64,000 nt of DNA from contig NC_019695.1 of NCBI RefSeq assembly GCF_000317125.1, positions 4,700,336 to 4,764,335 of the forward strand, written 5' to 3'. Positions 1-64,000 of this stretch are shown piece after piece. The translations under genes were made by a program, and so were the position numbers. Each line of letters starts with the position of its first letter. Within the stretch, counting starts at the first letter, position 1. This DNA comes from Chroococcidiopsis thermalis PCC 7203 (GTDB taxonomy: Bacteria > Cyanobacteriota > Cyanobacteriia > Cyanobacteriales > Chroococcidiopsidaceae). Under the pieces are notes generated by a model, which was not told where the DNA came from, ran no database searches, and saw only the letters and a list, made by a program, of their open reading frames with translations.

Positions 1-1409
1 TCTATACTGATGACTTTACTAAAATCATCAACTGCTCCTTGTCGGTCTCCCAAGCGGCGGCGGAGAATTGCTCTGTTGTTGTACACTGTCGTCCAACTCG
101 GATCGAGATTTAAAGCATGGCTAAAATCGTCCAGCGCTCCTTTAGAGTCTCGCAACATCGTCCGAGCTAAGGCGCGATTGTAATATGCCCTAGAATTATC
201 CGGTTCGAGCCGGACGACGCGATCGAAATCGTCAAACGTTCCCTGACCGTCTCCCATACTGCGGCGAATCGCACCGCGACTGTGATAGGCTTGAGCGTCG
301 TTAGGAACGAGAGTGATGTAGCGATCGAAACTTGACAGCGCTTCCTGTTTGTTGCCCCGATTGTAAAGAATGACTGCCCGTTGATAATAAGCATTGGCAT
401 AGTTGGGGTCAAATTTCAGCGCTTGGTCGTAGTCTGCTAGCGCCCCCTGCTTGTCTCCTTGGTCGTAACGGGCGTTTCCCCTTTGATAGTAAGCGTCGGC
501 GTAGTTGGGGTTGCGGGCGATCGCTTGAGTGTAGTTAGCAATTGCTCTGGATCGATCGCCGCGATCGCGTTCTACCGATCCTTTAGCGAAAAAGTCTGAA
601 GCAGATTTGGGATTTTCTAACCTTTGAGCTGGTTTATCCGTACTGGGGGCAGTATCCACCGCGACTGCTGGAGCTTGAGGGATCTGCGATCGCATTGCCA
701 AAAACGTATTAATCGGAATTGCCCCATTAAAGCCAGTTTTCATATTCACCGCCATCGTCGCGTCGCTTCCCTGCTGCTTCACGTCTACGCGATCGCTACC
801 TCCCAACCCGTGAATCCCAACGACTCGACCATCAATATCAAAGACAGGACCGCCGCTCATTCCACCTTTTGTCACTGAGTTATAACGCAGTGTATAGCCT
901 TCTGGCGCACTGCTGGGACGACTAGTCACGAATCCAGGCGAAAAGACAAAATCGCGGTCTGCACCAAATTTCCGGTCTAAAGCAGGGAAGCCCATGACAA
1001 AAATTTCTGCTCCTACAGGCACGTTAGACGGCGCTAGTTTGGCAACCGGGTATACAGCCGCACTACTAAATGTCACCAATGCCAAATCGGGGTCATTGGG
1101 GCTTTTTTGCAATTTTTCCGTACTCACAACTGCATAACTCTGACCATCATGAGTACGAATCGTATGCGGTGCAGGCATTAAAGCAACATGATTGCACGTC
1201 AAGACAGTGTAAGTATTGCCCTGTCGTTGAATAATCACTCCAGAACCGCCATCTTTAACTCCCATCGGAGGATTGACCTGCACCGTCATTGGACTGCCAA
1301 TTTTGACAATTTCTTGAGGAGATAGAGCCAGCGCTAAATTATGGCTCGTTACTAACACTACTAAAGTTACCGTTCCGGTCAAAAGAGGATAAGTAAAGTT
1401 TGTTTTCAT
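1..1409 (-). CDS. Secreted trypsin-like serine protease with C-terminal TPR repeats (3' end beyond window)
   Basis: The frame is open from ATG at 1409 to base 1 with no stop, so the C-terminus lies outside the window (469 codons visible). A signal peptide (about residues 1-30, ending near ALALS) precedes an S1/HtrA-like protease domain. The triad is visible as His74 (TCNHV), Asp108 (DPDLALV) and Ser185 (GGMSGGPVF). From about residue 265, four or more TPR units follow, each with the pattern A..NYTQAI..NP..ADAYY. The protein is probably periplasmic, with the TPRs as a protein-binding platform. It lies downstream of another protease and a COP23 gene on the same strand. There is no PDZ domain, which argues against a classical HtrA. 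The family is secure and the substrate unknown. Confidence 0.85.
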   Translation of the reverse strand, partial: MKTNFTYPLLTGTVTLVVLVTSHNLALALSPQEIVKIGSPMTVQVNPPMGVKDGGSGVIIQRQGNTYTVLTCNHVALMPAPHTIRTHDGQSYAVVSTEKLQKSPNDPDLALVTFSSAAVYPVAKLAPSNVPVGAEIFVMGFPALDRKFGADRDFVFSPGFVTSRPSSAPEGYTLRYNSVTKGGMSGGPVFDIDGRVVGIHGLGGSDRVDVKQQGSDATMAVNMKTGFNGAIPINTFLAMRSQIPQAPAVAVDTAPSTDKPAQRLENPKSASDFFAKGSVERDRGDRSRAIANYTQAIARNPNYADAYYQRGNARYDQGDKQGALADYDQALKFDPNYANAYYQRAVILYNRGNKQEALSSFDRYITLVPNDAQAYHSRGAIRRSMGDGQGTFDDFDRVVRLEPDNSRAYYNRALARTMLRDSKGALDDFSHALNLDPSWTTVYNNRAILRRRLGDRQGAVDDFSKVISI

Positions 1410-1443
1410 AAATCAGTTATCAGTTATCAGTTGTGGTAGGAGA

Positions 1444-1486
1444 GGACAGTTGCGTGCGGGGGTATCCCCCGTTGAGCAAACTGTCC
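1444..1486. repeat. Long imperfect hairpin between two protease genes
   Basis: The arms GGACAGTTGC and GCAAACTGTCC enclose an inner stem GCGGGGG/CCCCCG. It lies in the 194-bp gap between the two protease genes. It could be a transcript-processing or termination structure, or a degenerate palindromic repeat. No T-tract follows it in the direction of transcription. Confidence 0.5.
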
Positions 1487-1603
1487 GTGCGGGTGCGCGC
1501 AAGCAGTTTCACGGGCTTTAGCCATAATCTTCGCTTCATACCCACCCGTACAGTTGTCAGTTATCAGTTATCGGTTAATTTTGACTTCTGACTTTTGACT
1601 TCT

Positions 1604-2458
1604 TCACTTCAGTGCTTGCGAAAAAGCTGTAGTGGGAATTGCCCAGCTCAATGCTTCCATTTGCTGGTACATTTGCTCGGATGGTGCAGAACCATCAGTA
1701 AATGTAAATGCACTAATACCTTGAGGCGGGTATTTCAAGCGTCCGTTGATTCCAATTAGTTGTCCTTTGCGGTTCAAAACTGGACCACCACTCATCCCTG
1801 GATCGATCTCGTTGGTATAACCCAGTTGATATCCTTCCTGTAGAGATTTTTCTGGTAGCATTGCTACTTCACCTTCCGTCACCCGTAAGGCTTTAATACC
1901 CCAAGTTCTAGTGTCTTCGACTGCATCCGCACTCGTCCATTGCCAATTAGGAAATCCAGCTGCATAGATGGAATCACCGACAGCTACAGCTTTGGTATCG
2001 GCGATCGCCACGACTTGATATGCTGTTTTGCTGGTAAACTCTACCAAGGCTAAATCCGATCCAGACAATACAGGCGATCGCAACCGCTTGCCCACGTGCT
2101 TTTGTCCGTCTGCGGTTAGAATCGTGAAGCGCTCGTCCTCACCCTCACCCACAATGTGAGCGCAGGTCAATATGGTGTACGTTTCTCCTTTGTGCCGCAC
2201 GATCGCGCCCGATCCTGTAGCAGCAGCGGCAAAAATTCGTACAGTCACTTGTCTGGCAACTACTGGCACTGCGATCGCTACGGCGGGTTCTACACTTGTA
2301 ACCTGACTCATCAGCATCGGCTGAGACTGCGATCGCGCTAAGGCTTGCTCGGAGTTTTTTAGTATAGAAATATACGCTAAACTCGCAATTATCAGTGTAC
2401 TTACCAAGACTTTAACAATCAATTTACCTCTTGCCTCTCGCCAACTACCAATTACCAA
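1604..2458 (-). CDS. Secreted trypsin-like serine protease
   Basis: An S1/HtrA-like protease domain without TPR or PDZ. The triad is His101 (TCAHIV), Asp135 (GSDLALVEF) and Ser223 (DPGMSGGPV). A hydrophobic signal/anchor segment spans about residues 14-31. The longest frame opens with TTG directly after the TAG of the upstream COP23 gene. A second TTG at 2422, preceded by GAGAGG and GAGG, gives a cleaner signal peptide and may be the true start. The first 12 codons are made of the ACCAACT-type heptamer repeat. Zero spacing to the COP23 gene suggests translational coupling in one operon. The family is clear and the target unknown. Confidence 0.85.
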   Translation of the reverse strand: MVIGSWREARGKLIVKVLVSTLIIASLAYISILKNSEQALARSQSQPMLMSQVTSVEPAVAIAVPVVARQVTVRIFAAAATGSGAIVRHKGETYTILTCAHIVGEGEDERFTILTADGQKHVGKRLRSPVLSGSDLALVEFTSKTAYQVVAIADTKAVAVGDSIYAAGFPNWQWTSADAVEDTRTWGIKALRVTEGEVAMLPEKSLQEGYQLGYTNEIDPGMSGGPVLNRKGQLIGINGRLKYPPQGISAFTFTDGSAPSEQMYQQMEALSWAIPTTAFSQALK

Positions 2459-2466
2459 CTACCAAC
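2441..2466. repeat. Heptamer tandem repeat across a gene junction
   Basis: Copies of ACCAACT/ACCAATT cover the last codons of the COP23 gene and the first codons of the protease gene. The stop of one and the nominal start of the other both lie inside the array. Confidence 0.7.
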
Positions 2467-3127
2467 TACTATTTGCAGGAGAGTTACTAGGTTGCTGCAC
2501 GGGAGATGCCTCGCTTGCGCCTGTACCCGCTGATTCGTAACCAGCTGAAAAAGCCTCCTCTACTGCTGCTTCCATATCAATAGCGCCAGTAGTTGCAGTC
2601 TCACCTTCACCGCTAGCACTCTCACGAATTGCCGAATAGTCGGCACGCTGACCGAAACGCAGCAAATTGGCTAAAGCTGCACCAGGGTTTTTAGCATTTT
2701 CTGGAGAGAGGGTAAATAGCGTATTGCTTGTATCGCAGCTAGCACCAGAATTGACATAACAGATAACTGTCTCATTTTTAATGATTCCAGTTGTCAGGAG
2801 TAAATTACTTAGTCTCCCACCATTCGCGGCAACTGCTTTAGTCAACTTCTGGGAAACTAGCTGACAGCGTTCTTGAGGCGTATATTCTGCACTGACTTGT
2901 CTTTGCCAGGTAATCATTGGTGCAGAGCGTTGATTTCCCCTAGCTGCAACTGTAGCAAAGCCATTCCCAGAACGGACGCAAACAAAAGTGGTTGCCTGAT
3001 TGGAGGTATTTTGTGGAGATACTTGAGTGCGACTGGTATTCTGCGCCCCTACTCGATCCTGAAATCCTATGGCACTGGCACATGTCAAGCTAGCTACTAA
3101 AACAAAGATTGGAAATTTAAATTTCAT
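2459..3127 (-). CDS. COP23-domain secreted protein
   Basis: 222 aa with a signal peptide (about residues 1-28, cleavage near VGAQ) and a COP23-type domain: FVCVRSG at the start, then ITWQRQV, ERCQLVSQKL and VICYVN, with paired cysteines. COP23 is a cyanobacterial family named for a circadian-regulated membrane protein, and its biochemical role is not established. The C-terminal 60 residues are low-complexity (Ala, Ser, Glu). The gene ends in repeat DNA immediately before the protease gene. The pairing of COP23 with two proteases may mean it is an accessory, substrate or inhibitor, but that is inference. Confidence 0.8.
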   Translation of the reverse strand: MKFKFPIFVLVASLTCASAIGFQDRVGAQNTSRTQVSPQNTSNQATTFVCVRSGNGFATVAARGNQRSAPMITWQRQVSAEYTPQERCQLVSQKLTKAVAANGGRLSNLLLTTGIIKNETVICYVNSGASCDTSNTLFTLSPENAKNPGAALANLLRFGQRADYSAIRESASGEGETATTGAIDMEAAVEEAFSAGYESAGTGASEASPVQQPSNSPANSSW

Positions 3128-3441
3128 GAGGAACTTTTTTAATTATTAGTTATCAGTCATCAGTGTAGAGACGTTACATGTAACGTTTGTACAAAGTTAT
3201 CGGTTAATTCCGACTCACGACTTATGACTTTCCTTACACTACTCACTCTCTATACAGACTGACATCTTAAATTTTCGTGAAATGTCTCGAATAATTTATT
3301 CAATTTTTCTTAACTTCCATAGAAAATAGTACCTTTTTTCTACCTGTTCGCAAGAAATTTAAGAATTTTTTGATTATTCTTCGTAATTTATTATACTTTG
3401 CTTGTATGCGTATTTTGAGGAGCTATGGCGCGATCGCTTAC
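3128..3441. other. Intergenic, no gene seen
   Basis: This stretch separates the kinase gene from the COP23 gene. It holds ATCAGTT-type short repeats and one degenerate copy (3164-3193) of the palindrome built on GACGTTACATGTAACGTC. The rest is AT-rich and contains no convincing coding frame. It must carry the COP23 promoter, but I cannot pick out -35/-10 boxes. Confidence 0.6.
3164..3193. repeat. GACGTTACATGTAACGTC palindrome, copy 1 (degenerate)
   Basis: The left arm is TGTAGAGACGTTACA. The right arm has diverged to TGTAACGTTTGTACA. It is one of six copies in the window. Confidence 0.8.
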
Positions 3442-4881
3442 TTACCACGGTTCCAGAGGTTGTGGTGATGCGGGTGGCGTTGAAGGGGATTGAGTTGGAG
3501 GCTTGGATTGAGGTAGCAAAAAATACAAATAGAAAATGCCAGCCACAAGTGTCACTCCTGCTACTCCTAACACAAAGCCTGCACTAGACAATAACCATAA
3601 GTTTCTTCTAGTTCTTTGTGGTTCGCGACTATTTTGCTCAACGGAAGGGTTTTGCACCTGAGTTTGGCTCAACTGTTGCGCTCGTCTTGAGTCGGTTGGA
3701 TTCGAGTCGGTTGGATTCGAGTTTATGGCATCGGTGCGATGAGCTGGCGGCGTATACTGCTTGGGTTGATGTTGGTGCAGATCGAATATGCGCGTTTGAG
3801 GAGTCTGAGTTCGATTGGACGAGGGGGAAGTTACTGACGGCGGTGTAGGCTTTCTCTCATCTGTAGCTGAGTTTGCCGAATTTGGGGCGATCGCCTCCTT
3901 GGTGGGTTGAGAATGGATAAAACCAGCAGTATGCCCCAAAGAAGTTGGTAGCACGGATTGTAGTGCCGCACTCAATTCCATCACTGAGCCAAAGCGTTGC
4001 TCTGGTTGCTTGTTTAAACAGCGCATGACAATTGCTTCTAGCTCGACCGACAAGTGTGCGCATTGAGGTTGCGATCGCAATGATTGAGGCATTTGGGAAG
4101 TGTGGGCAATTCCCCATGACACGCCACTCGTTTTGCGGGCTTCAGTTCCGAAGCCAAATGGATCGGAACCACTCAGCATCTCGTAGAGAATCATCCCCAA
4201 ACTGTAAATATCTGCCCGTCCGTCGATGTTTTTCTCTATTTGTAACTGTTCTGGTGCAGCGTAGCGGAACGTGCCTAAGAACGTACTAGTCAGGTTAGTT
4301 AACTCTAGTGCTTCATCGCGAATTTTAGCAATCCCGAAATCGAGAATTTTAACTAACTCCCCTAAAGCGGTTGGGATCAGAAAAATATTATCGGGTTTGA
4401 GGTCGCGGTGAACGATTTGGATCGGATCGCTCGTGGTGACAACTCCCTCACGCCGAATCCTAACACCTTGGTGAGCGAGTTGCAGTCCCGCACAGACTTG
4501 ACAGGCAATTTCAATCGTTCGTTCTACAGGCAATCGTGTCTCTCGTCGTAGGAGTTGCCCTAGTGTTTCGCCAACGAGATATTCCATCACGTAGAAAGGG
4601 TATCCCTCTTCCGTCACGCCGTAGTCACTAATATCGACAATATGGTCGCTTTTGAGGGCAGCACAAAGCATCGCCTCGCGCTCAAAACGTTTATGCAATG
4701 GAATCGAGACAGCGAGCGTGTCTCTCAGTAATTTCAGCGCTACCTCCTGTCCCAGCCGCGTATCCATAGCTAGATAAACGTTACCCATACCACCCGCACC
4801 GATGCGCTGTTCTAGATAATAGCGTCGGCAATCGCCAATAAAACGACCGATCCAGGGATCTGAGCTTGAAGTGTTCATCAA
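3442..4881 (-). CDS. Membrane-anchored serine/threonine protein kinase (Hanks type)
   Basis: 479 aa. The kinase domain covers about residues 20-310. It has the glycine loop GAGGMGNVY (28-36), Lys50 in VALKLL, catalytic HRDLKPDN (159-166), DFG at 181-183 and an APEQ activation segment. A Pro/Thr/Gln-rich linker follows, then one membrane helix near 428-456 and a short proline-rich tail. The fold resembles PknB-like kinases, with the catalytic domain cytoplasmic, but no PASTA repeats are present. Inside the linker, a 15-bp DNA repeat (3689-3721) encodes two copies of SNPTD. It is transcribed toward the COP23/protease genes, with a 314-bp gap. Its targets cannot be inferred. Confidence 0.92.
   Translation of the reverse strand: MMNTSSSDPWIGRFIGDCRRYYLEQRIGAGGMGNVYLAMDTRLGQEVALKLLRDTLAVSIPLHKRFEREAMLCAALKSDHIVDISDYGVTEEGYPFYVMEYLVGETLGQLLRRETRLPVERTIEIACQVCAGLQLAHQGVRIRREGVVTTSDPIQIVHRDLKPDNIFLIPTALGELVKILDFGIAKIRDEALELTNLTSTFLGTFRYAAPEQLQIEKNIDGRADIYSLGMILYEMLSGSDPFGFGTEARKTSGVSWGIAHTSQMPQSLRSQPQCAHLSVELEAIVMRCLNKQPEQRFGSVMELSAALQSVLPTSLGHTAGFIHSQPTKEAIAPNSANSATDERKPTPPSVTSPSSNRTQTPQTRIFDLHQHQPKQYTPPAHRTDAINSNPTDSNPTDSRRAQQLSQTQVQNPSVEQNSREPQRTRRNLWLLSSAGFVLGVAGVTLVAGIFYLYFLLPQSKPPTQSPSTPPASPQPLEPW
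3689..3721. repeat. 15-bp tandem repeat inside kinase gene
   Basis: GAGTCGGTTGGATTC occurs twice in tandem plus a partial third copy. It keeps frame and encodes the SNPTDSNPTDS stretch of the kinase linker. Confidence 0.8.
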
Positions 4882-4991
4882 GAAGGTGGTGCGTGGTGCG
4901 TGGAGAATTCGGAATGCAAAATTCGGAATTCGGAATTAGTTTTGAATGCGTGAATGCGTGAATTGGAAGTTGCTCCGCGACTCTCTCTTCT

Positions 4992-6056
4992 CTATGCTAC
5001 ATATTTATGCTGTAACTCTTGCTGCAACTGACTGGGAGAAAATGCCCCATGCTCGGTAATAATTGCTGTAATCAAATGAGCGGGAGTTACGTCAAAAGCT
5101 GGGTTGTAAAATTCCACGCCTGCTGGAGTCAAGATAGTATCGTCAATCTGATAGACTTCAACCGGATCGCGTTCCTCAATTGGGATTTCTCGACCAGTGG
5201 CGATCGCAAAATCAATTGTTGCTACGGGTGCGGCAACATAAAAAGGAACGTCATGTGCCTTAGCTACCAGCGCTAAGCTGTACGTGCCAATTTTATTTGC
5301 CGTATCGCCATTAGCGGCGATGCGGTCAGCGCCCACCACAACGGCGTGAATCATACCTTGCTGCATACAGTGGGCAGCCATACTATCTGTAATTACCGTA
5401 ACGGGTATCCCTTCCTGGACGCATTCCCAAGCAGTTAGTTTTGCTCCCTGGAGACGGGGACGAGTTTCATCGGCATAGAGGCGCGATAACCTACCACAAG
5501 ACCAAGCAGAACGCACAACACCCAAAGCCGTACCATAACCTGCGGTTGCTAAGGCTCCAGCATTGCAATGAGTTAAGAGATTGAGTTGAGCGGGAGTTTT
5601 TGGCAAGAGTTCCAGACCGCGATCGCCAATTGCCTGACAAGTTTGTAAATCTTCGGTTTGAATTGTCTGTGCTGTAGTTAACAAAACTTGGCGAATTTCC
5701 TCAACCGTGCCAATCGTTTCGTAGGCAGTTTTTAACATGCGAGCGATCGCCCAAAATAAATTTACCGCTGTCGGACGGGTTGTTCGCAACATCTGAGCCA
5801 CTTGCTCTAGCTGCGACAAAAACTGCTCCCGATCGTGGGTTTCAATCTCCCGCGCCCCCAAGTACATACCGTAGGCAGCAGCGATACCGATTGCTGGTGC
5901 GCCTCGGACAATCATCGTTTTGATTGCCTGTGCCATATCTTCACAGCGATGAATTTCCACAAAGGCATACTCGGCTGGCAAGTGCGTTTGGTCGATGAGT
6001 AAAACCGAGCCTTCGTACCAAATGACAGGGTAGACGTGGGTAGGACTAGAGATCAT
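4992..6056 (-). CDS. mtnA: S-methyl-5-thioribose-1-phosphate isomerase
   Basis: 354 aa, full length for MtnA of the eIF2B-alpha-like isomerase family. It converts methylthioribose-1-phosphate to methylthioribulose-1-phosphate in the methionine salvage pathway (cytoplasmic). Diagnostic stretches are [15 protein letters not shown] near residues 49-63, [12 protein letters not shown] with the catalytic Cys, and [20 protein letters not shown] with the catalytic Asp. The ATG start gives the expected N-terminus. No other salvage gene is adjacent, so it appears to be a stand-alone unit between the kinase and dxs. Confidence 0.95.
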
Positions 6057-6190
6057 AGAGAGCTAGGGGCTAGGGAAAAGTCAAAAGTCAAAAGTCAAAA
6101 GCCAGGAGAAGCTGGATATAAATTCTTATATATCACTACTCACTACCTACTCTACTCACTCATAACAAATGACGAATGAGGAATGACTAT

Positions 6191-6212
6191 TTACCAATTA
6201 CCAATTACCAAT
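6191..6212. repeat. ACCAATT heptamer tandem repeat
   Basis: Three consecutive ACCAATT-type units lie just past the dxs terminator. They belong to the same repeat family as the translated arrays in thiO-thiG and cheA. Confidence 0.75.
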
Positions 6213-6213
6213 A

Positions 6214-6239
6214 TAAAAAAGGTGGGCGATCGCCCACCT
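6214..6239 (-). terminator. Rho-independent terminator of dxs
   Basis: On the minus strand a perfect 10-bp stem, AGGTGGGCGA/TCGCCCACCT, with almost no loop is followed by a run of six Ts, 12 bp beyond the dxs stop codon. The stem centre contains a HIP1-like GCGATCGC. Confidence 0.85.
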
Positions 6240-6251
6240 CAAAATCAAAAA

Positions 6252-8162
6252 TTACGAACCTACAGGAGATAACTGCTGGCTGAAGAACGCTTGACGCACG
6301 GTTTCAGCAATTTGCGGACTGGTCAAACCCAAATCGGCTTTCGATTCATTTGGTTCGGCGTGATCTACCAAAGTATCTGGTATGCCAATTCGCTTGACAG
6401 GAACGACAACATTTGCATCGAGTAAAGCTTCGGCTACCGCAGAACCAAACCCACCCATCAAGCAGCCTTCTTCTAAAGTCACGACGCGCCCGATTTGCTG
6501 CGCTAGAGGTAGAATTAGCTCTGTATCTAAGGGTTTGGCAAAACGAGCATTAATTACCGTGGCTTCAATCCCATGTTCGCGCAAAATTTCTGCGACTTGC
6601 ATCGCAGGGTGAACCATCGCACCAAAACCAATCAGTAAGAGATCGTCCCCATGTCTGAGGATTTCCCCTTTCCCAATTGGCAAGGATTCCCAACCTTCCT
6701 CCATGAGGGGAACGCCGTAACCGTTACCACGTGGATAACGCATGGCGATCGGTCCATCAGTGTAGTTAACTCCAGTAACGACCATCTGCTGCAACTCAGC
6801 TTCGTCTTTGGGAGCCATCAAAACCATGTTGGGCAAGCAGCGCAGGTAGGCAATATCGTACATACCTTGGTGCGTCGGACCGTCAGACCCCACAATTCCC
6901 GCCCTGTCCATACAGAAAAAGACGGGTAGATTTTGGATGCAGACATCGTGGACTATCTGATCGTAGGCACGTTGCAAGAAAGTCGAGTAGATAGCTACTA
7001 CAGGACGCATTCCCTCACAAGCCAAGCCAGCGCCTAGAGTGACGGCGTGTTGTTCGGCAATCCCAACATCGACATATTGTTTTGGTAGCTTACTCGCCAG
7101 TTTATCCAGTCCCGTTCCAGTTGCCATTGCTGCCGTAATCCCAATAATTTTGGGGTTATTTTCGGCTAGTTTGACCAAAGTATGAGCAAAAACTTTAGAG
7201 TAGCCAGGGGGTTTGGGCTTGCTGGAGGGTATGGCTTTACCCGTTGTCAAGTCGAAGGGAGATTGGGCGTGGTATCCCACTTGGTCTTTTTCGGCAATCT
7301 CGTAACCTTTCCCTTTAACTGTTGCAACGTGGACGAGTACTGGTCCTTGGATGTGATGTGCTTGCTCGAAGGTCGCAATCAATTCTGCCAGATTATGACC
7401 GTCTACTGGTCCGAGATAGGTGAATCCGAGTTCTTCGATGATTGCTCCAACTTTTGACACGGCTAACCGCTTCATGCCACCCTTAAGCCGATGCAGTTCG
7501 GGGGTGAGAGATTCGCCAACAAAGGGAATGTGTTTAACTTGTTCTTCTAAATTATCGGCAAGAAACTGTACTGGTGCAGAAAGACGCATTTTATTTAAGT
7601 AACGAGAGATTGCACCAACATTCGGTGAAATTGACATCTCGTTATCGTTCAATATCACGAGTAAATTTGTCTTAGGCAAGTGTCCGGCGTGGTTGATCGC
7701 TTCAAGTGCCATACCACCTGTTAGCGCTCCATCACCAATAATTGCTGCGACTTTAAATTTATCCCCCTTGAGATCTCGTGCCAGTGCCATTCCCAGTGCA
7801 GCAGAAATACTCGTAGAAGCATGACCCGCGCCGAAATGGTCGAATTTGCTCTCACAGCGCTTGAGATAGCCAGCGACTCCATCTTTCTGCCGTAGAGTGT
7901 GAAACTCACTGTATCGACCAGTAATCAGCTTGTGCGGATAGGCTTGATGTCCGACATCCCAAATCACCTTGTCGCGATCGAGGTCTAATGTTTGGTATAG
8001 CGCTAGGGTCAATTCCACCACGCCTAGCCCTGGTCCCAGGTGTCCGCCACTAGCGGCGATCGTTTGCAAGTGTTTTTCGCGAATTTGACGAGCAATCTGT
8101 TGTAACTGACGAATCGACAAACCGTGCAACTGATTAGGATGGGTGATTTCACTCAGGTGCAT
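6252..8162 (-). CDS. dxs: 1-deoxy-D-xylulose-5-phosphate synthase
   Basis: 636 aa, the usual length. It condenses pyruvate and glyceraldehyde-3-phosphate to DXP using thiamine diphosphate. This is the entry step of the MEP isoprenoid pathway and also feeds thiamine and pyridoxal synthesis. Visible landmarks are the TPP-binding region with [18 protein letters not shown] (about 150-170), YLGPVDGHN (about 255), the pyrimidine-domain [15 protein letters not shown] (about 420-435) and the transketolase C-terminal domain ending with GFGSAVAE. It stands alone with its own terminator. DXP also supplies ThiG, encoded at about 24 kb in this window. Confidence 0.97.
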
Positions 8163-8521
8163 ATTGGGTGTTCCCTCTGCGTTGCGTCTTGTGCTTCACC
8201 GCTCGACTGTTGCCAACTGTCTTGGGTGGAGTCGTAGAGGTGAAGTATGTATTCCTTCCTCAATGTAAAAGATTTCGGGTGCAATGCATATTGGTAAATA
8301 TTTTGTGTTCAGATATTTACCGCGATCGCCCTCTCTAGCTATACCTTAAATTCACATCCTACAGGTTATACCCGAGTTTTAGTCATTAAATTGACATAAA
8401 AAGTTGTTGCCTTACCAAGGCTTTAACTCTACTGTGAAGATTGGGTAAATAGCTAGTAAACGGTAGGAAATATGTCATCTACCTTATGTATTAGCTTTCA
8501 TCCACAAATTAAGGATTATGG
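8163..8521. other. Divergent intergenic region between dxs and a protease gene
   Basis: 359 bp holding the promoters of dxs (minus) and the secreted protease (plus). A TTGACA hexamer occurs at 8391-8396 on the plus strand, but no good -10 box sits at the right spacing, so I do not call a promoter. No small coding frame is evident. Confidence 0.5.
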
Positions 8522-9427
8522 ATGAAGGTACTCGTTATGAGTAAAAATCTTAATTGCTTAAAGTTTTTGACGAAAAACCGTAGGTTAACTGCCACTATCT
8601 TATCGCTCGGCAGTTGTTTGGGAGCGATCGCAACCACACTCCAATCCTCGCAAGCATATATCATCGGGCAAGACGACCGCGTTTTACCTGCGTATCAGTG
8701 GTTGACAGTATCGCCGCCTAAAGCAGTGGGGCAGTTAGAAATTCAGAAGGCAGATGGGCAATGGGGAGTTTGTACTTTCACCGTTGTCGGTCGTAATATT
8801 GGCTTGACAAATAGCCATTGCGTGAGGGATGAACAAGGCAGGATACCAGTACAAGCCAAAGCTTATGTCGTACGCTATGGCACGACTCAATTAGCTATAG
8901 CAAATGTTGACGCTTACTGGACAGGGCTGCAAGCTTTTCCTAAGAACATAGAAGAATGGCGACGGGATTGGGCAATTATCCGGTTCACCACAAATTTAGG
9001 AGATGCCACGGGTTGGTATGGTAACGTCGAGTGGAATCCAAACGACATTAGCAAAGCAGGAGACACTGTTGTCGGTCAGCCCACAAACTACATCGGTTAT
9101 CCTACTGATTGGCCCACAGATCCAGCTTTGAAAGATTATCAAGGGTACTTACCAGCCTTGCAAGCTGGCTGTAATATTTTGGGTAAAGATCCACAGCTAG
9201 AAATTCTCATACACGACTGTGACATCACGCCAGGAACCTCTGGTTCATCGATGTTCTCTGCGGTTTCAGAAACAGACTTTCGGACTATGGCTTTGAATAA
9301 CGGCTACGCCACGGCTACTGATGGTAGACCGATTAGTACGGCAGTACCTCTAGAGCGGTTTATGCCAGCTATTCTCAAACTGAGAGCCACAGGAGCAACT
9401 AACGACACCGCAGTCCCTGTTCCATAG
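8522..9427 (+). CDS. Secreted trypsin-like (V8/glutamyl endopeptidase-like) serine protease
   Basis: 301 aa with a signal peptide ending near residue 45 (QSSQA). The triad is His99 in NSHCV, Asp149 in RRDWAI and Ser240 in PGTSGSS. The GTSGSS serine box and overall spacing resemble V8-like extracellular peptidases more than HtrA proteins. Four cysteines (for example TNSHC and AGCNIL) may form disulfides. An in-frame ATG at residue 6 is an alternative start, and both give a plausible signal peptide. It is followed after 19 bp by a small secreted protein, so the two are probably co-transcribed. Confidence 0.85.
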   Translation: MKVLVMSKNLNCLKFLTKNRRLTATILSLGSCLGAIATTLQSSQAYIIGQDDRVLPAYQWLTVSPPKAVGQLEIQKADGQWGVCTFTVVGRNIGLTNSHCVRDEQGRIPVQAKAYVVRYGTTQLAIANVDAYWTGLQAFPKNIEEWRRDWAIIRFTTNLGDATGWYGNVEWNPNDISKAGDTVVGQPTNYIGYPTDWPTDPALKDYQGYLPALQAGCNILGKDPQLEILIHDCDITPGTSGSSMFSAVSETDFRTMALNNGYATATDGRPISTAVPLERFMPAILKLRATGATNDTAVPVP

Positions 9428-9446
9428 GTTAACTCAATCGCCATCA

Positions 9447-9836
9447 ATGATAAACAAGCAAAACCAATACTTACTATTATTAGGGTTAGTCACGACATCA
9501 ATATCGGTCGTTGCAACCGCATTTATTTCAAGTGCCAGTGCTAACGAGCTACTCTGCTACCTTCAAACTCGGGATGGTAAACAAGTGGATCTTTCTCAAA
9601 TGTGCAACAAGAAGACATCTCCCACTCCCGCCAAACCTGAGACTACGAATACAAGCCATCCTACTACCGCTCCTGGCAATCTACAAACAGGTCCTAACCA
9701 GTCCAAAATTCCTGTTATCGATCCCAAAATGCCAGCCAAAGTTCCTCTTGTCATTAAAGACAAACCATCTGCATTGTGGAACTCCATTCCCGATCTACCT
9801 TATCCTGCAATCGAAGGACGGACAATTCGGCATTAA
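9447..9836 (+). CDS. Small secreted protein, unknown function
   Basis: 129 aa. A signal peptide (about 1-32, SSASA) precedes a 17-residue cysteine-bounded motif, CYLQTRDGKQVDLSQMC. A Pro/Thr-rich low-complexity region and a short C-terminal segment follow. The same Cys-x3-x-DG-x4-L-x3-C arrangement recurs in the TPR protein at 19330. It lies 19 bp downstream of the secreted protease and probably shares its mRNA, so it might be a substrate, chaperone or inhibitor of it. I recognise the motif as recurrent in cyanobacterial exported proteins but know no function. Confidence 0.7.
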   Translation: MINKQNQYLLLLGLVTTSISVVATAFISSASANELLCYLQTRDGKQVDLSQMCNKKTSPTPAKPETTNTSHPTTAPGNLQTGPNQSKIPVIDPKMPAKVPLVIKDKPSALWNSIPDLPYPAIEGRTIRH

Positions 9837-9924
9837 ATGAGTAGCTAGTGGCTAGTGGCTGGACTCTTTTCTTGTTATCGATTCCACTAGTCACTAACAA
9901 CTGATAACTGATAACTAACAACTA

Positions 9925-10677
9925 TCAAAAAGCTGTCAACAAGCACAGAAACACAGCTTCTGTCCATTCTACGATCGCACCGTAGGTATCTCCCGTGTGA
10001 CCGCCTAACTTATAATTGAGCCAAGCTCCAGTTACAATCGCGATCGCGCTTCCACCTAATGCCATAGCAAGAGACGCTACAATGCGATCGCGGTTTAGCA
10101 AGATTTGTACTCCACTAAGACCGAGTAATAATAACAGTCCTGGCAATAAATCCCAATAAGACCGAATCGCTGCTTTGTGAAACGCTCCTTTACCTGTAGG
10201 TTTGAGATAAGGATAACAGGCGATCGCGACTTGTTGTCCCCATCGTCCCCAACCACAAGCTGCCATCAATATTAAAGGGCGATAAGTATCGAGATCGGTT
10301 AAGGCTGATATTTTTAATATTAGAATGGCGATCGCCACCATTGCTCCAAACGCACCTGTAACGCTATCTGCCATGACTTGTAAGCGTCTTTGCGGATCTT
10401 GTACTGCCAAGCCATCAGCAGTATCCATTGCACCATCTAGGTGCAGTCCCCCAGTAATCGCCATCCAACTCGCGACAACTACAGCACTGCGAGTTAGTAT
10501 GGGTACGCCTAATAAAAATAAGCCCAGATCTAACAATCCCAGAATTCCACCAACAATCAAACCTACCAGCGGTACAAGACACGCTACGCGCTGAAAGTCT
10601 AATTTCAACTTAGGAATGGGCAGACAAGTATAAAATGCGATCGCTGCTAGAAAATCTAATCCAAGTTTTAATATCAC
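9925..10677 (-). CDS. cobS: Adenosylcobinamide-GDP ribazoletransferase (cobalamin synthase)
   Basis: 250 aa integral membrane protein with about six hydrophobic segments, matching CobS in length. It joins adenosylcobinamide-GDP to alpha-ribazole in the last steps of cobalamin synthesis. The signature [16 protein letters not shown] near residues 76-91 carries the conserved acidic residues, and [15 protein letters not shown] is also typical. No other cob gene and no cobalamin riboswitch is visible nearby, so it is an isolated pathway gene. Confidence 0.95.
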
Positions 10678-10810
10678 AATTTACAAGTCTCCCTTTCTAA
10701 AGGGAATTGAGGGGGATATAATCTATGTTCTCACCCTCAAGCGATCGCGCCACCAATTATCGATCGCTAGCAGCTAATTGCTCATAACTACTCATAAAAA
10801 TCACTATTTG

Positions 10811-11185
10811 CTATTCTTCAATACGGAGGAGTTTGCGGTAAAAAGGTTTAGAAAAATCTGTACTGCGGCTGCGCTGAAAATTGAGAATGACATCGATTAA
10901 ATGATCGATATATTCCGAGCTTTGCATTAGCAGCTCGTAACTCAACTCGGCATTATTATCAAATTGTAGCCGACACCGGATCAGGTCTGCTGGTAATGTG
11001 GAAATATTCCAAGTTGCTATAAAGGGAATACCATCCGCGCCTTCAATTCTACGCTGTCCTTCCATCACTCCTTTTTTAAACAAACTGATGGCAAGAGGTA
11101 AGATATTACGTTTATTGCCTTGAAAATATGGAAGGTAAACTCTTAATTCTTGCTGATTGGCGGGTTGAAGTTGTTGAATGGACAT
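10811..11185 (-). CDS. Conserved hypothetical protein
   Basis: 124 aa, predicted soluble, with no signal peptide and no motif I can name. The sequence is evenly mixed, with a hydrophobic alpha/beta core (for example GIPFIATWNIS, then LIRCRLQFDNNAELSYELL) and a basic C-terminus (FYRKLLRIEE). The start ATG is placed by the end of upstream repeat DNA. Its coding character (length, composition, clean flanks) supports a real gene. Neighbours (cobS and ftsH) give no functional hint. Confidence 0.6.
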   Translation of the reverse strand: MSIQQLQPANQQELRVYLPYFQGNKRNILPLAISLFKKGVMEGQRRIEGADGIPFIATWNISTLPADLIRCRLQFDNNAELSYELLMQSSEYIDHLIDVILNFQRSRSTDFSKPFYRKLLRIEE

Positions 11186-11234
11186 AGGTGTTAGGGGATA
11201 AAATTTACTGGTAGTTGTTGGTTGTTGGTAATTT

Positions 11235-11264
11235 TGTAGAGACGTTACATGTAACGTCTCTACA
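11235..11264. repeat. GACGTTACATGTAACGTC palindrome, copy 2
   Basis: A perfect 30-bp palindrome with arms TGTAGAGACGTTACA. It is intergenic, between the 124-aa hypothetical gene and ftsH. Confidence 0.85.
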
Positions 11265-11331
11265 CTAATAATTGTTTGCTATTTTTCAGTATTCCCAGAA
11301 ATTACCCTATGACAACACTTACTCGCTGCAA

Positions 11332-11360
11332 TAAAAAAGGTGAGCCTTGCCCACCCTACT
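11332..11360 (-). terminator. Second (distal) ftsH terminator
   Basis: A minus-strand stem GGTGGGC-AAG-GCTCACC with one G-T wobble, followed by six Ts. It is a near-identical tandem copy of the element at 11367-11398. Confidence 0.7.
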
Positions 11361-11366
11361 ATTGAA

Positions 11367-11398
11367 ATAAAAAAAAGGTGAGCCTTGCCCACCCTACT
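11367..11398 (-). terminator. Rho-independent terminator of ftsH
   Basis: A minus-strand stem GGTGGGC/GCTCACC with a 3-nt loop and a run of eight or more Ts, just beyond the ftsH stop codon. Confidence 0.8.
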
Positions 11399-11418
11399 AA
11401 TGTTGATGTTTTGAACAA

Positions 11419-13257
11419 CTATGCGATCGCAGCCGTTCTAACATCGTTATTTGCTAACAACTCTTGCAGTTCGTCTGCGTCTACGGTTTCTTTCTCTACT
11501 AGCATTTGGGCTAGCCGATCTAGAATGGCACGGTTGTCAGTTAGGACTGATTTTGCTCGCTTGTAAGCGGTATCAACGAGCTGATGCACTTCTTCGTCAA
11601 TGACGGCGGCTGTCTCTTCGGAAAAGTCGCGTTCGGCAACGATATCGCGTCCGAGGAACATATTACCTTGTTGACGACCCAAGGCAACAGGACCAAGGCG
11701 ATCGCTCATACCAAAACGAGTAATCATTTGTCTGGCGACTCTAGCGACTTGTTGTAAGTCGTTGGATGCACCAGTGGTGACTTCTTCTTCGCCAAAGATA
11801 ATTTCTTCGGCAATCCGACCACCTAAAGCTACAGCCATCTGATTTTCTAAATACGAACGGCTGTAAAGTCCGGTGTCCATCCGGTCTTCGCTAGGTGTGA
11901 ACCAAGTCAAACCACCAGCACGACCGCGAGGAATGATGCTAATTTTCTGTACGGGGTCGTAGTCTGGCATCAGCGCCCCTACGAGAGCGTGACCGGCTTC
12001 ATGATAGGCAACCAGTTGCTTGCGCTTTTCGCTCATCACGCGGTCTTTCTTCTCTGGACCTGCCAACACGCGATCGATCGCGTCATTGACTTCATCCATC
12101 GAAATTTCGCTCAGGTTACGTCTAGCAGCTAAAATTGCAGCTTCGTTCAATAGGTTCGATAGGTCTGCACCTGTAAAACCTGGGGTACGACGGGCAATTC
12201 TGTCTAGATCTACGTCTTTTGCCAAAGTCTTGCCACGGGCGTGAACTTTGAGGATTTCCAAACGTCCGGCGTAATCGGGTCGGTCTACAACCACTTGGCG
12301 ATCGAAACGACCGGGACGCAATAACGCTGCATCAAGTACGTCTGGGCGGTTAGTCGCAGCAATAATGATGATTCCAGTATTGCCTTCAAAGCCATCCATT
12401 TCGGTGAGTAACTGGTTCAGGGTTTGCTCCCGTTCGTCGTTACCACCACCTAAACCAGCACCCCGCTGCCGTCCGACAGCATCGATTTCATCGATAAATA
12501 CGATACAAGGTGCGTTTGCCTTTGCTTGCTCGAATAGGTCGCGGACGCGAGACGCACCCACACCAACGAACATTTCAACGAATTCAGAACCGGAAATTGA
12601 GAAGAAGGGAACGCCAGCCTCACCCGCTACAGCACGAGCCAGCAGGGTTTTACCCGTCCCTGGAGGTCCAACTAGCAATACACCTTTAGGAATTTTCGCC
12701 CCGACTGCGGTGAAGCGATCTGCATTTTTTAGGAAGTCTACAACTTCGTTTAATTCCAATTTGGCTTGGTCGATTCCAGCCACGTCGCCAAATGTTACCT
12801 GAGTTTGTGGCTCCATTTGTACCCTGGCTTTAGACTTGCCAAAGTTCATTGCTTGGCTGCCAGGACCATTTTGGGCGCGGCGTAGTAAAAAGAATAAGCC
12901 AACTAAAAGCAAGACGGGGACAAATAAGCTACTGAGGGCTTTGAACCAAAAACCTTCATCGGTTTGAGGTAGAACCGCAATATCAACTCCTCTCTCCGTC
13001 AAGATCGAAATTAATTCGGGGTCATCGGGTAAATTAACGATGACTTGGCTGCCATCTTGAGGCTTGACAAGCGCCCTGGTGCGATCGGCACTAAGTCTAA
13101 CCTGAGCAACTCTACCTTTTTCAACTGCTTGTATGAAATCGCTGTATCGCCATGTCTCTCGACTCTGAGGCTGTTTGTCAAAGAACGCCGTTCCCAGCGC
13201 AATGACCACAATTGCCAGTAATGCGTACAGCCCTGCGTTTCTCCACCGTTTATTCAC
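11419..13257 (-). CDS. ftsH: ATP-dependent zinc metalloprotease FtsH
   Basis: 612 aa, typical of cyanobacterial FtsH. Two N-terminal membrane helices (about 8-25 and 105-125) flank a lumenal/periplasmic segment. The AAA+ domain follows with Walker A GPPGTGKT (about 198-205), Walker B FIDEID, the pore loop and the arginine-finger region RPGRFDRQ. Then comes the M41 peptidase with HEAGH (about 418-422) and the second metal-ligand region. It degrades membrane proteins, and in cyanobacteria the family includes the hexamers that remove photodamaged D1. Which of the usual four paralogues this is cannot be decided from sequence alone. It is a single gene with duplicated terminators. Confidence 0.97.
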
Positions 13258-13529
13258 CGAGGGTTAGCCTCCTAAAGCTTACGGGCAAGGGCGTTTTTTT
13301 CTTATGTTAATTAATTTTAATCTACCTTAGAAACTTGCCACTTGTCAGGTATCAATTATCAGTGACTGGTGGCTGGTGACTGGCGGCTAGACATAACAAT
13401 TCAGTTTCCAGCCACTAAGTGCTAGCCACTAGCCACTATTCTCAGGGGTGATTTGTTGCAGCGGCTGATGTTGAATTATGGTTGATTGGGGTTACGCGAT
13501 CGCACTTCGATCGACGATGTTGGTGAACG

Positions 13530-14387
13530 ATGAAAAAGATTGGTTCTCAGCCTACTCTATCGCCTACAACTTTGGTGCTGCTGTCGATCGCCTCGACTCA
13601 GTTAGGTTCGGCGATCGCGAAAACGTTGTTTAGTACGCTCAGTCCTGCTGCTGTGGTGCTGTTACGGGTGGGTTTTGCAGCGGTAGTGTTGCTGGTGCTA
13701 TGGCGATCGCAACTTAAGGGCATTCAGCGCCAGAACTACGGGGTGCTAATTTTGTTTGGTTTGTCTTTGGGTTTGATGAATCTCTCATTTTATTTGGCGA
13801 TCGAGCGGATTCCGATTGGCATTGCGGTAGCGTTAGAGTTTATCGGACCTTTGGGAGTGGCGATCGCCAACTCTCGGCGCTTGCTCGATCTGTTGTGGGT
13901 GTTGCTGGCTGGATGCGGGATCGTGTTGCTGGCTCCAATTGGTGGTTTGAGTGTCAATCTGACTGGAATTATTTTGGCGCTGACAGCGGGAGGATTTTGG
14001 GCGGCTTATATTCTCCTTTCTGCCAAAGTGGGGCGGGTTGTTCCTGGCGGCGTGGGGCTGGCTTTGGCGATGGCGGTGGCGGCGATCGTCATGTTGCCAA
14101 TGGGGATTGTGACGGGTGGCTCGGCGCTGTTAAATCCACAAATGCTATTAATTGGGTTTGGGGTGGCGATTCTTTCTTCGGCGATTCCGTACTCGTTTGA
14201 GTTAGAGGCGTTACGGTGGCTACCTGTAAGGGTGTTTGGCGTATTGTTGAGTTTGGAACCCATGGCGGCGGCTGTTATTGGTTTTCTTATTTTGCGGGAA
14301 ACTTTGGAGTTACGGGCAGTAATGGCGATCGCGTTGGTGACGGTTGCGGCGGGTGGGGCTTCTCTTTATGGGAGTGGGAGAGGATAA
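13530..14387 (+). CDS. EamA/RhtA-type metabolite exporter
   Basis: 285 aa with ten predicted hydrophobic helices arranged as two EamA (DMT superfamily) repeats, about residues 10-135 and 145-280. The best resemblance is to RhtA-like threonine/homoserine exporters, for example the LGSAIAKTLF motif in helix 1 and PYSFELEALRWLPVRVFGVLLSLEP in the second half. The substrate is inferred only from family. It is located in the inner membrane. The gene is GC-richer than its surroundings, mainly through Val/Ala/Gly codons. It is convergent with the pabC-like gene. Confidence 0.85.
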   Translation: MKKIGSQPTLSPTTLVLLSIASTQLGSAIAKTLFSTLSPAAVVLLRVGFAAVVLLVLWRSQLKGIQRQNYGVLILFGLSLGLMNLSFYLAIERIPIGIAVALEFIGPLGVAIANSRRLLDLLWVLLAGCGIVLLAPIGGLSVNLTGIILALTAGGFWAAYILLSAKVGRVVPGGVGLALAMAVAAIVMLPMGIVTGGSALLNPQMLLIGFGVAILSSAIPYSFELEALRWLPVRVFGVLLSLEPMAAAVIGFLILRETLELRAVMAIALVTVAAGGASLYGSGRG

Positions 14388-14430
14388 TGTCGCGCAAAGG
14401 CGCTAAGGCGCGAAGAGGAATAGGAAGATT

Positions 14431-15195
14431 TCATTCGTGCTGAAATAGTTTTTGTAAGTTCGTCAAAGCTGGATGATTGGGGTTGTAGTTTAGCTGATTT
14501 ATTTTTTCTTGCCCTCGCTCCTCACTCCTGACTCCTCGCTCCTCAAATATGGTGTGGATGGGAATAACTTCTACTATGCTGTTGCTGTAGGCGATCGCTT
14601 CCATTTTGGCAACTACGTCTGGTGTCCAGGGTTTTTCCATAACTGGTTGATTTTGATTTTTGAGCCAGTCTATGAGTTGCGATCGCATGACTCCTGGTAA
14701 AATTTCTGCTTCTAGTGGTGGTGTCCACCAGTTACCGTCTTGCCATCCCCACAAATTACCTGTGCTGGTTTCTAGCCAGTTACCGTTGGCATCGACAAGA
14801 ATTGCTTCGCTGGCTGTTATGTGTTGGGCTTTTGTCTTGGCTAGCCACGCACCTAAGTAGTTACCTGTTTTATGGGTGGGTAAAAAGCGGTGAAATTCTT
14901 CTCCGAATATTAAGCTAGCTGCTACCCCATGTCTTTGCTTTTCTGTCAAGTCCCCTGGTAGCGATCGCCCAGTTATCCACTCTCTGCCGTCAGGAAAGAT
15001 TGTGACTCTCAATACGGGAAAATCTTGCAGTAAGATTTCTGCCCCTTGTCGAACTTTCTGCCAGTTTGGTTCTTGCCAGTCTAAGAATTGAATGCTGGAG
15101 CGGAGGCGATCGCAATGCCTTTTCCAGTTGGTTAAGGAGCGATCGAGCGACTGACAATAAACTCGTAGCGTAGTAAACACGGTTGCTCCATACAA
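14431..15195 (-). CDS. pabC: Class IV aminotransferase, probable 4-amino-4-deoxychorismate lyase
   Basis: 254 aa PLP enzyme of fold type IV. The N-terminus MYGATVFTTLRVY, the EAILVDANGNWLETSTGNLWG block and LPGVMRSQLIDW fit ADC lyase, which releases p-aminobenzoate for folate. Branched-chain or D-amino-acid aminotransferase is the alternative. The C-terminal region contains an in-frame insertion (FEERGVRSEERGQ) encoded by a CTCACTCCT-type DNA repeat at 14512-14544. The activity assignment is moderate and the fold is secure. Confidence 0.75.
   Translation of the reverse strand: MYGATVFTTLRVYCQSLDRSLTNWKRHCDRLRSSIQFLDWQEPNWQKVRQGAEILLQDFPVLRVTIFPDGREWITGRSLPGDLTEKQRHGVAASLIFGEEFHRFLPTHKTGNYLGAWLAKTKAQHITASEAILVDANGNWLETSTGNLWGWQDGNWWTPPLEAEILPGVMRSQLIDWLKNQNQPVMEKPWTPDVVAKMEAIAYSNSIVEVIPIHTIFEERGVRSEERGQEKINQLNYNPNHPALTNLQKLFQHE
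14512..14544. repeat. CTCACTCCT-type repeat inside the pabC-like gene
   Basis: Tandem CTCGCTCCT/CTCACTCCTGA units, translated on the minus strand as EERGVRSEERG. Confidence 0.7.
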
Positions 15196-15453
15196 TAAAC
15201 CTGGATCGTCAACCGCTAACTTGATGACATTTGTTGTGATTAAGTCGCCGTTATACCAAAAAATTGCCGTTGCCTCAGTTTACTTGTCTTTAAGTTTTAA
15301 TTTCTTTGTCAGTTAATTCATACTTTCTTGCAACTGAAAAGCAAACTTTTTTTGTAATGATTAGATTGTTAAGTTTTAAACTATTTTTACAACCAAAGCC
15401 TTGCGTTTTTACATCTTAATTCATATCATTTCACAAATTCAATTTATAAAACT

Positions 15454-15708
15454 ATGGATAGAGATAGACAAGAAGCATACTGGCGGGCAAACACGGCTTT
15501 AATTCGGAATCTATTAATTGTTTGGGCGCTGGTATCCCTGGTGTTTAGCATCCTGTTAGCACAGCCGTTGAATGCAATCCGACTTGGAAGCGTTCCTCTA
15601 GGCTTTTGGATGGCACAGCAAGGCTCGATCTTAACTTTCGTAGTATTGATTTTTATCTATGCTTTTCAGATGGACAAGCTCGATCGCAAATATGGGATTA
15701 GAAAGTGA
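15454..15708 (+). CDS. DUF4212 small subunit of a sodium:solute symporter
   Basis: 84 aa with two membrane helices (about 21-40 and 52-72) and the ends RDRQEAYWRANTALIRNLL and DKLDRKYGIRK, typical of the DUF4212 family. These small proteins are encoded directly before an SSS-family transporter and are regarded as its partner subunit. The next gene starts only 9 bp downstream and is exactly such a transporter, so an operon is near certain. Confidence 0.9.
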   Translation: MDRDRQEAYWRANTALIRNLLIVWALVSLVFSILLAQPLNAIRLGSVPLGFWMAQQGSILTFVVLIFIYAFQMDKLDRKYGIRK

Positions 15709-15717
15709 GGGAAAATC

Positions 15718-17394
15718 ATGTCAGCAGAGCTTTGGACGATTATTTTAGTTGCCCTCTCTTTTCTACTGTATCTTTACATCGGTTGGCGATCGCGCGTCAA
15801 AGATAGTTCTGGCTTTTACGTCGCTGGGCAAAATGTCCCTCAGATTGCAAACGGTGCTGCAACTGCGGCAGATTGGATGTCGGCGGCTTCTTTTATCTCG
15901 ATGGCGGGGTTAATTTCGACTCTGGGCTACGATGGCTCGATTTATCTGATGGGTTGGACTGGCGGTTACGTGTTGCTGGCACTCCTACTTGCTCCATATC
16001 TGCGCAAGTTTGGTAAGTATACCGTGCCGGATTTTGTCGGCGATCGCTATTATTCTAATGCTGCTAGGTTAGTCGCGGTTGTTGCTGCTTTATTTGTCTC
16101 TTTAACTTATGTCGCCGGACAGATGCGGGGTGTCGGAATTGTTTTCAGCCGCTTTCTCCAAGTCGATATCAGCACGGGTGTGATTATTGGGATGGTGGTA
16201 GTGGCGTTCTTCTCAGTTTTGGGCGGAATGAAAGGCATCACCTGGACGCAAGTAGCCCAGTATGGTGTATTAATTGTGGCTTATTTGATTCCAGCAGCGG
16301 CGATCGCCTATATTCTGACGGGCAATCCGATTCCGCAACTCGCCTTTACTTTTAGCGATATTGTAGGCAAATTAAATCAAATTCAGTTGGATTTGGGTTT
16401 TCAGGAGTACTCGCAACCATTTGCTAACAGATCTCAGTTGGACGTGCTGTTCACTACCCTCGCCTTGATGGTGGGAACGGCAGGACTACCCCACGTTATC
16501 GTTAGATTCTACACGGTTCCTAATGTCAGGGCAGCACGTTATTCGGCTGGTTGGGCGTTGTTATTTATCGCCCTACTTTATACCAGCGCTCCCGCCTTGG
16601 CAACTTTCGCCCGTTACAACTTAATTAGCACTTTGCACAACCAGCCAATTACCGAAGTGCGACAGTTAGACTGGGCAAATAAATGGGAAAAAACCAAGTT
16701 ATTAACCTTTGACGACAAGAACAATGACGGACGAATTGAGCTAACACCAGATAAAAATACGAGCGAAATCACGATTGACCCCGATATTATTGTCTTATCT
16801 ACGCCAGAAGTGGCTAGGTTAGCCCCTTGGGTCATCGGACTGGTCGCTGCTGGGGGATTAGCCGCAGCTTTATCTACGGCTAGTGGTTTGCTGTTGGTGA
16901 TTTCTAGTTCTGTGGCGCACGATATTTACTACCGCATCATTAATCCCAACGCCTCAGAAACCCAAAGGGTGTTTGTCGGTCGGATTATGGTCGGGTTAGC
17001 CGTGGTGCTGGCGGGATATTTTGGGATTAATCCGCCGGGTTTTGTGGCGCAAGTGGTAGCGTTTGCGTTTGGGTTAGCTGCTGCTAGCTTTTTCCCTGCC
17101 ATTGTTCTCGGGATTTTCGACAAACGAACGAATCGAGAAGGGGCGATCGCAGGTATTGTAGTCGGTCTAATCTTCACCCTATTCTACATCGTCGGGGTAA
17201 AATTCTACGGAATGCAACCTTGGTTATTTGGGATTTCTCCTGAAGGAATTGGTACGGTGGGGATGATAATTAACTTCATCGTCACGCTGGTGGTTTCACG
17301 CCTGACTCCACCACCACCAATTGCCGTACAAGAAATGGTAGAAGATTTACGCTCTCCTGCAGGTGCAGAGTTACCAGTTGAGTCTGTGCATTAA
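15718..17394 (+). CDS. Sodium:solute symporter, ActP-like (VC_2705-type)
   Basis: 558 aa with about 13 hydrophobic helices and the SSS-family features DFYVAGQ-like (GFYVAGQNVP), AADWMSAASFISMAGLI and LPHVIVRFYT. It resembles acetate/propionate permeases (ActP) and pairs with the DUF4212 subunit, as in the VC_2705 subfamily. A hydrophilic loop (about residues 330-355) holds an EF-hand-like DKNNDGRIEL segment and splits the helix bundle. The likely substrate is a small carboxylate. The termination region beyond the stop contains inverted GTGCGCC repeats. Confidence 0.88.
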   Translation: MSAELWTIILVALSFLLYLYIGWRSRVKDSSGFYVAGQNVPQIANGAATAADWMSAASFISMAGLISTLGYDGSIYLMGWTGGYVLLALLLAPYLRKFGKYTVPDFVGDRYYSNAARLVAVVAALFVSLTYVAGQMRGVGIVFSRFLQVDISTGVIIGMVVVAFFSVLGGMKGITWTQVAQYGVLIVAYLIPAAAIAYILTGNPIPQLAFTFSDIVGKLNQIQLDLGFQEYSQPFANRSQLDVLFTTLALMVGTAGLPHVIVRFYTVPNVRAARYSAGWALLFIALLYTSAPALATFARYNLISTLHNQPITEVRQLDWANKWEKTKLLTFDDKNNDGRIELTPDKNTSEITIDPDIIVLSTPEVARLAPWVIGLVAAGGLAAALSTASGLLLVISSSVAHDIYYRIINPNASETQRVFVGRIMVGLAVVLAGYFGINPPGFVAQVVAFAFGLAAASFFPAIVLGIFDKRTNREGAIAGIVVGLIFTLFYIVGVKFYGMQPWLFGISPEGIGTVGMIINFIVTLVVSRLTPPPPIAVQEMVEDLRSPAGAELPVESVH

Positions 17395-17404
17395 TTTTTC
17401 TATT

Positions 17405-17448
17405 GTAGGGGCGCACAGCCGTGCGCCTTTATAATTGTGCGCCTCTAC
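17405..17448. repeat. GTAGGGGCGCAC palindrome, copy 1 (between convergent genes)
   Basis: GGGGCGCAC/GTGCGCC forms a hairpin, with an additional GTGCGCCTCTAC arm downstream. It belongs to the family that also occurs at 22891, 24704 and 37169. Between two converging genes it could serve as a bidirectional terminator. Confidence 0.65.
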
Positions 17449-17455
17449 CATGTTT

Positions 17456-18061
17456 TTATCCTAGCGTGAGGTAATCTAGTCGTTCAAAATCACTGCGCTC
17501 TAAATTCTCCAATTCAGGACCCAGCAGCCGCAAATAACCTTGTTGATTCTCAACTCGACGTATAGCTGGGATATAAATATCTTGCTCAACCATAAAATCG
17601 TAGATAAATCCGTATACACTTCCCATGTCTTCACGTTGAAGCTGACGATTTTGAGATTGGAAGTAAAAAGAAATATCTTCTTCAAAGTCTAGCGTTTCTA
17701 TAAAGTTGCCATTTTCATATAATTCATATCCAATATAGCCACCCGTATCGCTCACTCTATAGTAAACTGTGCGAGTTTGTAGCAAGTTAGAAAGAGTTTG
17801 AGCATCCTTTTTTTGAAGTGGAGTACGGTACGGTACAAAACCAAATTCATAGATCGATGTCCAAGTTTGTTCTCTAAATTGAAATACAATAAAGCCTTGA
17901 CCTGTAGTTACTATTTCGCGATCGTATATATCTTGCTCCCATCTATTCGCCTGCCTTACTCGAACAAAGGCTGATGCTACAGATTCTATTGGGGCTTTAA
18001 CGAAAACAAAAGTTTGATTTAAATCAATAGATTCAATCCCTCTGTTCTGTTCTAGAGTCAT
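17456..18061 (-). CDS. Hypothetical soluble protein, possible immunity partner
   Basis: 201 aa, acidic and aromatic-rich, without signal peptide, membrane segment or recognised motif. The composition is typical of a compact alpha/beta cytoplasmic protein. It lies 131 bp downstream of, and on the same strand as, the secreted PD-(D/E)XK-like gene. That order (exported enzyme, then small cytosolic protein) is seen in toxin-immunity pairs, hence the suggestion. The function is inference from position only. The region is AT-rich with few HIP1 sites, consistent with recent acquisition. Confidence 0.6.
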   Translation of the reverse strand: MTLEQNRGIESIDLNQTFVFVKAPIESVASAFVRVRQANRWEQDIYDREIVTTGQGFIVFQFREQTWTSIYEFGFVPYRTPLQKKDAQTLSNLLQTRTVYYRVSDTGGYIGYELYENGNFIETLDFEEDISFYFQSQNRQLQREDMGSVYGFIYDFMVEQDIYIPAIRRVENQQGYLRLLGPELENLERSDFERLDYLTLG

Positions 18062-18192
18062 ATGTTTGTCTAATTAAAACAACGAGATGAAAGCATTAAT
18101 TTGAAGGAATATAAATAAATGCATAGGGCAATGATAACACTAAGCCCTATGCTTATCTTAAAATATAGCTCAGATAATCTCTAATCTATTAA

Positions 18193-18933
18193 TTAATCTG
18201 GATCTGAATTTGATGGATTCAAGAAAAGTCTTCCAGGCATTCCAGGACCTATTGATTCTGGAAGCGTTAGATTGAGAATATAAACTTCAGGATTTCTCAG
18301 CGAGGCTTGACCAAGCTGGAGGTTATTGAAACTACCTGGAACTTCACAGCCTATGGCGTGCCAGACTCCTACACGTTTCGTAGAAGCTTCTAGTGTGGTT
18401 CTAAGACTAATCTGTTTTACATCTGCGGTAGTAAGAAAAATAATTGCTGGTATTCTTCCTGCATCTGCTGCATCACTCCTACTAAGAGCATCAAGAAAAC
18501 CTAGAATTTGGTAATCATCATAACTAGGGGGTAGTAAACCTCCACTTAATGCTTTAACCTCATAAAACACGCTCTCGTCATATGTTAAAGGTGAACCCAA
18601 AGGAAGGTTTTGAATTACAAGTGGAAGCACCCCATCTGGTACTACGTTTTCTAATTTACCATTTGTCTTGTCTCTCCTTTGGGGTGATTCAAATTTGTCG
18701 GTATTTTCTGGAATTGGAGTACCTGGTCTGATTGTAGCTAGCGCAAAGTTTTGAAAGGCTATTGGAGCCCGCCCCACTGGTATTCCTTGATCGACGGCAA
18801 TTTCATCAAGTCGAGCTTTAGTTAATGCTGTCTGAGAGGGCTCGGCGCAGAACTGAGCTTGTGCCTTAAAATTTACACCATTAATTGCAGTTGCGATACC
18901 GATAAATATGGTAGCCTTTTGTAAGTAATTCAT
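18193..18933 (-). CDS. Secreted protein with PD-(D/E)XK nuclease-like motif
   Basis: 246 aa with a signal peptide (cleavage near AQAQ-F, residue 27). Downstream, VVPDGVLP (Pro99-Asp100) is followed after about 24 residues by YEVK (Glu125, Lys127), and then by YDDYQILGFLDAL and AIIFLTTADV. The PD...ExK spacing plus a following helix resembles restriction-endonuclease-fold toxins (Tox-REase families). The family assignment is inference from these motifs. No delivery domain (Rhs, LXG, VgrG) is fused. It could be a Sec-exported nuclease or a non-enzymatic relative. The downstream 201-aa gene may be its immunity protein. Confidence 0.6.
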   Translation of the reverse strand: MNYLQKATIFIGIATAINGVNFKAQAQFCAEPSQTALTKARLDEIAVDQGIPVGRAPIAFQNFALATIRPGTPIPENTDKFESPQRRDKTNGKLENVVPDGVLPLVIQNLPLGSPLTYDESVFYEVKALSGGLLPPSYDDYQILGFLDALSRSDAADAGRIPAIIFLTTADVKQISLRTTLEASTKRVGVWHAIGCEVPGSFNNLQLGQASLRNPEVYILNLTLPESIGPGMPGRLFLNPSNSDPD

Positions 18934-19329
18934 AGCTGAAAGTCATATAAAAATTGAAAAATATTTAGTACTTTGTCGTGCAAAAAAGTATGCAAATAAG
19001 CTCTACCCTGATGGGTAAGGACGCTCAAATTACTTTTATCCATCACTAGTAGATATCTTCAAAGCGTGAATTATATGCACGAATATCTTGGTGGATATCT
19101 TCATGGATTGACAAAGGTAAACGCTCAAATATAGAGCAGTACAACAAAGATGTAAAATAAACTTAACTCTATTTTTCTCAATACTATAAGTGTGATTTTA
19201 CTGAAAACATTTACTCGCACTTTCTAGCTAACTTAGGTAAAATTACAGTAATTTTATAAAATTGATTATGCTTTGATAGATAAAAAGCAAAAATAGTAAT
19301 GTAAAGTTTATACATAGGTGGTATAAATA
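18934..19329. other. AT-rich divergent intergenic region
   Basis: 396 bp between the PD-(D/E)XK-like gene (minus) and the TPR gene (plus). It is strongly AT-rich and contains no HIP1 site, no palindromic repeat and no coding frame that I can support. Two related GAATATCTTGGTGGATATCTTC-like direct elements near 19078 are the only visible structure. Confidence 0.5.
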
Positions 19330-19806
19330 ATGATTAAGTTTTTATATTTGGTTGCTACTGTTTTTTCTACTACAATGTCGATTCTATCTTTTCTTCAAAA
19401 TGTGTCAACAGCTCAAGAGTATCCAGGTTGCTTTATAATTGGTTCAGACGGCAAGATAGTTAGCCTTGACCCTCTATGCAAAAAGCGTAATGACGAGAAG
19501 AAATTAAGAATTGCAATGAAAGCCAACGAACTTTATCATCAGGGAATTGAATTAGGTCGTAAAGGATTTTATAAAGAAGCAATTTCTAATTATACTCAAG
19601 CGATCAAACTCAATCCTAACTTTGCAGAGGCTTATGTTTCTCGTGCTATCGTTCGCTATTTACTTGAGGACAAACATGGAGGAGTTGAAGATCTTCAGTC
19701 AGCTATTGATATCTACAGAACTCAAGGAAAATCAGAAATAGCTGATATACTTTTAGGGAGGTTGCAAGAGTTTCAAAGAGATATTCAAATGGGTGAAGAG
19801 TTATAA
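19330..19806 (+). CDS. Exported TPR protein with Cys-x15-Cys motif
   Basis: 158 aa. A signal peptide (about 1-29) is followed by CFIIGSDGKIVSLDPLC, the same cysteine-bounded motif as in the 129-aa protein at 9447. Two TPR units then cover about residues 60-130 (NYTQAIKLNPNFAEAYVSRA). It probably acts outside the cytoplasmic membrane as a protein-protein adaptor. The stop codon overlaps the GTG start of a second, near-identical TPR module lacking the signal peptide, so the pair looks like a tandem duplication. Confidence 0.75.
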   Translation: MIKFLYLVATVFSTTMSILSFLQNVSTAQEYPGCFIIGSDGKIVSLDPLCKKRNDEKKLRIAMKANELYHQGIELGRKGFYKEAISNYTQAIKLNPNFAEAYVSRAIVRYLLEDKHGGVEDLQSAIDIYRTQGKSEIADILLGRLQEFQRDIQMGEEL

Positions 19807-20158
19807 ATGGTTCCCCATACTTGAGAAAGATTGGCTGCAGCGTAACGAAGAGCAGAGATTAAGGATTGCCATGAAAGCTAACGAACTTTATCAACAAGGG
19901 CGCGATCGAGGTAGAAACGGACAATACAAAGAAGCATTTGACGATTTTACTCAAGCCATTAATCTCAATCCTGACTTTGCAGAAGCTTATATTTACCGTA
20001 GTCATGCTAGAACTTTAACAGGAGATAAACAGGGGGCAGTGACAGATTTCCAAAAAGCTATAGATATCTACAAAGCTAGAGGAAGAGCCGACATAGCTGA
20101 TATGCTTCTAACACCATTACAGGCGCTAAAAAATGAAATTGAATGGGGTGACGAATAA
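19793..20158 (+). CDS. TPR protein, truncated tandem duplicate
   Basis: 121 aa starting at GTG inside the last codons of the preceding gene (14-bp overlap, different frame). From residue 15 (LQRNEEQRLRIAMKANELY) it aligns along its length with residues 50-155 of its neighbour, down to the C-terminal GDE/GEE. It lacks the signal peptide and the cysteine motif. Either the second copy lost its 5' end and is translated by coupling, or a frameshift has split a longer four-TPR protein. As it stands it would be cytoplasmic. Confidence 0.6.
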   Translation: MKSYKWFPILEKDWLQRNEEQRLRIAMKANELYQQGRDRGRNGQYKEAFDDFTQAINLNPDFAEAYIYRSHARTLTGDKQGAVTDFQKAIDIYKARGRADIADMLLTPLQALKNEIEWGDE

Positions 20159-20172
20159 TCGCTAAATTTAGC

Positions 20173-21831
20173 CTAACTAGAGGTACTTAATACTGTTTCT
20201 GCCATCATATGCAACATCAAACCGTATTCCAATCCTTCTACAACTGCCTGATAGGAAGCTTCTAAAATATTGGGAGAAACGCCAACGGTCGTCCAACGCT
20301 GATGACCGTTTTTTGATTCTACTAAGACGCGGGTTTTTGCTGCCGTACCGCTGTGTCCGTCTAAAATTCTGACTTTATAATCGCTCAATTCAAACTGAGC
20401 AATTTGAGGATAAAAATTAACTAAAGCTTTTCTCAACGCCCTATCTAATGCTGCTACAGGACCATTTCCTTCAGCGGCTTCGAGAATATCTTGACCGTTA
20501 ACAGTCAGTTTAACAGTGGCGAGGGCATTAGTATTCGTTCGCCCTTCAACTAAATCGCAGTGAACTTGAAAGCCTTTAATTTCAAAAAAATGCTGTCGCT
20601 TACCTAAAGCCTCGCGCATGAGGAGATCGAAACTAGCTTCGGCAGCTTCAAATTGATAGCCTTCACTTTCTAATTCTTTCAATCGTTGCAGAATTTGCCG
20701 CGCTGTAGGGTTATGTTTATCTAATTCAATGCCAAAAGTACGGGCTTTAGCGACAACATTGCTAATTCCTGCTTGGTCAGAAATCACAATCCGGCGGCGG
20801 TTGCCGATTTGTTCTGGTTGGATGTGTTCGTAGGTGAGAGGATTGCGTTCCACAGCCGAGACGTGGATACCTCCCTTATGGGCAAAGGCAGAACGCCCCA
20901 CAAAAGGCGCGTGTTCGTCAGGGGCAAGGTTGACAACTTCGCTGACAAAACGACTAACTTCAGTTATTTGAGGCAGTTGCGCGTCAGCAAGGCATTGGTA
21001 GCCGAGTTTGAGCTGTAAGTTAGGGATGAGAGAACAGAGGTTTGCATTCCCGCAGCGTTCTCCATAGCCATTGATCGTCCCCTGCACCATCTTCGCCCCT
21101 TCCATCACAGCCGCGATCGCATTGGCGACAGCTGTATCGGAATCGTTGTGGGTGTGAATGCCTAAAAGGGGTGTGGGGTGTGGGGTGTGGGGTGTGGGGA
21201 ATTTTTGAATAAATAAGGCTACGTTGCGGACAATAGAACTAACTTCATGCGGGAGAGTCCCGCCGTTGGTGTCGCACAGGACAAGCCATTCTGCTCCAGA
21301 GGCGATCGCGGCTGCTAGCGTTTTTAAGGCATAATCGCGATTGTGTTGATAGCCATCAAACCAGTGTTCGGCATCGTAAATGACTCGTCGCCCTTGGCTG
21401 CGAAGGTAGGCAACTGTATCGCGAATCATCTCTAAATTTTCTTCCAGGCTGCACTTTAGCCCTTCTGTAACGTGGAGATCCCAAGATTTACCAAAAATTG
21501 TCACCCAACGAGTCCCAGCAGCCAAAATCGCTTGCAGGAGTGAATCTTCAGCCGCACTGACATGGGGACGACGGGTAGAACAAAAAGCAACGACTTCTGC
21601 TTGTTTGAGGGGTTCTTCCTTCAACTGCCAGAAGAATTGTACGTCTCTGGGATTTGCCCCAGGCCATCCACCTTCGATAAAGGGAACGCCCAATTGGTCG
21701 AGTTGGCGGGCAATGCGTAATTTATCCTCTAAGGATACAGACAAGCCTTCACGCTGCGTACCGTCGCGCAGGGTTGTATCGTAAATCCAGATCTGGTTTG
21801 GGTTGGAGGCGAGGGGTAATGCTTCGGTCAT
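20173..21831 (-). CDS. cimA: (R)-citramalate synthase
   Basis: 552 aa of the CimA/LeuA family. The catalytic HMGL-like domain has TTLRDGTQREG near residues 18-29, metal ligands GIHTHNDSD, and the C-terminal LeuA-type regulatory dimerisation domain from about residue 400. It condenses pyruvate and acetyl-CoA to citramalate, giving a threonine-independent route to isoleucine. ilvD, needed later in the same pathway, is at 25.5 kb. LeuA is excluded by the CimA-specific stretches GGWPGANPRD and VIYDAEHWFDGY. A heptamer DNA repeat adds the segment FPTPHTPHPTPL just before the metal-binding GIHTHND. Confidence 0.92.
   Translation of the reverse strand: MTEALPLASNPNQIWIYDTTLRDGTQREGLSVSLEDKLRIARQLDQLGVPFIEGGWPGANPRDVQFFWQLKEEPLKQAEVVAFCSTRRPHVSAAEDSLLQAILAAGTRWVTIFGKSWDLHVTEGLKCSLEENLEMIRDTVAYLRSQGRRVIYDAEHWFDGYQHNRDYALKTLAAAIASGAEWLVLCDTNGGTLPHEVSSIVRNVALFIQKFPTPHTPHPTPLLGIHTHNDSDTAVANAIAAVMEGAKMVQGTINGYGERCGNANLCSLIPNLQLKLGYQCLADAQLPQITEVSRFVSEVVNLAPDEHAPFVGRSAFAHKGGIHVSAVERNPLTYEHIQPEQIGNRRRIVISDQAGISNVVAKARTFGIELDKHNPTARQILQRLKELESEGYQFEAAEASFDLLMREALGKRQHFFEIKGFQVHCDLVEGRTNTNALATVKLTVNGQDILEAAEGNGPVAALDRALRKALVNFYPQIAQFELSDYKVRILDGHSGTAAKTRVLVESKNGHQRWTTVGVSPNILEASYQAVVEGLEYGLMLHMMAETVLSTSS
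21167..21200. repeat. GGGGTGT heptamer repeat inside cimA
   Basis: Four tandem GGGGTGT units plus a partial fifth. On the minus strand they encode PTPHTPHPTP immediately upstream of the catalytic histidine motif. Confidence 0.85.
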
Positions 21832-21898
21832 AGGGAAAGAACAAACACAGGAAAGCTCGAACTCTAGAAAGCGATATTCTGATTTTAGGTAGAACTAG

Positions 21899-22264
21899 AT
21901 GGTGGAGTCGCTAGCTAACATGGATATGGTAAAGGTAATTGCTCAAGGTAAAACAATTGAATGCGATCGCGGCGCTAACTTACGACAAGTCTTGCTTAAG
22001 CATGACATTGAGTTGTACAACGGTGGCGCTAAAGTTATCAATTGTCACGGTATTGGCAGTTGCGGTACTTGTGCGGTGTTAGTCGAAGGCGAAGTTTCCG
22101 AACCAAATTGGCAAGATAAAACCCGTCGCTCCCTTCCTCCCCATTCTCCCACGCGCAACCTAAGGTTAGCGTGCCAGACAAAAGTTTTAGGTGATGTAAA
22201 GGTAACAAAATTTGACGGCTTCTGGGGACAAGGTACGGAAATTGTGTGGAATTCGGAATTATAG
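21899..22264 (+). CDS. 2Fe-2S ferredoxin
   Basis: 121 aa. Cluster ligands are visible as NCHGIGSCGTC (C-x5-C-x2-C, about residues 56-66) and a fourth Cys in RLACQT (about 98). It resembles plant-type ferredoxins of the group with C-x5-C spacing rather than PetF (C-x4-C). The electron partner is unknown. The start ATG at 21899 gives an eight-residue extension ahead of a second ATG (MDMVKVIAQG), which may be the real start. It is oriented toward the thiamine operon, but the riboswitch between them separates the transcripts. Confidence 0.85.
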   Translation: MVESLANMDMVKVIAQGKTIECDRGANLRQVLLKHDIELYNGGAKVINCHGIGSCGTCAVLVEGEVSEPNWQDKTRRSLPPHSPTRNLRLACQTKVLGDVKVTKFDGFWGQGTEIVWNSEL

Positions 22265-22407
22265 AAAGTGAAAGCTGAGGGGTTTATTGATGGAGATGAT
22301 CTGCGTTTTTCCTGTCGATGTGTTATGTAGCGAACTACTATGACAATAGGGATAACATGAGAAGCTATGCACATTTTCCGCTTATCCGCGTGCTAGGATA
22401 GTCAACC

Positions 22408-22488
22408 ATAGCTAGGGGTGTCTGGGGAACCAGGCTGAGATAGTCCCTTAGAACCTGAGACTGGGTAATACCAGCGGAGGGAAGCTGT
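22408..22488 (+). promoter_or_regulatory. TPP riboswitch (THI element)
   Basis: The conserved THI-box blocks are present in order: GGGGTGTC, CTGAGATAGTCCC, GAACCTGA, CTGGGTAATACCAGCG and GGAGGGAAGCT. P1 pairs ATAGCT (22408-22413) with AGCTGT (22483-22488). It sits about 105 bp before the thiO-thiG start, so thiamine diphosphate should shut down expression. The downstream leader can mask initiation. The 3' part of the leader consists of heptamer repeats up to the start codon. Confidence 0.95.
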
Positions 22489-22576
22489 TTATGAGAACTC
22501 GAGATATATACAGAATGGCTGGCGAAGCATTGCAGGTAAAAGCGATCGCTCAATTTCTCGCCTCTTGCCTAACTCA

Positions 22577-22604
22577 CAAATGACAAATGACAAATGACAA
22601 ATGA
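22577..22604. repeat. ACAAATG heptamers around the thiO-thiG start
   Basis: Four ACAAATG units place an ATG every 7 bp, so successive ATGs fall in different frames. Only the ATG at 22594 is in frame with ThiO. Confidence 0.8.
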
Positions 22605-24681
22605 CATTTTAATTATTGGTGGCGGGGTCGTTGGTTTGGCGATCGCCGTTGAGTTAAGATTGCGCGGTGCATCTGTCACTTTACTCTGTCGCGATTTTCA
22701 TGCTGCGGCAAGTCATGCAGCGGCGGGAATGCTAGCGCCTCAAGCCGAGCAAATCCCTCCAGGGGCAATGTTAGATCTGTGTTTGCGATCGCGATCTCTC
22801 TACCCCGAATGGACGCGCAAGCTAGAAGAAATTAGCGGTAAGCCAACAGGTTACTGGGCTTGCGGCATTCTCGCGCCTGTTTATGAAGATGTAGGGGCGC
22901 GCGGCTGTGCGCCCCTACAAGAAAATAATTCTTCCCCCGCTTACTATCTCGATAAAGAGGCAATCCACCTCTATCAACCAGGATTGAGCGAAGCAGTTGA
23001 GGGCGGTTGGTGGTATCCCGAAGATGCTCAAGTCGATAATCGGGCTTTGAGTTTGGCTTTATGGTCGGCAGCAGAATCTTTGGGCGTAGATTTGCACGAT
23101 GGAATTGCTGTTGAAGGCATTTTACAGCATCAAGGGCGAGTTATTGGCGTTCAGACTGCCAGTGGCAACTTCTCAGCCGATCGCTATATCCTGGCATCTG
23201 GTGCTTGGTCGTCAGAGTTGTTACCCTTACCCGTGCGCCCGAAAAAAGGGCAAATGTTATCGGTACAAATACCAGATAGCGATCGCGCTGATGCGATGCT
23301 CCAGCGGGTTTTGTATGCCCCAGATGTCTACATCGTACCGCGCCGCGAACGCCGCATTATTATTGGTGCTACCAGTGAAGATGTAGGATTTACCCCTTAC
23401 AATACTCCAGCGGGAATTCAAGCTTTACTGCAACGAGCTATTCGGATCTATCCCCAGTTACAAGATTATCCAATTCGCGAATTTTGGTGGGGTTTTCGTC
23501 CTGCGACTCCTGACGAACTACCCATTTTAGGAAACAGCCCTTGCTCGAATCTTACCTTAGCCACTGGTCACTATCGCAACGGCATCCTCCTCGCACCCAT
23601 CACTGCCAAGTTAATTGCTGACTTATGGGAACAAAAATTAGATCCTTTGCTAGAGAGTTTTAGTTATTTGCGGTTTATGAGAGGGAGTTGGGAGTCGGGA
23701 GTCGGGAGTCGGGGAAGGGGGACAGGGGAGACAAGGGAGACAGGGAGGACAGGGGGGACAAGGGAGACAAGAAAGAATCATTACCAATTACCAACTACCA
23801 ACTACCAATTACCAATTACCAATTACCAATTACCAATTACCAACACTTCACAAATGCAAACCTTAGATCTATCACAGCAACAATCCCTCGATCGCCCTTT
23901 AGTTATTGCCGATCGCACTTTTTCTTCCCGTTTGATGACTGGTACTGGTAAGTATCGCAACGTAGAAGAGATGCAGCAAAGCGTGGTTGCTAGCGGTTGT
24001 CAAATTGTCACCGTTGCTGTGCGACGAGTGCAAACAAAAGCACCTGGACATGAAAATTTAGCCGAGGCTTTGGATTGGACAAAGCTGTGGATGTTACCCA
24101 ATACTGCTGGTTGTCAGACGGCGGAAGAAGCAATTCGCGTTGCTCGTTTGGGGCGCGAAATGGCGAAGGTTTTAGGACAAGAAGATAACAATTTTGTCAA
24201 GTTAGAAGTGATTCCCGATCCAAAATATTTGCTGCCCGATCCGATTGGAACTTTACAAGCAGCAGAACAATTGGTGAAGGAAGGTTTCGCTGTATTACCT
24301 TACATCAATGCCGATCCAATGCTGGCGAAACGGTTGGAGGAAGTCGGCTGCGTGACTGTGATGCCTTTGGCTTCTCCAATTGGTTCTGGACAAGGATTGA
24401 AAACAACGGCAAATATTCAAATCATCATTGAAAATGCTGGCGTACCAGTGGTGGTAGATGCGGGAATTGGCACGCCTAGCGAAGCCGCGCAAGCAATGGA
24501 GTTGGGGGCAGATGCTTTACTGATTAACACGGCGATCGCCCAAGCTAAGAACCCTCCTGCTATGGCACGCGGTATGAAACTAGCCACCGAAGCCGGACGA
24601 CTCGCCTACCTCGCCGGACGAATACCAATCAAAGATTACGCGATCGCTAGTTCCCCTCTCAGCGGCACTGTCACGAGCTAA
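22594..24681 (+). CDS. thiO-thiG: Bifunctional glycine oxidase / thiazole synthase (ThiO-ThiG fusion)
   Basis: 695 aa. Residues 1 to about 362 are the FAD-dependent glycine oxidase ThiO ([10 protein letters not shown] near the start, [13 protein letters not shown] late), which makes dehydroglycine. Residues 421-695 are ThiG ([11 protein letters not shown] with the imine-forming Lys, [13 protein letters not shown]), which builds the thiazole phosphate from DXP, dehydroglycine and ThiS thiocarboxylate. The fusion is known in cyanobacteria. The linker (about 363-420) is translated heptamer repeat, including NYQLPIT peptides. A palindrome adds VGARGCAPL within ThiO. ThiG begins with its own ATG (23854). 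It is controlled by the TPP riboswitch. Confidence 0.95.
22891..22918. repeat. GTAGGGGCGC palindrome inside thiO
   Basis: The arms GTAGGGGCGC and GCGCCCCTAC surround an 8-nt centre. It is translated in frame as VGARGCAPL and belongs to the same family as the intergenic copies at 17405, 24704 and 37169. Confidence 0.85.
23686..23844. repeat. Heptamer repeat array forming the ThiO-ThiG linker
   Basis: Blocks of GGAGTCG, GACAGGGGA/GACAAGGGA and finally ACCAATT/ACCAACT units run for about 160 bp. They keep the reading frame open and join the two enzyme domains. Confidence 0.9.
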
Positions 24682-24703
24682 AGCGGCTGTTTCCCCGACT
24701 CCT

Positions 24704-24731
24704 GTACGGGCGCACGGCTGTGCGCCCCTAC
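24704..24731. repeat. GTAGGGGCGCAC palindrome, intergenic copy after thiG
   Basis: The arms are GTACGGGCGCAC and GTGCGCCCCTAC. It lies 22 bp past the thiG stop and could fold as a terminator, although only a weak T-tract follows. Confidence 0.75.
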
Positions 24732-24826
24732 TCCCGCATATGTAAATTTTCTTAACTAAAGTAGGAGAGTATTTCTACCATTTTTTGTTACAGTTAAGCA
24801 AAGCAAAAATAGAAAGGACTTGATTC

Positions 24827-25006
24827 ATGCCCTATACCACCGAAGAAGGCGGTCGTTTAAATAACTTTGCTGTAGAACCCAAAGTTTACACGGCAGAACC
24901 ACCAAGCAGTACTCAGAAGCGTAACTATATTATTGGTGGCGTTGCAGGTGCATTTTTGGTTGTGGCTTTAGTATTCGTTGCTGTGGCGGTCTCTAGCGCC
25001 AGTTAA
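24827..25006 (+). CDS. psb34: Photosystem II assembly protein Psb34 (ssl1498 family)
   Basis: A 59-aa single-pass thylakoid protein found by reading the gap between thiG and ilvD. The N-terminus MPYTTEEGGRLNNFAVEPKV with EGGRLNNFA, followed by RNYIIGG and one C-terminal helix (about 35-55), matches Psb34, also annotated as ssl1498 or high-light-inducible-like protein. Psb34 binds PSII intermediates during assembly at the CP47 side. The start ATG is preceded by AAAGGACTTGATTC, with AGGA at good spacing. The gene is monocistronic. Confidence 0.92.
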   Translation: MPYTTEEGGRLNNFAVEPKVYTAEPPSSTQKRNYIIGGVAGAFLVVALVFVAVAVSSAS

Positions 25007-25515
25007 TATTAAGAGTTTTTGACAATTTAACCATTAGTTTTTCGCCAAATACCCGACGATTGCGATCGCACCTACTATACAAGGTGAGAGAGCTAAGCAG
25101 TAAAGAAGTATTTGGGCGAAATTTTTGTTTTTGGTTCCAGTATAGCAGAAACCAAACCTCAACTAAATTACTGCCAACAGCTAGCAAGCAGTATTTAAAA
25201 TTTATTTATAGCTACTTCAAAGACTGAGGACTGTAGTGCGATCGCTGCTTTTTTACCACTAGTTCAGTCAACAATCGCTGTTAATGTCAATTCAAGCAGG
25301 CAAACTTTTTGCCTTGCCATTTAACTCACTATCCTTGTCGAGAGGAAGAAATTTAGTTAAATTTCCGCTCTCGACATTACTATTATGTAACTTTGCTGTG
25401 AATATCAGTATCTGTCTGCGGCATGATTAAATCGTAAGAAGTTCTGTTACCAAGTCCAATCTTTTTTGCGACAATACAAACTCTGCCCCTACGATCGCAT
25501 CCCCAAGGATAGAAA
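25007..25515. other. Long gap before ilvD
   Basis: 509 bp with no supported gene. It includes a strong hairpin at 25337-25375 and presumably the ilvD promoter and leader. A minus-strand frame here has no coding character or recognisable product. Nothing else stands out. Confidence 0.5.
25337..25375. promoter_or_regulatory. Stem-loop in the ilvD upstream region
   Basis: GTCGAGAG pairs perfectly with CTCTCGAC, and an inner AAATTT/AAATTT stem lies between them. It sits 141 bp before the ilvD start. There is no T-run, so a leader structure, small RNA or operator is as likely as a terminator. Confidence 0.45.
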
Positions 25516-27201
25516 ATGTCGGACAACCTCAGAAGTCAAGTCGTTACCCAAGGCGTACAGCGATCGCCTAACCGCGCTATGTTACGGGCTGTCGGTTTTG
25601 GCGATGCAGATTTTACTAAACCCATCGTTGGTATTTCTAACAGTTACAGTACCATCACTCCCTGCAACATGGGAATTAACGAGCTTGCCCAACGTGCTGT
25701 AGCCGGAGTGCGAAACTCTGGGGGAATGCCGCAAATGTTCGGTACGATTACCATCAGCGACGGCATTTCGATGGGAACGGAAGGGATGAAATATTCCCTC
25801 GTATCGCGGGAAGTAATTGCCGATTCAATTGAAACTGTCTGTAACGGACAGAGTATGGATGGAGTCTTAGCGATCGGCGGTTGCGATAAGAACATGCCAG
25901 GGGCGATGATTGCTATGGCGCGGATGAATATCCCAGCAATATTTGTCTATGGTGGAACAATTAAACCCGGAAACTACAACGGTAAAGATTTAACAGTTGT
26001 CAGTGCATTTGAAGCTGTAGGACAATACAGTGCTGGCAAAATTGACGAAACAGAATTAATCGAAGTCGAACGCCGTGCTTGTCCTGGGGCTGGTTCCTGT
26101 GGTGGAATGTATACGGCAAATACAATGTCTTCTGCGTTTGAAGCAATGGGGATGAGCTTGCCCTATTCTTCCACAATGGCAGCGGAGGATGCAGAAAAAG
26201 CCGAAAGTACGGAAAAATCAGCTTTTGTTTTAGTTGAAGCCATTCGCAAACAACTTTTACCCCGTCAAATTCTCACTCGTAAGGCGTTTGAAAATGCGAT
26301 CGCGACGATCATGGCTGTGGGTGGTTCTACCAATTCTGTTTTACACCTGCTGGCGATCGCCCATTCAATAGGAGTAGAACTCACTCTAGATGATTTTGAA
26401 ACTATTCGCGCCCGCGTTCCAGTCCTATGCGATCTCAAGCCGAGTGGTAGATATGTAGCAACAGACTTACACAAAGTCGGCGGGATTCCCCAAGTGATGA
26501 AAATGTTGCTCGTACATGGTTTATTACATGGCGATGCGTTGACAATTACCGGACAAACCATTGCTGAAGTTTTAGCTGATGTCCCCGATACTCCACCTGC
26601 AAACCAAGATGTGATTCGTCCTTGGGAAAATCCCCTTTATGCTGAAGGACACTTAGCTATTTTGAAGGGAAATTTGGCTACAGAAGGTTCGGTGGCAAAA
26701 ATTACAGGGGTGAAGCTACCAAAAATTTCGGGTCCAGCGCGGGTATTTGAATCCGAGGAAGCCTGTCTAGCGGCAATTTTGGCAAAACAGATCCAAGCAG
26801 GTGATGTCATCGTCGTGCGCTACGAGGGACCTAAAGGTGGTCCTGGAATGCGAGAAATGCTAGCCCCTACTTCGGCAATTATCGGCGCTGGCTTAGGAGA
26901 TTCGGTGGGATTAATCACTGACGGGCGTTTCTCAGGTGGAACATACGGTATGGTCGTCGGTCACGTCGCCCCAGAAGCCGCTGTAGGAGGTGCGATCGCC
27001 CTGGTGCAAGAGGGGGATACAATTACCATCGACGCTCGTTCCCGTAGCTTACACCTGCACGTATCGGATGAAGAATTAGCCCAACGTCGCGCTAGCTGGA
27101 AACCCCGCCCGCCACGGTATACTACAGGCGTGTTAGCAAAGTATGCCAAGTTGGTATCTTCTAGCAGTCTCGGTGCTGTGACGGATCTGGGTCTGGGTTG
27201 A
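25516..27201 (+). CDS. ilvD: Dihydroxy-acid dehydratase
   Basis: 561 aa, full length for the IlvD/Edd family. It dehydrates 2,3-dihydroxy-3-isovalerate and the isoleucine analogue in branched-chain amino acid synthesis, using an Fe-S cluster. Cluster cysteines appear as GGCDKNMPG (about 121) and [16 protein letters not shown] (about 194). The C-terminal [15 protein letters not shown] and PEAAVGGAI blocks are typical. AAGGATAG lies at the right distance before the ATG. With cimA in this window it supports isoleucine supply through citramalate. Confidence 0.97.
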
Positions 27202-27242
27202 TATCGAAGCGAATTCTTAAAGCGGATGGCAGAGGACAAAAC

Positions 27243-27887
27243 CTACGATCGCGAAATGATTACTTGAACTCTGCGATTTGTCCGCTGTCCTTCTAGATTG
27301 TCCGAACCGTCTGGATTCACATTTGGTGCGGCAGGTTGGCTCTCGCCATAGCCTTTAGTCCGCAAGCGTTCGGACTCTATGCCTTCCTTGCTAGCAAGCC
27401 ACTGGGCGATCGCAGCAGCGCGACGCTGGGATAGCTTCATGTTATACACATCGCTGCCTTTCGAGTCTGTATAACCGTTGACCTGCACCATAACACTACC
27501 GGATTGTTGAATCAGGCGAGCTAACTTCTCTAACCTTGGAACAGCATCGGGACGAATATTAGCTTTGTCAAAATCAAACAGCACATCAGCTGGCAGATCG
27601 ATAATTGTTTCCGACTCTGTAATACGACCATCCAAGTCAGCAACCAGTCCTTCCAGATCGCTAACATCACCTGTTAATTGACTACCGGAATCCGGAAAAG
27701 ATGAGGCGCGTTCTCGTTCCTGCTTCAACGGCTCCGGTTGTACTTGCGCAGTAGCAAACTGCTGTACTTGTTTCGGATTAACTGACTCAGCAGTAGAAGC
27801 ATCACGAGATTTCTCGATCGGCTCATTGCAACTTGCCAACATCATCGCAGAAACGCTGAAAGCCGCTTGGAGGAGAACGTATTTCAT
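27243..27887 (-). CDS. OmpA-family lipoprotein
   Basis: 214 aa. A lipoprotein signal peptide ends in the lipobox LASC (Cys19). A variable region is followed by an OmpA C-terminal peptidoglycan-binding domain (about 95-212) with LFDFDKANIRPDA, VNGYTDSKGSDVYN, LSQRRAAAIAQWL and NRRVQVII. It should anchor an envelope layer to peptidoglycan. It is translationally coupled to the upstream gene by an ATGA overlap, so the two proteins probably work together. Resemblance to the DotU/IcmF-type OmpA of secretion systems is not evident. Confidence 0.88.
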   Translation of the reverse strand: MKYVLLQAAFSVSAMMLASCNEPIEKSRDASTAESVNPKQVQQFATAQVQPEPLKQERERASSFPDSGSQLTGDVSDLEGLVADLDGRITESETIIDLPADVLFDFDKANIRPDAVPRLEKLARLIQQSGSVMVQVNGYTDSKGSDVYNMKLSQRRAAAIAQWLASKEGIESERLRTKGYGESQPAAPNVNPDGSDNLEGQRTNRRVQVIISRS

Positions 27888-28483
27888 GGTCGTACCGATA
27901 TACCGTCGTAAGGACCTACATCGGGAATGTTAATCGAAATAGTCTTTGTTCCGGCAGGCGGTGCAGGAAACTTAAACCACGCCACCTTAGACTTTTCGAC
28001 GCTAGAAAAATTTCCCAAATCCACGATTGTTTTGTCCCTCTTTCCCAACGGCGATGCCAAGTATTGACCGGATTCATCTTTAAGCACGCCATAGCGTTTT
28101 GCTGTCGCATCATCAATATAGCTAACTTGCTGAATCGGCATCTCGACATTGCGGGTGTATGCACTGGTTGGGTTGCGATAGAGCAGTTCGACAGTGAGAA
28201 TTTTTCCAGTGATGCCAGCACGCACGAGGTCAACTTCTAAACCCCCTGGTCCCGATCGCGTCTGGATCGGTTTAGGCTTCGAGTCCTTACTAAGCGTTAT
28301 TAACAATGTTTTAGCTGACGCTGAAGTTATACTTGCAAGCTGGACACCTGTAGAATTTTCTGGCTCTTGAGCAGCCGCAACACTCGGCTGAGTTGCTCGT
28401 GCGTTCAAAGTATCTATTTGACACCCACAAATACTAGTAGAGAATATTAGGCAAGAGACTGAAATAACCTTGCATGTTTTCAT
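27884..28483 (-). CDS. Putative lipoprotein, unknown function
   Basis: 199 aa with a signal sequence and lipobox-like SICGC near residues 17-21. The mature part is beta-rich, with VELLYRNPTSAYTRNVEMPIQQVSYID-type strands. It looks like a small immunoglobulin-like envelope domain, but I do not recognise a family. Its stop overlaps the ATG of the OmpA-family gene (ATGA), indicating one operon and coupled translation. It probably sits in the periplasm beside the OmpA protein. Confidence 0.7.
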   Translation of the reverse strand: MKTCKVISVSCLIFSTSICGCQIDTLNARATQPSVAAAQEPENSTGVQLASITSASAKTLLITLSKDSKPKPIQTRSGPGGLEVDLVRAGITGKILTVELLYRNPTSAYTRNVEMPIQQVSYIDDATAKRYGVLKDESGQYLASPLGKRDKTIVDLGNFSSVEKSKVAWFKFPAPPAGTKTISINIPDVGPYDGISVRP

Positions 28484-28672
28484 AGTAATATTTCCGTTGC
28501 CTTAGATATCAATACAACCTACACTGATTCAAGCCATCCAACCGTCGTGTTTAGCAGCGACCAGAAAATTATAAATGAAGCGAGAAAACTTTTACACGTC
28601 CGCTATCTACTTGCAAATCCTATTCGAGTAACACTAGAAACATCGAAAAGCTCTGATTGCCACTACAAAGCA

Positions 28673-29575
28673 ATGACCATGCAGAAATCCGTTCCCATTA
28701 ACTGGACGTTAATTCAACAGCGCCTCACTCCATACTTATTTTTACTACCAGCACTGCTCGTTCTGGGGTTAACGGTCTTTTATCCTGCCCTTCAAGCATT
28801 TTACTTGAGCTTTACTCGTTACGAATACGACATAACCCAAGCACCTGAATGGATTGGCTTGGCTAACTTTGAGCGTTTGTGGCAGGATAAAGTCTTTTGG
28901 CAAACTTTGGGAAATACAATATTGTATTTGGCGATCGCCGTGCCGATTTTGGTTGCAATTCCTTTGATTTTGGCGATTTTAGTTAACCAGAAACTACGAG
29001 GAATGCACTGGTTTCGCGCTGCCTATTACACGCCTGTGATTATTTCTATGGTCGTAGCAGGGATTGCTTGGCGGTGGTTATATGCTCAGAATGGATTGCT
29101 AAATCAATTATTGAAACAAACTGGAATTTTAACTAGTGGTATACCCTGGCTGACTAGTCCCAGATTTGCCCTTTTTAGCGTCATCGCGGTGACAGTGTGG
29201 AAAGGACTGGGATACTACATGGTGATTTATTTAGCTGGGTTACAGTCGATTCCAGCAGAATTATACGAAGCTGCTGCGATCGACGGTTCCGATGGCGTGC
29301 GCAAACACTGGGATGTTACAGTGCCATTAATGCGACCTTACTTAATGCTAGTAGCTGTCATTTCTGCCATTTCCGCCACCAAGGTTTTTGAAGAAATCTA
29401 CATCATGACCAAAGGTGGACCCCGCAACAGTTCTAAAACTATTGTTTATTACCTTTACGAACAAGCTTTTGGCAGTAGTTTAGATATTAGCTACGCCTGC
29501 ACGATCGGTTTGGCAATGTTTTTAATCATCTTGGTTTTGTCAATTTTGAATCTGAAACTGTCGCCGAAGAATTAG
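28673..29575 (+). CDS. Sugar ABC transporter permease (MalF/UgpA type)
   Basis: 300 aa from the ATG at 28673. A longer GTG frame from 28547 adds 42 residues without family resemblance and with no ribosome site. Six membrane helices are visible, with the binding-protein-dependent permease EAA loop at EAAAIDGSDGVRKHWDVTVPLMRP, which contacts the ATPase. The N-terminal LFLLPALLVLGLTVFYPALQAFYLSF is typical of CUT1 permeases. No second permease, ATPase or binding protein is nearby, so partners must be encoded elsewhere. Confidence 0.88.
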   Translation: MTMQKSVPINWTLIQQRLTPYLFLLPALLVLGLTVFYPALQAFYLSFTRYEYDITQAPEWIGLANFERLWQDKVFWQTLGNTILYLAIAVPILVAIPLILAILVNQKLRGMHWFRAAYYTPVIISMVVAGIAWRWLYAQNGLLNQLLKQTGILTSGIPWLTSPRFALFSVIAVTVWKGLGYYMVIYLAGLQSIPAELYEAAAIDGSDGVRKHWDVTVPLMRPYLMLVAVISAISATKVFEEIYIMTKGGPRNSSKTIVYYLYEQAFGSSLDISYACTIGLAMFLIILVLSILNLKLSPKN

Positions 29576-29578
29576 CAG

Positions 29579-29608
29579 TGTAGAGACGTTACATGTAACG
29601 TCTCTACT
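29579..29608. repeat. GACGTTACATGTAACGTC palindrome, copy 3
   Basis: The palindrome begins 4 bp after the permease stop codon and is followed by TTTTT on the plus strand. Here it could double as a terminator between convergent genes. Confidence 0.85.
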
Positions 29609-29619
29609 TTTTCTAGCGA

Positions 29620-31227
29620 TTAACTAACGACAAAGGGACTAAAAACAACCCAAAATACCAAGACGATCGCGGCGAGGATGAAACTCGACCTAACATTGAG
29701 ATTGTGCGATCGATGCGAACCAGCAAACTTCTCCAACTCTGCATCTGAGTGTTGGAAGATTTCTAGTTGTCTCTGGTTTGGTGCAGCACTGGTTAAACTG
29801 ACAAGTACCAAAATGGCAATAGAAATGACAAACAGCAGAATCGCGAAGTGTAAGAAATTGATTGTGGCATAGGCTACCAAAGGTCGCCAAGTTATCCAAC
29901 CTGCTTTTACGGCGATTTCGGCGATAAATCGAATTGCACCCAAAATAAAACCAGTAATTAAGGTATTGAAAGCTGCCCTACCAGTAGCGCGTTTCCACAA
30001 TATCCCCATCAAGAAGACAGCAGCAATCGGTGGCGAAACGTAGGCTTGGACTGACTGGAGATAGACGTAAAGCTGATTGCTCATCAACCCGATAAAGGGG
30101 AGCCATAGCAAACCAGTCACTACCAGTAGAATAGTCGAAATCTGTCCGGCTCGCACTAACTCGCGATCGCTTGCTTCTGGTTTCCATTTTTGGTAGAAGT
30201 CCATCACAACTAGCGTGGAACTACTGTTAAAAACGCTGGAAAGAGAACTCATCAACGCTGCCAGCAACCCAGCTACCACTAATCCTTTAATTCCAGGCGG
30301 GAGGAGATTATTCACCATCGTGGCATATATCCGGTCTGGTTCTACATCGGGAAACAGAATTCTCCCGGCGATCCCTGGTAAGACAAGGATAAATACAGGT
30401 AGAAGTTTTAAAAATCCAGCAAAAATTGTCGATCGCCTTGCGACTTCAATATTAGGTGCGGCAAGGGTGCGTTGGACGATCATTTGATCTGTACACCAAT
30501 ACCACAAACCTAAGATGGGTGCGCCGAATAAAATTCCCGTCCAGGGAAAATCGGGATGATTGATGTCTTTCCACAAACTAAAGAAGTTGGGATCGACTTT
30601 TTGATACAAAGCACCGAAACCACCCACATCAATAATTGCTGTTGCAGTTAAGAAAATTCCGCCGCCAATCAGAATAAATGCTTGGAAGAAATCAGTATAA
30701 ATTACTGCTCTCAAACCGCCAAAAATTGTATACGCACCCGTAGCCACAATCAAGGCGATCGCACCTAGCCAAATATTCCAGCCTAAAATTGTTTGCAGAA
30801 CGATCGCCCCTGCATAAACCGCGACGCTAATTTTTGTAAAGACATAAGCAATTAATGAAATTGCGGATAGATAGGTACGGCACTGACGATTAAACCGCCT
30901 TTCTAAAAACTCCGGCATTGTAAATACACCAGTGCGGAGATAGAACGGCACGAACAGCCAGCCTAATAGCAATAGCATAAAACAGGCAATCCATTCAAAC
31001 TGCCCTACTGCTAGACCAGAACTAGCGCCGCTACCTGCTAATCCAATGAAGTGTTCGGCAGAAATATTGCTAGCAAATAGACTCGCACCAATTGCTGCCC
31101 AGCCAATACTTCCACCGCCCAAAAAATATGATTTGCTAGTCGCTAAACTTTTCTGACTCGACCAATAACCAATCGCCGCTACACCTACAAAGTAAGCAAC
31201 GAGAAACACGATATCTATAGCAGCCAC
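29620..31227 (-). CDS. Sodium/sugar symporter (SGLT-like, SSS family)
   Basis: 535 aa with about 14 hydrophobic helices. SGLT-like stretches include SYFLGGGSIGWAAIGASLFASNISAEHFIGLAGSGA (in two pieces, helix 2), the GIL.GAPILGLWYWCTDQMIVQRTLAA block and GLLAALMSSLSSVFNSSSTL. These correspond to the sugar and sodium sites of vSGLT-type carriers, so a sugar or polyol/inositol substrate is likely. It converges with the sugar ABC permease, hinting at a carbohydrate-uptake neighbourhood together with the porin at 31.7 kb. Confidence 0.88.
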   Translation of the reverse strand: MAAIDIVFLVAYFVGVAAIGYWSSQKSLATSKSYFLGGGSIGWAAIGASLFASNISAEHFIGLAGSGASSGLAVGQFEWIACFMLLLLGWLFVPFYLRTGVFTMPEFLERRFNRQCRTYLSAISLIAYVFTKISVAVYAGAIVLQTILGWNIWLGAIALIVATGAYTIFGGLRAVIYTDFFQAFILIGGGIFLTATAIIDVGGFGALYQKVDPNFFSLWKDINHPDFPWTGILFGAPILGLWYWCTDQMIVQRTLAAPNIEVARRSTIFAGFLKLLPVFILVLPGIAGRILFPDVEPDRIYATMVNNLLPPGIKGLVVAGLLAALMSSLSSVFNSSSTLVVMDFYQKWKPEASDRELVRAGQISTILLVVTGLLWLPFIGLMSNQLYVYLQSVQAYVSPPIAAVFLMGILWKRATGRAAFNTLITGFILGAIRFIAEIAVKAGWITWRPLVAYATINFLHFAILLFVISIAILVLVSLTSAAPNQRQLEIFQHSDAELEKFAGSHRSHNLNVRSSFILAAIVLVFWVVFSPFVVS

Positions 31228-31696
31228 CGTCTTCTCCTACAATTTTTAAATTTCTTAACTAAACGTTGAACGAAAAGTTTTGTGAAGAAAAATTAAGAAG
31301 TAGGTGCGGGAATGCTCCGAGCGCCTACTTCCTGGTTTTCTCGTAGTTTGTCGATCCCTAGCCGCAAAAAGCTGTAATTTTCAGTGAAAACTAAATTTTG
31401 TTTAATTGTTATCAGTCGTGGGTTAGATATTTTCTTAATACCCAAAAACTCCTAATAATTAATCGTAGAAATAATTTGTGCTTTCTAGCAAATTAATTTA
31501 GAATTTGTAACCAATTTCTTGAATTTTTCTTAAGTCAATCCAAACTCATCCGTAAGATATATGACTGTAGCTAGATGCTCGATGATATTCTTAATTTATT
31601 AAGATGTAATGCTGCTAAAAAACAGCTATTGTTGAGCCTAAAGGTTTTCTCTTTAGACTAAATAAAAGCAGGGTAAAATTTTTTGTAAAAAATAAA
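31228..31696. other. AT-rich divergent region between symporter and porin
   Basis: 469 bp, AT-rich, holding the promoters of the minus-strand symporter and the plus-strand porin. I find no coding frame, HIP1 site or palindromic repeat, and cannot support a specific operator. Confidence 0.5.
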
Positions 31697-33304
31697 GTGA
31701 GTGGCGAACGGATGAACACAAAATTGCCGCACGCTAGATTGTTTCTGGCTGCGAATTTAGTAGCGGCTTTAGTAGGAATGAATGCGGAAACTACCTTAGC
31801 ATTGCCGCTAGAAAATAGTATGGCTCAAGTTACGTCAGTCTCTCAACTATCAGACGTGCAACCGACAGATTGGGTATTTCAAGCATTGCAATCTTTGGTA
31901 GAAAGATATGGTTGTATTGCGGGATATCCCGATGGAACTTATCGAGGAAATCGTGCTTTAACGAGATATGAGTTTGCAGCAGGATTGAATGCTTGTTTAG
32001 ATCGAGTCAACGAACTAATTGCTACAGCTAGTGCAGATGTAGTGACGAAAGAAGACTTAGCAACATTACAACGTTTGCAAACAGAATTTAGTACGGAACT
32101 GGTAACTCTGCGCGGTCGAGTTGATAGTTTGGAAGCACAAACAGCAGAATTAGAAGCAAATCAGTTTTCGACAACGACAAAACTTAATGTCAGTTTAATT
32201 ACAGCAATTACAGATACGTTTGGCGATCGCATAGCTGAAGATGAGGACGATTCTAATACGATATTCGGCTATCGTTCGCGGATGAATTTTGAAACGAGTT
32301 TTACCGGACGAGATTTACTACGGACTCGTTTGGAATTTGGTAACTTTGGCGATATGGAAGACGTGTCGGGTACGAACATGACACGGCTTAACTTTGATAC
32401 AAATACTGAGAACGATGTAACTGTACCGCACTTGTTATATCGTTTCCCCGTGGGTTCCAACCTCACCTTTACTGTAGGTCCCGCCGGAGTTGGTTACACC
32501 GATATTACAGATACTCTGACTCCTCCCAGCATTGCCGATGATAGCCGAGGTATTCCCTCTCTGTTTGGCGAATACAGTCCCCTGTATCGTCGCGGTGGTG
32601 GTGGTGCGGCGGTGAATTGGGAGATTGCCGAGAGTTTAACTTTGACTCTAGGATATTTAGCTGGTAGTCCCAGCGATCCTGGTGATGGTGCTGGTTTATT
32701 TAACGGTACGTATCACGCCTTAGCACAACTTGCTGTAGATGGTGATTGGGGTGCGGCTGGAATTGCTTACTCGCGCAGTTATAATCCGGCGGGAGTCGTG
32801 GATCTCACTGGTAGTACGGGGAGTTTGTTGGCTAGCGAACCATTTGGAGACGATATTGCGACATCCGCAGACATCTTTGCTTTTCAAGGGTTTTATCGCT
32901 TTTCACCCAAGTTTCAATTACATGGTTGGGTAGGTTACATCAGTGCGAGTGCTAATGGTTCGGGTTTGAGTGCGATCGCCGATGGTAGTGGAGGAACTAT
33001 TGCTAGTACTGTTGAAGATGGGGATAGTGCAGATCTTTGGTATGGTGCTGTGGGTTTAACTTTCCCAGATGTGGGGGGTGAAGGTAATTTACCGGGGATT
33101 TTGGTTGGTTTACCTCCTAGAGTGACAGATAGCGACGTGCGCGATGAAGATGACACTTCATATCATGTTGAGGCTTTTTACCGTTTTCAAGTTAACGATT
33201 ATATTTCTGTGACTCCGGGTTTTTGGGTAGTATTTAATCCTGAAAATAACAGCGATAATAGCAATCAATATGTTGGGGTAATTCGGACGAGTTTTAATTT
33301 TTAA
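31697..33304 (+). CDS. SLH-domain outer membrane porin (iron uptake porin / OprB-like)
   Basis: 535 aa, the usual length for the cyanobacterial SLH-porin family (SomA/Slr1841-like). A signal peptide is followed by an SLH domain (about 50-105: DVQPTDWVFQALQSLVERYG and GYPDGTYRGNRALTRYEFA). A coiled-coil spacer with VTKEDLATLQRL comes next, then an OprB-type beta-barrel ending in Phe (RTSFNF), as required for outer-membrane insertion. The nominal GTG start is five codons before ATG 31712, which is equally plausible. It probably admits inorganic ions or small solutes. Confidence 0.88.
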   Translation: MSGERMNTKLPHARLFLAANLVAALVGMNAETTLALPLENSMAQVTSVSQLSDVQPTDWVFQALQSLVERYGCIAGYPDGTYRGNRALTRYEFAAGLNACLDRVNELIATASADVVTKEDLATLQRLQTEFSTELVTLRGRVDSLEAQTAELEANQFSTTTKLNVSLITAITDTFGDRIAEDEDDSNTIFGYRSRMNFETSFTGRDLLRTRLEFGNFGDMEDVSGTNMTRLNFDTNTENDVTVPHLLYRFPVGSNLTFTVGPAGVGYTDITDTLTPPSIADDSRGIPSLFGEYSPLYRRGGGGAAVNWEIAESLTLTLGYLAGSPSDPGDGAGLFNGTYHALAQLAVDGDWGAAGIAYSRSYNPAGVVDLTGSTGSLLASEPFGDDIATSADIFAFQGFYRFSPKFQLHGWVGYISASANGSGLSAIADGSGGTIASTVEDGDSADLWYGAVGLTFPDVGGEGNLPGILVGLPPRVTDSDVRDEDDTSYHVEAFYRFQVNDYISVTPGFWVVFNPENNSDNSNQYVGVIRTSFNF

Positions 33305-33335
33305 TCCCAATTTGCTGTTTGACTACGCCGCAGAA

Positions 33336-33369
33336 GATCCCCCCAACCCCCCTTTTTAAGGGGGGCTAT
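33336..33369. repeat. C6-AA-C6 palindromic repeat, left inverted copy
   Basis: A GATC-C6-AA-C6-T5-AA-G6-CTAT type element. Its first 34 bp are the exact reverse complement of 35037-35070 on the other side of the LRAT gene. Confidence 0.9.
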
Positions 33370-33567
33370 ATGAACCCGTCCTTTGAATATGATATGGTGA
33401 TAAAGAATTTTTGATAGATTAAAATTGTCACGCAAAGACGCAAAGGCGCTAAGAGAAATCTTGGTGTCTTTGCGTTTTTGCATGTTAATTGTTAGTGGCT
33501 ATTTATTTTGTGGGAATACTGGATAGAGGTGCGATCGCATCTTCAATATTTTATTTTAGTGTGAGTT

Positions 33568-35025
33568 ATGGCAAAAGGGGATCATATCTACATTAATTGT
33601 GGTAATTATACTCATCATGGAATTGATTGCGGTGATGGCACAGCTATTCACTACATAGGTGAATCGATGCAAGGTGTCATTTCTCGTACTTCTATGGATG
33701 CTTTTACTTCTGGAAAGCAATTATTTACTAGGCAATACGAGATTTGCGATTTGCCAGAAATTATAATTCAACGAGCTGAAAGCCGATTAGGTGAAGATAG
33801 ATACAATCTTCTCTTTAACAACTGCGAACACTTTTCTAGTTGGTGTAAAACTGGCAAACATGAAAGCGAACAGGTAAATAGCGCTATAGCTATTGCAGTT
33901 GACATTCTGAAATTTGGAGTTTCATTTATGAATAATCAGACTATGAATACAGTAAATGCAACATTTGTAATTCCTGAAGAAATTGCTTTTGGGATAAATG
34001 ATGGAACTTTAGAGCGGGTTGGAGGTATTATTCGTGATACTCAAACTAAGCAAGTTGTTGCTTGGCTACGCGAATCAGTTTCAGAATTTTCAGGATCTTT
34101 ACCGCTAGGTTCTGTGGCTAGTATCCTAAGTTTAGGAGTGTCTACACTCAACTTAGCAATTTCAGTCATGGGATTTACTATGGTAGCAAATCGTTTGAAC
34201 GAAATTGAAAAAAAATTGCAGCAAACACAAGAAATATTATTAAAGTCAAATCAAGAACTTGCGAGTAAAATCGATCTCTCATTCTACGCAAATTTTTATG
34301 CAGCACTAAATTTAGCAGATAGTGCTTTTACCATGAGTAATCCTGACAACCGAAGAATTAGTGCAATGCAAGCTATTAATCGATTTTTAGAAGCTGAGAA
34401 ACATTATAGTTTCTATGCTATGAATGCGATTGAGCAAAGTCTTAGAGTTGCCGAACAATACCTTTTAACTTTATCTTTTACTTATATTGCAGAGGCACGT
34501 TGCTATCTTGAGCTTGAAGAACCAATAGTAGCACAAATGCGATTACAGAAAGGTTTAGACACTTTGCGTCCGTTGGTTGAAAAATATGTTAATACTTTAC
34601 TAACATCTAATCCAGCAGCTTATTTACATCCTAGTTTGAGCGATCGCATCACTTTACGCAAACTAACAGCAGTTTATCAATGGTTAGATCCTATCAAGAA
34701 TGAAAATACAGTATTTCAATCTCAGCGTGAAAACTTTTTCAAAATAGCACAAAGTTCTGATTCTTGGGTGAAATCTCTCCCTGATGCTGTTTTGGCATAT
34801 GTAGAGGATAAGAGTGTTCCTAAGATTTATACAGACTTACCTAAAGTTATGAACAGAATTGAAGCTATGCTCGAAACATACAATCGAATTAAAGCATACC
34901 AGTCAGAAGTAAAAGCGATCGCGCAACTTGGAATTAGCTTTCAAGATTGGCTGAAATTAGCACCTGCTGAGGCGAAACCAGAAAAAGCAGAATTAATGTA
35001 TATTATTCCATCTGCTCCACTTTAA
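33568..35025 (+). CDS. LRAT/NlpC-P60-like domain protein with membrane and helical C-terminal region
   Basis: 485 aa. Residues 1 to about 110 form an LRAT-type domain: His17 (YTHHGID), His28 (AIHYIG) and Cys86 (NNCEHFSSWC) correspond to the His-His-Cys catalytic set of permuted papain-like acyltransferases/phospholipases. A hydrophobic stretch near 185-215 (VASILSLGVSTLNLAISVMGF) is followed by a coiled coil (NRLNEIEKKLQQTQEILLKS) and a long helical region I do not recognise. The architecture suggests a lipid-acting enzyme tethered to a membrane or an effector module. The gene is AT-rich and bracketed by perfect inverted repeats. The function of the C-terminus is unknown. Confidence 0.75.
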   Translation: MAKGDHIYINCGNYTHHGIDCGDGTAIHYIGESMQGVISRTSMDAFTSGKQLFTRQYEICDLPEIIIQRAESRLGEDRYNLLFNNCEHFSSWCKTGKHESEQVNSAIAIAVDILKFGVSFMNNQTMNTVNATFVIPEEIAFGINDGTLERVGGIIRDTQTKQVVAWLRESVSEFSGSLPLGSVASILSLGVSTLNLAISVMGFTMVANRLNEIEKKLQQTQEILLKSNQELASKIDLSFYANFYAALNLADSAFTMSNPDNRRISAMQAINRFLEAEKHYSFYAMNAIEQSLRVAEQYLLTLSFTYIAEARCYLELEEPIVAQMRLQKGLDTLRPLVEKYVNTLLTSNPAAYLHPSLSDRITLRKLTAVYQWLDPIKNENTVFQSQRENFFKIAQSSDSWVKSLPDAVLAYVEDKSVPKIYTDLPKVMNRIEAMLETYNRIKAYQSEVKAIAQLGISFQDWLKLAPAEAKPEKAELMYIIPSAPL

Positions 35026-35036
35026 TCCACCAACTC

Positions 35037-35070
35037 ATAGCCCCCCTTAAAAAGGGGGGTTGGGGGGATC
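35037..35070. repeat. C6-AA-C6 palindromic repeat, right inverted copy
   Basis: Perfect 34-bp reverse complement of the copy at 33336-33369. It lies 11 bp past the LRAT gene stop codon. Confidence 0.9.
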
Positions 35071-35078
35071 TCGCGGAT

Positions 35079-36566
35079 CTAAAATCTCTCAACTGAGGCA
35101 AACTCTTTAATATCAGTCATCTTGGCTGCTTCCCCACAAGTACGAGGAGTCGGAAAGATCTTGCCGGGATTAGCTAAACCTTTGGGGTTAATCGCCTCCC
35201 TGACATATTGCATCGTCTCCAAATCTGCTTCAGAAAACATCTCGGGCATAAAACATTTTTTATCTGCACCAATGCCGTGTTCGCCGGAAATACTACCACC
35301 CACTTTAACGCAGAGTTTGAGAATTTCTCCCCCTAATTCTTCTACTTGATGCAATGCCCCTGGTACGGAATTATCGTACAAAATTAATGGGTGAAGATTC
35401 CCATCACCCGCATGAAATACGTTCGCAATTTGATAGCCATATTGCTGACTCAAATTTTCAATTTCTTGTAAAACGTAGGGCAATTGAGTACGCGGAATCA
35501 CCCCATCTTGAACGTAGTAATCGGGGCTGAGATGTCCGGCAGCGGCAAATGCTGCTTTGCGTCCTTTCCACAATTTGAGGCGCGTTTCAGGATCGCTAGC
35601 CGTAGTAATTCCCCTTGCACCATTTTTCAAACAAATATCGCTAATCAGCTGTTTAGTTTCTGCGACTTCTACAGCTATGCCGTCAATTTCTACTAACAAG
35701 ATTGCCGTAGCATCTCTGGGATAACAACCCGTGGCAACAACATCTTCTACAGCATTGATGCTGAGGTTATCCATCATTTCCATCCCAGCCGGAATAATTC
35801 CCGCACTGATGATGTCTGAAACCGCTGCCCCTGCTGCTTCTACGCTGGTAAAGTCGGCAAGCAAGACGCAAATTGATTCGGCTGATTTGAGAATCCGTAG
35901 CGTAATTTCGGTAGCAATTCCCAACGTACCTTCAGAACCGACAAATACGCCTGTAAGATCGTAACCCGGCATTTCTGGTACTTGTCCGCCCAAATCGACG
36001 ATCGAACCATCGGGGGTAACGACTTTTAAGCCTAATACGTGGTTGGTAGTGACACCATATTTAAGACAATGTACCCCACCGGAATTCTCAGCAACATTCC
36101 CGCCCACCGAACAGATAATTTGACTGGAAGGATCGGGGGCGTAGTAAAATCCATCACCGCTGACTGCTTGCGTCACCCAGTTGTTAATCACCCCTGGCTG
36201 TACCACAACTTGCTGATTTTCCAAATCTACGCTGAGGACTTGCCGCATCATCGAGGTGACGATTAACACGCAGTCTTCTATTGGTAATGCCCCACCAGAT
36301 AAGCCAGTACCAGAACCACGGGCAATGAAAGGAATATTGTGGCGATCGCAAATCTTTACAACTTCTGCTACTTGTTCTGTCGTTCTTGGCAACACGACAA
36401 CTGCGGGGCGCTGGCGATAACTGGTTAGTCCGTCGCACTCATAAGTAATTAATTCCTCCCGACGCTGTACCACGCCATTTTTGCCTAAGACTGCTTCAAA
36501 TTTTTTAATAATTGTCTTCCAGTCACGCTGCTGCTTGTCTTGGATTAGCATAGGGAATTCTCGCAA
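35079..36566 (-). CDS. glcD: Glycolate oxidase/dehydrogenase subunit GlcD
   Basis: 495 aa FAD-linked oxidase. The PCMH-type FAD domain has FIARGSGTGLSGGALP (about 80-95) and the pyrophosphate-binding GSEGTLGIATEITLRIL. The C-terminal substrate domain has VFHAGDGNLHPLILYD and SISGEHGIGADK. It oxidises glycolate (or D-lactate) to glyoxylate in the photorespiratory pathway, and cyanobacteria use GlcD-type dehydrogenase together with GlcE/GlcF. Those partner genes are not adjacent. D-lactate dehydrogenase activity is the alternative. Confidence 0.9.
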   Translation of the reverse strand: MREFPMLIQDKQQRDWKTIIKKFEAVLGKNGVVQRREELITYECDGLTSYRQRPAVVVLPRTTEQVAEVVKICDRHNIPFIARGSGTGLSGGALPIEDCVLIVTSMMRQVLSVDLENQQVVVQPGVINNWVTQAVSGDGFYYAPDPSSQIICSVGGNVAENSGGVHCLKYGVTTNHVLGLKVVTPDGSIVDLGGQVPEMPGYDLTGVFVGSEGTLGIATEITLRILKSAESICVLLADFTSVEAAGAAVSDIISAGIIPAGMEMMDNLSINAVEDVVATGCYPRDATAILLVEIDGIAVEVAETKQLISDICLKNGARGITTASDPETRLKLWKGRKAAFAAAGHLSPDYYVQDGVIPRTQLPYVLQEIENLSQQYGYQIANVFHAGDGNLHPLILYDNSVPGALHQVEELGGEILKLCVKVGGSISGEHGIGADKKCFMPEMFSEADLETMQYVREAINPKGLANPGKIFPTPRTCGEAAKMTDIKEFASVERF

Positions 36567-37168
36567 ATTAAATTTATTTTTAAAACTGCTGGATACTGCA
36601 ACTTAAAGATTGAAACTTCAGTGATGGCGGATAAAAAGTATCGCTATGTTACTTAATTTGGATTGACTCCCTGCGATCGCCCTCTCCAATATTGTTACAG
36701 AAACTACAACCCTTGAAATTATCTAAATTCATCTTTGTTACAATTTTTTTTGTAACTTCGACTACTTTTCTATTCTCACTTGCCAAGAGCTTATTGACAA
36801 GCGAAGCAAAAGTCAAAAGTCAAAAGTCAAAAGTCAAAATTGAGGAGTCAGAAGTCATAGGGGCGATCCTTAGCAAATAAGCTGGCAAATGGGGCTAGAA
36901 ATCTCAGTCAAAATCCGCCCGTACAAGAGTCAGAAGTATTCCACGCACCAAACACCAAATCGCTACTCACTCATGACCAATTAAGCCAGAAGTCAGAATA
37001 ACGGGGTGTGTGGGTATTTGTGGATTTTGCAGATAGTCAAATATCATTTCATCGTTAAATTCAACAATATCGATAGTTGAGTGAGAGATGAATTTATGAG
37101 CAAATCATGCAATTTTTAATTATCTGTACGGAATATATTTAGACGGATTTATGAAGAACAATACATTA
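36567..37168. other. Gene-poor stretch between glcD and a pseudogene
   Basis: About 600 bp. A 62-codon frame at 36692 begins with a hydrophobic segment and then runs into AAGTCAAAAGTC repeat DNA, so I do not accept it. The remainder is AT-rich, with HIP1 sites near 36677. No gene is supported. Confidence 0.55.
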
Positions 37169-37196
37169 GTAGGGGCGCACAGATGTGCGCCCCTAC
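37169..37196. repeat. GTAGGGGCGCAC palindrome, copy next to pseudogene
   Basis: The arms GTAGGGGCGCAC/GTGCGCCCCTAC lie directly before the beta-lactamase remnant and mark its 5' boundary. Confidence 0.85.
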
Positions 37197-37543
37197 CGAT
37201 CGCGTATTGCATCTCAATGAAAACTATCATTGGTTAAATGTGTTCATATTTCCGGCTGAATGTTTCATCCAAAGATTGTATGTCTTGGTGCTACAAATAC
37301 CTCACATTCTTGATGTTAGCGATCGCCTTGTTGCCGTTGACACGGTAATCGAGACATTAATTGAGAGGAAAAACGGGTTGGGGATGGGACTTTACACCCC
37401 AAGTAGGTTGGTATGTAGGCTATTTAGAACGAGGCGATCGCGTTTACTTTTTCGCCCTCAGTATGGACATTAATAAACCAGAGGATGCCAAAGCAAGGAT
37501 TGCAATTACTAAAAATATCCTGCGTAGTATGGGTTTACTTTGA
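37197..37543 (+). pseudogene. Remnant of a class D beta-lactamase (C-terminal third)
   Basis: The final 60 codons (from 37361) read RGKTGWGWDFTPQVGWYVGYLE, then YFFALSMDINKPEDA and the end MGLL. This carries the KTG motif and the PQVGW(Y/F)VG and YFFAL blocks of OXA-type class D beta-lactamases. Upstream, another frame shows FIQRLY and SDRLVAVDTVIETLI, matching the helix that normally precedes the KTG strand. The two parts are in different frames, separated by a stop and a short deletion, and the serine (S-x-x-K) domain is absent. It is therefore a decayed gene without predicted activity. A palindrome sits exactly at its 5' edge. Confidence 0.7.
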
Positions 37544-37595
37544 ACAGTTATCAGTTATCGGTTGACAGGGAACAGTCACCTCTTACCACGCACTT

Positions 37596-37625
37596 TGTAG
37601 AGACGTTACATGTAACGTCTCTACA
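37596..37625. repeat. GACGTTACATGTAACGTC palindrome, copy 4
   Basis: A perfect 30-bp palindrome with TGTAGAGACGTTACA arms, between the beta-lactamase remnant and smc. Confidence 0.85.
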
Positions 37626-37752
37626 CTACGAACCGACTCCCGACTCCCGACTCCCATTAGAAACTGTAGCCAATTGAATAATCTATGCTAACCTGTTGGG
37701 CATCCTGACTTTGATACACTTGTTCCTCACACTCCTCTACTGACCAGCCTAC

Positions 37753-40700
37753 ATGGTTCATGTCAAGCGCGTAGAACTCACCAACTTCAAGTCCTTTGGT
37801 GGCACGACGAAAATTCCTTTGCTACCAGGATTTACAGTCGTTTCAGGTCCCAACGGTTCCGGTAAATCTAATATTCTGGATGCTCTCCTGTTTTGCCTCG
37901 GTCTAGCAAGTTCCCGGGGAATGCGGGCGGAACGCCTACCCGATCTTGTCAACCACGACAAAGCCACACGCGGAAAATCGGCAGTAGAAACGCTAGTGAC
38001 GGTGACTTTCGATTTAGAGGGAGCGCTTAGCAGGGAGCAGGAAGCAGAGGGGACAAAGGTTAATGGAAATGGGAATGGGAATGGGTATTATGTTGAAGAG
38101 TTAGAGGACAAGGGAGACAAGGAAGACACGGTAGACACGGGGGAAGAAGAACCCCTCACTCCTCACTCCTCACTCCTCACCTCTAATGAATTAACAATTA
38201 CGCGCCGCTTACGAGTCACTCAACAGGGTTCGTATACGTCAACTTATTACATTAATGGTTCTACCTGTACTCAAACTGAGTTGCACGAACAACTAAGTCA
38301 GATCCGCATTTATCCTGAAGGCTACAACGTCGTGCTGCAAGGGGACGTGACGAGTATTATTTCCATGCACTCGCGAGAACGGCGGGAGATTATTGACGAA
38401 CTAGCAGGGGTAGCGAATTACGATCGCAAGATTATCCAAGCAAAAGAAACCTTAAATGAAGTTAAAGACAGGGAAGACCGCTACCGCATCGTTGAAACTG
38501 AATTAATTACCCAGCGCGATCGCCTGTCTCACGATCGCATCCAAGCTGAGAAATATCAAAAGCTGAGAATAGAATATCAGCAAAAGCAGCAGTGGGAAAT
38601 TGTTTTAGTTTGGCGATCGCTGCAACAGCAACAAGAAAAGTTGGTGGCGGAAATTCAAACGGGCGATCGAACGCTGGCTGAATTAACGACTCAACTTACT
38701 ACCCTCAACACCCAAATTCAGCAGGTAACGGCAGAATTAGACGCACTCAACGCACGAGTGAAGACTTTGGGGGAAGAAGAACTCTTATCTCTGCAATCAA
38801 CTCTAGCCACCCAGGAAGCCGAACGGCGACAGTTACAAAATCGCCAAAGAGACTTGACAAATGCTTATGAAAATGCCGGAAATGCTTACACGCAACAACA
38901 GTTAGAAATTCAACAACACCAAAATTCTCTGGTGCGGTTGCAACAACAGCAGCAAGAAATCGTTGCTCAACTTTCTAGCCTGCGTCAACAACGGGATGAG
39001 GCGCAACAAACCTTAGAAGCAAGTCGTACCGAAGCTAGTGCAGTCGCTGATGCTTCTGATGCTTGGGTACAACAACAAGCCGCGCTTAGCCGCCAAGTTG
39101 AATCTCTGCTGCAAACTGTAGAACCCCAGCGCACCGAACAAGCGCAATTAAAAGAGCGATCGCATCAATTAGAAAAGCAAATTCAAGAGCAGACTGGGTT
39201 AATTCAAACTTTAGAGCCAGAGCTGGCGACAAAGCAAACACAATTAACTGAAATAGAAACTCAATTATCGAGTCAAATTGAGCAAATTCAATCGTTAGCC
39301 CAATCTTTAGCTGCGGCTGAAGCCGAATTGCAAATTCAGCAGCAAACTCAAAATCGCTTACTTCAAGAACAACGAGACAAACAGCGCCAGTTGGATAAGT
39401 TGGAGGCGCAGTCTCAAGCCTTGCAGGAAACTCAAGGCACTTTTGCCACAAAAATTTTGCTGCAATCAGGTTTAAGCGGGATTTGTGGTTTGGTAGCCCA
39501 ACTCGGGAAAGTCGAACCTCGGTATCAACTAGCTTTAGAAATTGCAGCGGGGGCGCGGTTGGGACAATTGGTGGTAGAGGATGATGGCGTGGCGGCTTCG
39601 GGGATTGAGATCCTGAAGCAAAAACGAGGGGGGAGGGTGACGTTTTTACCCCTAAATAAAATTCAAGCCCCGCGATTTTCGCCTGCTTCGGGGTTGCGCT
39701 ATGCCAATGGTTATATCGACTATGCAATTAATTTAATCGAATGCGATCGCCGCTATCAAGATATTTTTGGCTATGTTTTTGGTAGTACGGTTGTTTTTGC
39801 CGATTTGCAATCAGCGCGTTCTCATTTAGGGCAATATCGGATCGTCACCTTAGCAGGAGAATTGTTAGAAACTAGTGGGGCGATGACTGGGGGTAGTATC
39901 AGCCAGCAAAATTCCAGTTTGCATTTCGGTACGAGCGATGCTACTGAATCCCAGGAAGTTATAGAGTTAAGAAATCGCTTGCAAGAAATCGATCGCATTT
40001 TAGCTCGGTGTGGTGAATCGATTGGTAATTTGGCAGCTAAAACTAAAAATCTATCTCAAGAATTAACAGAAGCGAAGACCAAACAAAGAGAAAATAATCT
40101 CCTGAAGGAGCAATTACAAAAAGAAATTCGCAAGCTAATTCAACAAGTGGAAACTGGGCAATCGCAACTAGCTCAGAACACAAAACAACTATCTACGGTA
40201 CAAGCTAGATTAGAGACTTTAGAACGAGATTTACCCGCACAAGAAGAACAATTACAACAATTGCGCCAAGCTTTAGTGGAGTTAGAACAATCTCAAACTA
40301 ACAGTCAATGGCAGCAAATTCAAGCCGCAATTAGACAGCAAGAACAGGAATTACAAACTAGAATCGAGATAGTTCGTAACGCCGAACAGCAATTGAAAGA
40401 CATAGAAAATCAAACTCAAAGATTGCACGAAAAAATTCAAGAATGCGAAGTGCGATCGCGAGATTACCAACAACAGCAACAAGAAAATCAAGCGCAGCAA
40501 GCTGCTGTCAATGCTCAATTACAGGAAATTGGCGAACATTTAAAGCAGATCCATACATCCTTGAAAGAAATCGAACAGCGGATGACGGCGGAAAGACAAG
40601 CACGCGATCGCGCCGAACAACAGCTGCGAGAATTGCATTTAGATCGACAACAGGTAGAATGGCAACAGCAAAAGTTGCAAGAAACGCAAACATCGCGGCG

Positions 40701-41427
40701 AGAAGATTTAGTTAACTTACAAGCACAGATTCAAATCCAAGCCGCAGAAATGCCCGATCCCCTACCAGAAGTACCAGATAAGGTAGATTTGGAACAATTG
40801 CAGAAAGAATTGCGATCGCTTGTCAAGCGGATGGAAGCAATGGAACCTGTCAATATGTTGGCGTTAGAAGAATACGAACGTACTAACGCTCGCTTAGAAG
40901 AATTGAGTCAAAAATTATTGACCCTAGAAGCCGAACGCACTGAATTGTTATTGCGGATTGAAAACTTTACCACCTTACGCCAACGAGCATTTCAAGAAGC
41001 TTTTGATGCGGTGAATGAAAACTTTCAATCTATTTTCGCCACCCTATCAGATGGGGATGGATTTCTGCAACTCGATAACCCAGAAGATCCATTTACCAGT
41101 GGACTTAATTTAGTTGCACATCCTAAAGGTAAACCCGTGCAGCGTCTCGCGTCTATGTCGGGGGGAGAAAAATCACTCACGGCGCTGAGTTTTATCTTTG
41201 CCCTACAACGGTATCGCCCATCACCTTTTTACGCCTTTGATGAGGTAGATATGTTCCTAGACGGGGCAAATGTGGAACGATTAGCTAGAATGATCGAACA
41301 ACAGGCTAAACAAGCACAGTTTATTGTCGTGAGCCTGCGCCGACCCATGATAGAATCAGCCGAACGTACAATAGGAGTAACGCAAGCGCGAGGAGCTTAC
41401 ACGCAAGTTTTAGGCATCAAATTGTAA
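37753..41427 (+). CDS. smc: Chromosome segregation protein SMC
   Basis: 1224 aa, full length. The N-terminal ATPase half has Walker A GPNGSGKSN (about 33-41). Two long coiled-coil arms rich in Gln/Glu follow (about 235-560 and 730-1060), with the SMC hinge between them (about 580-700, FGYVFGSTVVFADL). The C-terminal half has signature MSGGEKSLTALSF and Walker B FYAFDEVDMFLDGAN. It condenses and segregates DNA as a dimer, normally with ScpA/ScpB. A repeat-derived insertion (about residues 93-143) lies within the N-terminal head between strands that normally adjoin. It appears to be tolerated because the frame stays open. Confidence 0.95.
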   Translation: MVHVKRVELTNFKSFGGTTKIPLLPGFTVVSGPNGSGKSNILDALLFCLGLASSRGMRAERLPDLVNHDKATRGKSAVETLVTVTFDLEGALSREQEAEGTKVNGNGNGNGYYVEELEDKGDKEDTVDTGEEEPLTPHSSLLTSNELTITRRLRVTQQGSYTSTYYINGSTCTQTELHEQLSQIRIYPEGYNVVLQGDVTSIISMHSRERREIIDELAGVANYDRKIIQAKETLNEVKDREDRYRIVETELITQRDRLSHDRIQAEKYQKLRIEYQQKQQWEIVLVWRSLQQQQEKLVAEIQTGDRTLAELTTQLTTLNTQIQQVTAELDALNARVKTLGEEELLSLQSTLATQEAERRQLQNRQRDLTNAYENAGNAYTQQQLEIQQHQNSLVRLQQQQQEIVAQLSSLRQQRDEAQQTLEASRTEASAVADASDAWVQQQAALSRQVESLLQTVEPQRTEQAQLKERSHQLEKQIQEQTGLIQTLEPELATKQTQLTEIETQLSSQIEQIQSLAQSLAAAEAELQIQQQTQNRLLQEQRDKQRQLDKLEAQSQALQETQGTFATKILLQSGLSGICGLVAQLGKVEPRYQLALEIAAGARLGQLVVEDDGVAASGIEILKQKRGGRVTFLPLNKIQAPRFSPASGLRYANGYIDYAINLIECDRRYQDIFGYVFGSTVVFADLQSARSHLGQYRIVTLAGELLETSGAMTGGSISQQNSSLHFGTSDATESQEVIELRNRLQEIDRILARCGESIGNLAAKTKNLSQELTEAKTKQRENNLLKEQLQKEIRKLIQQVETGQSQLAQNTKQLSTVQARLETLERDLPAQEEQLQQLRQALVELEQSQTNSQWQQIQAAIRQQEQELQTRIEIVRNAEQQLKDIENQTQRLHEKIQECEVRSRDYQQQQQENQAQQAAVNAQLQEIGEHLKQIHTSLKEIEQRMTAERQARDRAEQQLRELHLDRQQVEWQQQKLQETQTSRREDLVNLQAQIQIQAAEMPDPLPEVPDKVDLEQLQKELRSLVKRMEAMEPVNMLALEEYERTNARLEELSQKLLTLEAERTELLLRIENFTTLRQRAFQEAFDAVNENFQSIFATLSDGDGFLQLDNPEDPFTSGLNLVAHPKGKPVQRLASMSGGEKSLTALSFIFALQRYRPSPFYAFDEVDMFLDGANVERLARMIEQQAKQAQFIVVSLRRPMIESAERTIGVTQARGAYTQVLGIKL
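38028..38180. repeat. Short-repeat insertion inside smc
   Basis: GGGAGCAGGAAGCAGAGG, GGAAATGG(GA) units, GACAAGGGA units and CTCACTCCT units succeed each other in frame. They encode a polar loop including NGNGNGNG and DKGDKEDTVDTGEE. Confidence 0.8.
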
Positions 41428-41526
41428 CCCTCAGACAACTTTGGTTGAGGATTCCATCATAATAGTATCGATCGTTAGAAAGTATTAACCGTTAACCCTG
41501 ATTCGAGATCGGGACTCCGCAAAGCA

Positions 41527-42534
41527 ATGACCTCTGAAAACACTATTAAACGCTCCGACATCTTAAATACAAAGGTGATCGCGGATGATAACGCCAAAGT
41601 ATTAGGAGTTGTCAGCCAACTATGGGTAGATATCGATCGCAGGGAGGTTGTAGCTCTTGGTTTGCGAGACAACCTGATCGCTTTTGCTAGCGTACCGCGT
41701 TATATGTACCTGAGCAGCATCAGCAAAATCGGCGATGTGATTTTGGTGGAGAACGAAGACGCGATCGAAGATATTGATGTAGAGATTTACAGCAACTTAG
41801 TTAATTGTGAAGTCATTACAGAAACAGGTCAACCCTTGGGGCGGGTGCGTGGCTTTACATTTAACGCTCAAACAGGCAAAATTTACTCCCTAATTATCGC
41901 TTCGCTGGGTTTACCCCAGATCCCCGACCAGGTAATTAGTACTTATGAATTGCCAATTGAAGAAGTTGTTAGCAGTGGACCCAATCGGCTAATTGTATTT
42001 GAAGGTGCTGAAGAAAGAATTAATCGTCTGAGTGTTGGGGTGTTAGAAAGGCTTGGTATTGGTAAAGCACCTTGGGAGAAAGAAGAAGACGAGTACTATA
42101 CTCCCACAGCAGTGCGACCGGAAAACCAGCTAGGAAGTGGCGTACCGTTGCAAGCACCAAAAGCCCAACCTTTAAAGACAACTCAACCTGCGGTACAGGA
42201 AGCCTGGGATGAGGATGAATACGAGTATGAAACAGTCCAACCTCGGATCGAACAGCAGCCATTACGCCGCCAGCAGTACGAACCCAACAGATACGATCGC
42301 GATTTAGAGGAAGAAGAAAACTGGAGTGAAGCGTCGGGAAGCGATCGCTATACGCCTGCACCTCCACCCCGCTACCCCGAACCCCAGCCGTTTGAACCAA
42401 AGCCATACACAGCACCGAAAGATTTGGATGACGATCTCGACGGTGACGCTTGGGGAGAAGATGAGGAACCGCAGCCTTTGAATATTCCCAAGAAAATCAA
42501 GCAACCAGAATACGAAGAAGAAGGCGGCTATTAG
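41527..42534 (+). CDS. PRC-barrel domain protein
   Basis: 335 aa. Two PRC-barrel domains cover about residues 8-80 (RSDILNTKVIADDNAKVLG) and 95-165 (NCEVITETGQPLGRVRGFTF). A long acidic, proline-rich disordered tail of about 160 residues follows. The family occurs in cyanobacteria as a thylakoid or cytosolic protein of unknown role. PRC barrels elsewhere mediate RNA-processing or photosynthetic-reaction-centre contacts. It lies 99 bp after smc on the same strand and may be co-transcribed. Confidence 0.85.
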   Translation: MTSENTIKRSDILNTKVIADDNAKVLGVVSQLWVDIDRREVVALGLRDNLIAFASVPRYMYLSSISKIGDVILVENEDAIEDIDVEIYSNLVNCEVITETGQPLGRVRGFTFNAQTGKIYSLIIASLGLPQIPDQVISTYELPIEEVVSSGPNRLIVFEGAEERINRLSVGVLERLGIGKAPWEKEEDEYYTPTAVRPENQLGSGVPLQAPKAQPLKTTQPAVQEAWDEDEYEYETVQPRIEQQPLRRQQYEPNRYDRDLEEEENWSEASGSDRYTPAPPPRYPEPQPFEPKPYTAPKDLDDDLDGDAWGEDEEPQPLNIPKKIKQPEYEEEGGY

Positions 42535-42584
42535 GAAAGTCAAAAGTCAAAAGTTAAAAGTCAAAATGTAATTCATTATCTAAA

Positions 42585-42613
42585 TGTAGAGGCGTTACAT
42601 GTAACGTCTCTTC
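42585..42613. repeat. GACGTTACATGTAACGTC palindrome, copy 5
   Basis: Arms TGTAGAGGCGTTACA/TGTAACGTCTCTTCG, followed by TTTTTT. It sits between converging genes and may act as the terminator of the PRC-barrel transcript. Confidence 0.8.
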
Positions 42614-42627
42614 GTTTTTTATGCGAT

Positions 42628-43917
42628 TTACGCCTGAGCATCTAGTGGTAGCAACACGCGAAAGCTGCTACCAGCACCTAATCTACTGCTGACTTTTATT
42701 TCACCTTTGTGCTGTTGGACGATCGCTTGTGCGATCGCTAGCCCTAAGCCTAAACCGTCTTTTTCAGATTTAGCTGCATCGGCTCGCCAAAAGCGCTGAA
42801 AAATCAGTGGTAGAGAATCTGGTGGAATACCAATTCCCGTATCTTCGATCCGAATCACGGCAAATCGTTGCTCTTGTTCTAAAAATAACGCCACTCTTCC
42901 CCCGTCGGTTGTGTACTTGAGTGCGTTATCTAAAAGATTAGAAAATAAGCGGCTGAGTTTATGGCTGTCGCCTTTCACGACTATACCAGTACGTAAATGT
43001 GGGGTGAACTGAATTTGCTTACTTTGAGCTTGTGGTTCAAAGCGTTCGACTAAATCTTGCAGTAACTCTTCTAAGCGAATCGGTGCAAAGTTAAAATCGC
43101 GATCGAGGCGATCGCTTGCGATATTTGCCCTAGATAAAAATAGTAAATCTTCTACTAAATGAATGATTTGCTCGTTGGCGCGATCGATAATTGCTAACTT
43201 TCTCACCTGAGTTAAACTTAACTCTTCTGGACTATTACGTAACAAATCTACTGTAGTACTAATCGCCGTTAGGGGATTGCGTAGTTCGTGCGCTACATCT
43301 CCGGTAAAGTGTTTTAATCGCCTTAAGTTACGTTGCATTGGTTGGAGAGTGAGCCAAGTTAAACCAATACCGCTAATGCTACTTAATAGTAATACTGTAA
43401 CTCCTCCCACAATCAGACCCGATCGCAGTTGATCTAACTTCCAGATCAAATCTTGAGTAGACTCGCTAGCGCGAATATATCCTTCTAAGCGTAAGGTGGT
43501 TTTATCTCGATCTTCGGTATAAACAGCAATAGAAAAAGTCCGAACTTGTCCTTGTTGCTGTAGGATTGGAAAGCCCTCTTGTAAACCATCAACTAAGGCT
43601 TGCGACAATGACGAATTAGCAAAAAATTTTCCCTCTTTCGCTAAGAGCTTACCTTTAGGATTAAACCATTCGAGGCTTTGATTGTGGCGAAATAACTCTT
43701 GCCAAGGAAGTTCATCATCTAATCTTTGAATTCCTCGGCTTTTGATGATTCGCAAACTAGGAATAGCAGCTTCAGCCAAAATCTGTAAGCGATCGTTTAA
43801 CTGTTGCTCTAGACTACGGCTAAAAAAGATATAAATAGCTGTACTAGAAGCGCCAAATATAGCGGACATTACTAATAAATAAGTTAGTAAAAATAGCCAG
43901 CGTAATGATTGAAACAT
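42628..43917 (-). CDS. Sensor histidine kinase, RppB/NrsS-like
   Basis: 429 aa. One membrane helix near 8-30, a periplasmic/extracytoplasmic sensor region of about 150 residues (AEAAIPSLRIIKSRG, RLEGYIRASESTQD) and a second helix near 178-198. The HisKA box is GDVAHELRNPLTAIS and the HATPase_c domain has NLLDNALKYT, DTGIGIPP and GLGLGLAIAQAI. The sensor region and length match the RppB group of cyanobacterial kinases, whose partners are RppA-type OmpR regulators. Such a regulator is encoded at 48522, across the carbonic-anhydrase/PxcA/bestrophin genes. The signal is unknown (redox or metal in characterised relatives). Confidence 0.9.
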   Translation of the reverse strand: MFQSLRWLFLLTYLLVMSAIFGASSTAIYIFFSRSLEQQLNDRLQILAEAAIPSLRIIKSRGIQRLDDELPWQELFRHNQSLEWFNPKGKLLAKEGKFFANSSLSQALVDGLQEGFPILQQQGQVRTFSIAVYTEDRDKTTLRLEGYIRASESTQDLIWKLDQLRSGLIVGGVTVLLLSSISGIGLTWLTLQPMQRNLRRLKHFTGDVAHELRNPLTAISTTVDLLRNSPEELSLTQVRKLAIIDRANEQIIHLVEDLLFLSRANIASDRLDRDFNFAPIRLEELLQDLVERFEPQAQSKQIQFTPHLRTGIVVKGDSHKLSRLFSNLLDNALKYTTDGGRVALFLEQEQRFAVIRIEDTGIGIPPDSLPLIFQRFWRADAAKSEKDGLGLGLAIAQAIVQQHKGEIKVSSRLGAGSSFRVLLPLDAQA

Positions 43918-44185
43918 TGAATAATTATGCTTACCTCAACTCAATTAGATATCGCTCTCAATTTTTAGAGAAAGTGAGATGCGATGTGTTTTATTTCAAC
44001 TTGAATCGTACATGAGAATAGTGTAAAAAAGGTAATAAAACAGCGACTTCAATATTACATTACGATCGTGAACTTAACATGAAGACTTTATGAGAAAGCT
44101 CTCATTTTTTCATAACAAGGCTTCAGTTATCTACTGCTTCCGTTGAGCCACGGGAGACAAATTTTTTCAAAACTACGCAACAAGA

Positions 44186-44226
44186 GATCCCCCCAACCCC
44201 CCTTATTAAGGGGGGTTGGGGGGATC
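44186..44226. repeat. Full-length 41-bp C6-AA-C6 palindrome
   Basis: GATC-C6-AA-C6-TTATTAA-G6-TT-G6-GATC type, symmetrical over its length. The LRAT-flanking copies are half-elements of the same family. Confidence 0.9.
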
Positions 44227-44454
44227 TCATTTAGTACAGAGATAAACAGAATTAGTATAAGTCTGTCATGAGTTATTGGTTATAAAGTCATTGATAGTTC
44301 TTCAAATGAACTACGGCGTAGATGAGAAAGTGAGATGTCAGAACGCTGAGATACTTGCCTTGGTTCAAATGCCGTGTCTGTAAAGTACATGAGACGAGAA
44401 AAACTCAACTAGCGAGATTCTCCGCTTGGCGAGATAAAGCGCTTTTTCACCTAT

Positions 44455-44478
44455 TCTCAACTTTGTCTCAACTTTGTC
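44455..44478 (+). promoter_or_regulatory. Direct-repeat operator upstream of the CA-PxcA-bestrophin cluster
   Basis: TCTCAACTTTG occurs twice in perfect tandem (44455-44465, 44466-44476), giving two CTTTGTC cores 11 bp apart and continuing as TCACTTTTTT. It lies 92 bp upstream of the ATG. OmpR-family regulators bind such 10-11-bp-phased direct repeats. Related repeats precede the genes at 49517 and 60617. Confidence 0.55.
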
Positions 44479-44569
44479 ACTTTTTTATTCCAGGTTTATT
44501 ACATTTATTGGTTTAACTTATGACATGCATAAGGAAATTCCCAAGTCAAACCACGAAAGAGGTAATCCC

Positions 44570-45253
44570 ATGAGCAACATCTTCTCTATCAAAAGCGATC
44601 GCACCCAGCAGTCTGCTAACGTTCACGCTAATGTGCTGGCATCCTTCAATCAAGAACAAAATTCGCCAAAAATCGACTTTACCACTTACATTCACCCTCT
44701 AGCTGCCGTAATTGGTAACGTTTATCTTGGTAAGCGAGTCATGGTAGCTCCCGCAGCATCAGTACGAGGTGATGAAGGACAACCGATTTGGGTAGGAGAT
44801 GATGTCAACGTACAAGATTGCGTAGTGCTTCATGCTTTAGAAACTCACGTCAATGGTGAAATGGTGCATGAGGCTGTCGTAGAAGTTGAAGGTAACTTCT
44901 ATGGAGTATACATCAGCGATCGCGTTTCCCTGGCGCATCAATGTCAAGTCCACGGTCCAGCCAGCATTGGTACTGATACTTTTGTCGGAATGCAATCTTT
45001 AGTATTTCGAGCCACAGTCGGCAATAACTGCGTTATCGAACCCAAAGCTTTAGTCATGGGAGTTAATATCGCCGATGGCAGATACGTCCCCGCAGGTTCT
45101 CTGATTACTACACAAGAAGCTGCTGACAACTTACCCTTAATTACTAACGAATATCCCCTCAGATTCCTCAATCAAGCCGTGGTTCACGTCAACACGCAGC
45201 TAGCCACTGGCTATCAAGGCATTGGTAATGCTGAGCAATTGAAAGCAGCATAG
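44570..45253 (+). CDS. Gamma-class carbonic anhydrase / CcmM N-terminal-domain-like protein
   Basis: 227 aa from the ATG at 44570, chosen because GAAAGAGG precedes it at 7 nt. Longer upstream frames run into the operator. A left-handed beta-helix of hexapeptide repeats carries the three zinc-ligand histidines VLHAL, LAHQCQVHG (His-x4-His), and GGYVPAGSLITT-like PAGSLITTQEAADNLP. The last part closely follows CcmM (VPSGMVITTQQQADRLP). It lacks the RuBisCO-small-subunit-like repeats of full CcmM. It is therefore either a soluble gamma-CA or a carboxysome-type CcmM relative. It is the first gene of a cluster with PxcA and a bestrophin. Confidence 0.85.
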   Translation: MSNIFSIKSDRTQQSANVHANVLASFNQEQNSPKIDFTTYIHPLAAVIGNVYLGKRVMVAPAASVRGDEGQPIWVGDDVNVQDCVVLHALETHVNGEMVHEAVVEVEGNFYGVYISDRVSLAHQCQVHGPASIGTDTFVGMQSLVFRATVGNNCVIEPKALVMGVNIADGRYVPAGSLITTQEAADNLPLITNEYPLRFLNQAVVHVNTQLATGYQGIGNAEQLKAA

Positions 45254-45256
45254 TTA

Positions 45257-45290
<34 letters not shown>

Positions 45291-45338
45291 GATCCCCTAC
45301 GCACTACTCACCACGCACCACTCACTACTCACTTCACC

Positions 45339-45575
45339 ATGACACCCAAACTGAAATTAGTTACCACCAACGGTCAAGCAGCATCGCGTCAACCACTGTC
45401 TATGGCTGTTGGCATTCCCAATCAAAAACATATCCCTGCTGGAGCAATAATTACTAGCCAGTCAGATGTAGAAAGTTTACCCATTGTTGCTCAGAGTCAC
45501 CGCTCTCAAAATAGCTACCGTCAAATTAACTCCTGTCAAAAAGGCAAACACCCTCTGCTAAAACTTGTTGCCTAA
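45339..45575 (+). CDS. Fragment-like small protein resembling the gamma-CA C-terminus
   Basis: 78 aa. Its MAVGIPNQKHIPAGAIITSQ plus DVESLPIV aligns with MGVNIADGRYVPAGSLITTQ plus AADNLPLI of the preceding protein. The beta-helix core and zinc histidines are missing. It could be the relic of a duplicated gene or a small accessory subunit capping the beta-helix trimer. No clear ribosome-binding site precedes the ATG. It sits 85 bp after the carbonic anhydrase, beyond a heptamer repeat. Confidence 0.55.
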   Translation: MTPKLKLVTTNGQAASRQPLSMAVGIPNQKHIPAGAIITSQSDVESLPIVAQSHRSQNSYRQINSCQKGKHPLLKLVA

Positions 45576-45612
45576 ACACTCACCCTGCAAGTATGGAGAG
45601 GAGGACTGAGGG

Positions 45613-45975
45613 ATGAGTATGCACTGTCCCGAACAGTTACGATCCTTGACGAGTAGCATACTGATGACATTACTACGCAACCAAGACATCGTTTGCCCCA
45701 CAGTCACATTTATTACACGAGTTCCCATCCCAGCCGTACTCATTGGCATCCAAAAGCAGTGGTCGATCGCCTATAAAAGAGTTTCAGGTAACAGCGATCG
45801 CCTCACGCAGAATTTAGTCCAAAATGCACTCCAAACACCCCAGTTGCAGCATGACTTCTACCTTCTTCAACAAATCCACAGACTCCCTTTCTCAACTCAA
45901 AGGAAAAATCTTTGGTACGCCAGAGCGATCGCTAGAACAAGCGTATCAAGCCGCGCTGAGCATAAAATCGATTGA
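45613..45975 (+). CDS. Doubtful small ORF with strong ribosome-binding site
   Basis: GGAGAGGAGGACTGAGGG precedes the ATG at 45613, one of the best Shine-Dalgarno sequences in the window. The first 75 or so codons (hydrophobic near LLRNQDIVCPTVTFITRVPIPAVLIGI) precede pxcA. The last 40 codons merely read pxcA out of frame. It may be a leader ORF coupled to pxcA, a short membrane peptide, or a frameshifted N-terminal extension of pxcA. The evidence is weak beyond the ribosome site. Confidence 0.35.
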   Translation: MSMHCPEQLRSLTSSILMTLLRNQDIVCPTVTFITRVPIPAVLIGIQKQWSIAYKRVSGNSDRLTQNLVQNALQTPQLQHDFYLLQQIHRLPFSTQRKNLWYARAIARTSVSSRAEHKID

Positions 45976-47170
45976 AGACCGATATTTTCATGGTGGTAAA
46001 GTAACTGTATCAACCGCTAACGATGCTCAAATTCCTACTAGCGTGCAAGCTGATTTTGAGAAGCATTTAAGTATACTCAAACAGCAAATGAAGGAATTTA
46101 ATACGAGCAGTTCTACGCAAGGAAATTTGGGACAAGACCACCTGATGCGGCTCTTTTTTACTGAAGGAACTCTGACAAAATACACTCTCGAACCGCAAGC
46201 ATCAGCGTTAGTTCCCTTTTCAAATAATCTACCAGCCAATACTTCATTCCAGCTACCCACTCCACCAATTCAAGTCATTGAGGTGAAACAAGCGATCGCC
46301 CCGGAAAAATCTAGATCGAGGCAACTCCACCGCAAAAATTCTAGAAATTCAGCTTCGGAAAATGCCGAACCGCAAGTCAAAGCTGGAGTTCTACCGCGTT
46401 CTCTTGAGCGCACAATTAATAAGATCAAGAATGAGCTTGACCCAAATGCAGAAGCAGAAGTTGTCAAATCATTTCGGCGATCGCAAAAAAAGACTGTCGT
46501 TGCCATTAGGTTACTGGCATTGTTGATTTTGATTCCTTTAATAACTCAGCAAGTGTCCAAACTTTATTTGGTGCAACCAATTGTCAATCGCGTGAGAAAC
46601 GAAGCAGTTACGCCAGTCTTCTTAAACTCTGAAATGAAAGAAGAGGCACTCAAAGAACTGCAAACCTTTGAAGAAGAACTCAAGCTAGAACGTTTGATGG
46701 GTGCAGCACCTGCACTAAATTCAGAAGCAATTGAAGAAAAGGTCAAAGATAAAGCAACTGAAATTTCTCAGGAATTTCGTCATCGTAGCAATAACGCTGT
46801 TAGTAATGTTTTTGCTGATATCATCGCTGTTTTATCTTTTGCTTTAGTGTTACTATGGCGACGTAAAGATATTATGATGCTCAAGTCATTCATGGATAAT
46901 ATTGTAACTGGCTTGAGTGATAGTGCTAAGGCTTTCTCAATTATTCTGATTACCGATATCTTTGTCGGATTTCACTCTCCTCATGGTTGGGAAGTTTTGT
47001 TAGAAGGACTATCCAGTCATTTAGGAATTGCAGCAAATCGCGGTTTAATCTTTCTATTTATCGCCACAGTTCCGGTCATTCTCGCCACAATTTTTAAGTA
47101 TTGGGTTTTCCGTTCCCTCAGCCGGATGTCACCATCAACGGTAGCGACTTTGAAAGAGATGAACGATTAA
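45851..47170 (+). CDS. pxcA: Proton extrusion protein PxcA (CemA/CotA family)
   Basis: 439 aa from the ATG at 45851, chosen because the family N-terminus aligns from MTSTFFNKSTDSLSQLKGK and TPERSLEQAYQAALSIKSIED. A long cytoplasmic N-terminal part is followed by four membrane helices, with the first near residue 225 (VVAIRLLALLILIPLITQQ). The CemA signature is ITDIFVGFHSPHGWEVLLEG. PxcA drives light-induced proton release in cyanobacteria and influences CO2/HCO3 uptake. Its homologue CemA is in the chloroplast envelope. It lies between a carbonic-anhydrase-like gene and a bestrophin gene on the same strand. Confidence 0.95.
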   Translation: MTSTFFNKSTDSLSQLKGKIFGTPERSLEQAYQAALSIKSIEDRYFHGGKVTVSTANDAQIPTSVQADFEKHLSILKQQMKEFNTSSSTQGNLGQDHLMRLFFTEGTLTKYTLEPQASALVPFSNNLPANTSFQLPTPPIQVIEVKQAIAPEKSRSRQLHRKNSRNSASENAEPQVKAGVLPRSLERTINKIKNELDPNAEAEVVKSFRRSQKKTVVAIRLLALLILIPLITQQVSKLYLVQPIVNRVRNEAVTPVFLNSEMKEEALKELQTFEEELKLERLMGAAPALNSEAIEEKVKDKATEISQEFRHRSNNAVSNVFADIIAVLSFALVLLWRRKDIMMLKSFMDNIVTGLSDSAKAFSIILITDIFVGFHSPHGWEVLLEGLSSHLGIAANRGLIFLFIATVPVILATIFKYWVFRSLSRMSPSTVATLKEMND

Positions 47171-47218
47171 ATTTGTGTCATTGGTGCTAGAAAATGCTCG
47201 TAGAATGAGGTTGAGTTG

Positions 47219-48310
47219 ATGATTTTTCCCATCAGTAAAAAGGCTCGCAGTCGCCAAAATCGATCGCCAAAAGTTTCTGCTTCCGGCAAGCGATCGCAGT
47301 CACATCACCGTAAATCAGTAGCCTTGCGATCGTTTCGCGAAAAGTTTCAAATCTATACCGGAGAGCAATTACACTGGCTGCAAGTTACTCAAAGACTTTT
47401 AATTTCTGTCATTCATGGAATTCTGCCCTGGGTAATCGCGTGTGGAAGCTACGGCTTACTAATTTCTGTACTCGATCATTATGGAAAGTTGCCTGCTTTC
47501 TTTGGTGATAGTAAAATTATTCAAAATGTCGTTATTAGTTTTAACGTCATTCTCAGCCTACTCCTAGTGTTCCGCACCAATACAGCCCACGATCGCTTTT
47601 GGGAAGGGCGCAAACTTTGGGGTTCAATGGTAAATACTACGCGCAATTTAGCACGGGGAATCTCAATTACAATCGAACAACGAGAACCGCAAGAGCGAGA
47701 CGAAAAAAGTGCTGCTGTCTATCTAGTTGCTGCCTTTGCTGTGGCAATGAAAATCCACCTACGGCGAGAACCAATGAATTCAGAATTGGAGCCGATGATG
47801 CCACCGTTACAATATCATCAACTACAAAGTGTCAATCACGCTCCCTTAGAAATTGCTTATTGGATTGGGGATTATTTGCAACATCAATTCGAGCGCCAAC
47901 GCCTAAACATTTTTCAGCTGACATCCTTGCACGAACTATTAGATGATATGGTAGACATTTTAGGTGGCTGCGAACGCATCCTGAAAACCCCCGTTCCCTT
48001 GGTATATACCGTTACTCTCAATGCTTTGCTGTGGATTTATTTCCTGCTTTTACCTTTTCAGCTAGTTGGTGGTATCAAGTGGTGGACAGCACCGATCCTT
48101 GCCTTTATGAGTTTTCTCTACTTAGGTATCAATGAAGTAGGGGCAGAAATTGAAGAACCTTTCGGTCGCGATGCCAATGACTTGCCCTTAGATGCTATCT
48201 GCGTCACAATTGTTCGTAACCTCGAACATATCATCCAATTTGCCCCCTGCGCTCGCGTGCTGCGCCCTGCTAGTGGTAACGTTCTCGATTTACCGCGAAA
48301 AACCGCTTAA
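47219..48310 (+). CDS. Bestrophin-family anion channel
   Basis: 363 aa from the ATG at 47219, preceded by GAGG at 9 nt. A basic N-terminal tail (about 1-50) precedes the bestrophin domain. This has the helix 1 region VIHGILPWVIACGSYGLL, FRTNTAHDRFWEGRKLWGSMVNTTRNL near 120-146, and the C-terminal GINEVGAEIEEPFGRDANDLPLD, the family hallmark. Bestrophin-like proteins are pentameric anion channels, and algal and plant thylakoid members carry bicarbonate or chloride. It is encoded 48 bp after pxcA, most likely in one operon with it. Confidence 0.92.
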   Translation: MIFPISKKARSRQNRSPKVSASGKRSQSHHRKSVALRSFREKFQIYTGEQLHWLQVTQRLLISVIHGILPWVIACGSYGLLISVLDHYGKLPAFFGDSKIIQNVVISFNVILSLLLVFRTNTAHDRFWEGRKLWGSMVNTTRNLARGISITIEQREPQERDEKSAAVYLVAAFAVAMKIHLRREPMNSELEPMMPPLQYHQLQSVNHAPLEIAYWIGDYLQHQFERQRLNIFQLTSLHELLDDMVDILGGCERILKTPVPLVYTVTLNALLWIYFLLLPFQLVGGIKWWTAPILAFMSFLYLGINEVGAEIEEPFGRDANDLPLDAICVTIVRNLEHIIQFAPCARVLRPASGNVLDLPRKTA

Positions 48311-48521
48311 ATCGTGCCGATACCTTACATTCTGTCCTTCAGTGTATAGTTTTTGACAAGGAAATTCAGTTTTCTTTACTTCTCGTCGCAGCAATTACCT
48401 GTAACATGAACTAGTCCGAGAATTAATTTGAGCAAAGAATTAGTTTGAGCGATCGCCACCTGACAACCTTCTGAGAAGTAGGTTCACCCTTGCTAACCTG
48501 TTTTTGGAATGACATACCATC

Positions 48522-49199
48522 ATGAGATTGTTACTAGTCGAAGACGATAAACTCATCAATCAGTTACTTGCAGAAGCACTCAGCAACCAACATTACGTCG
48601 TTGATGTTGCCGCTGATGGTCACGCTGGTTGGGATTTTGTCAAGTCTTTTGATTACGACTTAGTTCTGATTGATGTCATGCTGCCTAAAATGGATGGCAT
48701 AAGCCTTTGTCGCCAGTTGCGGACTCAAGGCTATCAAATGCCAGTCTTGATGTTAACAGCCAGAGATGCAACCGAAGATCGCGTCAATGGACTCGATGCG
48801 GGTGCAGATGACTACGTGATCAAACCATACAAACTGCAAGAATTATCGGCACGTATCCGCGCTTTATTACGCCGAGGTGGTTCGTCCCTACCTCCAGCAA
48901 TGAAAAGTGGCAATTTATCTTTGGATGTAAACACGCGGGAAGTGACTTATAAAGGCTGTCCCCTCAGACTGACTCCAAAAGAGTATCGCTTATTAGAACT
49001 CTTCATGCGAAGCGGCTCTAAGGTTCTCAGTCGTAGTGCAATTTTAGAAAATCTTTGGTCTTTCGACGAACCGCCGGATGAAGATGCAGTTAAAGCTTTG
49101 GTCAAACGTTTGCGTCAGAAGCTCAAATTAGCAGGTTCGCCTGGAGATCCCATTGAAACCGCTTACGGTGTAGGTTATCGTCTCAAGCAAGACCCGTAG
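48522..49199 (+). CDS. OmpR-family response regulator, RppA-like
   Basis: 225 aa. The receiver domain (1-115) has VEDD, phosphoacceptor Asp51 in VLIDVMLPKMDG, and Lys in VIKPY. A winged-helix DNA-binding domain (125-222) carries LTPKEYRLLELFMRSGSKVLSRSAILENLW and GVGYRLK. The sequence resembles the RppA/NrsR regulators that pair with RppB/NrsS kinases. It lies downstream of the bestrophin gene (211-bp gap). The cognate kinase is probably the divergent gene at 42628 or the paralogue at 60617. It is the obvious candidate to bind the TTTTGTC direct repeats, but that is inference. Confidence 0.93.
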   Translation: MRLLLVEDDKLINQLLAEALSNQHYVVDVAADGHAGWDFVKSFDYDLVLIDVMLPKMDGISLCRQLRTQGYQMPVLMLTARDATEDRVNGLDAGADDYVIKPYKLQELSARIRALLRRGGSSLPPAMKSGNLSLDVNTREVTYKGCPLRLTPKEYRLLELFMRSGSKVLSRSAILENLWSFDEPPDEDAVKALVKRLRQKLKLAGSPGDPIETAYGVGYRLKQDP

Positions 49200-49305
49200 A
49201 AAGTCAAAAGTTAAAAGTCAAAAGTTAAAAGTCAGAAGTTAAAAGTCAGAAGTTAAAAGTCAGAAGTTAAAACTGACTTGTTGTCTACTGCCTCACCACA
49301 CAACA

Positions 49306-49340
49306 ACCGATTACCGATTACCGATTACCGATTACCGATT
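49306..49340. repeat. ACCGATT heptamer repeat
   Basis: Five tandem ACCGATT units ending four bases before the first TTTTGTC box. Confidence 0.85.
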
Positions 49341-49343
49341 AAA

Positions 49344-49393
49344 TTTTGTCCCAGTTTTGTCTCTTTCTTGTTCCGATTTTGTCACCTTTTGTG
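49344..49393 (+). promoter_or_regulatory. Phased TTTTGTC direct-repeat operator upstream of the pix-like operon
   Basis: TTTTGTC occurs at 49344, 49355 and 49377, with degenerate units TCTTGTT at 49366 and TTTTGTG at 49387. That makes five boxes on a 10-11-bp helical period. The block TTTTGTCACCTTTT followed by AGGTTTATTT also resembles the region before the carbonic anhydrase gene (CTTTGTCACTTTTTT, AGGTTTATT). An OmpR-type regulator array is the likeliest reading. Confidence 0.6.
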
Positions 49394-49516
49394 GTTTAGG
49401 TTTATTTTATACACTGAGGTGCAAATGGCAGAGATTTCATGTCTTAAATGTATCCTCAACGCAGGGTAGTCAACAAATCCCAAGAGTAAGAAAAAAACAG
49501 ATTGCAGGAACAGGCA

Positions 49517-50734
49517 ATGAATAACAGCATTCTTGAAAAATCAGTTGATGCCCTGCTAACTAGGAGAAATGATGCTCCATTAATTCGGGATTTTACCCCC
49601 CCAAAGCAGGTTGAATTGTTTGAAACCTTGAAGCAGTTGCGGTTTAACGGTCAACTGATTCTGACAAACTCCTGCGGTAGAAAATGGATTCTGCACGTTC
49701 ACCGAGGTTTGATTATCTACGCTACTGGTGGAGAACATCCAGTCAGGCGATGGAGACGGAATCTCGCAACACACTTACCTCAAATAGCAAGCGATCGCTC
49801 GCTATCCAACGAATCATGGGAGAATCAACTAGCCACGACTTCGATTGAAGGTTCTAGCGTCTGCTGGCAGTATCAGTTATTGACTTCATGGCTCGAACGG
49901 CAGCAGATAACTCCAGAACAAATGGCAAGATTTGCCTGGTCGGTCATTATCGAAGTTTTGTTTGATGTGACTCAAGCAGTACAGGTTGCTTACGAACTCA
50001 AGCCCAGTAGCAGCAAGCTGACTCCCGTAGTTGCGATCGATGCCGCTCAAGCGATCGCCGAAGTCGAACGATTGTGGCAAGCTTGGCAAGCAAACAGACT
50101 CAATTATTCTCCTAACAGCGCTCCAGTTATTAAACAATCGGCAGAATTGCAACACAGCATCTCTGCTCCAGCTTATCAAGCCTTGAGTCAACTACTAGAC
50201 GGACAACATACGCTACGGGATATTGCCGCTCAGATGCAGCGAGATGTCAACTCGGCACTGCGTTCTCTCTTGCCATATATTCAGTCAGGGTTTGTGGAGT
50301 TGATTAATATTCCCGATCTTGCCGCTCCGGTTCTCTCATCACCTACACCTCATGATACTCAAGCACCATCGATCGCTTGTGTAGATGACAGTCCTTGGGT
50401 ATGTCACATCATGGAAAAAGTGATGACAACAGCTAACTATCGATTTGTGGGCGTAAATGATGCACTGCGGGCGATCGGAGTTTTGCTAGCCATCAAACCA
50501 GATCTCATCTTTCTTGATTTGATGATGCCAAATATTAACGGATACGAACTTTGCAGCCGTCTGCGTCAGCTTTCTTGCTTCCAGCACACGCCAATTGTCA
50601 TCCTCACTGGAAACGACGGCATTATCGATCGCGTCAGAGCTAAAATTGTCGGTTCCTCAGATTTTCTGGGCAAGCCCATCGATCCCGATCGAGTTCTAGG
50701 CGCAATTCACAAACATCTCAAACACAGTGTATAG
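49517..50734 (+). CDS. pixG: PatA/PixG-type response regulator (PATAN-REC)
   Basis: 405 aa from the ATG at 49517, with AGGA ten nucleotides upstream. The N-terminal PATAN/DUF4388 domain (about 25-110, NGQLILTNSCGRKWILHVHRGLI) is followed by a long helical middle and a C-terminal receiver (about 283-400, ACVDDSPWV, LIFLDLMMPNINGYEL with the phosphoacceptor Asp, and LGKP). PatA/PixG proteins act with PilB/PilT systems in motility and can control pilus use. It is first in a six-gene chemotaxis operon like the PixGHIJL set. The substrate or signal is unknown. Confidence 0.9.
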   Translation: MNNSILEKSVDALLTRRNDAPLIRDFTPPKQVELFETLKQLRFNGQLILTNSCGRKWILHVHRGLIIYATGGEHPVRRWRRNLATHLPQIASDRSLSNESWENQLATTSIEGSSVCWQYQLLTSWLERQQITPEQMARFAWSVIIEVLFDVTQAVQVAYELKPSSSKLTPVVAIDAAQAIAEVERLWQAWQANRLNYSPNSAPVIKQSAELQHSISAPAYQALSQLLDGQHTLRDIAAQMQRDVNSALRSLLPYIQSGFVELINIPDLAAPVLSSPTPHDTQAPSIACVDDSPWVCHIMEKVMTTANYRFVGVNDALRAIGVLLAIKPDLIFLDLMMPNINGYELCSRLRQLSCFQHTPIVILTGNDGIIDRVRAKIVGSSDFLGKPIDPDRVLGAIHKHLKHSV

Positions 50735-50758
50735 GAAGCGTACGAGCAGGGGTAAGAG

Positions 50759-50829
50759 AGGACAAGGGGACAAGGGGGACAAGGAAGTAATTACCAATTA
50801 CCAATTACCAATTACCAATTACCAACAAC
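50759..50829. repeat. GACAAGGGG and ACCAATT heptamer repeats between operon genes
   Basis: About three GACAAGG(G)G units, then five ACCAATT units. They separate the PatA-like gene from the next one. Confidence 0.85.
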
Positions 50830-50830
50830 C

Positions 50831-51121
50831 ATGAATACCACAGCAAACACCAACAAACTTTGGCAAAGTTTAATACAGCCAACTCAACAAAAACTGGAAT
50901 CTATCGAGATTCGTCGCCCGAAAACGGCTCGATTTGTCTGTCGCCTGATTCCAGCAAGTTGTCCCTTCGAGCGAGACATTCGATTCTTCGATCGCAGTCT
51001 GCTGCACGTTCCACCCTTATGTAAGCTCAATCCTTTCTACGAGCAGTTGGTGTTGTTGCGGATGAAGAGTTTAACTTATCTGGCGCAAGCATGTAGCCAG
51101 GGAATGAAAAACTGTTGCTGA
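50831..51121 (+). CDS. Mo-dependent nitrogenase C-terminal-domain protein
   Basis: 96 aa, soluble. The block ARFVCRLIPASCPFERDI, the aromatic FFDRSLLHVPPLCKLNPFYEQLV and LRMKSLTYLA define the family named Mo-nitro_C. It is found in many cyanobacteria, including those without nitrogenase, and has no proven function. Its place between the pixG-like and CheY-like genes suggests that it belongs to this operon, which is not a usual member of Pix clusters as far as I know. The ATG is directly after the repeat block. Confidence 0.8.
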   Translation: MNTTANTNKLWQSLIQPTQQKLESIEIRRPKTARFVCRLIPASCPFERDIRFFDRSLLHVPPLCKLNPFYEQLVLLRMKSLTYLAQACSQGMKNCC

Positions 51122-51233
51122 GTTTAGGGACAGGGAGCAGGGAGCAGGAAGCACAGAGCAGTTACTAATCGCTAGTCGCTCGTTGCGAATCGCTAACCGC
51201 AAGCTCGCTAATTGCCAATCTTTGGTGAATTCT

Positions 51234-51626
51234 ATGGATATTGCCCTCGTTGTAGAAGATTGTTTGACCGAGCGGGAAGCGATCGCCAGCTATTTGCAAC
51301 AAGGCGGGATCAGCGTCTTGGCTGCTAAGAGCGGAGAAGAAGCTCTGGAAAAAATGAGTGACTGCAAGCCTGACATCATTATTTTAGATGTTGTCTTGCC
51401 AGGTCGGAGTGGATTTGAACTCTGCCGTGCTTTAAAAGCTAACCCATCCACCAAAAATACCCCTGTTATCCTCTGTTCGAGAAAAGGGACTGACATGGAT
51501 AAATTCTGGGGCTTAAAGCAAGGAGCAGACGCTTACTTACCGAAGCCTGTAGCGCCAGAAGAATTTATTCGCACTGTGAAGCAACTGCTATTGGTTTCAC
51601 ACGGTGAAACAACTCTCATGGTTTGA
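51234..51626 (+). CDS. pixH: CheY-like response regulator (PixH type)
   Basis: 130 aa from the ATG at 51234. A longer TTG frame would add 17 repeat-like residues. It is a single receiver domain: VVEDC at the N-terminus, phosphoacceptor Asp in IIILDVVLPGRSG (about 52), Thr/Ser in LCSRK and Lys in LPKPV. It has no output domain, so it should signal by protein contact, as CheY/PilH/PixH do. In the operon it lies between the Mo-nitro_C protein and the CheW. Confidence 0.88.
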   Translation: MDIALVVEDCLTEREAIASYLQQGGISVLAAKSGEEALEKMSDCKPDIIILDVVLPGRSGFELCRALKANPSTKNTPVILCSRKGTDMDKFWGLKQGADAYLPKPVAPEEFIRTVKQLLLVSHGETTLMV

Positions 51627-51651
51627 ACCTAACGTGTGAGGCGAGACAATT

Positions 51652-52236
51652 ATGGTATCCAAGTCACCAAAGTTAGACTCCCAGGAGGCATCACCAGAAA
51701 GAGTAACTTTCACCGATGCTGACGAGCAATTTCTGCGCTTTTACCTCGAATCAGACACAGCAGCCTTGCTTCCCGTGACTCAGTTGCTAGAAATCTTGAA
51801 GCTGTCTGCGGAACAGATCGTCCCGATCCCGCACATGCCAAGTTGGGTCATGGGAGTTTACAACTGGCGGGGTGAAATTCTCTGGATGGTCGATTTAGCT
51901 GAATTAGTCGGGCTGACTGCTGGCGATCGCTACCAAACCAGCAACGTTCCAACTTATACGGCAGTTGTCTTGCAAGCTAACCAATGCGATCGCCTACCCG
52001 CACCGACAGCAGAAACCCAAACCATCGGTTTAGTTATCGAGCGAATTGACGATATCGAATGGTGCAATCCAGATACAATCCAACCGCCGCCATTTACTGC
52101 CGTTTCCACTCCCTTCGCTCCCTTCGTGCGCGGATATCAGTTAAACGGCGATAGCGAAATGACAGCAATTTTATCGGTCAAAGCGATCGTTGCTGCTGTC
52201 AGTTGTCAGTTATCAGTGTACAGACGTTACATGTAA
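51652..52236 (+). CDS. pixI: CheW-like coupling protein (PixI type)
   Basis: 194 aa CheW domain (about 28-180: FLRFYLESDTAALLPVTQLLEILKL, VMGVYNWRGEILWMVDLAELVGL, IGLVIERI). It links receptors to the CheA kinase. The last seven codons and the TAA stop lie inside a palindromic repeat (52217-52246), giving the unusual tail SVYRRYM. So the original C-terminus was probably replaced by repeat DNA. It is 25 bp after the CheY-like gene. Confidence 0.88.
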   Translation: MVSKSPKLDSQEASPERVTFTDADEQFLRFYLESDTAALLPVTQLLEILKLSAEQIVPIPHMPSWVMGVYNWRGEILWMVDLAELVGLTAGDRYQTSNVPTYTAVVLQANQCDRLPAPTAETQTIGLVIERIDDIEWCNPDTIQPPPFTAVSTPFAPFVRGYQLNGDSEMTAILSVKAIVAAVSCQLSVYRRYM

Positions 52237-52246
52237 CGTCTGTACA
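52217..52246. repeat. GACGTTACATGTAACGTC palindrome, copy 6 (coding)
   Basis: A perfect 30-bp palindrome whose arms read TGTACAGACGTTACA. It supplies the final codons and stop of the CheW-like gene. Relative to the other copies, both arms changed together, which preserves pairing. Confidence 0.9.
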
Positions 52247-52359
52247 AAGTTATCAGTGCGTGGTGTGTGGGGTGTAAAGATTTTAAATTTCTTTCTTCCT
52301 CAGCTTCCTCAGCTCCCCCAGCTCCCAGCTCTCTTCTCTACAGCCATGAGGTAAATTTC

Positions 52360-55203
52360 ATGTCGCAGTCAACTCTCAAACTCGATCCGCCAAACTCCGA
52401 TCGCGATCGCATCTCGCCTCAGTGGGAGCGAGTTTCGGCAGTAGCGCCAGATTCACCTGAAAAAGCGAGCCAATCGCCATCAACAAAGCCAAACTCGCCT
52501 TGGCAGTTTTCACTATCTAGGGGTTTGCGGTTCTGGAAAGGTTTGAGTTTGCAACATAAAGCAACAATTTTGGCGATCGCAATTGGTGCTATTCCAGTCG
52601 CAACTGTTGGCGGCGTTGCCTACACCGTAGCCAATAGTTCCCTAGAGCAGCAAATTATTGCCGAGCAAGAAAACCGCACGCTTGATGTTCGGCGCGGCAT
52701 TGGCATGGCGACGCAGCAAATAATCGATGATGCCGAGACAATTGGTAATTCTCCCATGTTGGCAAATTCTAAGCTGAGGGCAGCGGCGACTGAAGGACAG
52801 AAAATTGCGCTGTTAGATAGCTTTGTCGAGGCACGTAATGGTAGATATGACAGTATCGTCGTGTTCGACCTCAAAGGAAATTTAATCTTTCAATCCAAGT
52901 CAACGCAGCCGTTTAAGCGCACGGAAAACTATAGCGATCGCGAATATTTTCGGCGGGCGATCGCGACTGGAACTCCCGCAGTTAACAATCCTAAAATTGC
53001 GCCTACCTCCGGCAAAATTAGTTTAGAAGTTGTAGCTCCAATTAAAGATATAGAAACAAATAAGCTCGTAGGAGTTGTTCGCTTGCGGATGCCGTTGACT
53101 CATCTAAACGAAACCTTTGAGTATATTGAAGCGCAAGGATGGGAATACAAACTGATCGGTGCTGACGGGAATGTGTTTGCGGCTGATGAAATTGGGCTAG
53201 TGGGGCATTACTTGGGAGAAGATTTTCGCGAACTGCCGCATTTGCGTGCCAAGGTTTTAGCGCTTGCCTCTACAGATCGACCCAGGCATGAAGACAAGCT
53301 AATTTCAACTCAAGTCGCGTGGGACAAAAACGATGGTGAGAATGCACTGATGAGCTTCACGCCGATCGGTCAATTGGATGGACTACCAGAACCAGGTTGG
53401 GGATTGGTGGTTTCTCGTCCCGTCGATCGCGCCTTTGCACCTTTACTAGAACTGCGCCGAGTTCTCTGGTTGGGAACTGGAGTAGCCGCCGTATCGATCG
53501 CCGCGATCGCCGCAGTTTTGGCTAAGCGGGCGACTTATCCAATTCTAAATGCTGCTAGGGCTGTGGCTCAAATTGGTTTAGGTAAGTTAGATACTCGCGT
53601 GGCAGTCCGTGGCACGGCTGAAATGGCTGTTTTAGAGACTAGCATCAACAGCATGGCGAAGCAGCTAGAAGAACTCGTGCAGCTCAAAGCAGCAGAAGCT
53701 CGGCGATCGCAATTACTCAAAGATGTTACCGTGAAGATTGGTAGCGCAATCGACTGCCCAGCTATTCTCAACACCGCTGTAGCCGAGACCCGCAGCGCTT
53801 TGCTAACCGACCGCGCAATTGTCTATTGGTTTGATGGCGATCGCAATGGTAGCGTCGTTGTCGAAGCCGCAAGCGCAGGTATAACTCGCATACTGGGTAA
53901 AAACATCGAAAACTATGCCCTAGAGCAATACACACAATATCAAAAAGGTCAAGTCGAAGTCATTTCTCAGATCCGACCGGCAGATACGAGCGATGAGTAC
54001 TGGCAACAGTTAACAGCACTTGCCGTCAAATCCAGTCTAGCTGCACCAATTTTACTCGGCGATCGCTGTGTGGGTTTACTTGTCGTGCATCAGTGTAACG
54101 TTCCGCGTCACTGGCAGAAAGTAGAGGTTGATTTCTTTGCCCAGATTGCCACTCAAATAGGATTGGCGTTAGAGCGTGCCGATCTTTTGGAACAACAGAA
54201 AAATGCCAAAGAACAGTTGCAAAGACGAGCGTTGGATTTGCTAATTGAAGTCGATCCAATTAGTCAAGGCGACCTGACAATCCGCGCCAGAGTCACAGAA
54301 GATGAAATCGGCACGATCGCTGACTCCTATAACTCTACAGTCGAAAGCTTGCAAGAAATTGCGGTACAGGCACAAACAGCCGCCAAACAAGTCGATGCAG
54401 CAATTAGCAGTAACGAGCCGTTAATCCAAGCCCTCTCGCAAGGAGCTTGGCAGCAATCGACAGAGATTGTCACTGCTTTGGAACGCATTCAAGCGATGGC
54501 TGATTCTGCCCATACTGTTGCGGATAACGCCAAACGCGCAGAAATAGACGTGCGCCAAGCGATGGAGACAGTCGCATCTGGGGATATAGCAATGGATCGT
54601 GCCGTAGATGGAATGCTGACAATTCGGGGGACTGTTGCCGAAACCGTCAAGAAGATCAAATGTTTGGGAGAGTCATCGCAAAAGATTTACAAAGTGGTAA
54701 ATTTGATCGCTCACTTTGCCGAGCGGACTAGCTTGCTCGCCATGAATGCTTCCATTGAAGCAGCGCGAGCAGGGGAAGAAGGACGCGGTTTTGCGGCTGT
54801 TGCCGATGAAGTGCGATCGCTAGCCCGACAATCAGCCAAAGCAACAGCAGAAATTGAAAAGCTCGTCTCGGGGATTCAACGGGAAACCAATGAAGTTGCT
54901 ACAGCAATGGCAATCGGCACAGAACAGGTAGCGATCGGGACTCAACTCGTCAACGATACCCGTCAGAGTTTAAACCACATTACCACCGCCAGCGATCGCA
55001 TTCATCAACTCGTAGGAGCAATTGCCCAAGCTGCGATCGAGCAATCTCAAGACTCAGAAGCAGCCACGACAACCATCGCCACAGTCGCAGCGATCGCCGA
55101 AACTACCTCCCTAACTGCAACCGAAGTCTCCGCTTCCTTCCAACAATTATCAACCGTCGCGCGATCGCTCCAAGCCAGCGTCGGTCAATTCAAAGTTAGT
55201 TAG
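52360..55203 (+). CDS. Methyl-accepting chemotaxis protein with Cache, HAMP and GAF domains (PixJ-like)
   Basis: 947 aa from the ATG at 52360 (TGAGG 9 nt upstream). A long Ser/Pro-rich N-terminal tail is followed by TM1 (about 65-90), an extracytoplasmic Cache region (about 95-360, [14 protein letters not shown]), TM2 (about 370-390) and HAMP. A GAF domain (about 470-620) comes next, then a second HAMP-like segment and the MCP signalling hairpin (about 790-815, [28 protein letters not shown]-like). PixJ photoreceptors have a chromophore Cys followed by His in the GAF domain. That position here reads DEYWQQLTA, with no Cys. It is therefore likely a chemosensor rather than a photosensor. Confidence 0.9.
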   Translation: [947 protein letters not shown]

Positions 55204-55242
55204 TGGCTAGTGGCTGGTGACTAGTGACTAGAATTGTCTTCT

Positions 55243-55340
55243 CCCTTGTCCCCCTTCGCCCCCCTTGTCCCCCTTGTCCTCCTTGTCTCCCTTATCTCCT
55301 ATCTCCTTAGTTTTGACTTCTAACTTTTGACTTTTGACTT
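55243..55340. repeat. CCCCTTGT and TTTTGAC heptamer repeats
   Basis: Several CCCTTGTCC units (reverse complement of the GACAAGGGG type) and then TTTTGACTT units fill the gap between the MCP and CheA genes. Confidence 0.85.
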
Positions 55341-55361
55341 GTCCCCCTCTGGTTCCCAGTC

Positions 55362-55466
55362 ATGCTAATTACTCCCGACATTCGCGACCAAGCTTACCGT
55401 CTGTTTATTGAAGAAGTGCCAGAGCTGCTACAGGAGATCGAGGCAGGCTTGCTTAGTCTGAAGTAA
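55362..55466 (+). pseudogene. Detached 5' end of the cheA-like gene, cut by an in-frame TAA
   Basis: ATG 55362 opens MLITPDIRDQAYRLFIEE, the normal PixL/CheA N-terminus and first helix of the HPt domain. Codon 35 is TAA at 55464-55466, in the same frame as the rest of cheA. The downstream ERTHERIHDLMRAAHSLKGG is the direct continuation. A CAA glutamine codon needs one base change to become this TAA. Confidence 0.75.
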
Positions 55467-55496
55467 GAGCGCACGCACGAACGCATTCACGATTTG

Positions 55497-58400
55497 ATGC
55501 GTGCAGCTCACTCTCTTAAAGGTGGTGCAGCTTGCTTGGATTTAGAGCCAATTAAAATTATTGCCCACCGTTTAGAAGATGTTTTTCGGGCTTTGTACAA
55601 CCGCTCTGTAGCAATAGATTCAGAGTTAGAAGGTTTATTACTGCAAGCTTACGATTGTCTGCGCGTCCCCCTACTGCAACAAATTACCATCGGCAGCATT
55701 GACTGTGCGGCAACATTAGCAGTAGCCGAACCCGTATTTAATCAAATAGAAGAACGTTTAGGAGATGCTTTAGCTCAGATCGATCGCTATATGCCCATGT
55801 CCTCAGAACTTGGGGTCGATTTGGTAGCTTCAATCTTTGAAACTGATGTCGTACAAGGACTGGAACGATTGGCGGCTGTGGTTGCCAACCCCCAAGATTT
55901 CGAGGTGGTTGGAGAATTACGGGCGCAGGCAGAAGTCTTTGCTGGATTTGCGGAGCTGCTGAATTTACCAGGATTTGGGGCGATCGCCCAAACAGCCTTA
56001 ACTGCACTAGACACCTATCCCGATCGCGCTAGAGAAATTATTCAAGTTGCCCTAGCTGATTTTCACAATAGCAGAGCTGCCGTACTAGCAGGCGATCGCA
56101 CTAGTGGAGGGAGTCCGTCTGCTGCCCTTTGTGCGTTAACAGAAAAGAGCGTCGATTTGGTTCCTAACCCAGAGTCAGAATTCTCGCCTTTATTAGACGA
56201 GCTGTTATTTGGCGACGAGACAGCACCAATAGAAGCAGTGGCGATCGACCCTGGAATTATTTTCGTCACTGAAACTGAAGATGATTCCAATGGCGCGATC
56301 GAATCAGATGCTCATTCCCTAACTATTTCCCCTGCGGCAAATTTATCGCCGATTCAGTCCTTATCCCACTCGACTGAAATTTCTCAAAGCAAAATAGAGG
56401 GCGATCGCCCTAAAGTAGGAACTACCAATTCCTACACAGATGAATCACAGATAGCGACAGCTGTTTCTACGCGAGTAGAATTAAGCCGATTAGAGCGGAT
56501 GCATAAGTTATTGGGTGAATTAGTCGTCAATCGTAACTCCATTGCCCTGCAAACCGAGCAAACCCAAAACTCAGCCCAAGAGTTACTCCGCCGTTTTGCT
56601 CACTTTCAAGAACTGATCGGTCAGCTAGAGAGAAGAGCTGAGGGAGACAAGGGAGCAGGGAACAGGGAGCAGGAAGTTGTGGGACAAGGGGGACAAGGGG
56701 GACAAGGGGGAACTCGGGGATCCCACGACCGAAGGGAGTGGGGATTAGGGGGCGAAGGGGGACAAGGGGGACAAGGGGGACAAGGGAGAATAATTGCTAA
56801 CTACCAACTACCAACTACCAATTACCAATTACCAACTACCAATTACCAACTACCAATTACAACTGACTTCGATCCTCTAGAAATGGATCGTTATGGAGCG
56901 GTTCACCCTCTATTACAAAGAATTCTAGAAGAAATTGTCCAATTGGAAGAGGCTGTAGAGGATATTGCTTTATTTGCCGAGCAATCGAGTCAAATATTAG
57001 AGCGGAAACAACAAGTTTTTTCCCAACTCCAAGATGAATTAATGCGAGCGCGAATGCTTCCTTTGGGTGAAGTTCTCAAGCGGTTCTCTCGGATGCTGCG
57101 GGATATGTCTCATACTTACTCCAAGCCTGTCAATTTGAAGCTGAGAGGGACAGAGGTACAGGTAGAAAAGGCGATTTTGGAAAAACTCTACGACCCGCTG
57201 TTGCATTTACTCCGCAATGCCTTTGCTCATGGCATCGAGTCACCTGAAATCCGCCAACAGCAAGGTAAGCCGGAAAACGGAGAAATTCTGATTTGTGCTT
57301 ATTACAAAGGCAATCAAACAATTATTGAAGTTAGAGATGACGGTCGGGGTCTAAATTTGGGACAAATTCGCAGCCGGGTCGTAGAGTTGGGTTGGTTGTC
57401 GCCAATAGAAGCAGCCAGCGCCTCGAAAGAGCAGTTGCTAGAATTTATCTTCGAGCCAGGATTTTCTACCACTCACCACGTTAGCGAACTTTCCGGTCGT
57501 GGCATGGGTTTGGATGTTGTCCGTTCTCAACTGCGATCGCTGCGCGGTTCTGTAAGCGTCAGTTCCTTCCCTGGTGAGGGTACGACCTTTATTTTACGCT
57601 TGCCTCTCACGTTGACGATCGCGAATTTGGTTGTTTGCTCTACGGGGAAAACTACCGTAGCGTTGCCATCTGACAGTATTGAAAATATTGTCACTACGCC
57701 AAGCGATCGCATCAATCGCACGGGGACTCAGCAGCTGTTGCGCTGGCGAGAACACATCATACCAATCCATCGGTTGGCGGATCTTTTAGAATACAATCGT
57801 CCAATGTTAGAAGTTGCTAACAGCCAATCTCCAATTACAACCACAGTAGAAGAACGAGAGTTGCCAATGCTTCTACTACGTTGGGAGGGCGAATTATTGG
57901 CGTTAGAAGTTGATTGCTTGTTGGCAGAACAAGAACTAGCAATTAAACCTTTTGGATCGCTCGTTTCGCCTCCCAAATATACCTATGGCTGCACTCTACT
58001 AGGAAACGGTAGTTTAGTTCCCGTGATTAATGGAATCAGCCTTTTAGAATATGTCCTAGAACGGCAACAAAATACAATTCAGACAACTGAAAGTCAATCA
58101 CAAGACAGAGAACAAAACATCAATAATTTGTGGCGCGACCGAACAGCAATTGTTCATAAAACCGAACGTCCTACAATTTTAGTTGTAGATGACTCAACTA
58201 CGATGCGCCAAACGCTAACACTTTCGTTGCAAAAGGCTGGCTATCGAGTTTTATCAGCGCGGGATGGATTAGAAGCACTAGAAAAATTACAGCAATCTCC
58301 CACGGTACAACTAGTACTTTGCGATATTGAAATGCCGAATATGAACGGCTTTGAATTTCTCTGTCAGTGGCGACAAGAGCCGCAATTTGCCAAAATTCCC

Positions 58401-58571
58401 GTGGCTATGTTGACATCACGCAGTAACGACAAACATCGCCGTTTAGCAACTCAATTAGGTGCTAGCGCCTATTTCACCAAGCCGTATATAGAACTTGAGT
58501 TTTTGCAAGCACTCAAGAATATTTTCGAGCAGACCATAGAAGAACAAACGGCTTTGCAGCATATCGCCTAG
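55497..58571 (+). CDS. pixL: Hybrid CheA-type histidine kinase with C-terminal receiver (PixL-like), 5' interrupted
   Basis: 1024 aa if translation restarts at the ATG at 55497 (TTG 55494 is the other choice). The phospho-accepting His of AHSLKGG lies just inside, but the first HPt helix is lost because of the TAA at 55464. A long linker follows, containing a repeat-encoded segment (56641-56861) with GQGGQGG and NYQLPTT peptides. The CheA dimerisation/ATPase domains come next (HLLRNAFAHGIESPE, VRDDGRGLNLGQIRSRV, GRGMGLDVVRSQ), then the CheW-like domain and a C-terminal receiver (VVDDSTTMRQ, LCDIEMPNMNG). It should be the kinase of this operon. Whether it is functional depends on the stop codon. 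Confidence 0.85.
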   Translation: MRAAHSLKGGAACLDLEPIKIIAHRLEDVFRALYNRSVAIDSELEGLLLQAYDCLRVPLLQQITIGSIDCAATLAVAEPVFNQIEERLGDALAQIDRYMPMSSELGVDLVASIFETDVVQGLERLAAVVANPQDFEVVGELRAQAEVFAGFAELLNLPGFGAIAQTALTALDTYPDRAREIIQVALADFHNSRAAVLAGDRTSGGSPSAALCALTEKSVDLVPNPESEFSPLLDELLFGDETAPIEAVAIDPGIIFVTETEDDSNGAIESDAHSLTISPAANLSPIQSLSHSTEISQSKIEGDRPKVGTTNSYTDESQIATAVSTRVELSRLERMHKLLGELVVNRNSIALQTEQTQNSAQELLRRFAHFQELIGQLERRAEGDKGAGNREQEVVGQGGQGGQGGTRGSHDRREWGLGGEGGQGGQGGQGRIIANYQLPTTNYQLPTTNYQLPITTDFDPLEMDRYGAVHPLLQRILEEIVQLEEAVEDIALFAEQSSQILERKQQVFSQLQDELMRARMLPLGEVLKRFSRMLRDMSHTYSKPVNLKLRGTEVQVEKAILEKLYDPLLHLLRNAFAHGIESPEIRQQQGKPENGEILICAYYKGNQTIIEVRDDGRGLNLGQIRSRVVELGWLSPIEAASASKEQLLEFIFEPGFSTTHHVSELSGRGMGLDVVRSQLRSLRGSVSVSSFPGEGTTFILRLPLTLTIANLVVCSTGKTTVALPSDSIENIVTTPSDRINRTGTQQLLRWREHIIPIHRLADLLEYNRPMLEVANSQSPITTTVEERELPMLLLRWEGELLALEVDCLLAEQELAIKPFGSLVSPPKYTYGCTLLGNGSLVPVINGISLLEYVLERQQNTIQTTESQSQDREQNINNLWRDRTAIVHKTERPTILVVDDSTTMRQTLTLSLQKAGYRVLSARDGLEALEKLQQSPTVQLVLCDIEMPNMNGFEFLCQWRQEPQFAKIPVAMLTSRSNDKHRRLATQLGASAYFTKPYIELEFLQALKNIFEQTIEEQTALQHIA
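56641..56861. repeat. In-frame heptamer repeats in the cheA linker
   Basis: GGGACAAGG-type units, a non-repetitive 50-bp island, more GGGACAAGG units, then ACCAACT/ACCAATT units. All are translated, giving GQGGQGG and [14 protein letters not shown]. Confidence 0.9.
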
Positions 58572-58612
58572 TCAGTTATCAGTTATCAGTTATCAGCGAT
58601 CGGTGACTAGTC

Positions 58613-58663
58613 TTTTGACTTTTGACTTTTGACTTTTGACTTTTGACTTTTGACTTTTGACTT
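58613..58663. repeat. TTTTGAC heptamer repeat
   Basis: Seven tandem TTTTGAC units after the cheA stop, upstream of a small membrane-protein gene. Confidence 0.9.
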
Positions 58664-58688
58664 CTTCCTTATCCCCCTCCTCAAAATT

Positions 58689-58913
58689 ATGCATATCACA
58701 TATTTAATTTTTTGGACTATGAGCTTCGGCTTTACTTGGATTGGTTGCAAAATGACCGAAGAAATTCATCGACTTGCTATCTGCTTAGCTGGTTCAATTT
58801 TACTAATTTGGGGATTTGCGATCGCCCCTGAATCAATGCATTGGTTAGTTGAAATCCTTTCGATAAGTCTGTGCGGATTTTTATCGATAATGGAAAGACA
58901 AATTCCTAGTTAA
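58689..58913 (+). CDS. Small membrane protein, unknown
   Basis: 74 aa from the ATG at 58689. The longer frame starts inside the TTTTGAC repeat and is less likely. Three short hydrophobic segments ([18 protein letters not shown], then [15 protein letters not shown] and [12 protein letters not shown]) suggest an integral membrane protein. No motif is recognised. It lies between cheA and clpX, and its role is unknown. Confidence 0.55.
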
Positions 58914-58956
58914 AACATTTCAGTTAATACATTTTAACCCCAAGGAAAAAGTAAAT

Positions 58957-60219
58957 ATGCCTGACTACACTTCATTATTAAGATGCTCGTTTTGCGGCAA
59001 ACCCCATACTCAAGTGGATAAGCTAATTTCTGGTACGGGTGTTAACATTTGTAGTGAATGCATCGAACAGTGTCAAGAAGTCTTGGACACTTCTCCACCT
59101 CAACCTAGTACCCCAAAAACCACTACTAATTCTAACAACTACCCCATCCCCAAACCAAGGGAAATAAAACAGTATTTGGACAACCATGTTATCGGTCAGG
59201 AACAGGCGAAGAAAGTTCTTTCAGTAGCAGTCTACAATCACTATAAGCGTTTGTCCAGCGATCGCAATGATGTGGCATTGCAAAAGTCAAATATTCTTTT
59301 GGTTGGACCAACGGGGAGCGGTAAAACACTCCTGGCTCAAACTCTAGCACAAGTCATAGACGTACCTTTTGCTGTTGTGGATGCAACAACTTTCACAGAA
59401 GCAGGTTACGTCGGAGATGATGTAGAAAACATCCTCCTGCGATTGTTACAAGTGGCAGACATGGATGCAGAAACAGCACAACAAGGAATTATTTATATTG
59501 ATGAGATTGATAAAATTGCCCGCAAAAGTGAAAACCCCTCTATTACTCGCGATGTATCGGGCGAAGGAGTGCAGCAAGCACTGTTAAAAATATTAGAAGG
59601 AACGATCGCTAACGTACCACCACAAGGAGGACGCAAACACCCTTATCAAGAGAGCATCCAAATTGATACCAAAAATATCCTATTTATCTGCGGCGGCGCT
59701 TTTGTCGGAGTGGAAAAACTAGTCGAACAACGGATGGGAAAAAAATCTATGGGCTTCGGGCGATCGCCAGAAAGATCTACAACAAGGCAAACAGATTATT
59801 TATTAAATCATCTGGGAGCGGAAGATTTAGTGAAATTCGGTCTAATTCCAGAACTAATCGGACGATTGCCAGTTGTTACAGTGCTGGAACCTTTAGACGA
59901 AGAAGGACTGATAGCGATTTTAACCGAGCCACAAAATGCGCTTTTGAAACAGTATCAAAAGCTATTACAAATGGATAACGTTCAACTTGAGTTTGAATTA
60001 GATGCTGTCCGCGCGATCGCCCAAGAAGCATATCGGCGTAAAACTGGTGCAAGAGCCTTGAGGGGAATTGTAGAAGAGCTAATGCTAGATATCATGTACG
60101 AACTTCCCTCTCGCCCAGACTTAGATCGCTGCACTATCTGTAAAGCAATGGTAGAAAAACACTCTTCTGCCGATCTTCTCATTCATCCTACAGCCTTCTT
60201 TCAGCCAGAAACAGCTTAA
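58957..60219 (+). CDS. clpX: ATP-dependent Clp protease ATP-binding subunit ClpX (stand-alone copy)
   Basis: 420 aa. The N-terminal C4 zinc finger ([14 protein letters not shown]) is followed by AAA+ Walker A GPTGSGKT (about 113-120), Walker [12 protein letters not shown], sensor/arginine-finger FIGR-like [14 protein letters not shown] and sensor-2 [22 protein letters not shown]. It unfolds substrates for ClpP. The usual cyanobacterial tig-clpP-clpX neighbours are absent, so it may be a paralogue of a canonical copy elsewhere. The ClpP-contact loop reads MGFG rather than the textbook IGF. The start is clear. Confidence 0.93.
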
Positions 60220-60299
60220 TTGGTCATTGGTTGTTGGTTTGTTGGTCATTGCTCATTTGTAGGCTGTTCTCTGTGCCTATTCACTGATAACTAACAACT

Positions 60300-60327
60300 G
60301 GTTGACGGTTGACGGTTGACGGTTGAC
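60300..60327. repeat. GGTTGAC heptamer repeat
   Basis: Four perfect tandem GGTTGAC units. Confidence 0.85.
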
Positions 60328-60450
60328 AGTAGACGCTGCGATAGACTCCGTGAAGACGGTTGGAGTGCTGGTGGAACCGGTGATTAGTCTCTAGAGTCGT
60401 TTCTAGTCACCAGCCACTAGTTACTAGTCACTACTACTACTACTAACTGA

Positions 60451-60468
60451 TTTTGTCCTAAGTTTGTT
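60451..60468 (+). promoter_or_regulatory. TTTTGTC/GTTTGTT direct repeat upstream of the second kinase
   Basis: TTTTGTC (60451) and GTTTGTT (60462) are 11 bp apart and are followed by ACTTTTTT and TTTTATTTGAAT. This matches the order of blocks before the carbonic anhydrase and PatA-like genes. It lies about 150 bp before the start codon. Confidence 0.5.
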
Positions 60469-60616
60469 ACTTTTTTCTGTTTTATTTGAATTACTAAGCA
60501 ATTTAGTATTCGTTGATAATAAATTTTCATCATAAAAAATACTGGCTTTGTCAAAGTTGCAATGTTGATTATTCTGCCGCATCCTTTCTTGAAGCTTATG
60601 GCTTCTATCTTTAGGT

Positions 60617-61909
60617 ATGGTTCCTCAAACAAAATTCAAGTATTCCTATAGACGCATATTATTTGCTTATCTAGCAGCAACGGCAGCTCTTTTAGGAGGG
60701 TTTTCCCTGACGACGTACAACTCAATTGGTAATGCTCTAAAGAAACAATCGGACGATCGCCTCTTAACTTTGGCACAAGCTGCAATTCCGAGTTTTGAGA
60801 TCGTGAAATCTCAAAATCGGCAAAACCTACATGAGCTTCCTTGGCGCAAACTTTTTGCTGCTAAAACTCAAAGTTGGGAATGGTTCGACGCTGATGGTAA
60901 ATTACTTTTGAGTCAAGGAAATCGCTTTCCTTCTCTTCCCATCTCCCGAAATGTCTTCCATTCTCGCTGGCAACCAATCGCGCCTATTTTCCAACAGCAG
61001 AGAGAATTACGGATTGCCACCATTGCTGTCTATGTCAGCGATCCGAAGCTAAAAACGCTACATCTAGAAGGATATATTCGGGTAAGCGAATCCACACAGC
61101 CATTAGAATTGATTTTGGCTCGGCTGCGGCTCTGGCTTGGCTGTCAGGGAATCGCTATTTTATTTATCTTTGGTATCAGTGGCGTTCACCTCAGTCAGTG
61201 GAACTCCCAGCCGCTACAACAAAGCTTTCGACAGCTCAAACAGACTGTTACGAATATCTCTCATTATCTCCGCCACCCGTTGACGCGAATTACCCTAGCG
61301 ATCGCACTGCTAGCAGGAGAAGCAGAATCAGCAATACCACTCGATCGGCAAAAATTAACGATCGTTGCTAACGCTACTGACGAACTAGAGCATCTGGTAG
61401 AAGATTTACTGATTTTAACTCGCAGCGAGGTAGCACTTTTACCAACTGAGTTAGAGACAGTAAATATTCGCTTAGAAGAATTGCTTTTACCTATATTAGA
61501 ACAGTTCGATGCCCGTGCTACGTCACAAGGTATTGCTTTTCAAGCTCAATTGCTACCTGGTTTATCTGTGCGGGGAGATCCAATTCATTTGGGTCGTTTA
61601 TTCTCAAATTTACTGGAGAACGCGATCGCTTATACGGAAAAAGGAGGTAGTATTTCTCTCGCAGTACGCAAGTCTAAACGTAAAGCGATCGTTTCAGTTG
61701 AAGATACAGGCATTGGTATTCCACTAGAGCATCATGCTTCAATATTTCAGTGGTTTTGGCGCTCCGAACAAGCGCAACAACAGCAAAAGGGTTTGGGATT
61801 AGGTTTGGCAATTGCTCAAGCAATTGTGAAGCAGCACGGAGGCGAAATAGCTGTTAAGAGCCAAGTTAACGTTGGTAGTTGTTTTCAGGTGATTCTACCC
61901 TTACTTTAA
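60617..61909 (+). CDS. Sensor histidine kinase paralogue with degenerate H-box
   Basis: 430 aa, with the same architecture as the kinase at 42628: two membrane helices around a region with LAQAAIPSFEIVKSQ and HLEGYIRVSESTQ, then HisKA and HATPase_c (NLLENAIAYTEK, DTGIGIPLE, GLGLGLAIAQAI). The H-box reads SHYLRHPLTRI instead of AHELRNPLTAI, so the His is kept. The following Glu, important for phosphotransfer and phosphatase chemistry, is Tyr, and the Asn is His. The ATPase domain looks intact. It is possibly an altered-activity partner for the RppA-like regulator. It lies alone, away from any regulator gene. Confidence 0.9.
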   Translation: MVPQTKFKYSYRRILFAYLAATAALLGGFSLTTYNSIGNALKKQSDDRLLTLAQAAIPSFEIVKSQNRQNLHELPWRKLFAAKTQSWEWFDADGKLLLSQGNRFPSLPISRNVFHSRWQPIAPIFQQQRELRIATIAVYVSDPKLKTLHLEGYIRVSESTQPLELILARLRLWLGCQGIAILFIFGISGVHLSQWNSQPLQQSFRQLKQTVTNISHYLRHPLTRITLAIALLAGEAESAIPLDRQKLTIVANATDELEHLVEDLLILTRSEVALLPTELETVNIRLEELLLPILEQFDARATSQGIAFQAQLLPGLSVRGDPIHLGRLFSNLLENAIAYTEKGGSISLAVRKSKRKAIVSVEDTGIGIPLEHHASIFQWFWRSEQAQQQQKGLGLGLAIAQAIVKQHGGEIAVKSQVNVGSCFQVILPLL

Positions 61910-62006
61910 TTAAGAGTAGAAAACTTTCATTTCCTACTCTCTTTTAACACAGTAATGGAAGCTACTAGATATGTAATGTTTATACAACCCGAAATTCAAA
62001 ATCAGA

Positions 62007-62174
62007 TCAGCCGCAACCGCAACCAGTGTGACCGCAGCCACTACTACCATCGGGATGACCGCTAGCACAGGCTTCACTACAGTAAGCCTTGCCATCTTTT
62101 TGAATCGCGTCCTCTAAGGAAACAACGCACAAGCAATTGTCACAAGCACATTTCATTGAAGTTACTGTCGTCAT
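62007..62174 (-). CDS. smtA: Bacterial metallothionein (SmtA/BmtA family)
   Basis: 55 aa from the ATG at 62174, with GAATAGG nine nucleotides upstream. A longer frame from 62201 adds nine residues that overlap the operator-proximal leader. It has nine cysteines in the SmtA pattern (KCACDNCLC, YCSEAC, GCGHTGCGCG) and two histidines (SGHPD, CGHTG) that bind Zn or Cd. This matches the zinc-finger-like metallothionein of Synechococcus in length and layout. It buffers zinc and cadmium in the cytosol. An SmtB-type operator lies upstream, but smtB is not adjacent. Confidence 0.95.
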   Translation of the reverse strand: MTTVTSMKCACDNCLCVVSLEDAIQKDGKAYCSEACASGHPDGSSGCGHTGCGCG

Positions 62175-62210
62175 AGTTTTAATCCTATTCACCTCTCCCA
62201 TCAGGATAAC

Positions 62211-62232
62211 ATATGAACATACATTCAGATGT
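62211..62232 (-). promoter_or_regulatory. SmtB/ArsR-type operator upstream of smtA
   Basis: ATATGAACATACATTCAGAT is an imperfect inverted repeat (ATGAA/TTCAGAT). It closely matches the known smt operator core ATGAACAnnnATTCAGAT. It lies 37-58 bp upstream of the ATG, in a promoter position. Zinc-free SmtB should repress here and zinc should relieve it. Confidence 0.7.
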
Positions 62233-62346
62233 TTTTTAAGAAAAGTTCACCTAAGCTAAAGTTCACCTAAGCTGTTATCCAGGGAAAGAACTGTTTCCTT
62301 GAAATCGAACCAACACAAACCAAGTTTGATTTTTGACTTTTGACTT

Positions 62347-62838
62347 TTATCGATAATTGGTGAATTGTAGAGCTACAGGATAATCTTCTTGCTTCAAGCG
62401 TCCCATTACAGCTTGCAAGTCATCTTTAGATTTCGCCGACACCCGTACAGCATCACCTTGAATTGAAGCTTGCACTTTTTTAAACTCATCGCGGATCAAT
62501 TTAGAGATTTGTTTGCTAATTTCTTGACTGATGCCCTTCTTGAGCTTAATTTCTTGCCGGACGCGGTTACCACTAGCAGATTCCACTTTGCCGAAATCAA
62601 AAATTTTCTGAGATAGTTGACGCTTTGCAGCTTTTTCGCGCAGTATAGTATGAACGGATTCGAGCGTAAATTCGCTATCGGTGTTGACAGTAATCGTCTC
62701 TTCACCTAACTCTACTGTCGTTTGAGTATCTTTGAGATCGTAACGGCTTTTAATATCGCGGCTAGTCTGATCGACAGCGTTAACTAGTTCTTGGCGATCG
62801 AAGTCGCTGACAATATCGAAGGAAAAAGTAGAAGCCAT
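62347..62838 (-). CDS. yajQ: YajQ-family nucleotide-binding protein
   Basis: 163 aa, full length for YajQ. It has two ferredoxin-like domains with [20 protein letters not shown] near the N-terminus, [13 protein letters not shown] and [33 protein letters not shown] near the C-terminus. Members bind nucleic acids or cyclic-di-GMP, and some act as co-regulators. Upstream of the start lies a long GACAAGGGA repeat. There is no operon partner. Confidence 0.92.
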
Positions 62839-62866
62839 AAGAATGAGGGGCTAGAGGCTATAGAAA

Positions 62867-62982
62867 GACAAGGGAGGGGGAGACAAGGGAGAGGGGGGAG
62901 ACAAGGGAGACAAGGGAGACAAGGGAAAGAGGGAGACAAGGGAGACAAGGGAGAGGGGGGAGACAAGGGAGACAAGGGAGAA
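62867..62982. repeat. GACAAGGGA-type tandem repeat
   Basis: About ten GACAAGGGA(GA) units with interruptions. An 82-codon plus-strand frame through it is repeat-coded and rejected. Confidence 0.9.
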
Positions 62983-63067
62983 AGAAATTTAAAATCTCCA
63001 CACCCTACACCCTACAGCCTACACCCCACTTACCACTAGTCACCAGCTACTAGCCACTAATAACTGG

Positions 63068-63490
63068 TCACTGATAACTAGTTGCTTGTAGGATGCTAGT
63101 AATAAACAAGATACCAGAGCAAAGACTGCCGATCGCAAACATCAGCGATCGCGCTAAGGGGATATTAGCTATGTAGAATATCGAGTAAAACAATCGCACT
63201 ACCACAAAGGCGATCGCCGCTCCCACAGCCAAGGTAGAATCAACTCCCGTAACATATGCCATCAACGCGGCTGGCGCAAAAATGGTGAAATTCTCAAATG
63301 AATTTTGGTGCGCCCAAGCTGCTCGTTGCGCGTAGGGTGGTAGCTTGTCAAACATAGCACGAGGAGCTGCCATATCGTAGCCAGCTTGCACTCGTCCGTA
63401 ACCGACAAGGAGAAACGGTACATAAACCAGTACTGCTGCTACTGCAATACAAAAGAGAAAAATTGCTGAAGTAGGGAGTTGTGAGTTCAT
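63068..63490 (-). CDS. MAPEG-family membrane protein
   Basis: 140 aa with four hydrophobic helices (about 8-30, 65-85, 88-108 and 115-135). The central stretch RAAWAHQNSFENFTIFAPAALMAY carries the MAPEG signature (eicosanoid and glutathione-metabolism membrane proteins). Cyanobacterial members may be glutathione transferase- or peroxidase-like, and the substrate is unknown. It starts 5 bp after the stop of the upstream SLOG-type gene, so the two form an operon. Confidence 0.88.
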   Translation of the reverse strand: MNSQLPTSAIFLFCIAVAAVLVYVPFLLVGYGRVQAGYDMAAPRAMFDKLPPYAQRAAWAHQNSFENFTIFAPAALMAYVTGVDSTLAVGAAIAFVVVRLFYSIFYIANIPLARSLMFAIGSLCSGILFITSILQATSYQ

Positions 63491-63495
63491 CTCGA

Positions 63496-64000
63496 TCAGT
63501 CAAGGTAGAACAGCGTCACGATCTTCCTTTGATCTTCTGCCTCTTGGCAAGTTTGCAAAAGCGTGCGGCTATCGTGGAAAGCAAAGCAGATTAGCTGTTG
63601 GCAACGAGAAACGATCTCTTGGTTGCATACAGCACTAGCTTCTGCCAAAGACATTTGGTCGTTTTTGGCGTTTTCTACTAAATGCATCACCTTTTCTAAC
63701 TGCTGGCGCGATTCCAGGGGTTGACGCTCTAAACTTTGTGGCAGAATTACAGTCAACATATTCGCATCGGCACGCATCGCACCGCGAATAGCAGCTGAAT
63801 TTGTCCCCGTCGCACCGGAAGTTATAATCCGATTACCCGACAGAACCAGAGCGTAGCTCATCATTTCGATTAAGTGCTGATGAGTCAGGGGGACGTGACG
63901 CGACCCCAGTAAAGCAATTCGTTTTGCGCCCGTTTGCTGAATCGTTGCCAACTCTTGGGCAAGGGTATCGACATCGGATACATTGATAGACTGGCTCTGC
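63496..64000 (-). CDS. DprA/SLOG-like protein (N-terminus beyond window)
   Basis: The frame runs through the right edge; 151 codons remain from an internal TTG at 63951, and upstream codons (QSQSINVSDVDTLAQEL) are also open. The SLOG/Rossmann-like core has KRIALLGSRHVPLT, IITSGATGTNSAAIRGAMRA (phosphate-binding region) and ICFAFHDSRTL. It is widely annotated as DNA recombination-mediator protein A (DprA-like) in cyanobacteria, though the DprA DNA-binding evidence here is indirect. It is in an operon with the MAPEG gene. Confidence 0.8.
   Translation of the reverse strand, partial: QSQSINVSDVDTLAQELATIQQTGAKRIALLGSRHVPLTHQHLIEMMSYALVLSGNRIITSGATGTNSAAIRGAMRADANMLTVILPQSLERQPLESRQQLEKVMHLVENAKNDQMSLAEASAVCNQEIVSRCQQLICFAFHDSRTLLQTCQEAEDQRKIVTLFYLD

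Follow-up and report, generated by a model that had tools for sequence, protein, structure and literature searches.

The described system closest in components to the locus studied here is the Synechocystis tax1/pix cluster, in which, in the parts of the source on which we draw, the CheA protein PixL is encoded together with a PatA-type regulator, a CheY-like regulator, CheW and a methyl-accepting receptor (MCP) (PMC5812497). Both E. coli and S. typhimurium have a short CheA that lacks the site of phosphorylation (passages of PMC3676780 and PMC11005335), and E. coli makes its version, CheA-S, beside the full-length form (PMC3676780). In bipartite CheA, as excerpts of PMC10782961 describe it, the HPt is a separate gene. 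For domesticated legacy strains of Synechococcus elongatus, a loss of taxis has been proposed to come from culture; the available sections of that account trace it to other genes and hold no CheA nonsense allele (PMC9239245).

Here we describe a window of 64,000 nucleotides of Chroococcidiopsis thermalis PCC 7203 with an operon whose set of components matches that of the pix cluster and whose CheA gene is interrupted by an in-frame stop codon. The likeness to PixL is one of cluster components and not of protein comparison, and the two differ in that the gene here is interrupted and that its receptor is a dCache-HAMP-GAF protein without the bilin cysteine, not a cyanobacteriochrome. As with CheA-S, a CheA without its phosphorylation site could arise from a downstream start, but here it would be a predicted product with no long form expected beside it. 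As in bipartite CheA, the HPt is severed from the kinase core; here, however, the break lies inside the HPt domain, and this gene holds the window's sole Hpt place among the 17 in the genome. Reading from one assembly, we consider the stop to be probably a recent nonsense mutation that truncates this kinase, in a genome with at least nine of the CheA type (this one included), with a sequence error as the main rival.

A single stop codon interrupts a CheA gene

The CheA-REC gene occupies positions 55362–58571 of the forward strand, on which the other operon genes and the codons, helix and repeat insert located below also lie (Pfam, ORF reading), and has uninterrupted orthologs in two congeneric genomes, G002 and G001. 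Its domains run in the order HPt/P1, second helical bundle (with no Hpt match), H-kinase_dim, HATPase_c, CheW and response regulator. The core thus has the expected order of a CheA histidine kinase, with Pfam E-values of 1e-15 for HATPase_c and 5.5e-14 for CheW, and 0.0002 for H-kinase_dim, whose 22.2 bits fall slightly below its 23-bit cut-off. These domains and the alignment to homologs bear out the identification as CheA made in the original prediction.

From ATG 55362 the frame reads MLITPDIRDQ...LLSLK (34 residues), meets TAA as codon 35 at 55464–55466, and continues with ERTHERIHDLMRAAHSLKGG, open up to 58571; the predicted stop is thus present in the CheA N-terminus, with the same frame on both sides. 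Upstream of the ATG the sequence differs among the three genomes and the reading from it is conserved, which supports 55362 as the true start. A promoter/terminator scan around the start found none of either. The peptide 5′ of the TAA can be aligned, each residue in turn, with the N-terminus of CheA proteins that have no interruption, so the stop in this frame is more than a chance occurrence. Pfam Hpt scores 30.4 bits (E 4.8e-07) on the ORF after the TAA alone and 59.4 bits (4e-16) on an N-terminal piece of 100 residues in which X stands for the TAA; because the score climbs when the stop is bridged, both flanks belong to one HPt domain. An N-terminal HPt with its phospho-His is accordingly present only across the TAA and is severed in the gene as translated. 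Over 3.2 kb the TAA is the only lesion (one stop, zero frameshifts).

The stop separates helix A from the putative phospho-His

We modelled residues 1–244 with AlphaFold2, reading the TAA as Q (38 sequences; mean pLDDT 87.9, pTM 0.68). Modelled helices span residues 5–32, 39–58, 62–77 and 87–110, followed by further ones, and the stop lies within the loop predicted to join helix A (5–32) to helix B (39–58), separating helix A (55374–55457) from the remainder of the domain. The putative phospho-His, H50 (55509–55511), sits in modelled helix B and is invariant in both alignments, one of which drew on 37 of the 57 named loci. The stop therefore lies 5′ of this putative phospho-His, at codon 35 against codon 50, as had been proposed.

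A Foldseek search of the PDB placed CheA P1 domains (1i5n and others) at ranks 1–9 with probability 1.00 and TMt of about 0.8, the best at E 1.8e-02, with no match at E 0.001. By phmmer against the PDB, the first match was the designed repeat protein BRIC1 (1.2e-09), followed by CheA P1 chains at 6.6e-09 to 3.1e-06.

The second helical bundle was considered as a substitute and rejected: residues 106–244 gave no Hpt match even at E 10, and an alignment by eye has E, not His, in the place of P1 H50.

Relatives carry a sense codon at the site of the stop

Both congeners examined, G002 and G001, read CAA at codon 35 in an uninterrupted gene, with DNA identities over the first 596 bases of 98% and 95%, respectively. 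One C-to-T change accounts for the TAA, since CAA is the sister state; this part of the original prediction stands. Among 57 named homologs, a set that leaves out the genome of the window and possibly some close to it, none shows a stop within residues 1–60. Residue 35 itself varies (Q, E, S, G, N, P and others) when read by position, which is not homologous in L110–L113 because of an insertion. Stops occur later in the matched stretch at four of the 57 loci (L106, L109, L114 and L116), and we take these to be probable frameshifts of draft assemblies. No stop was found within the 244-residue stretch in 23 aligned homologs and paralogs. In a family search of 19 genomes, the only other match with stops among the matches listed was a marginal one in G017 (31% identity), and in an order search of 195 genomes (162 with a match) all others among the matches listed were stop-free.

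As a control, we took those sister ORFs, 120 aa or longer, that match the window at 85% identity. These were 44 of 60 ORFs from G001 and 25 of 56 from G002, whose stretch corresponds to only about 28.6–64 kb of the window. Three sister ORFs have an internal stop in the window: CheA, from both sisters, and two antisense ORFs. The antisense ORFs do not count as broken genes, as they lie inside intact ones. In the reverse direction, window ORFs read in the sisters have stops within 16 residues of an ORF end. In the branch-wise count of changes given below, an apparent stop in G002 ClpX proved to be an artefact: codon 271 has a different sequence in each of the three genomes.

That this control turned up no internal stop in a real gene other than the one in CheA could also speak for a base-calling or assembly error, the strain really having a sense codon at 55464. 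There is precedent in the portion of PMC9239245 that we cite: in an older sequence of Synechococcus elongatus PCC 6301, essential genes seemed to carry nonsense and frameshift SNPs, which were absent on resequencing. A gene otherwise under normal constraint, as described below, would fit an error as well. Against it, the site lies outside any homopolymer, the assembly consists of 3 contigs and has a completeness of 100, and the same stretch carries other ordinary substitutions specific to this genome. These points lower the likelihood of an error short of excluding it, and we regard one as unlikely; the nonsense mutation remains our preferred reading.

The gene has evolved under unchanged constraint

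Counting own-specific changes against G002 and G001 by majority, we found 56 synonymous changes, 24 non-synonymous changes and 1 stop in the CheA gene, giving dN/dS of 0.13 on its own branch, compared with 0.13 for G002 and 0.15 for G001. The operon partners are likewise constrained on this branch: dN/dS is 0.09 for the receptor gene (0.07 in G002, 0.21 in G001) and 0.12 for CheW (0.10 in both). The first 244 codons hold 11 own-specific codon changes: 8 synonymous, the replacements N39H and A183V, and the stop. From a baseline of 0.13, the probability of 24 or fewer non-synonymous changes is 0.11 for a neutral share of 5% of the branch; it drops to 0.006 for 10% and 0.00015 for 15%, and is smaller beyond, so that by this count at most about 5–10% of the own branch can have been neutral.

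The original prediction had offered a true pseudogene or a strain-specific loss of taxis as options. Apart from the stop itself, nothing marks the gene as an old pseudogene or this taxis system as long lost: because constraint is unchanged on CheA, with no further lesion and with constrained partners, an old pseudogene is excluded for practical purposes, and we give this reading almost no weight. A very recent pseudogene would look no different, and it is as a recent nonsense allele that the pseudogene option survives. Unchanged constraint would be equally expected from a very recent null allele, a working product or a sequence error.

Under the preferred reading, a C-to-T nonsense change would have arisen recently in the lineage of the strain, possibly in culture. 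Translation would stop after residue 34, in the loop between helices A and B of the HPt (P1), and little or no full-length kinase would be made. A low-level product started downstream would be without helix A and, from the best-scoring start, also without the phospho-His, in which case it could not carry its own phosphate. The signal of the dCache receptor would then miss both response regulators by way of this kinase, and at least eight other CheA-type kinases would still be open. Those loci, two of which were checked with Pfam, are all open over the kinase-core stretches matched.

Restart and read-through as sources of a product

Re-initiation had been suggested at the adjacent TTG and ATG of 55494–55499. 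Neither 55494 nor 55497 is preceded by a Shine-Dalgarno-like sequence; their anti-Shine-Dalgarno duplex energies are -0.3 and -0.8 kcal/mol (0.90 and 0.80 of background), weaker than at most random positions, which leaves the suggestion poorly supported. The native ATG 55362 is also without a clear Shine-Dalgarno (-2.7 kcal/mol, 0.51 of background), so its absence at 55497 is weak evidence. The best upstream sequence among in-frame candidates up to 55900 belongs to TTG 55536–55538, at -11.0 kcal/mol, from which the product would be without H50. Its strong score comes from the KGG motif, whose codons look like a ribosome-binding site.

A functional shortened CheA could thus start at 55494/55497, keeping H50 and losing helix A, or at TTG 55536, losing H50. 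Such a product would account for the unchanged constraint, it would have the strong sequence at 55536 to start from, and short forms without the phosphorylation site have the bacterial precedents cited above. Yet it would be missing either helix A of the helical bundle or the phospho-His, and N39H is the sole own-specific codon change in codons 36–58. The congeners, whose gene is uninterrupted, have exactly the same sequence ahead of 55536, so the site is no response or new adaptation to the stop. We judge a functional short form distinctly unlikely. A more elaborate version would explain why the stop is tolerated: the protein from TTG 55536, itself without a phosphorylation site, would enter receptor arrays and place its kinase core at the service of HPt domains in the other CheA kinases, so that the output of the dCache receptor is redirected to other regulators. 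We rate this as highly improbable.

Read-through of the TAA by a suppressor or near-cognate tRNA, which had also been raised, has in its favour the conserved frame downstream and nothing further. An anticodon for TAA, TAG or TGA was not among 46 tRNA matches of the genome (ARAGORN), in a search whose first look scored 150 of 373 candidates and that could miss a divergent gene. Suppression by a tRNA is thus left without support, and a programmed recoding event would be conserved in orthologs, whereas both congeners have CAA and none of the 57 named homologs has a stop in that N-terminal stretch of 60 residues. We attach a very slight probability to read-through and return to a nonsense mutation, by which the stop would most likely be an ordinary loss of function (or, failing that, a database error) with no new mechanism. 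The observation itself is real, its biology ordinary, and it is useful for annotation.

As a separate observation, the conserved HSLKGG motif codons at 55509–55538 form a strong Shine-Dalgarno-like sequence before an in-frame TTG.

The operon has pix-type components and a dCache receptor

Upstream of CheA are a DUF4388-REC response regulator of the PatA type (49502–50734, Pfam; 49502 is a mechanical ORF start in the start-site scoring), a single-domain response regulator (51234–51626, ORF reading and Pfam), CheW (51652–52236, Pfam) and a methyl-accepting receptor, dCache_1-HAMP-GAF-MCPsignal, whose GAF is without the bilin cysteine (52360–55203, Pfam and GAF comparison); the remainder of the operon is open. 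We take DUF4388 to be the PATAN domain. All the pix components are found here (PatA-type REC, CheY-like REC, CheW, MCP and CheA), whereas the MCP has dCache_1 and no bilin-binding GAF cysteine: its GAF reads E-Y, against C-H (three) or C-Y (one) at this place in four GAFs from three further receptors of this organism. The cysteines of those other GAFs presumably bind bilin. The description of the kinase as PixL-like holds for the cluster components and fails for the adjacent receptor.

Because the partner receptor is a dCache protein whose GAF has no bilin cysteine, loss of phototaxis is not the first prediction from the stop, which narrows the strain-specific loss of taxis once proposed; its long-standing form is disfavoured by dN/dS. 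Among the GAFs examined, receptors with cysteine-bearing GAFs adjoin open CheA genes at 241 kb (two GAFs and a single Cache domain) and 6.10 Mb (four GAFs, no Cache); as the 241-kb receptor has a Cache domain too, Cache alone cannot separate the receptor types. The broken kinase would lie outside the main phototaxis pathway and most likely served a chemoreceptor pathway common to many relatives, one that perhaps acts on type IV pili.

Directly upstream of the CheA homolog, a large ORF matches the 52360–55203 receptor nearly end to end in one piece at 17 of the 35 named loci surveyed (from the 57, with some loci that have upstream sequence left out). At the others the match is partial (15, mostly to the C-terminal signalling part) or absent (3). 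A crude cysteine motif, which likely misses some cases, was found in none of the 17 end-to-end receptors, and Pfam detected dCache_1 in three of the four scanned.

Titles and opening lines of abstracts in the open-licence PMC literature on Chroococcidiopsis phototaxis, motility/type IV pili, pseudogenes and cheA contain no mention of this allele, and nothing on the motility of this strain was found in the parts of PMC7381351 and PMC8580901 at hand. For annotation and strain choice, work on taxis or pili in this strain should not assume a working chemosensory operon, and an operon with a dCache receptor may pass for a phototaxis operon if it has the same components.

Repeats lie within and before the CheA gene

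Comparison of the three congeners revealed an in-frame repeat insert of variable length in the CheA dimerisation region (56655–56847), built of GGGGGACAA units and AACTACC units and adding a Gly/Gln-rich and NYQLPTT stretch. This part of CheA matches many places in the genome, often with stops, which gives the insert the look of a dispersed intergenic repeat that the gene has captured. Between the receptor and CheA genes, positions 55204–55361 consist of short repeats, C/T-rich and of the TTTTGACTT type, and differ strongly among the three congeners.
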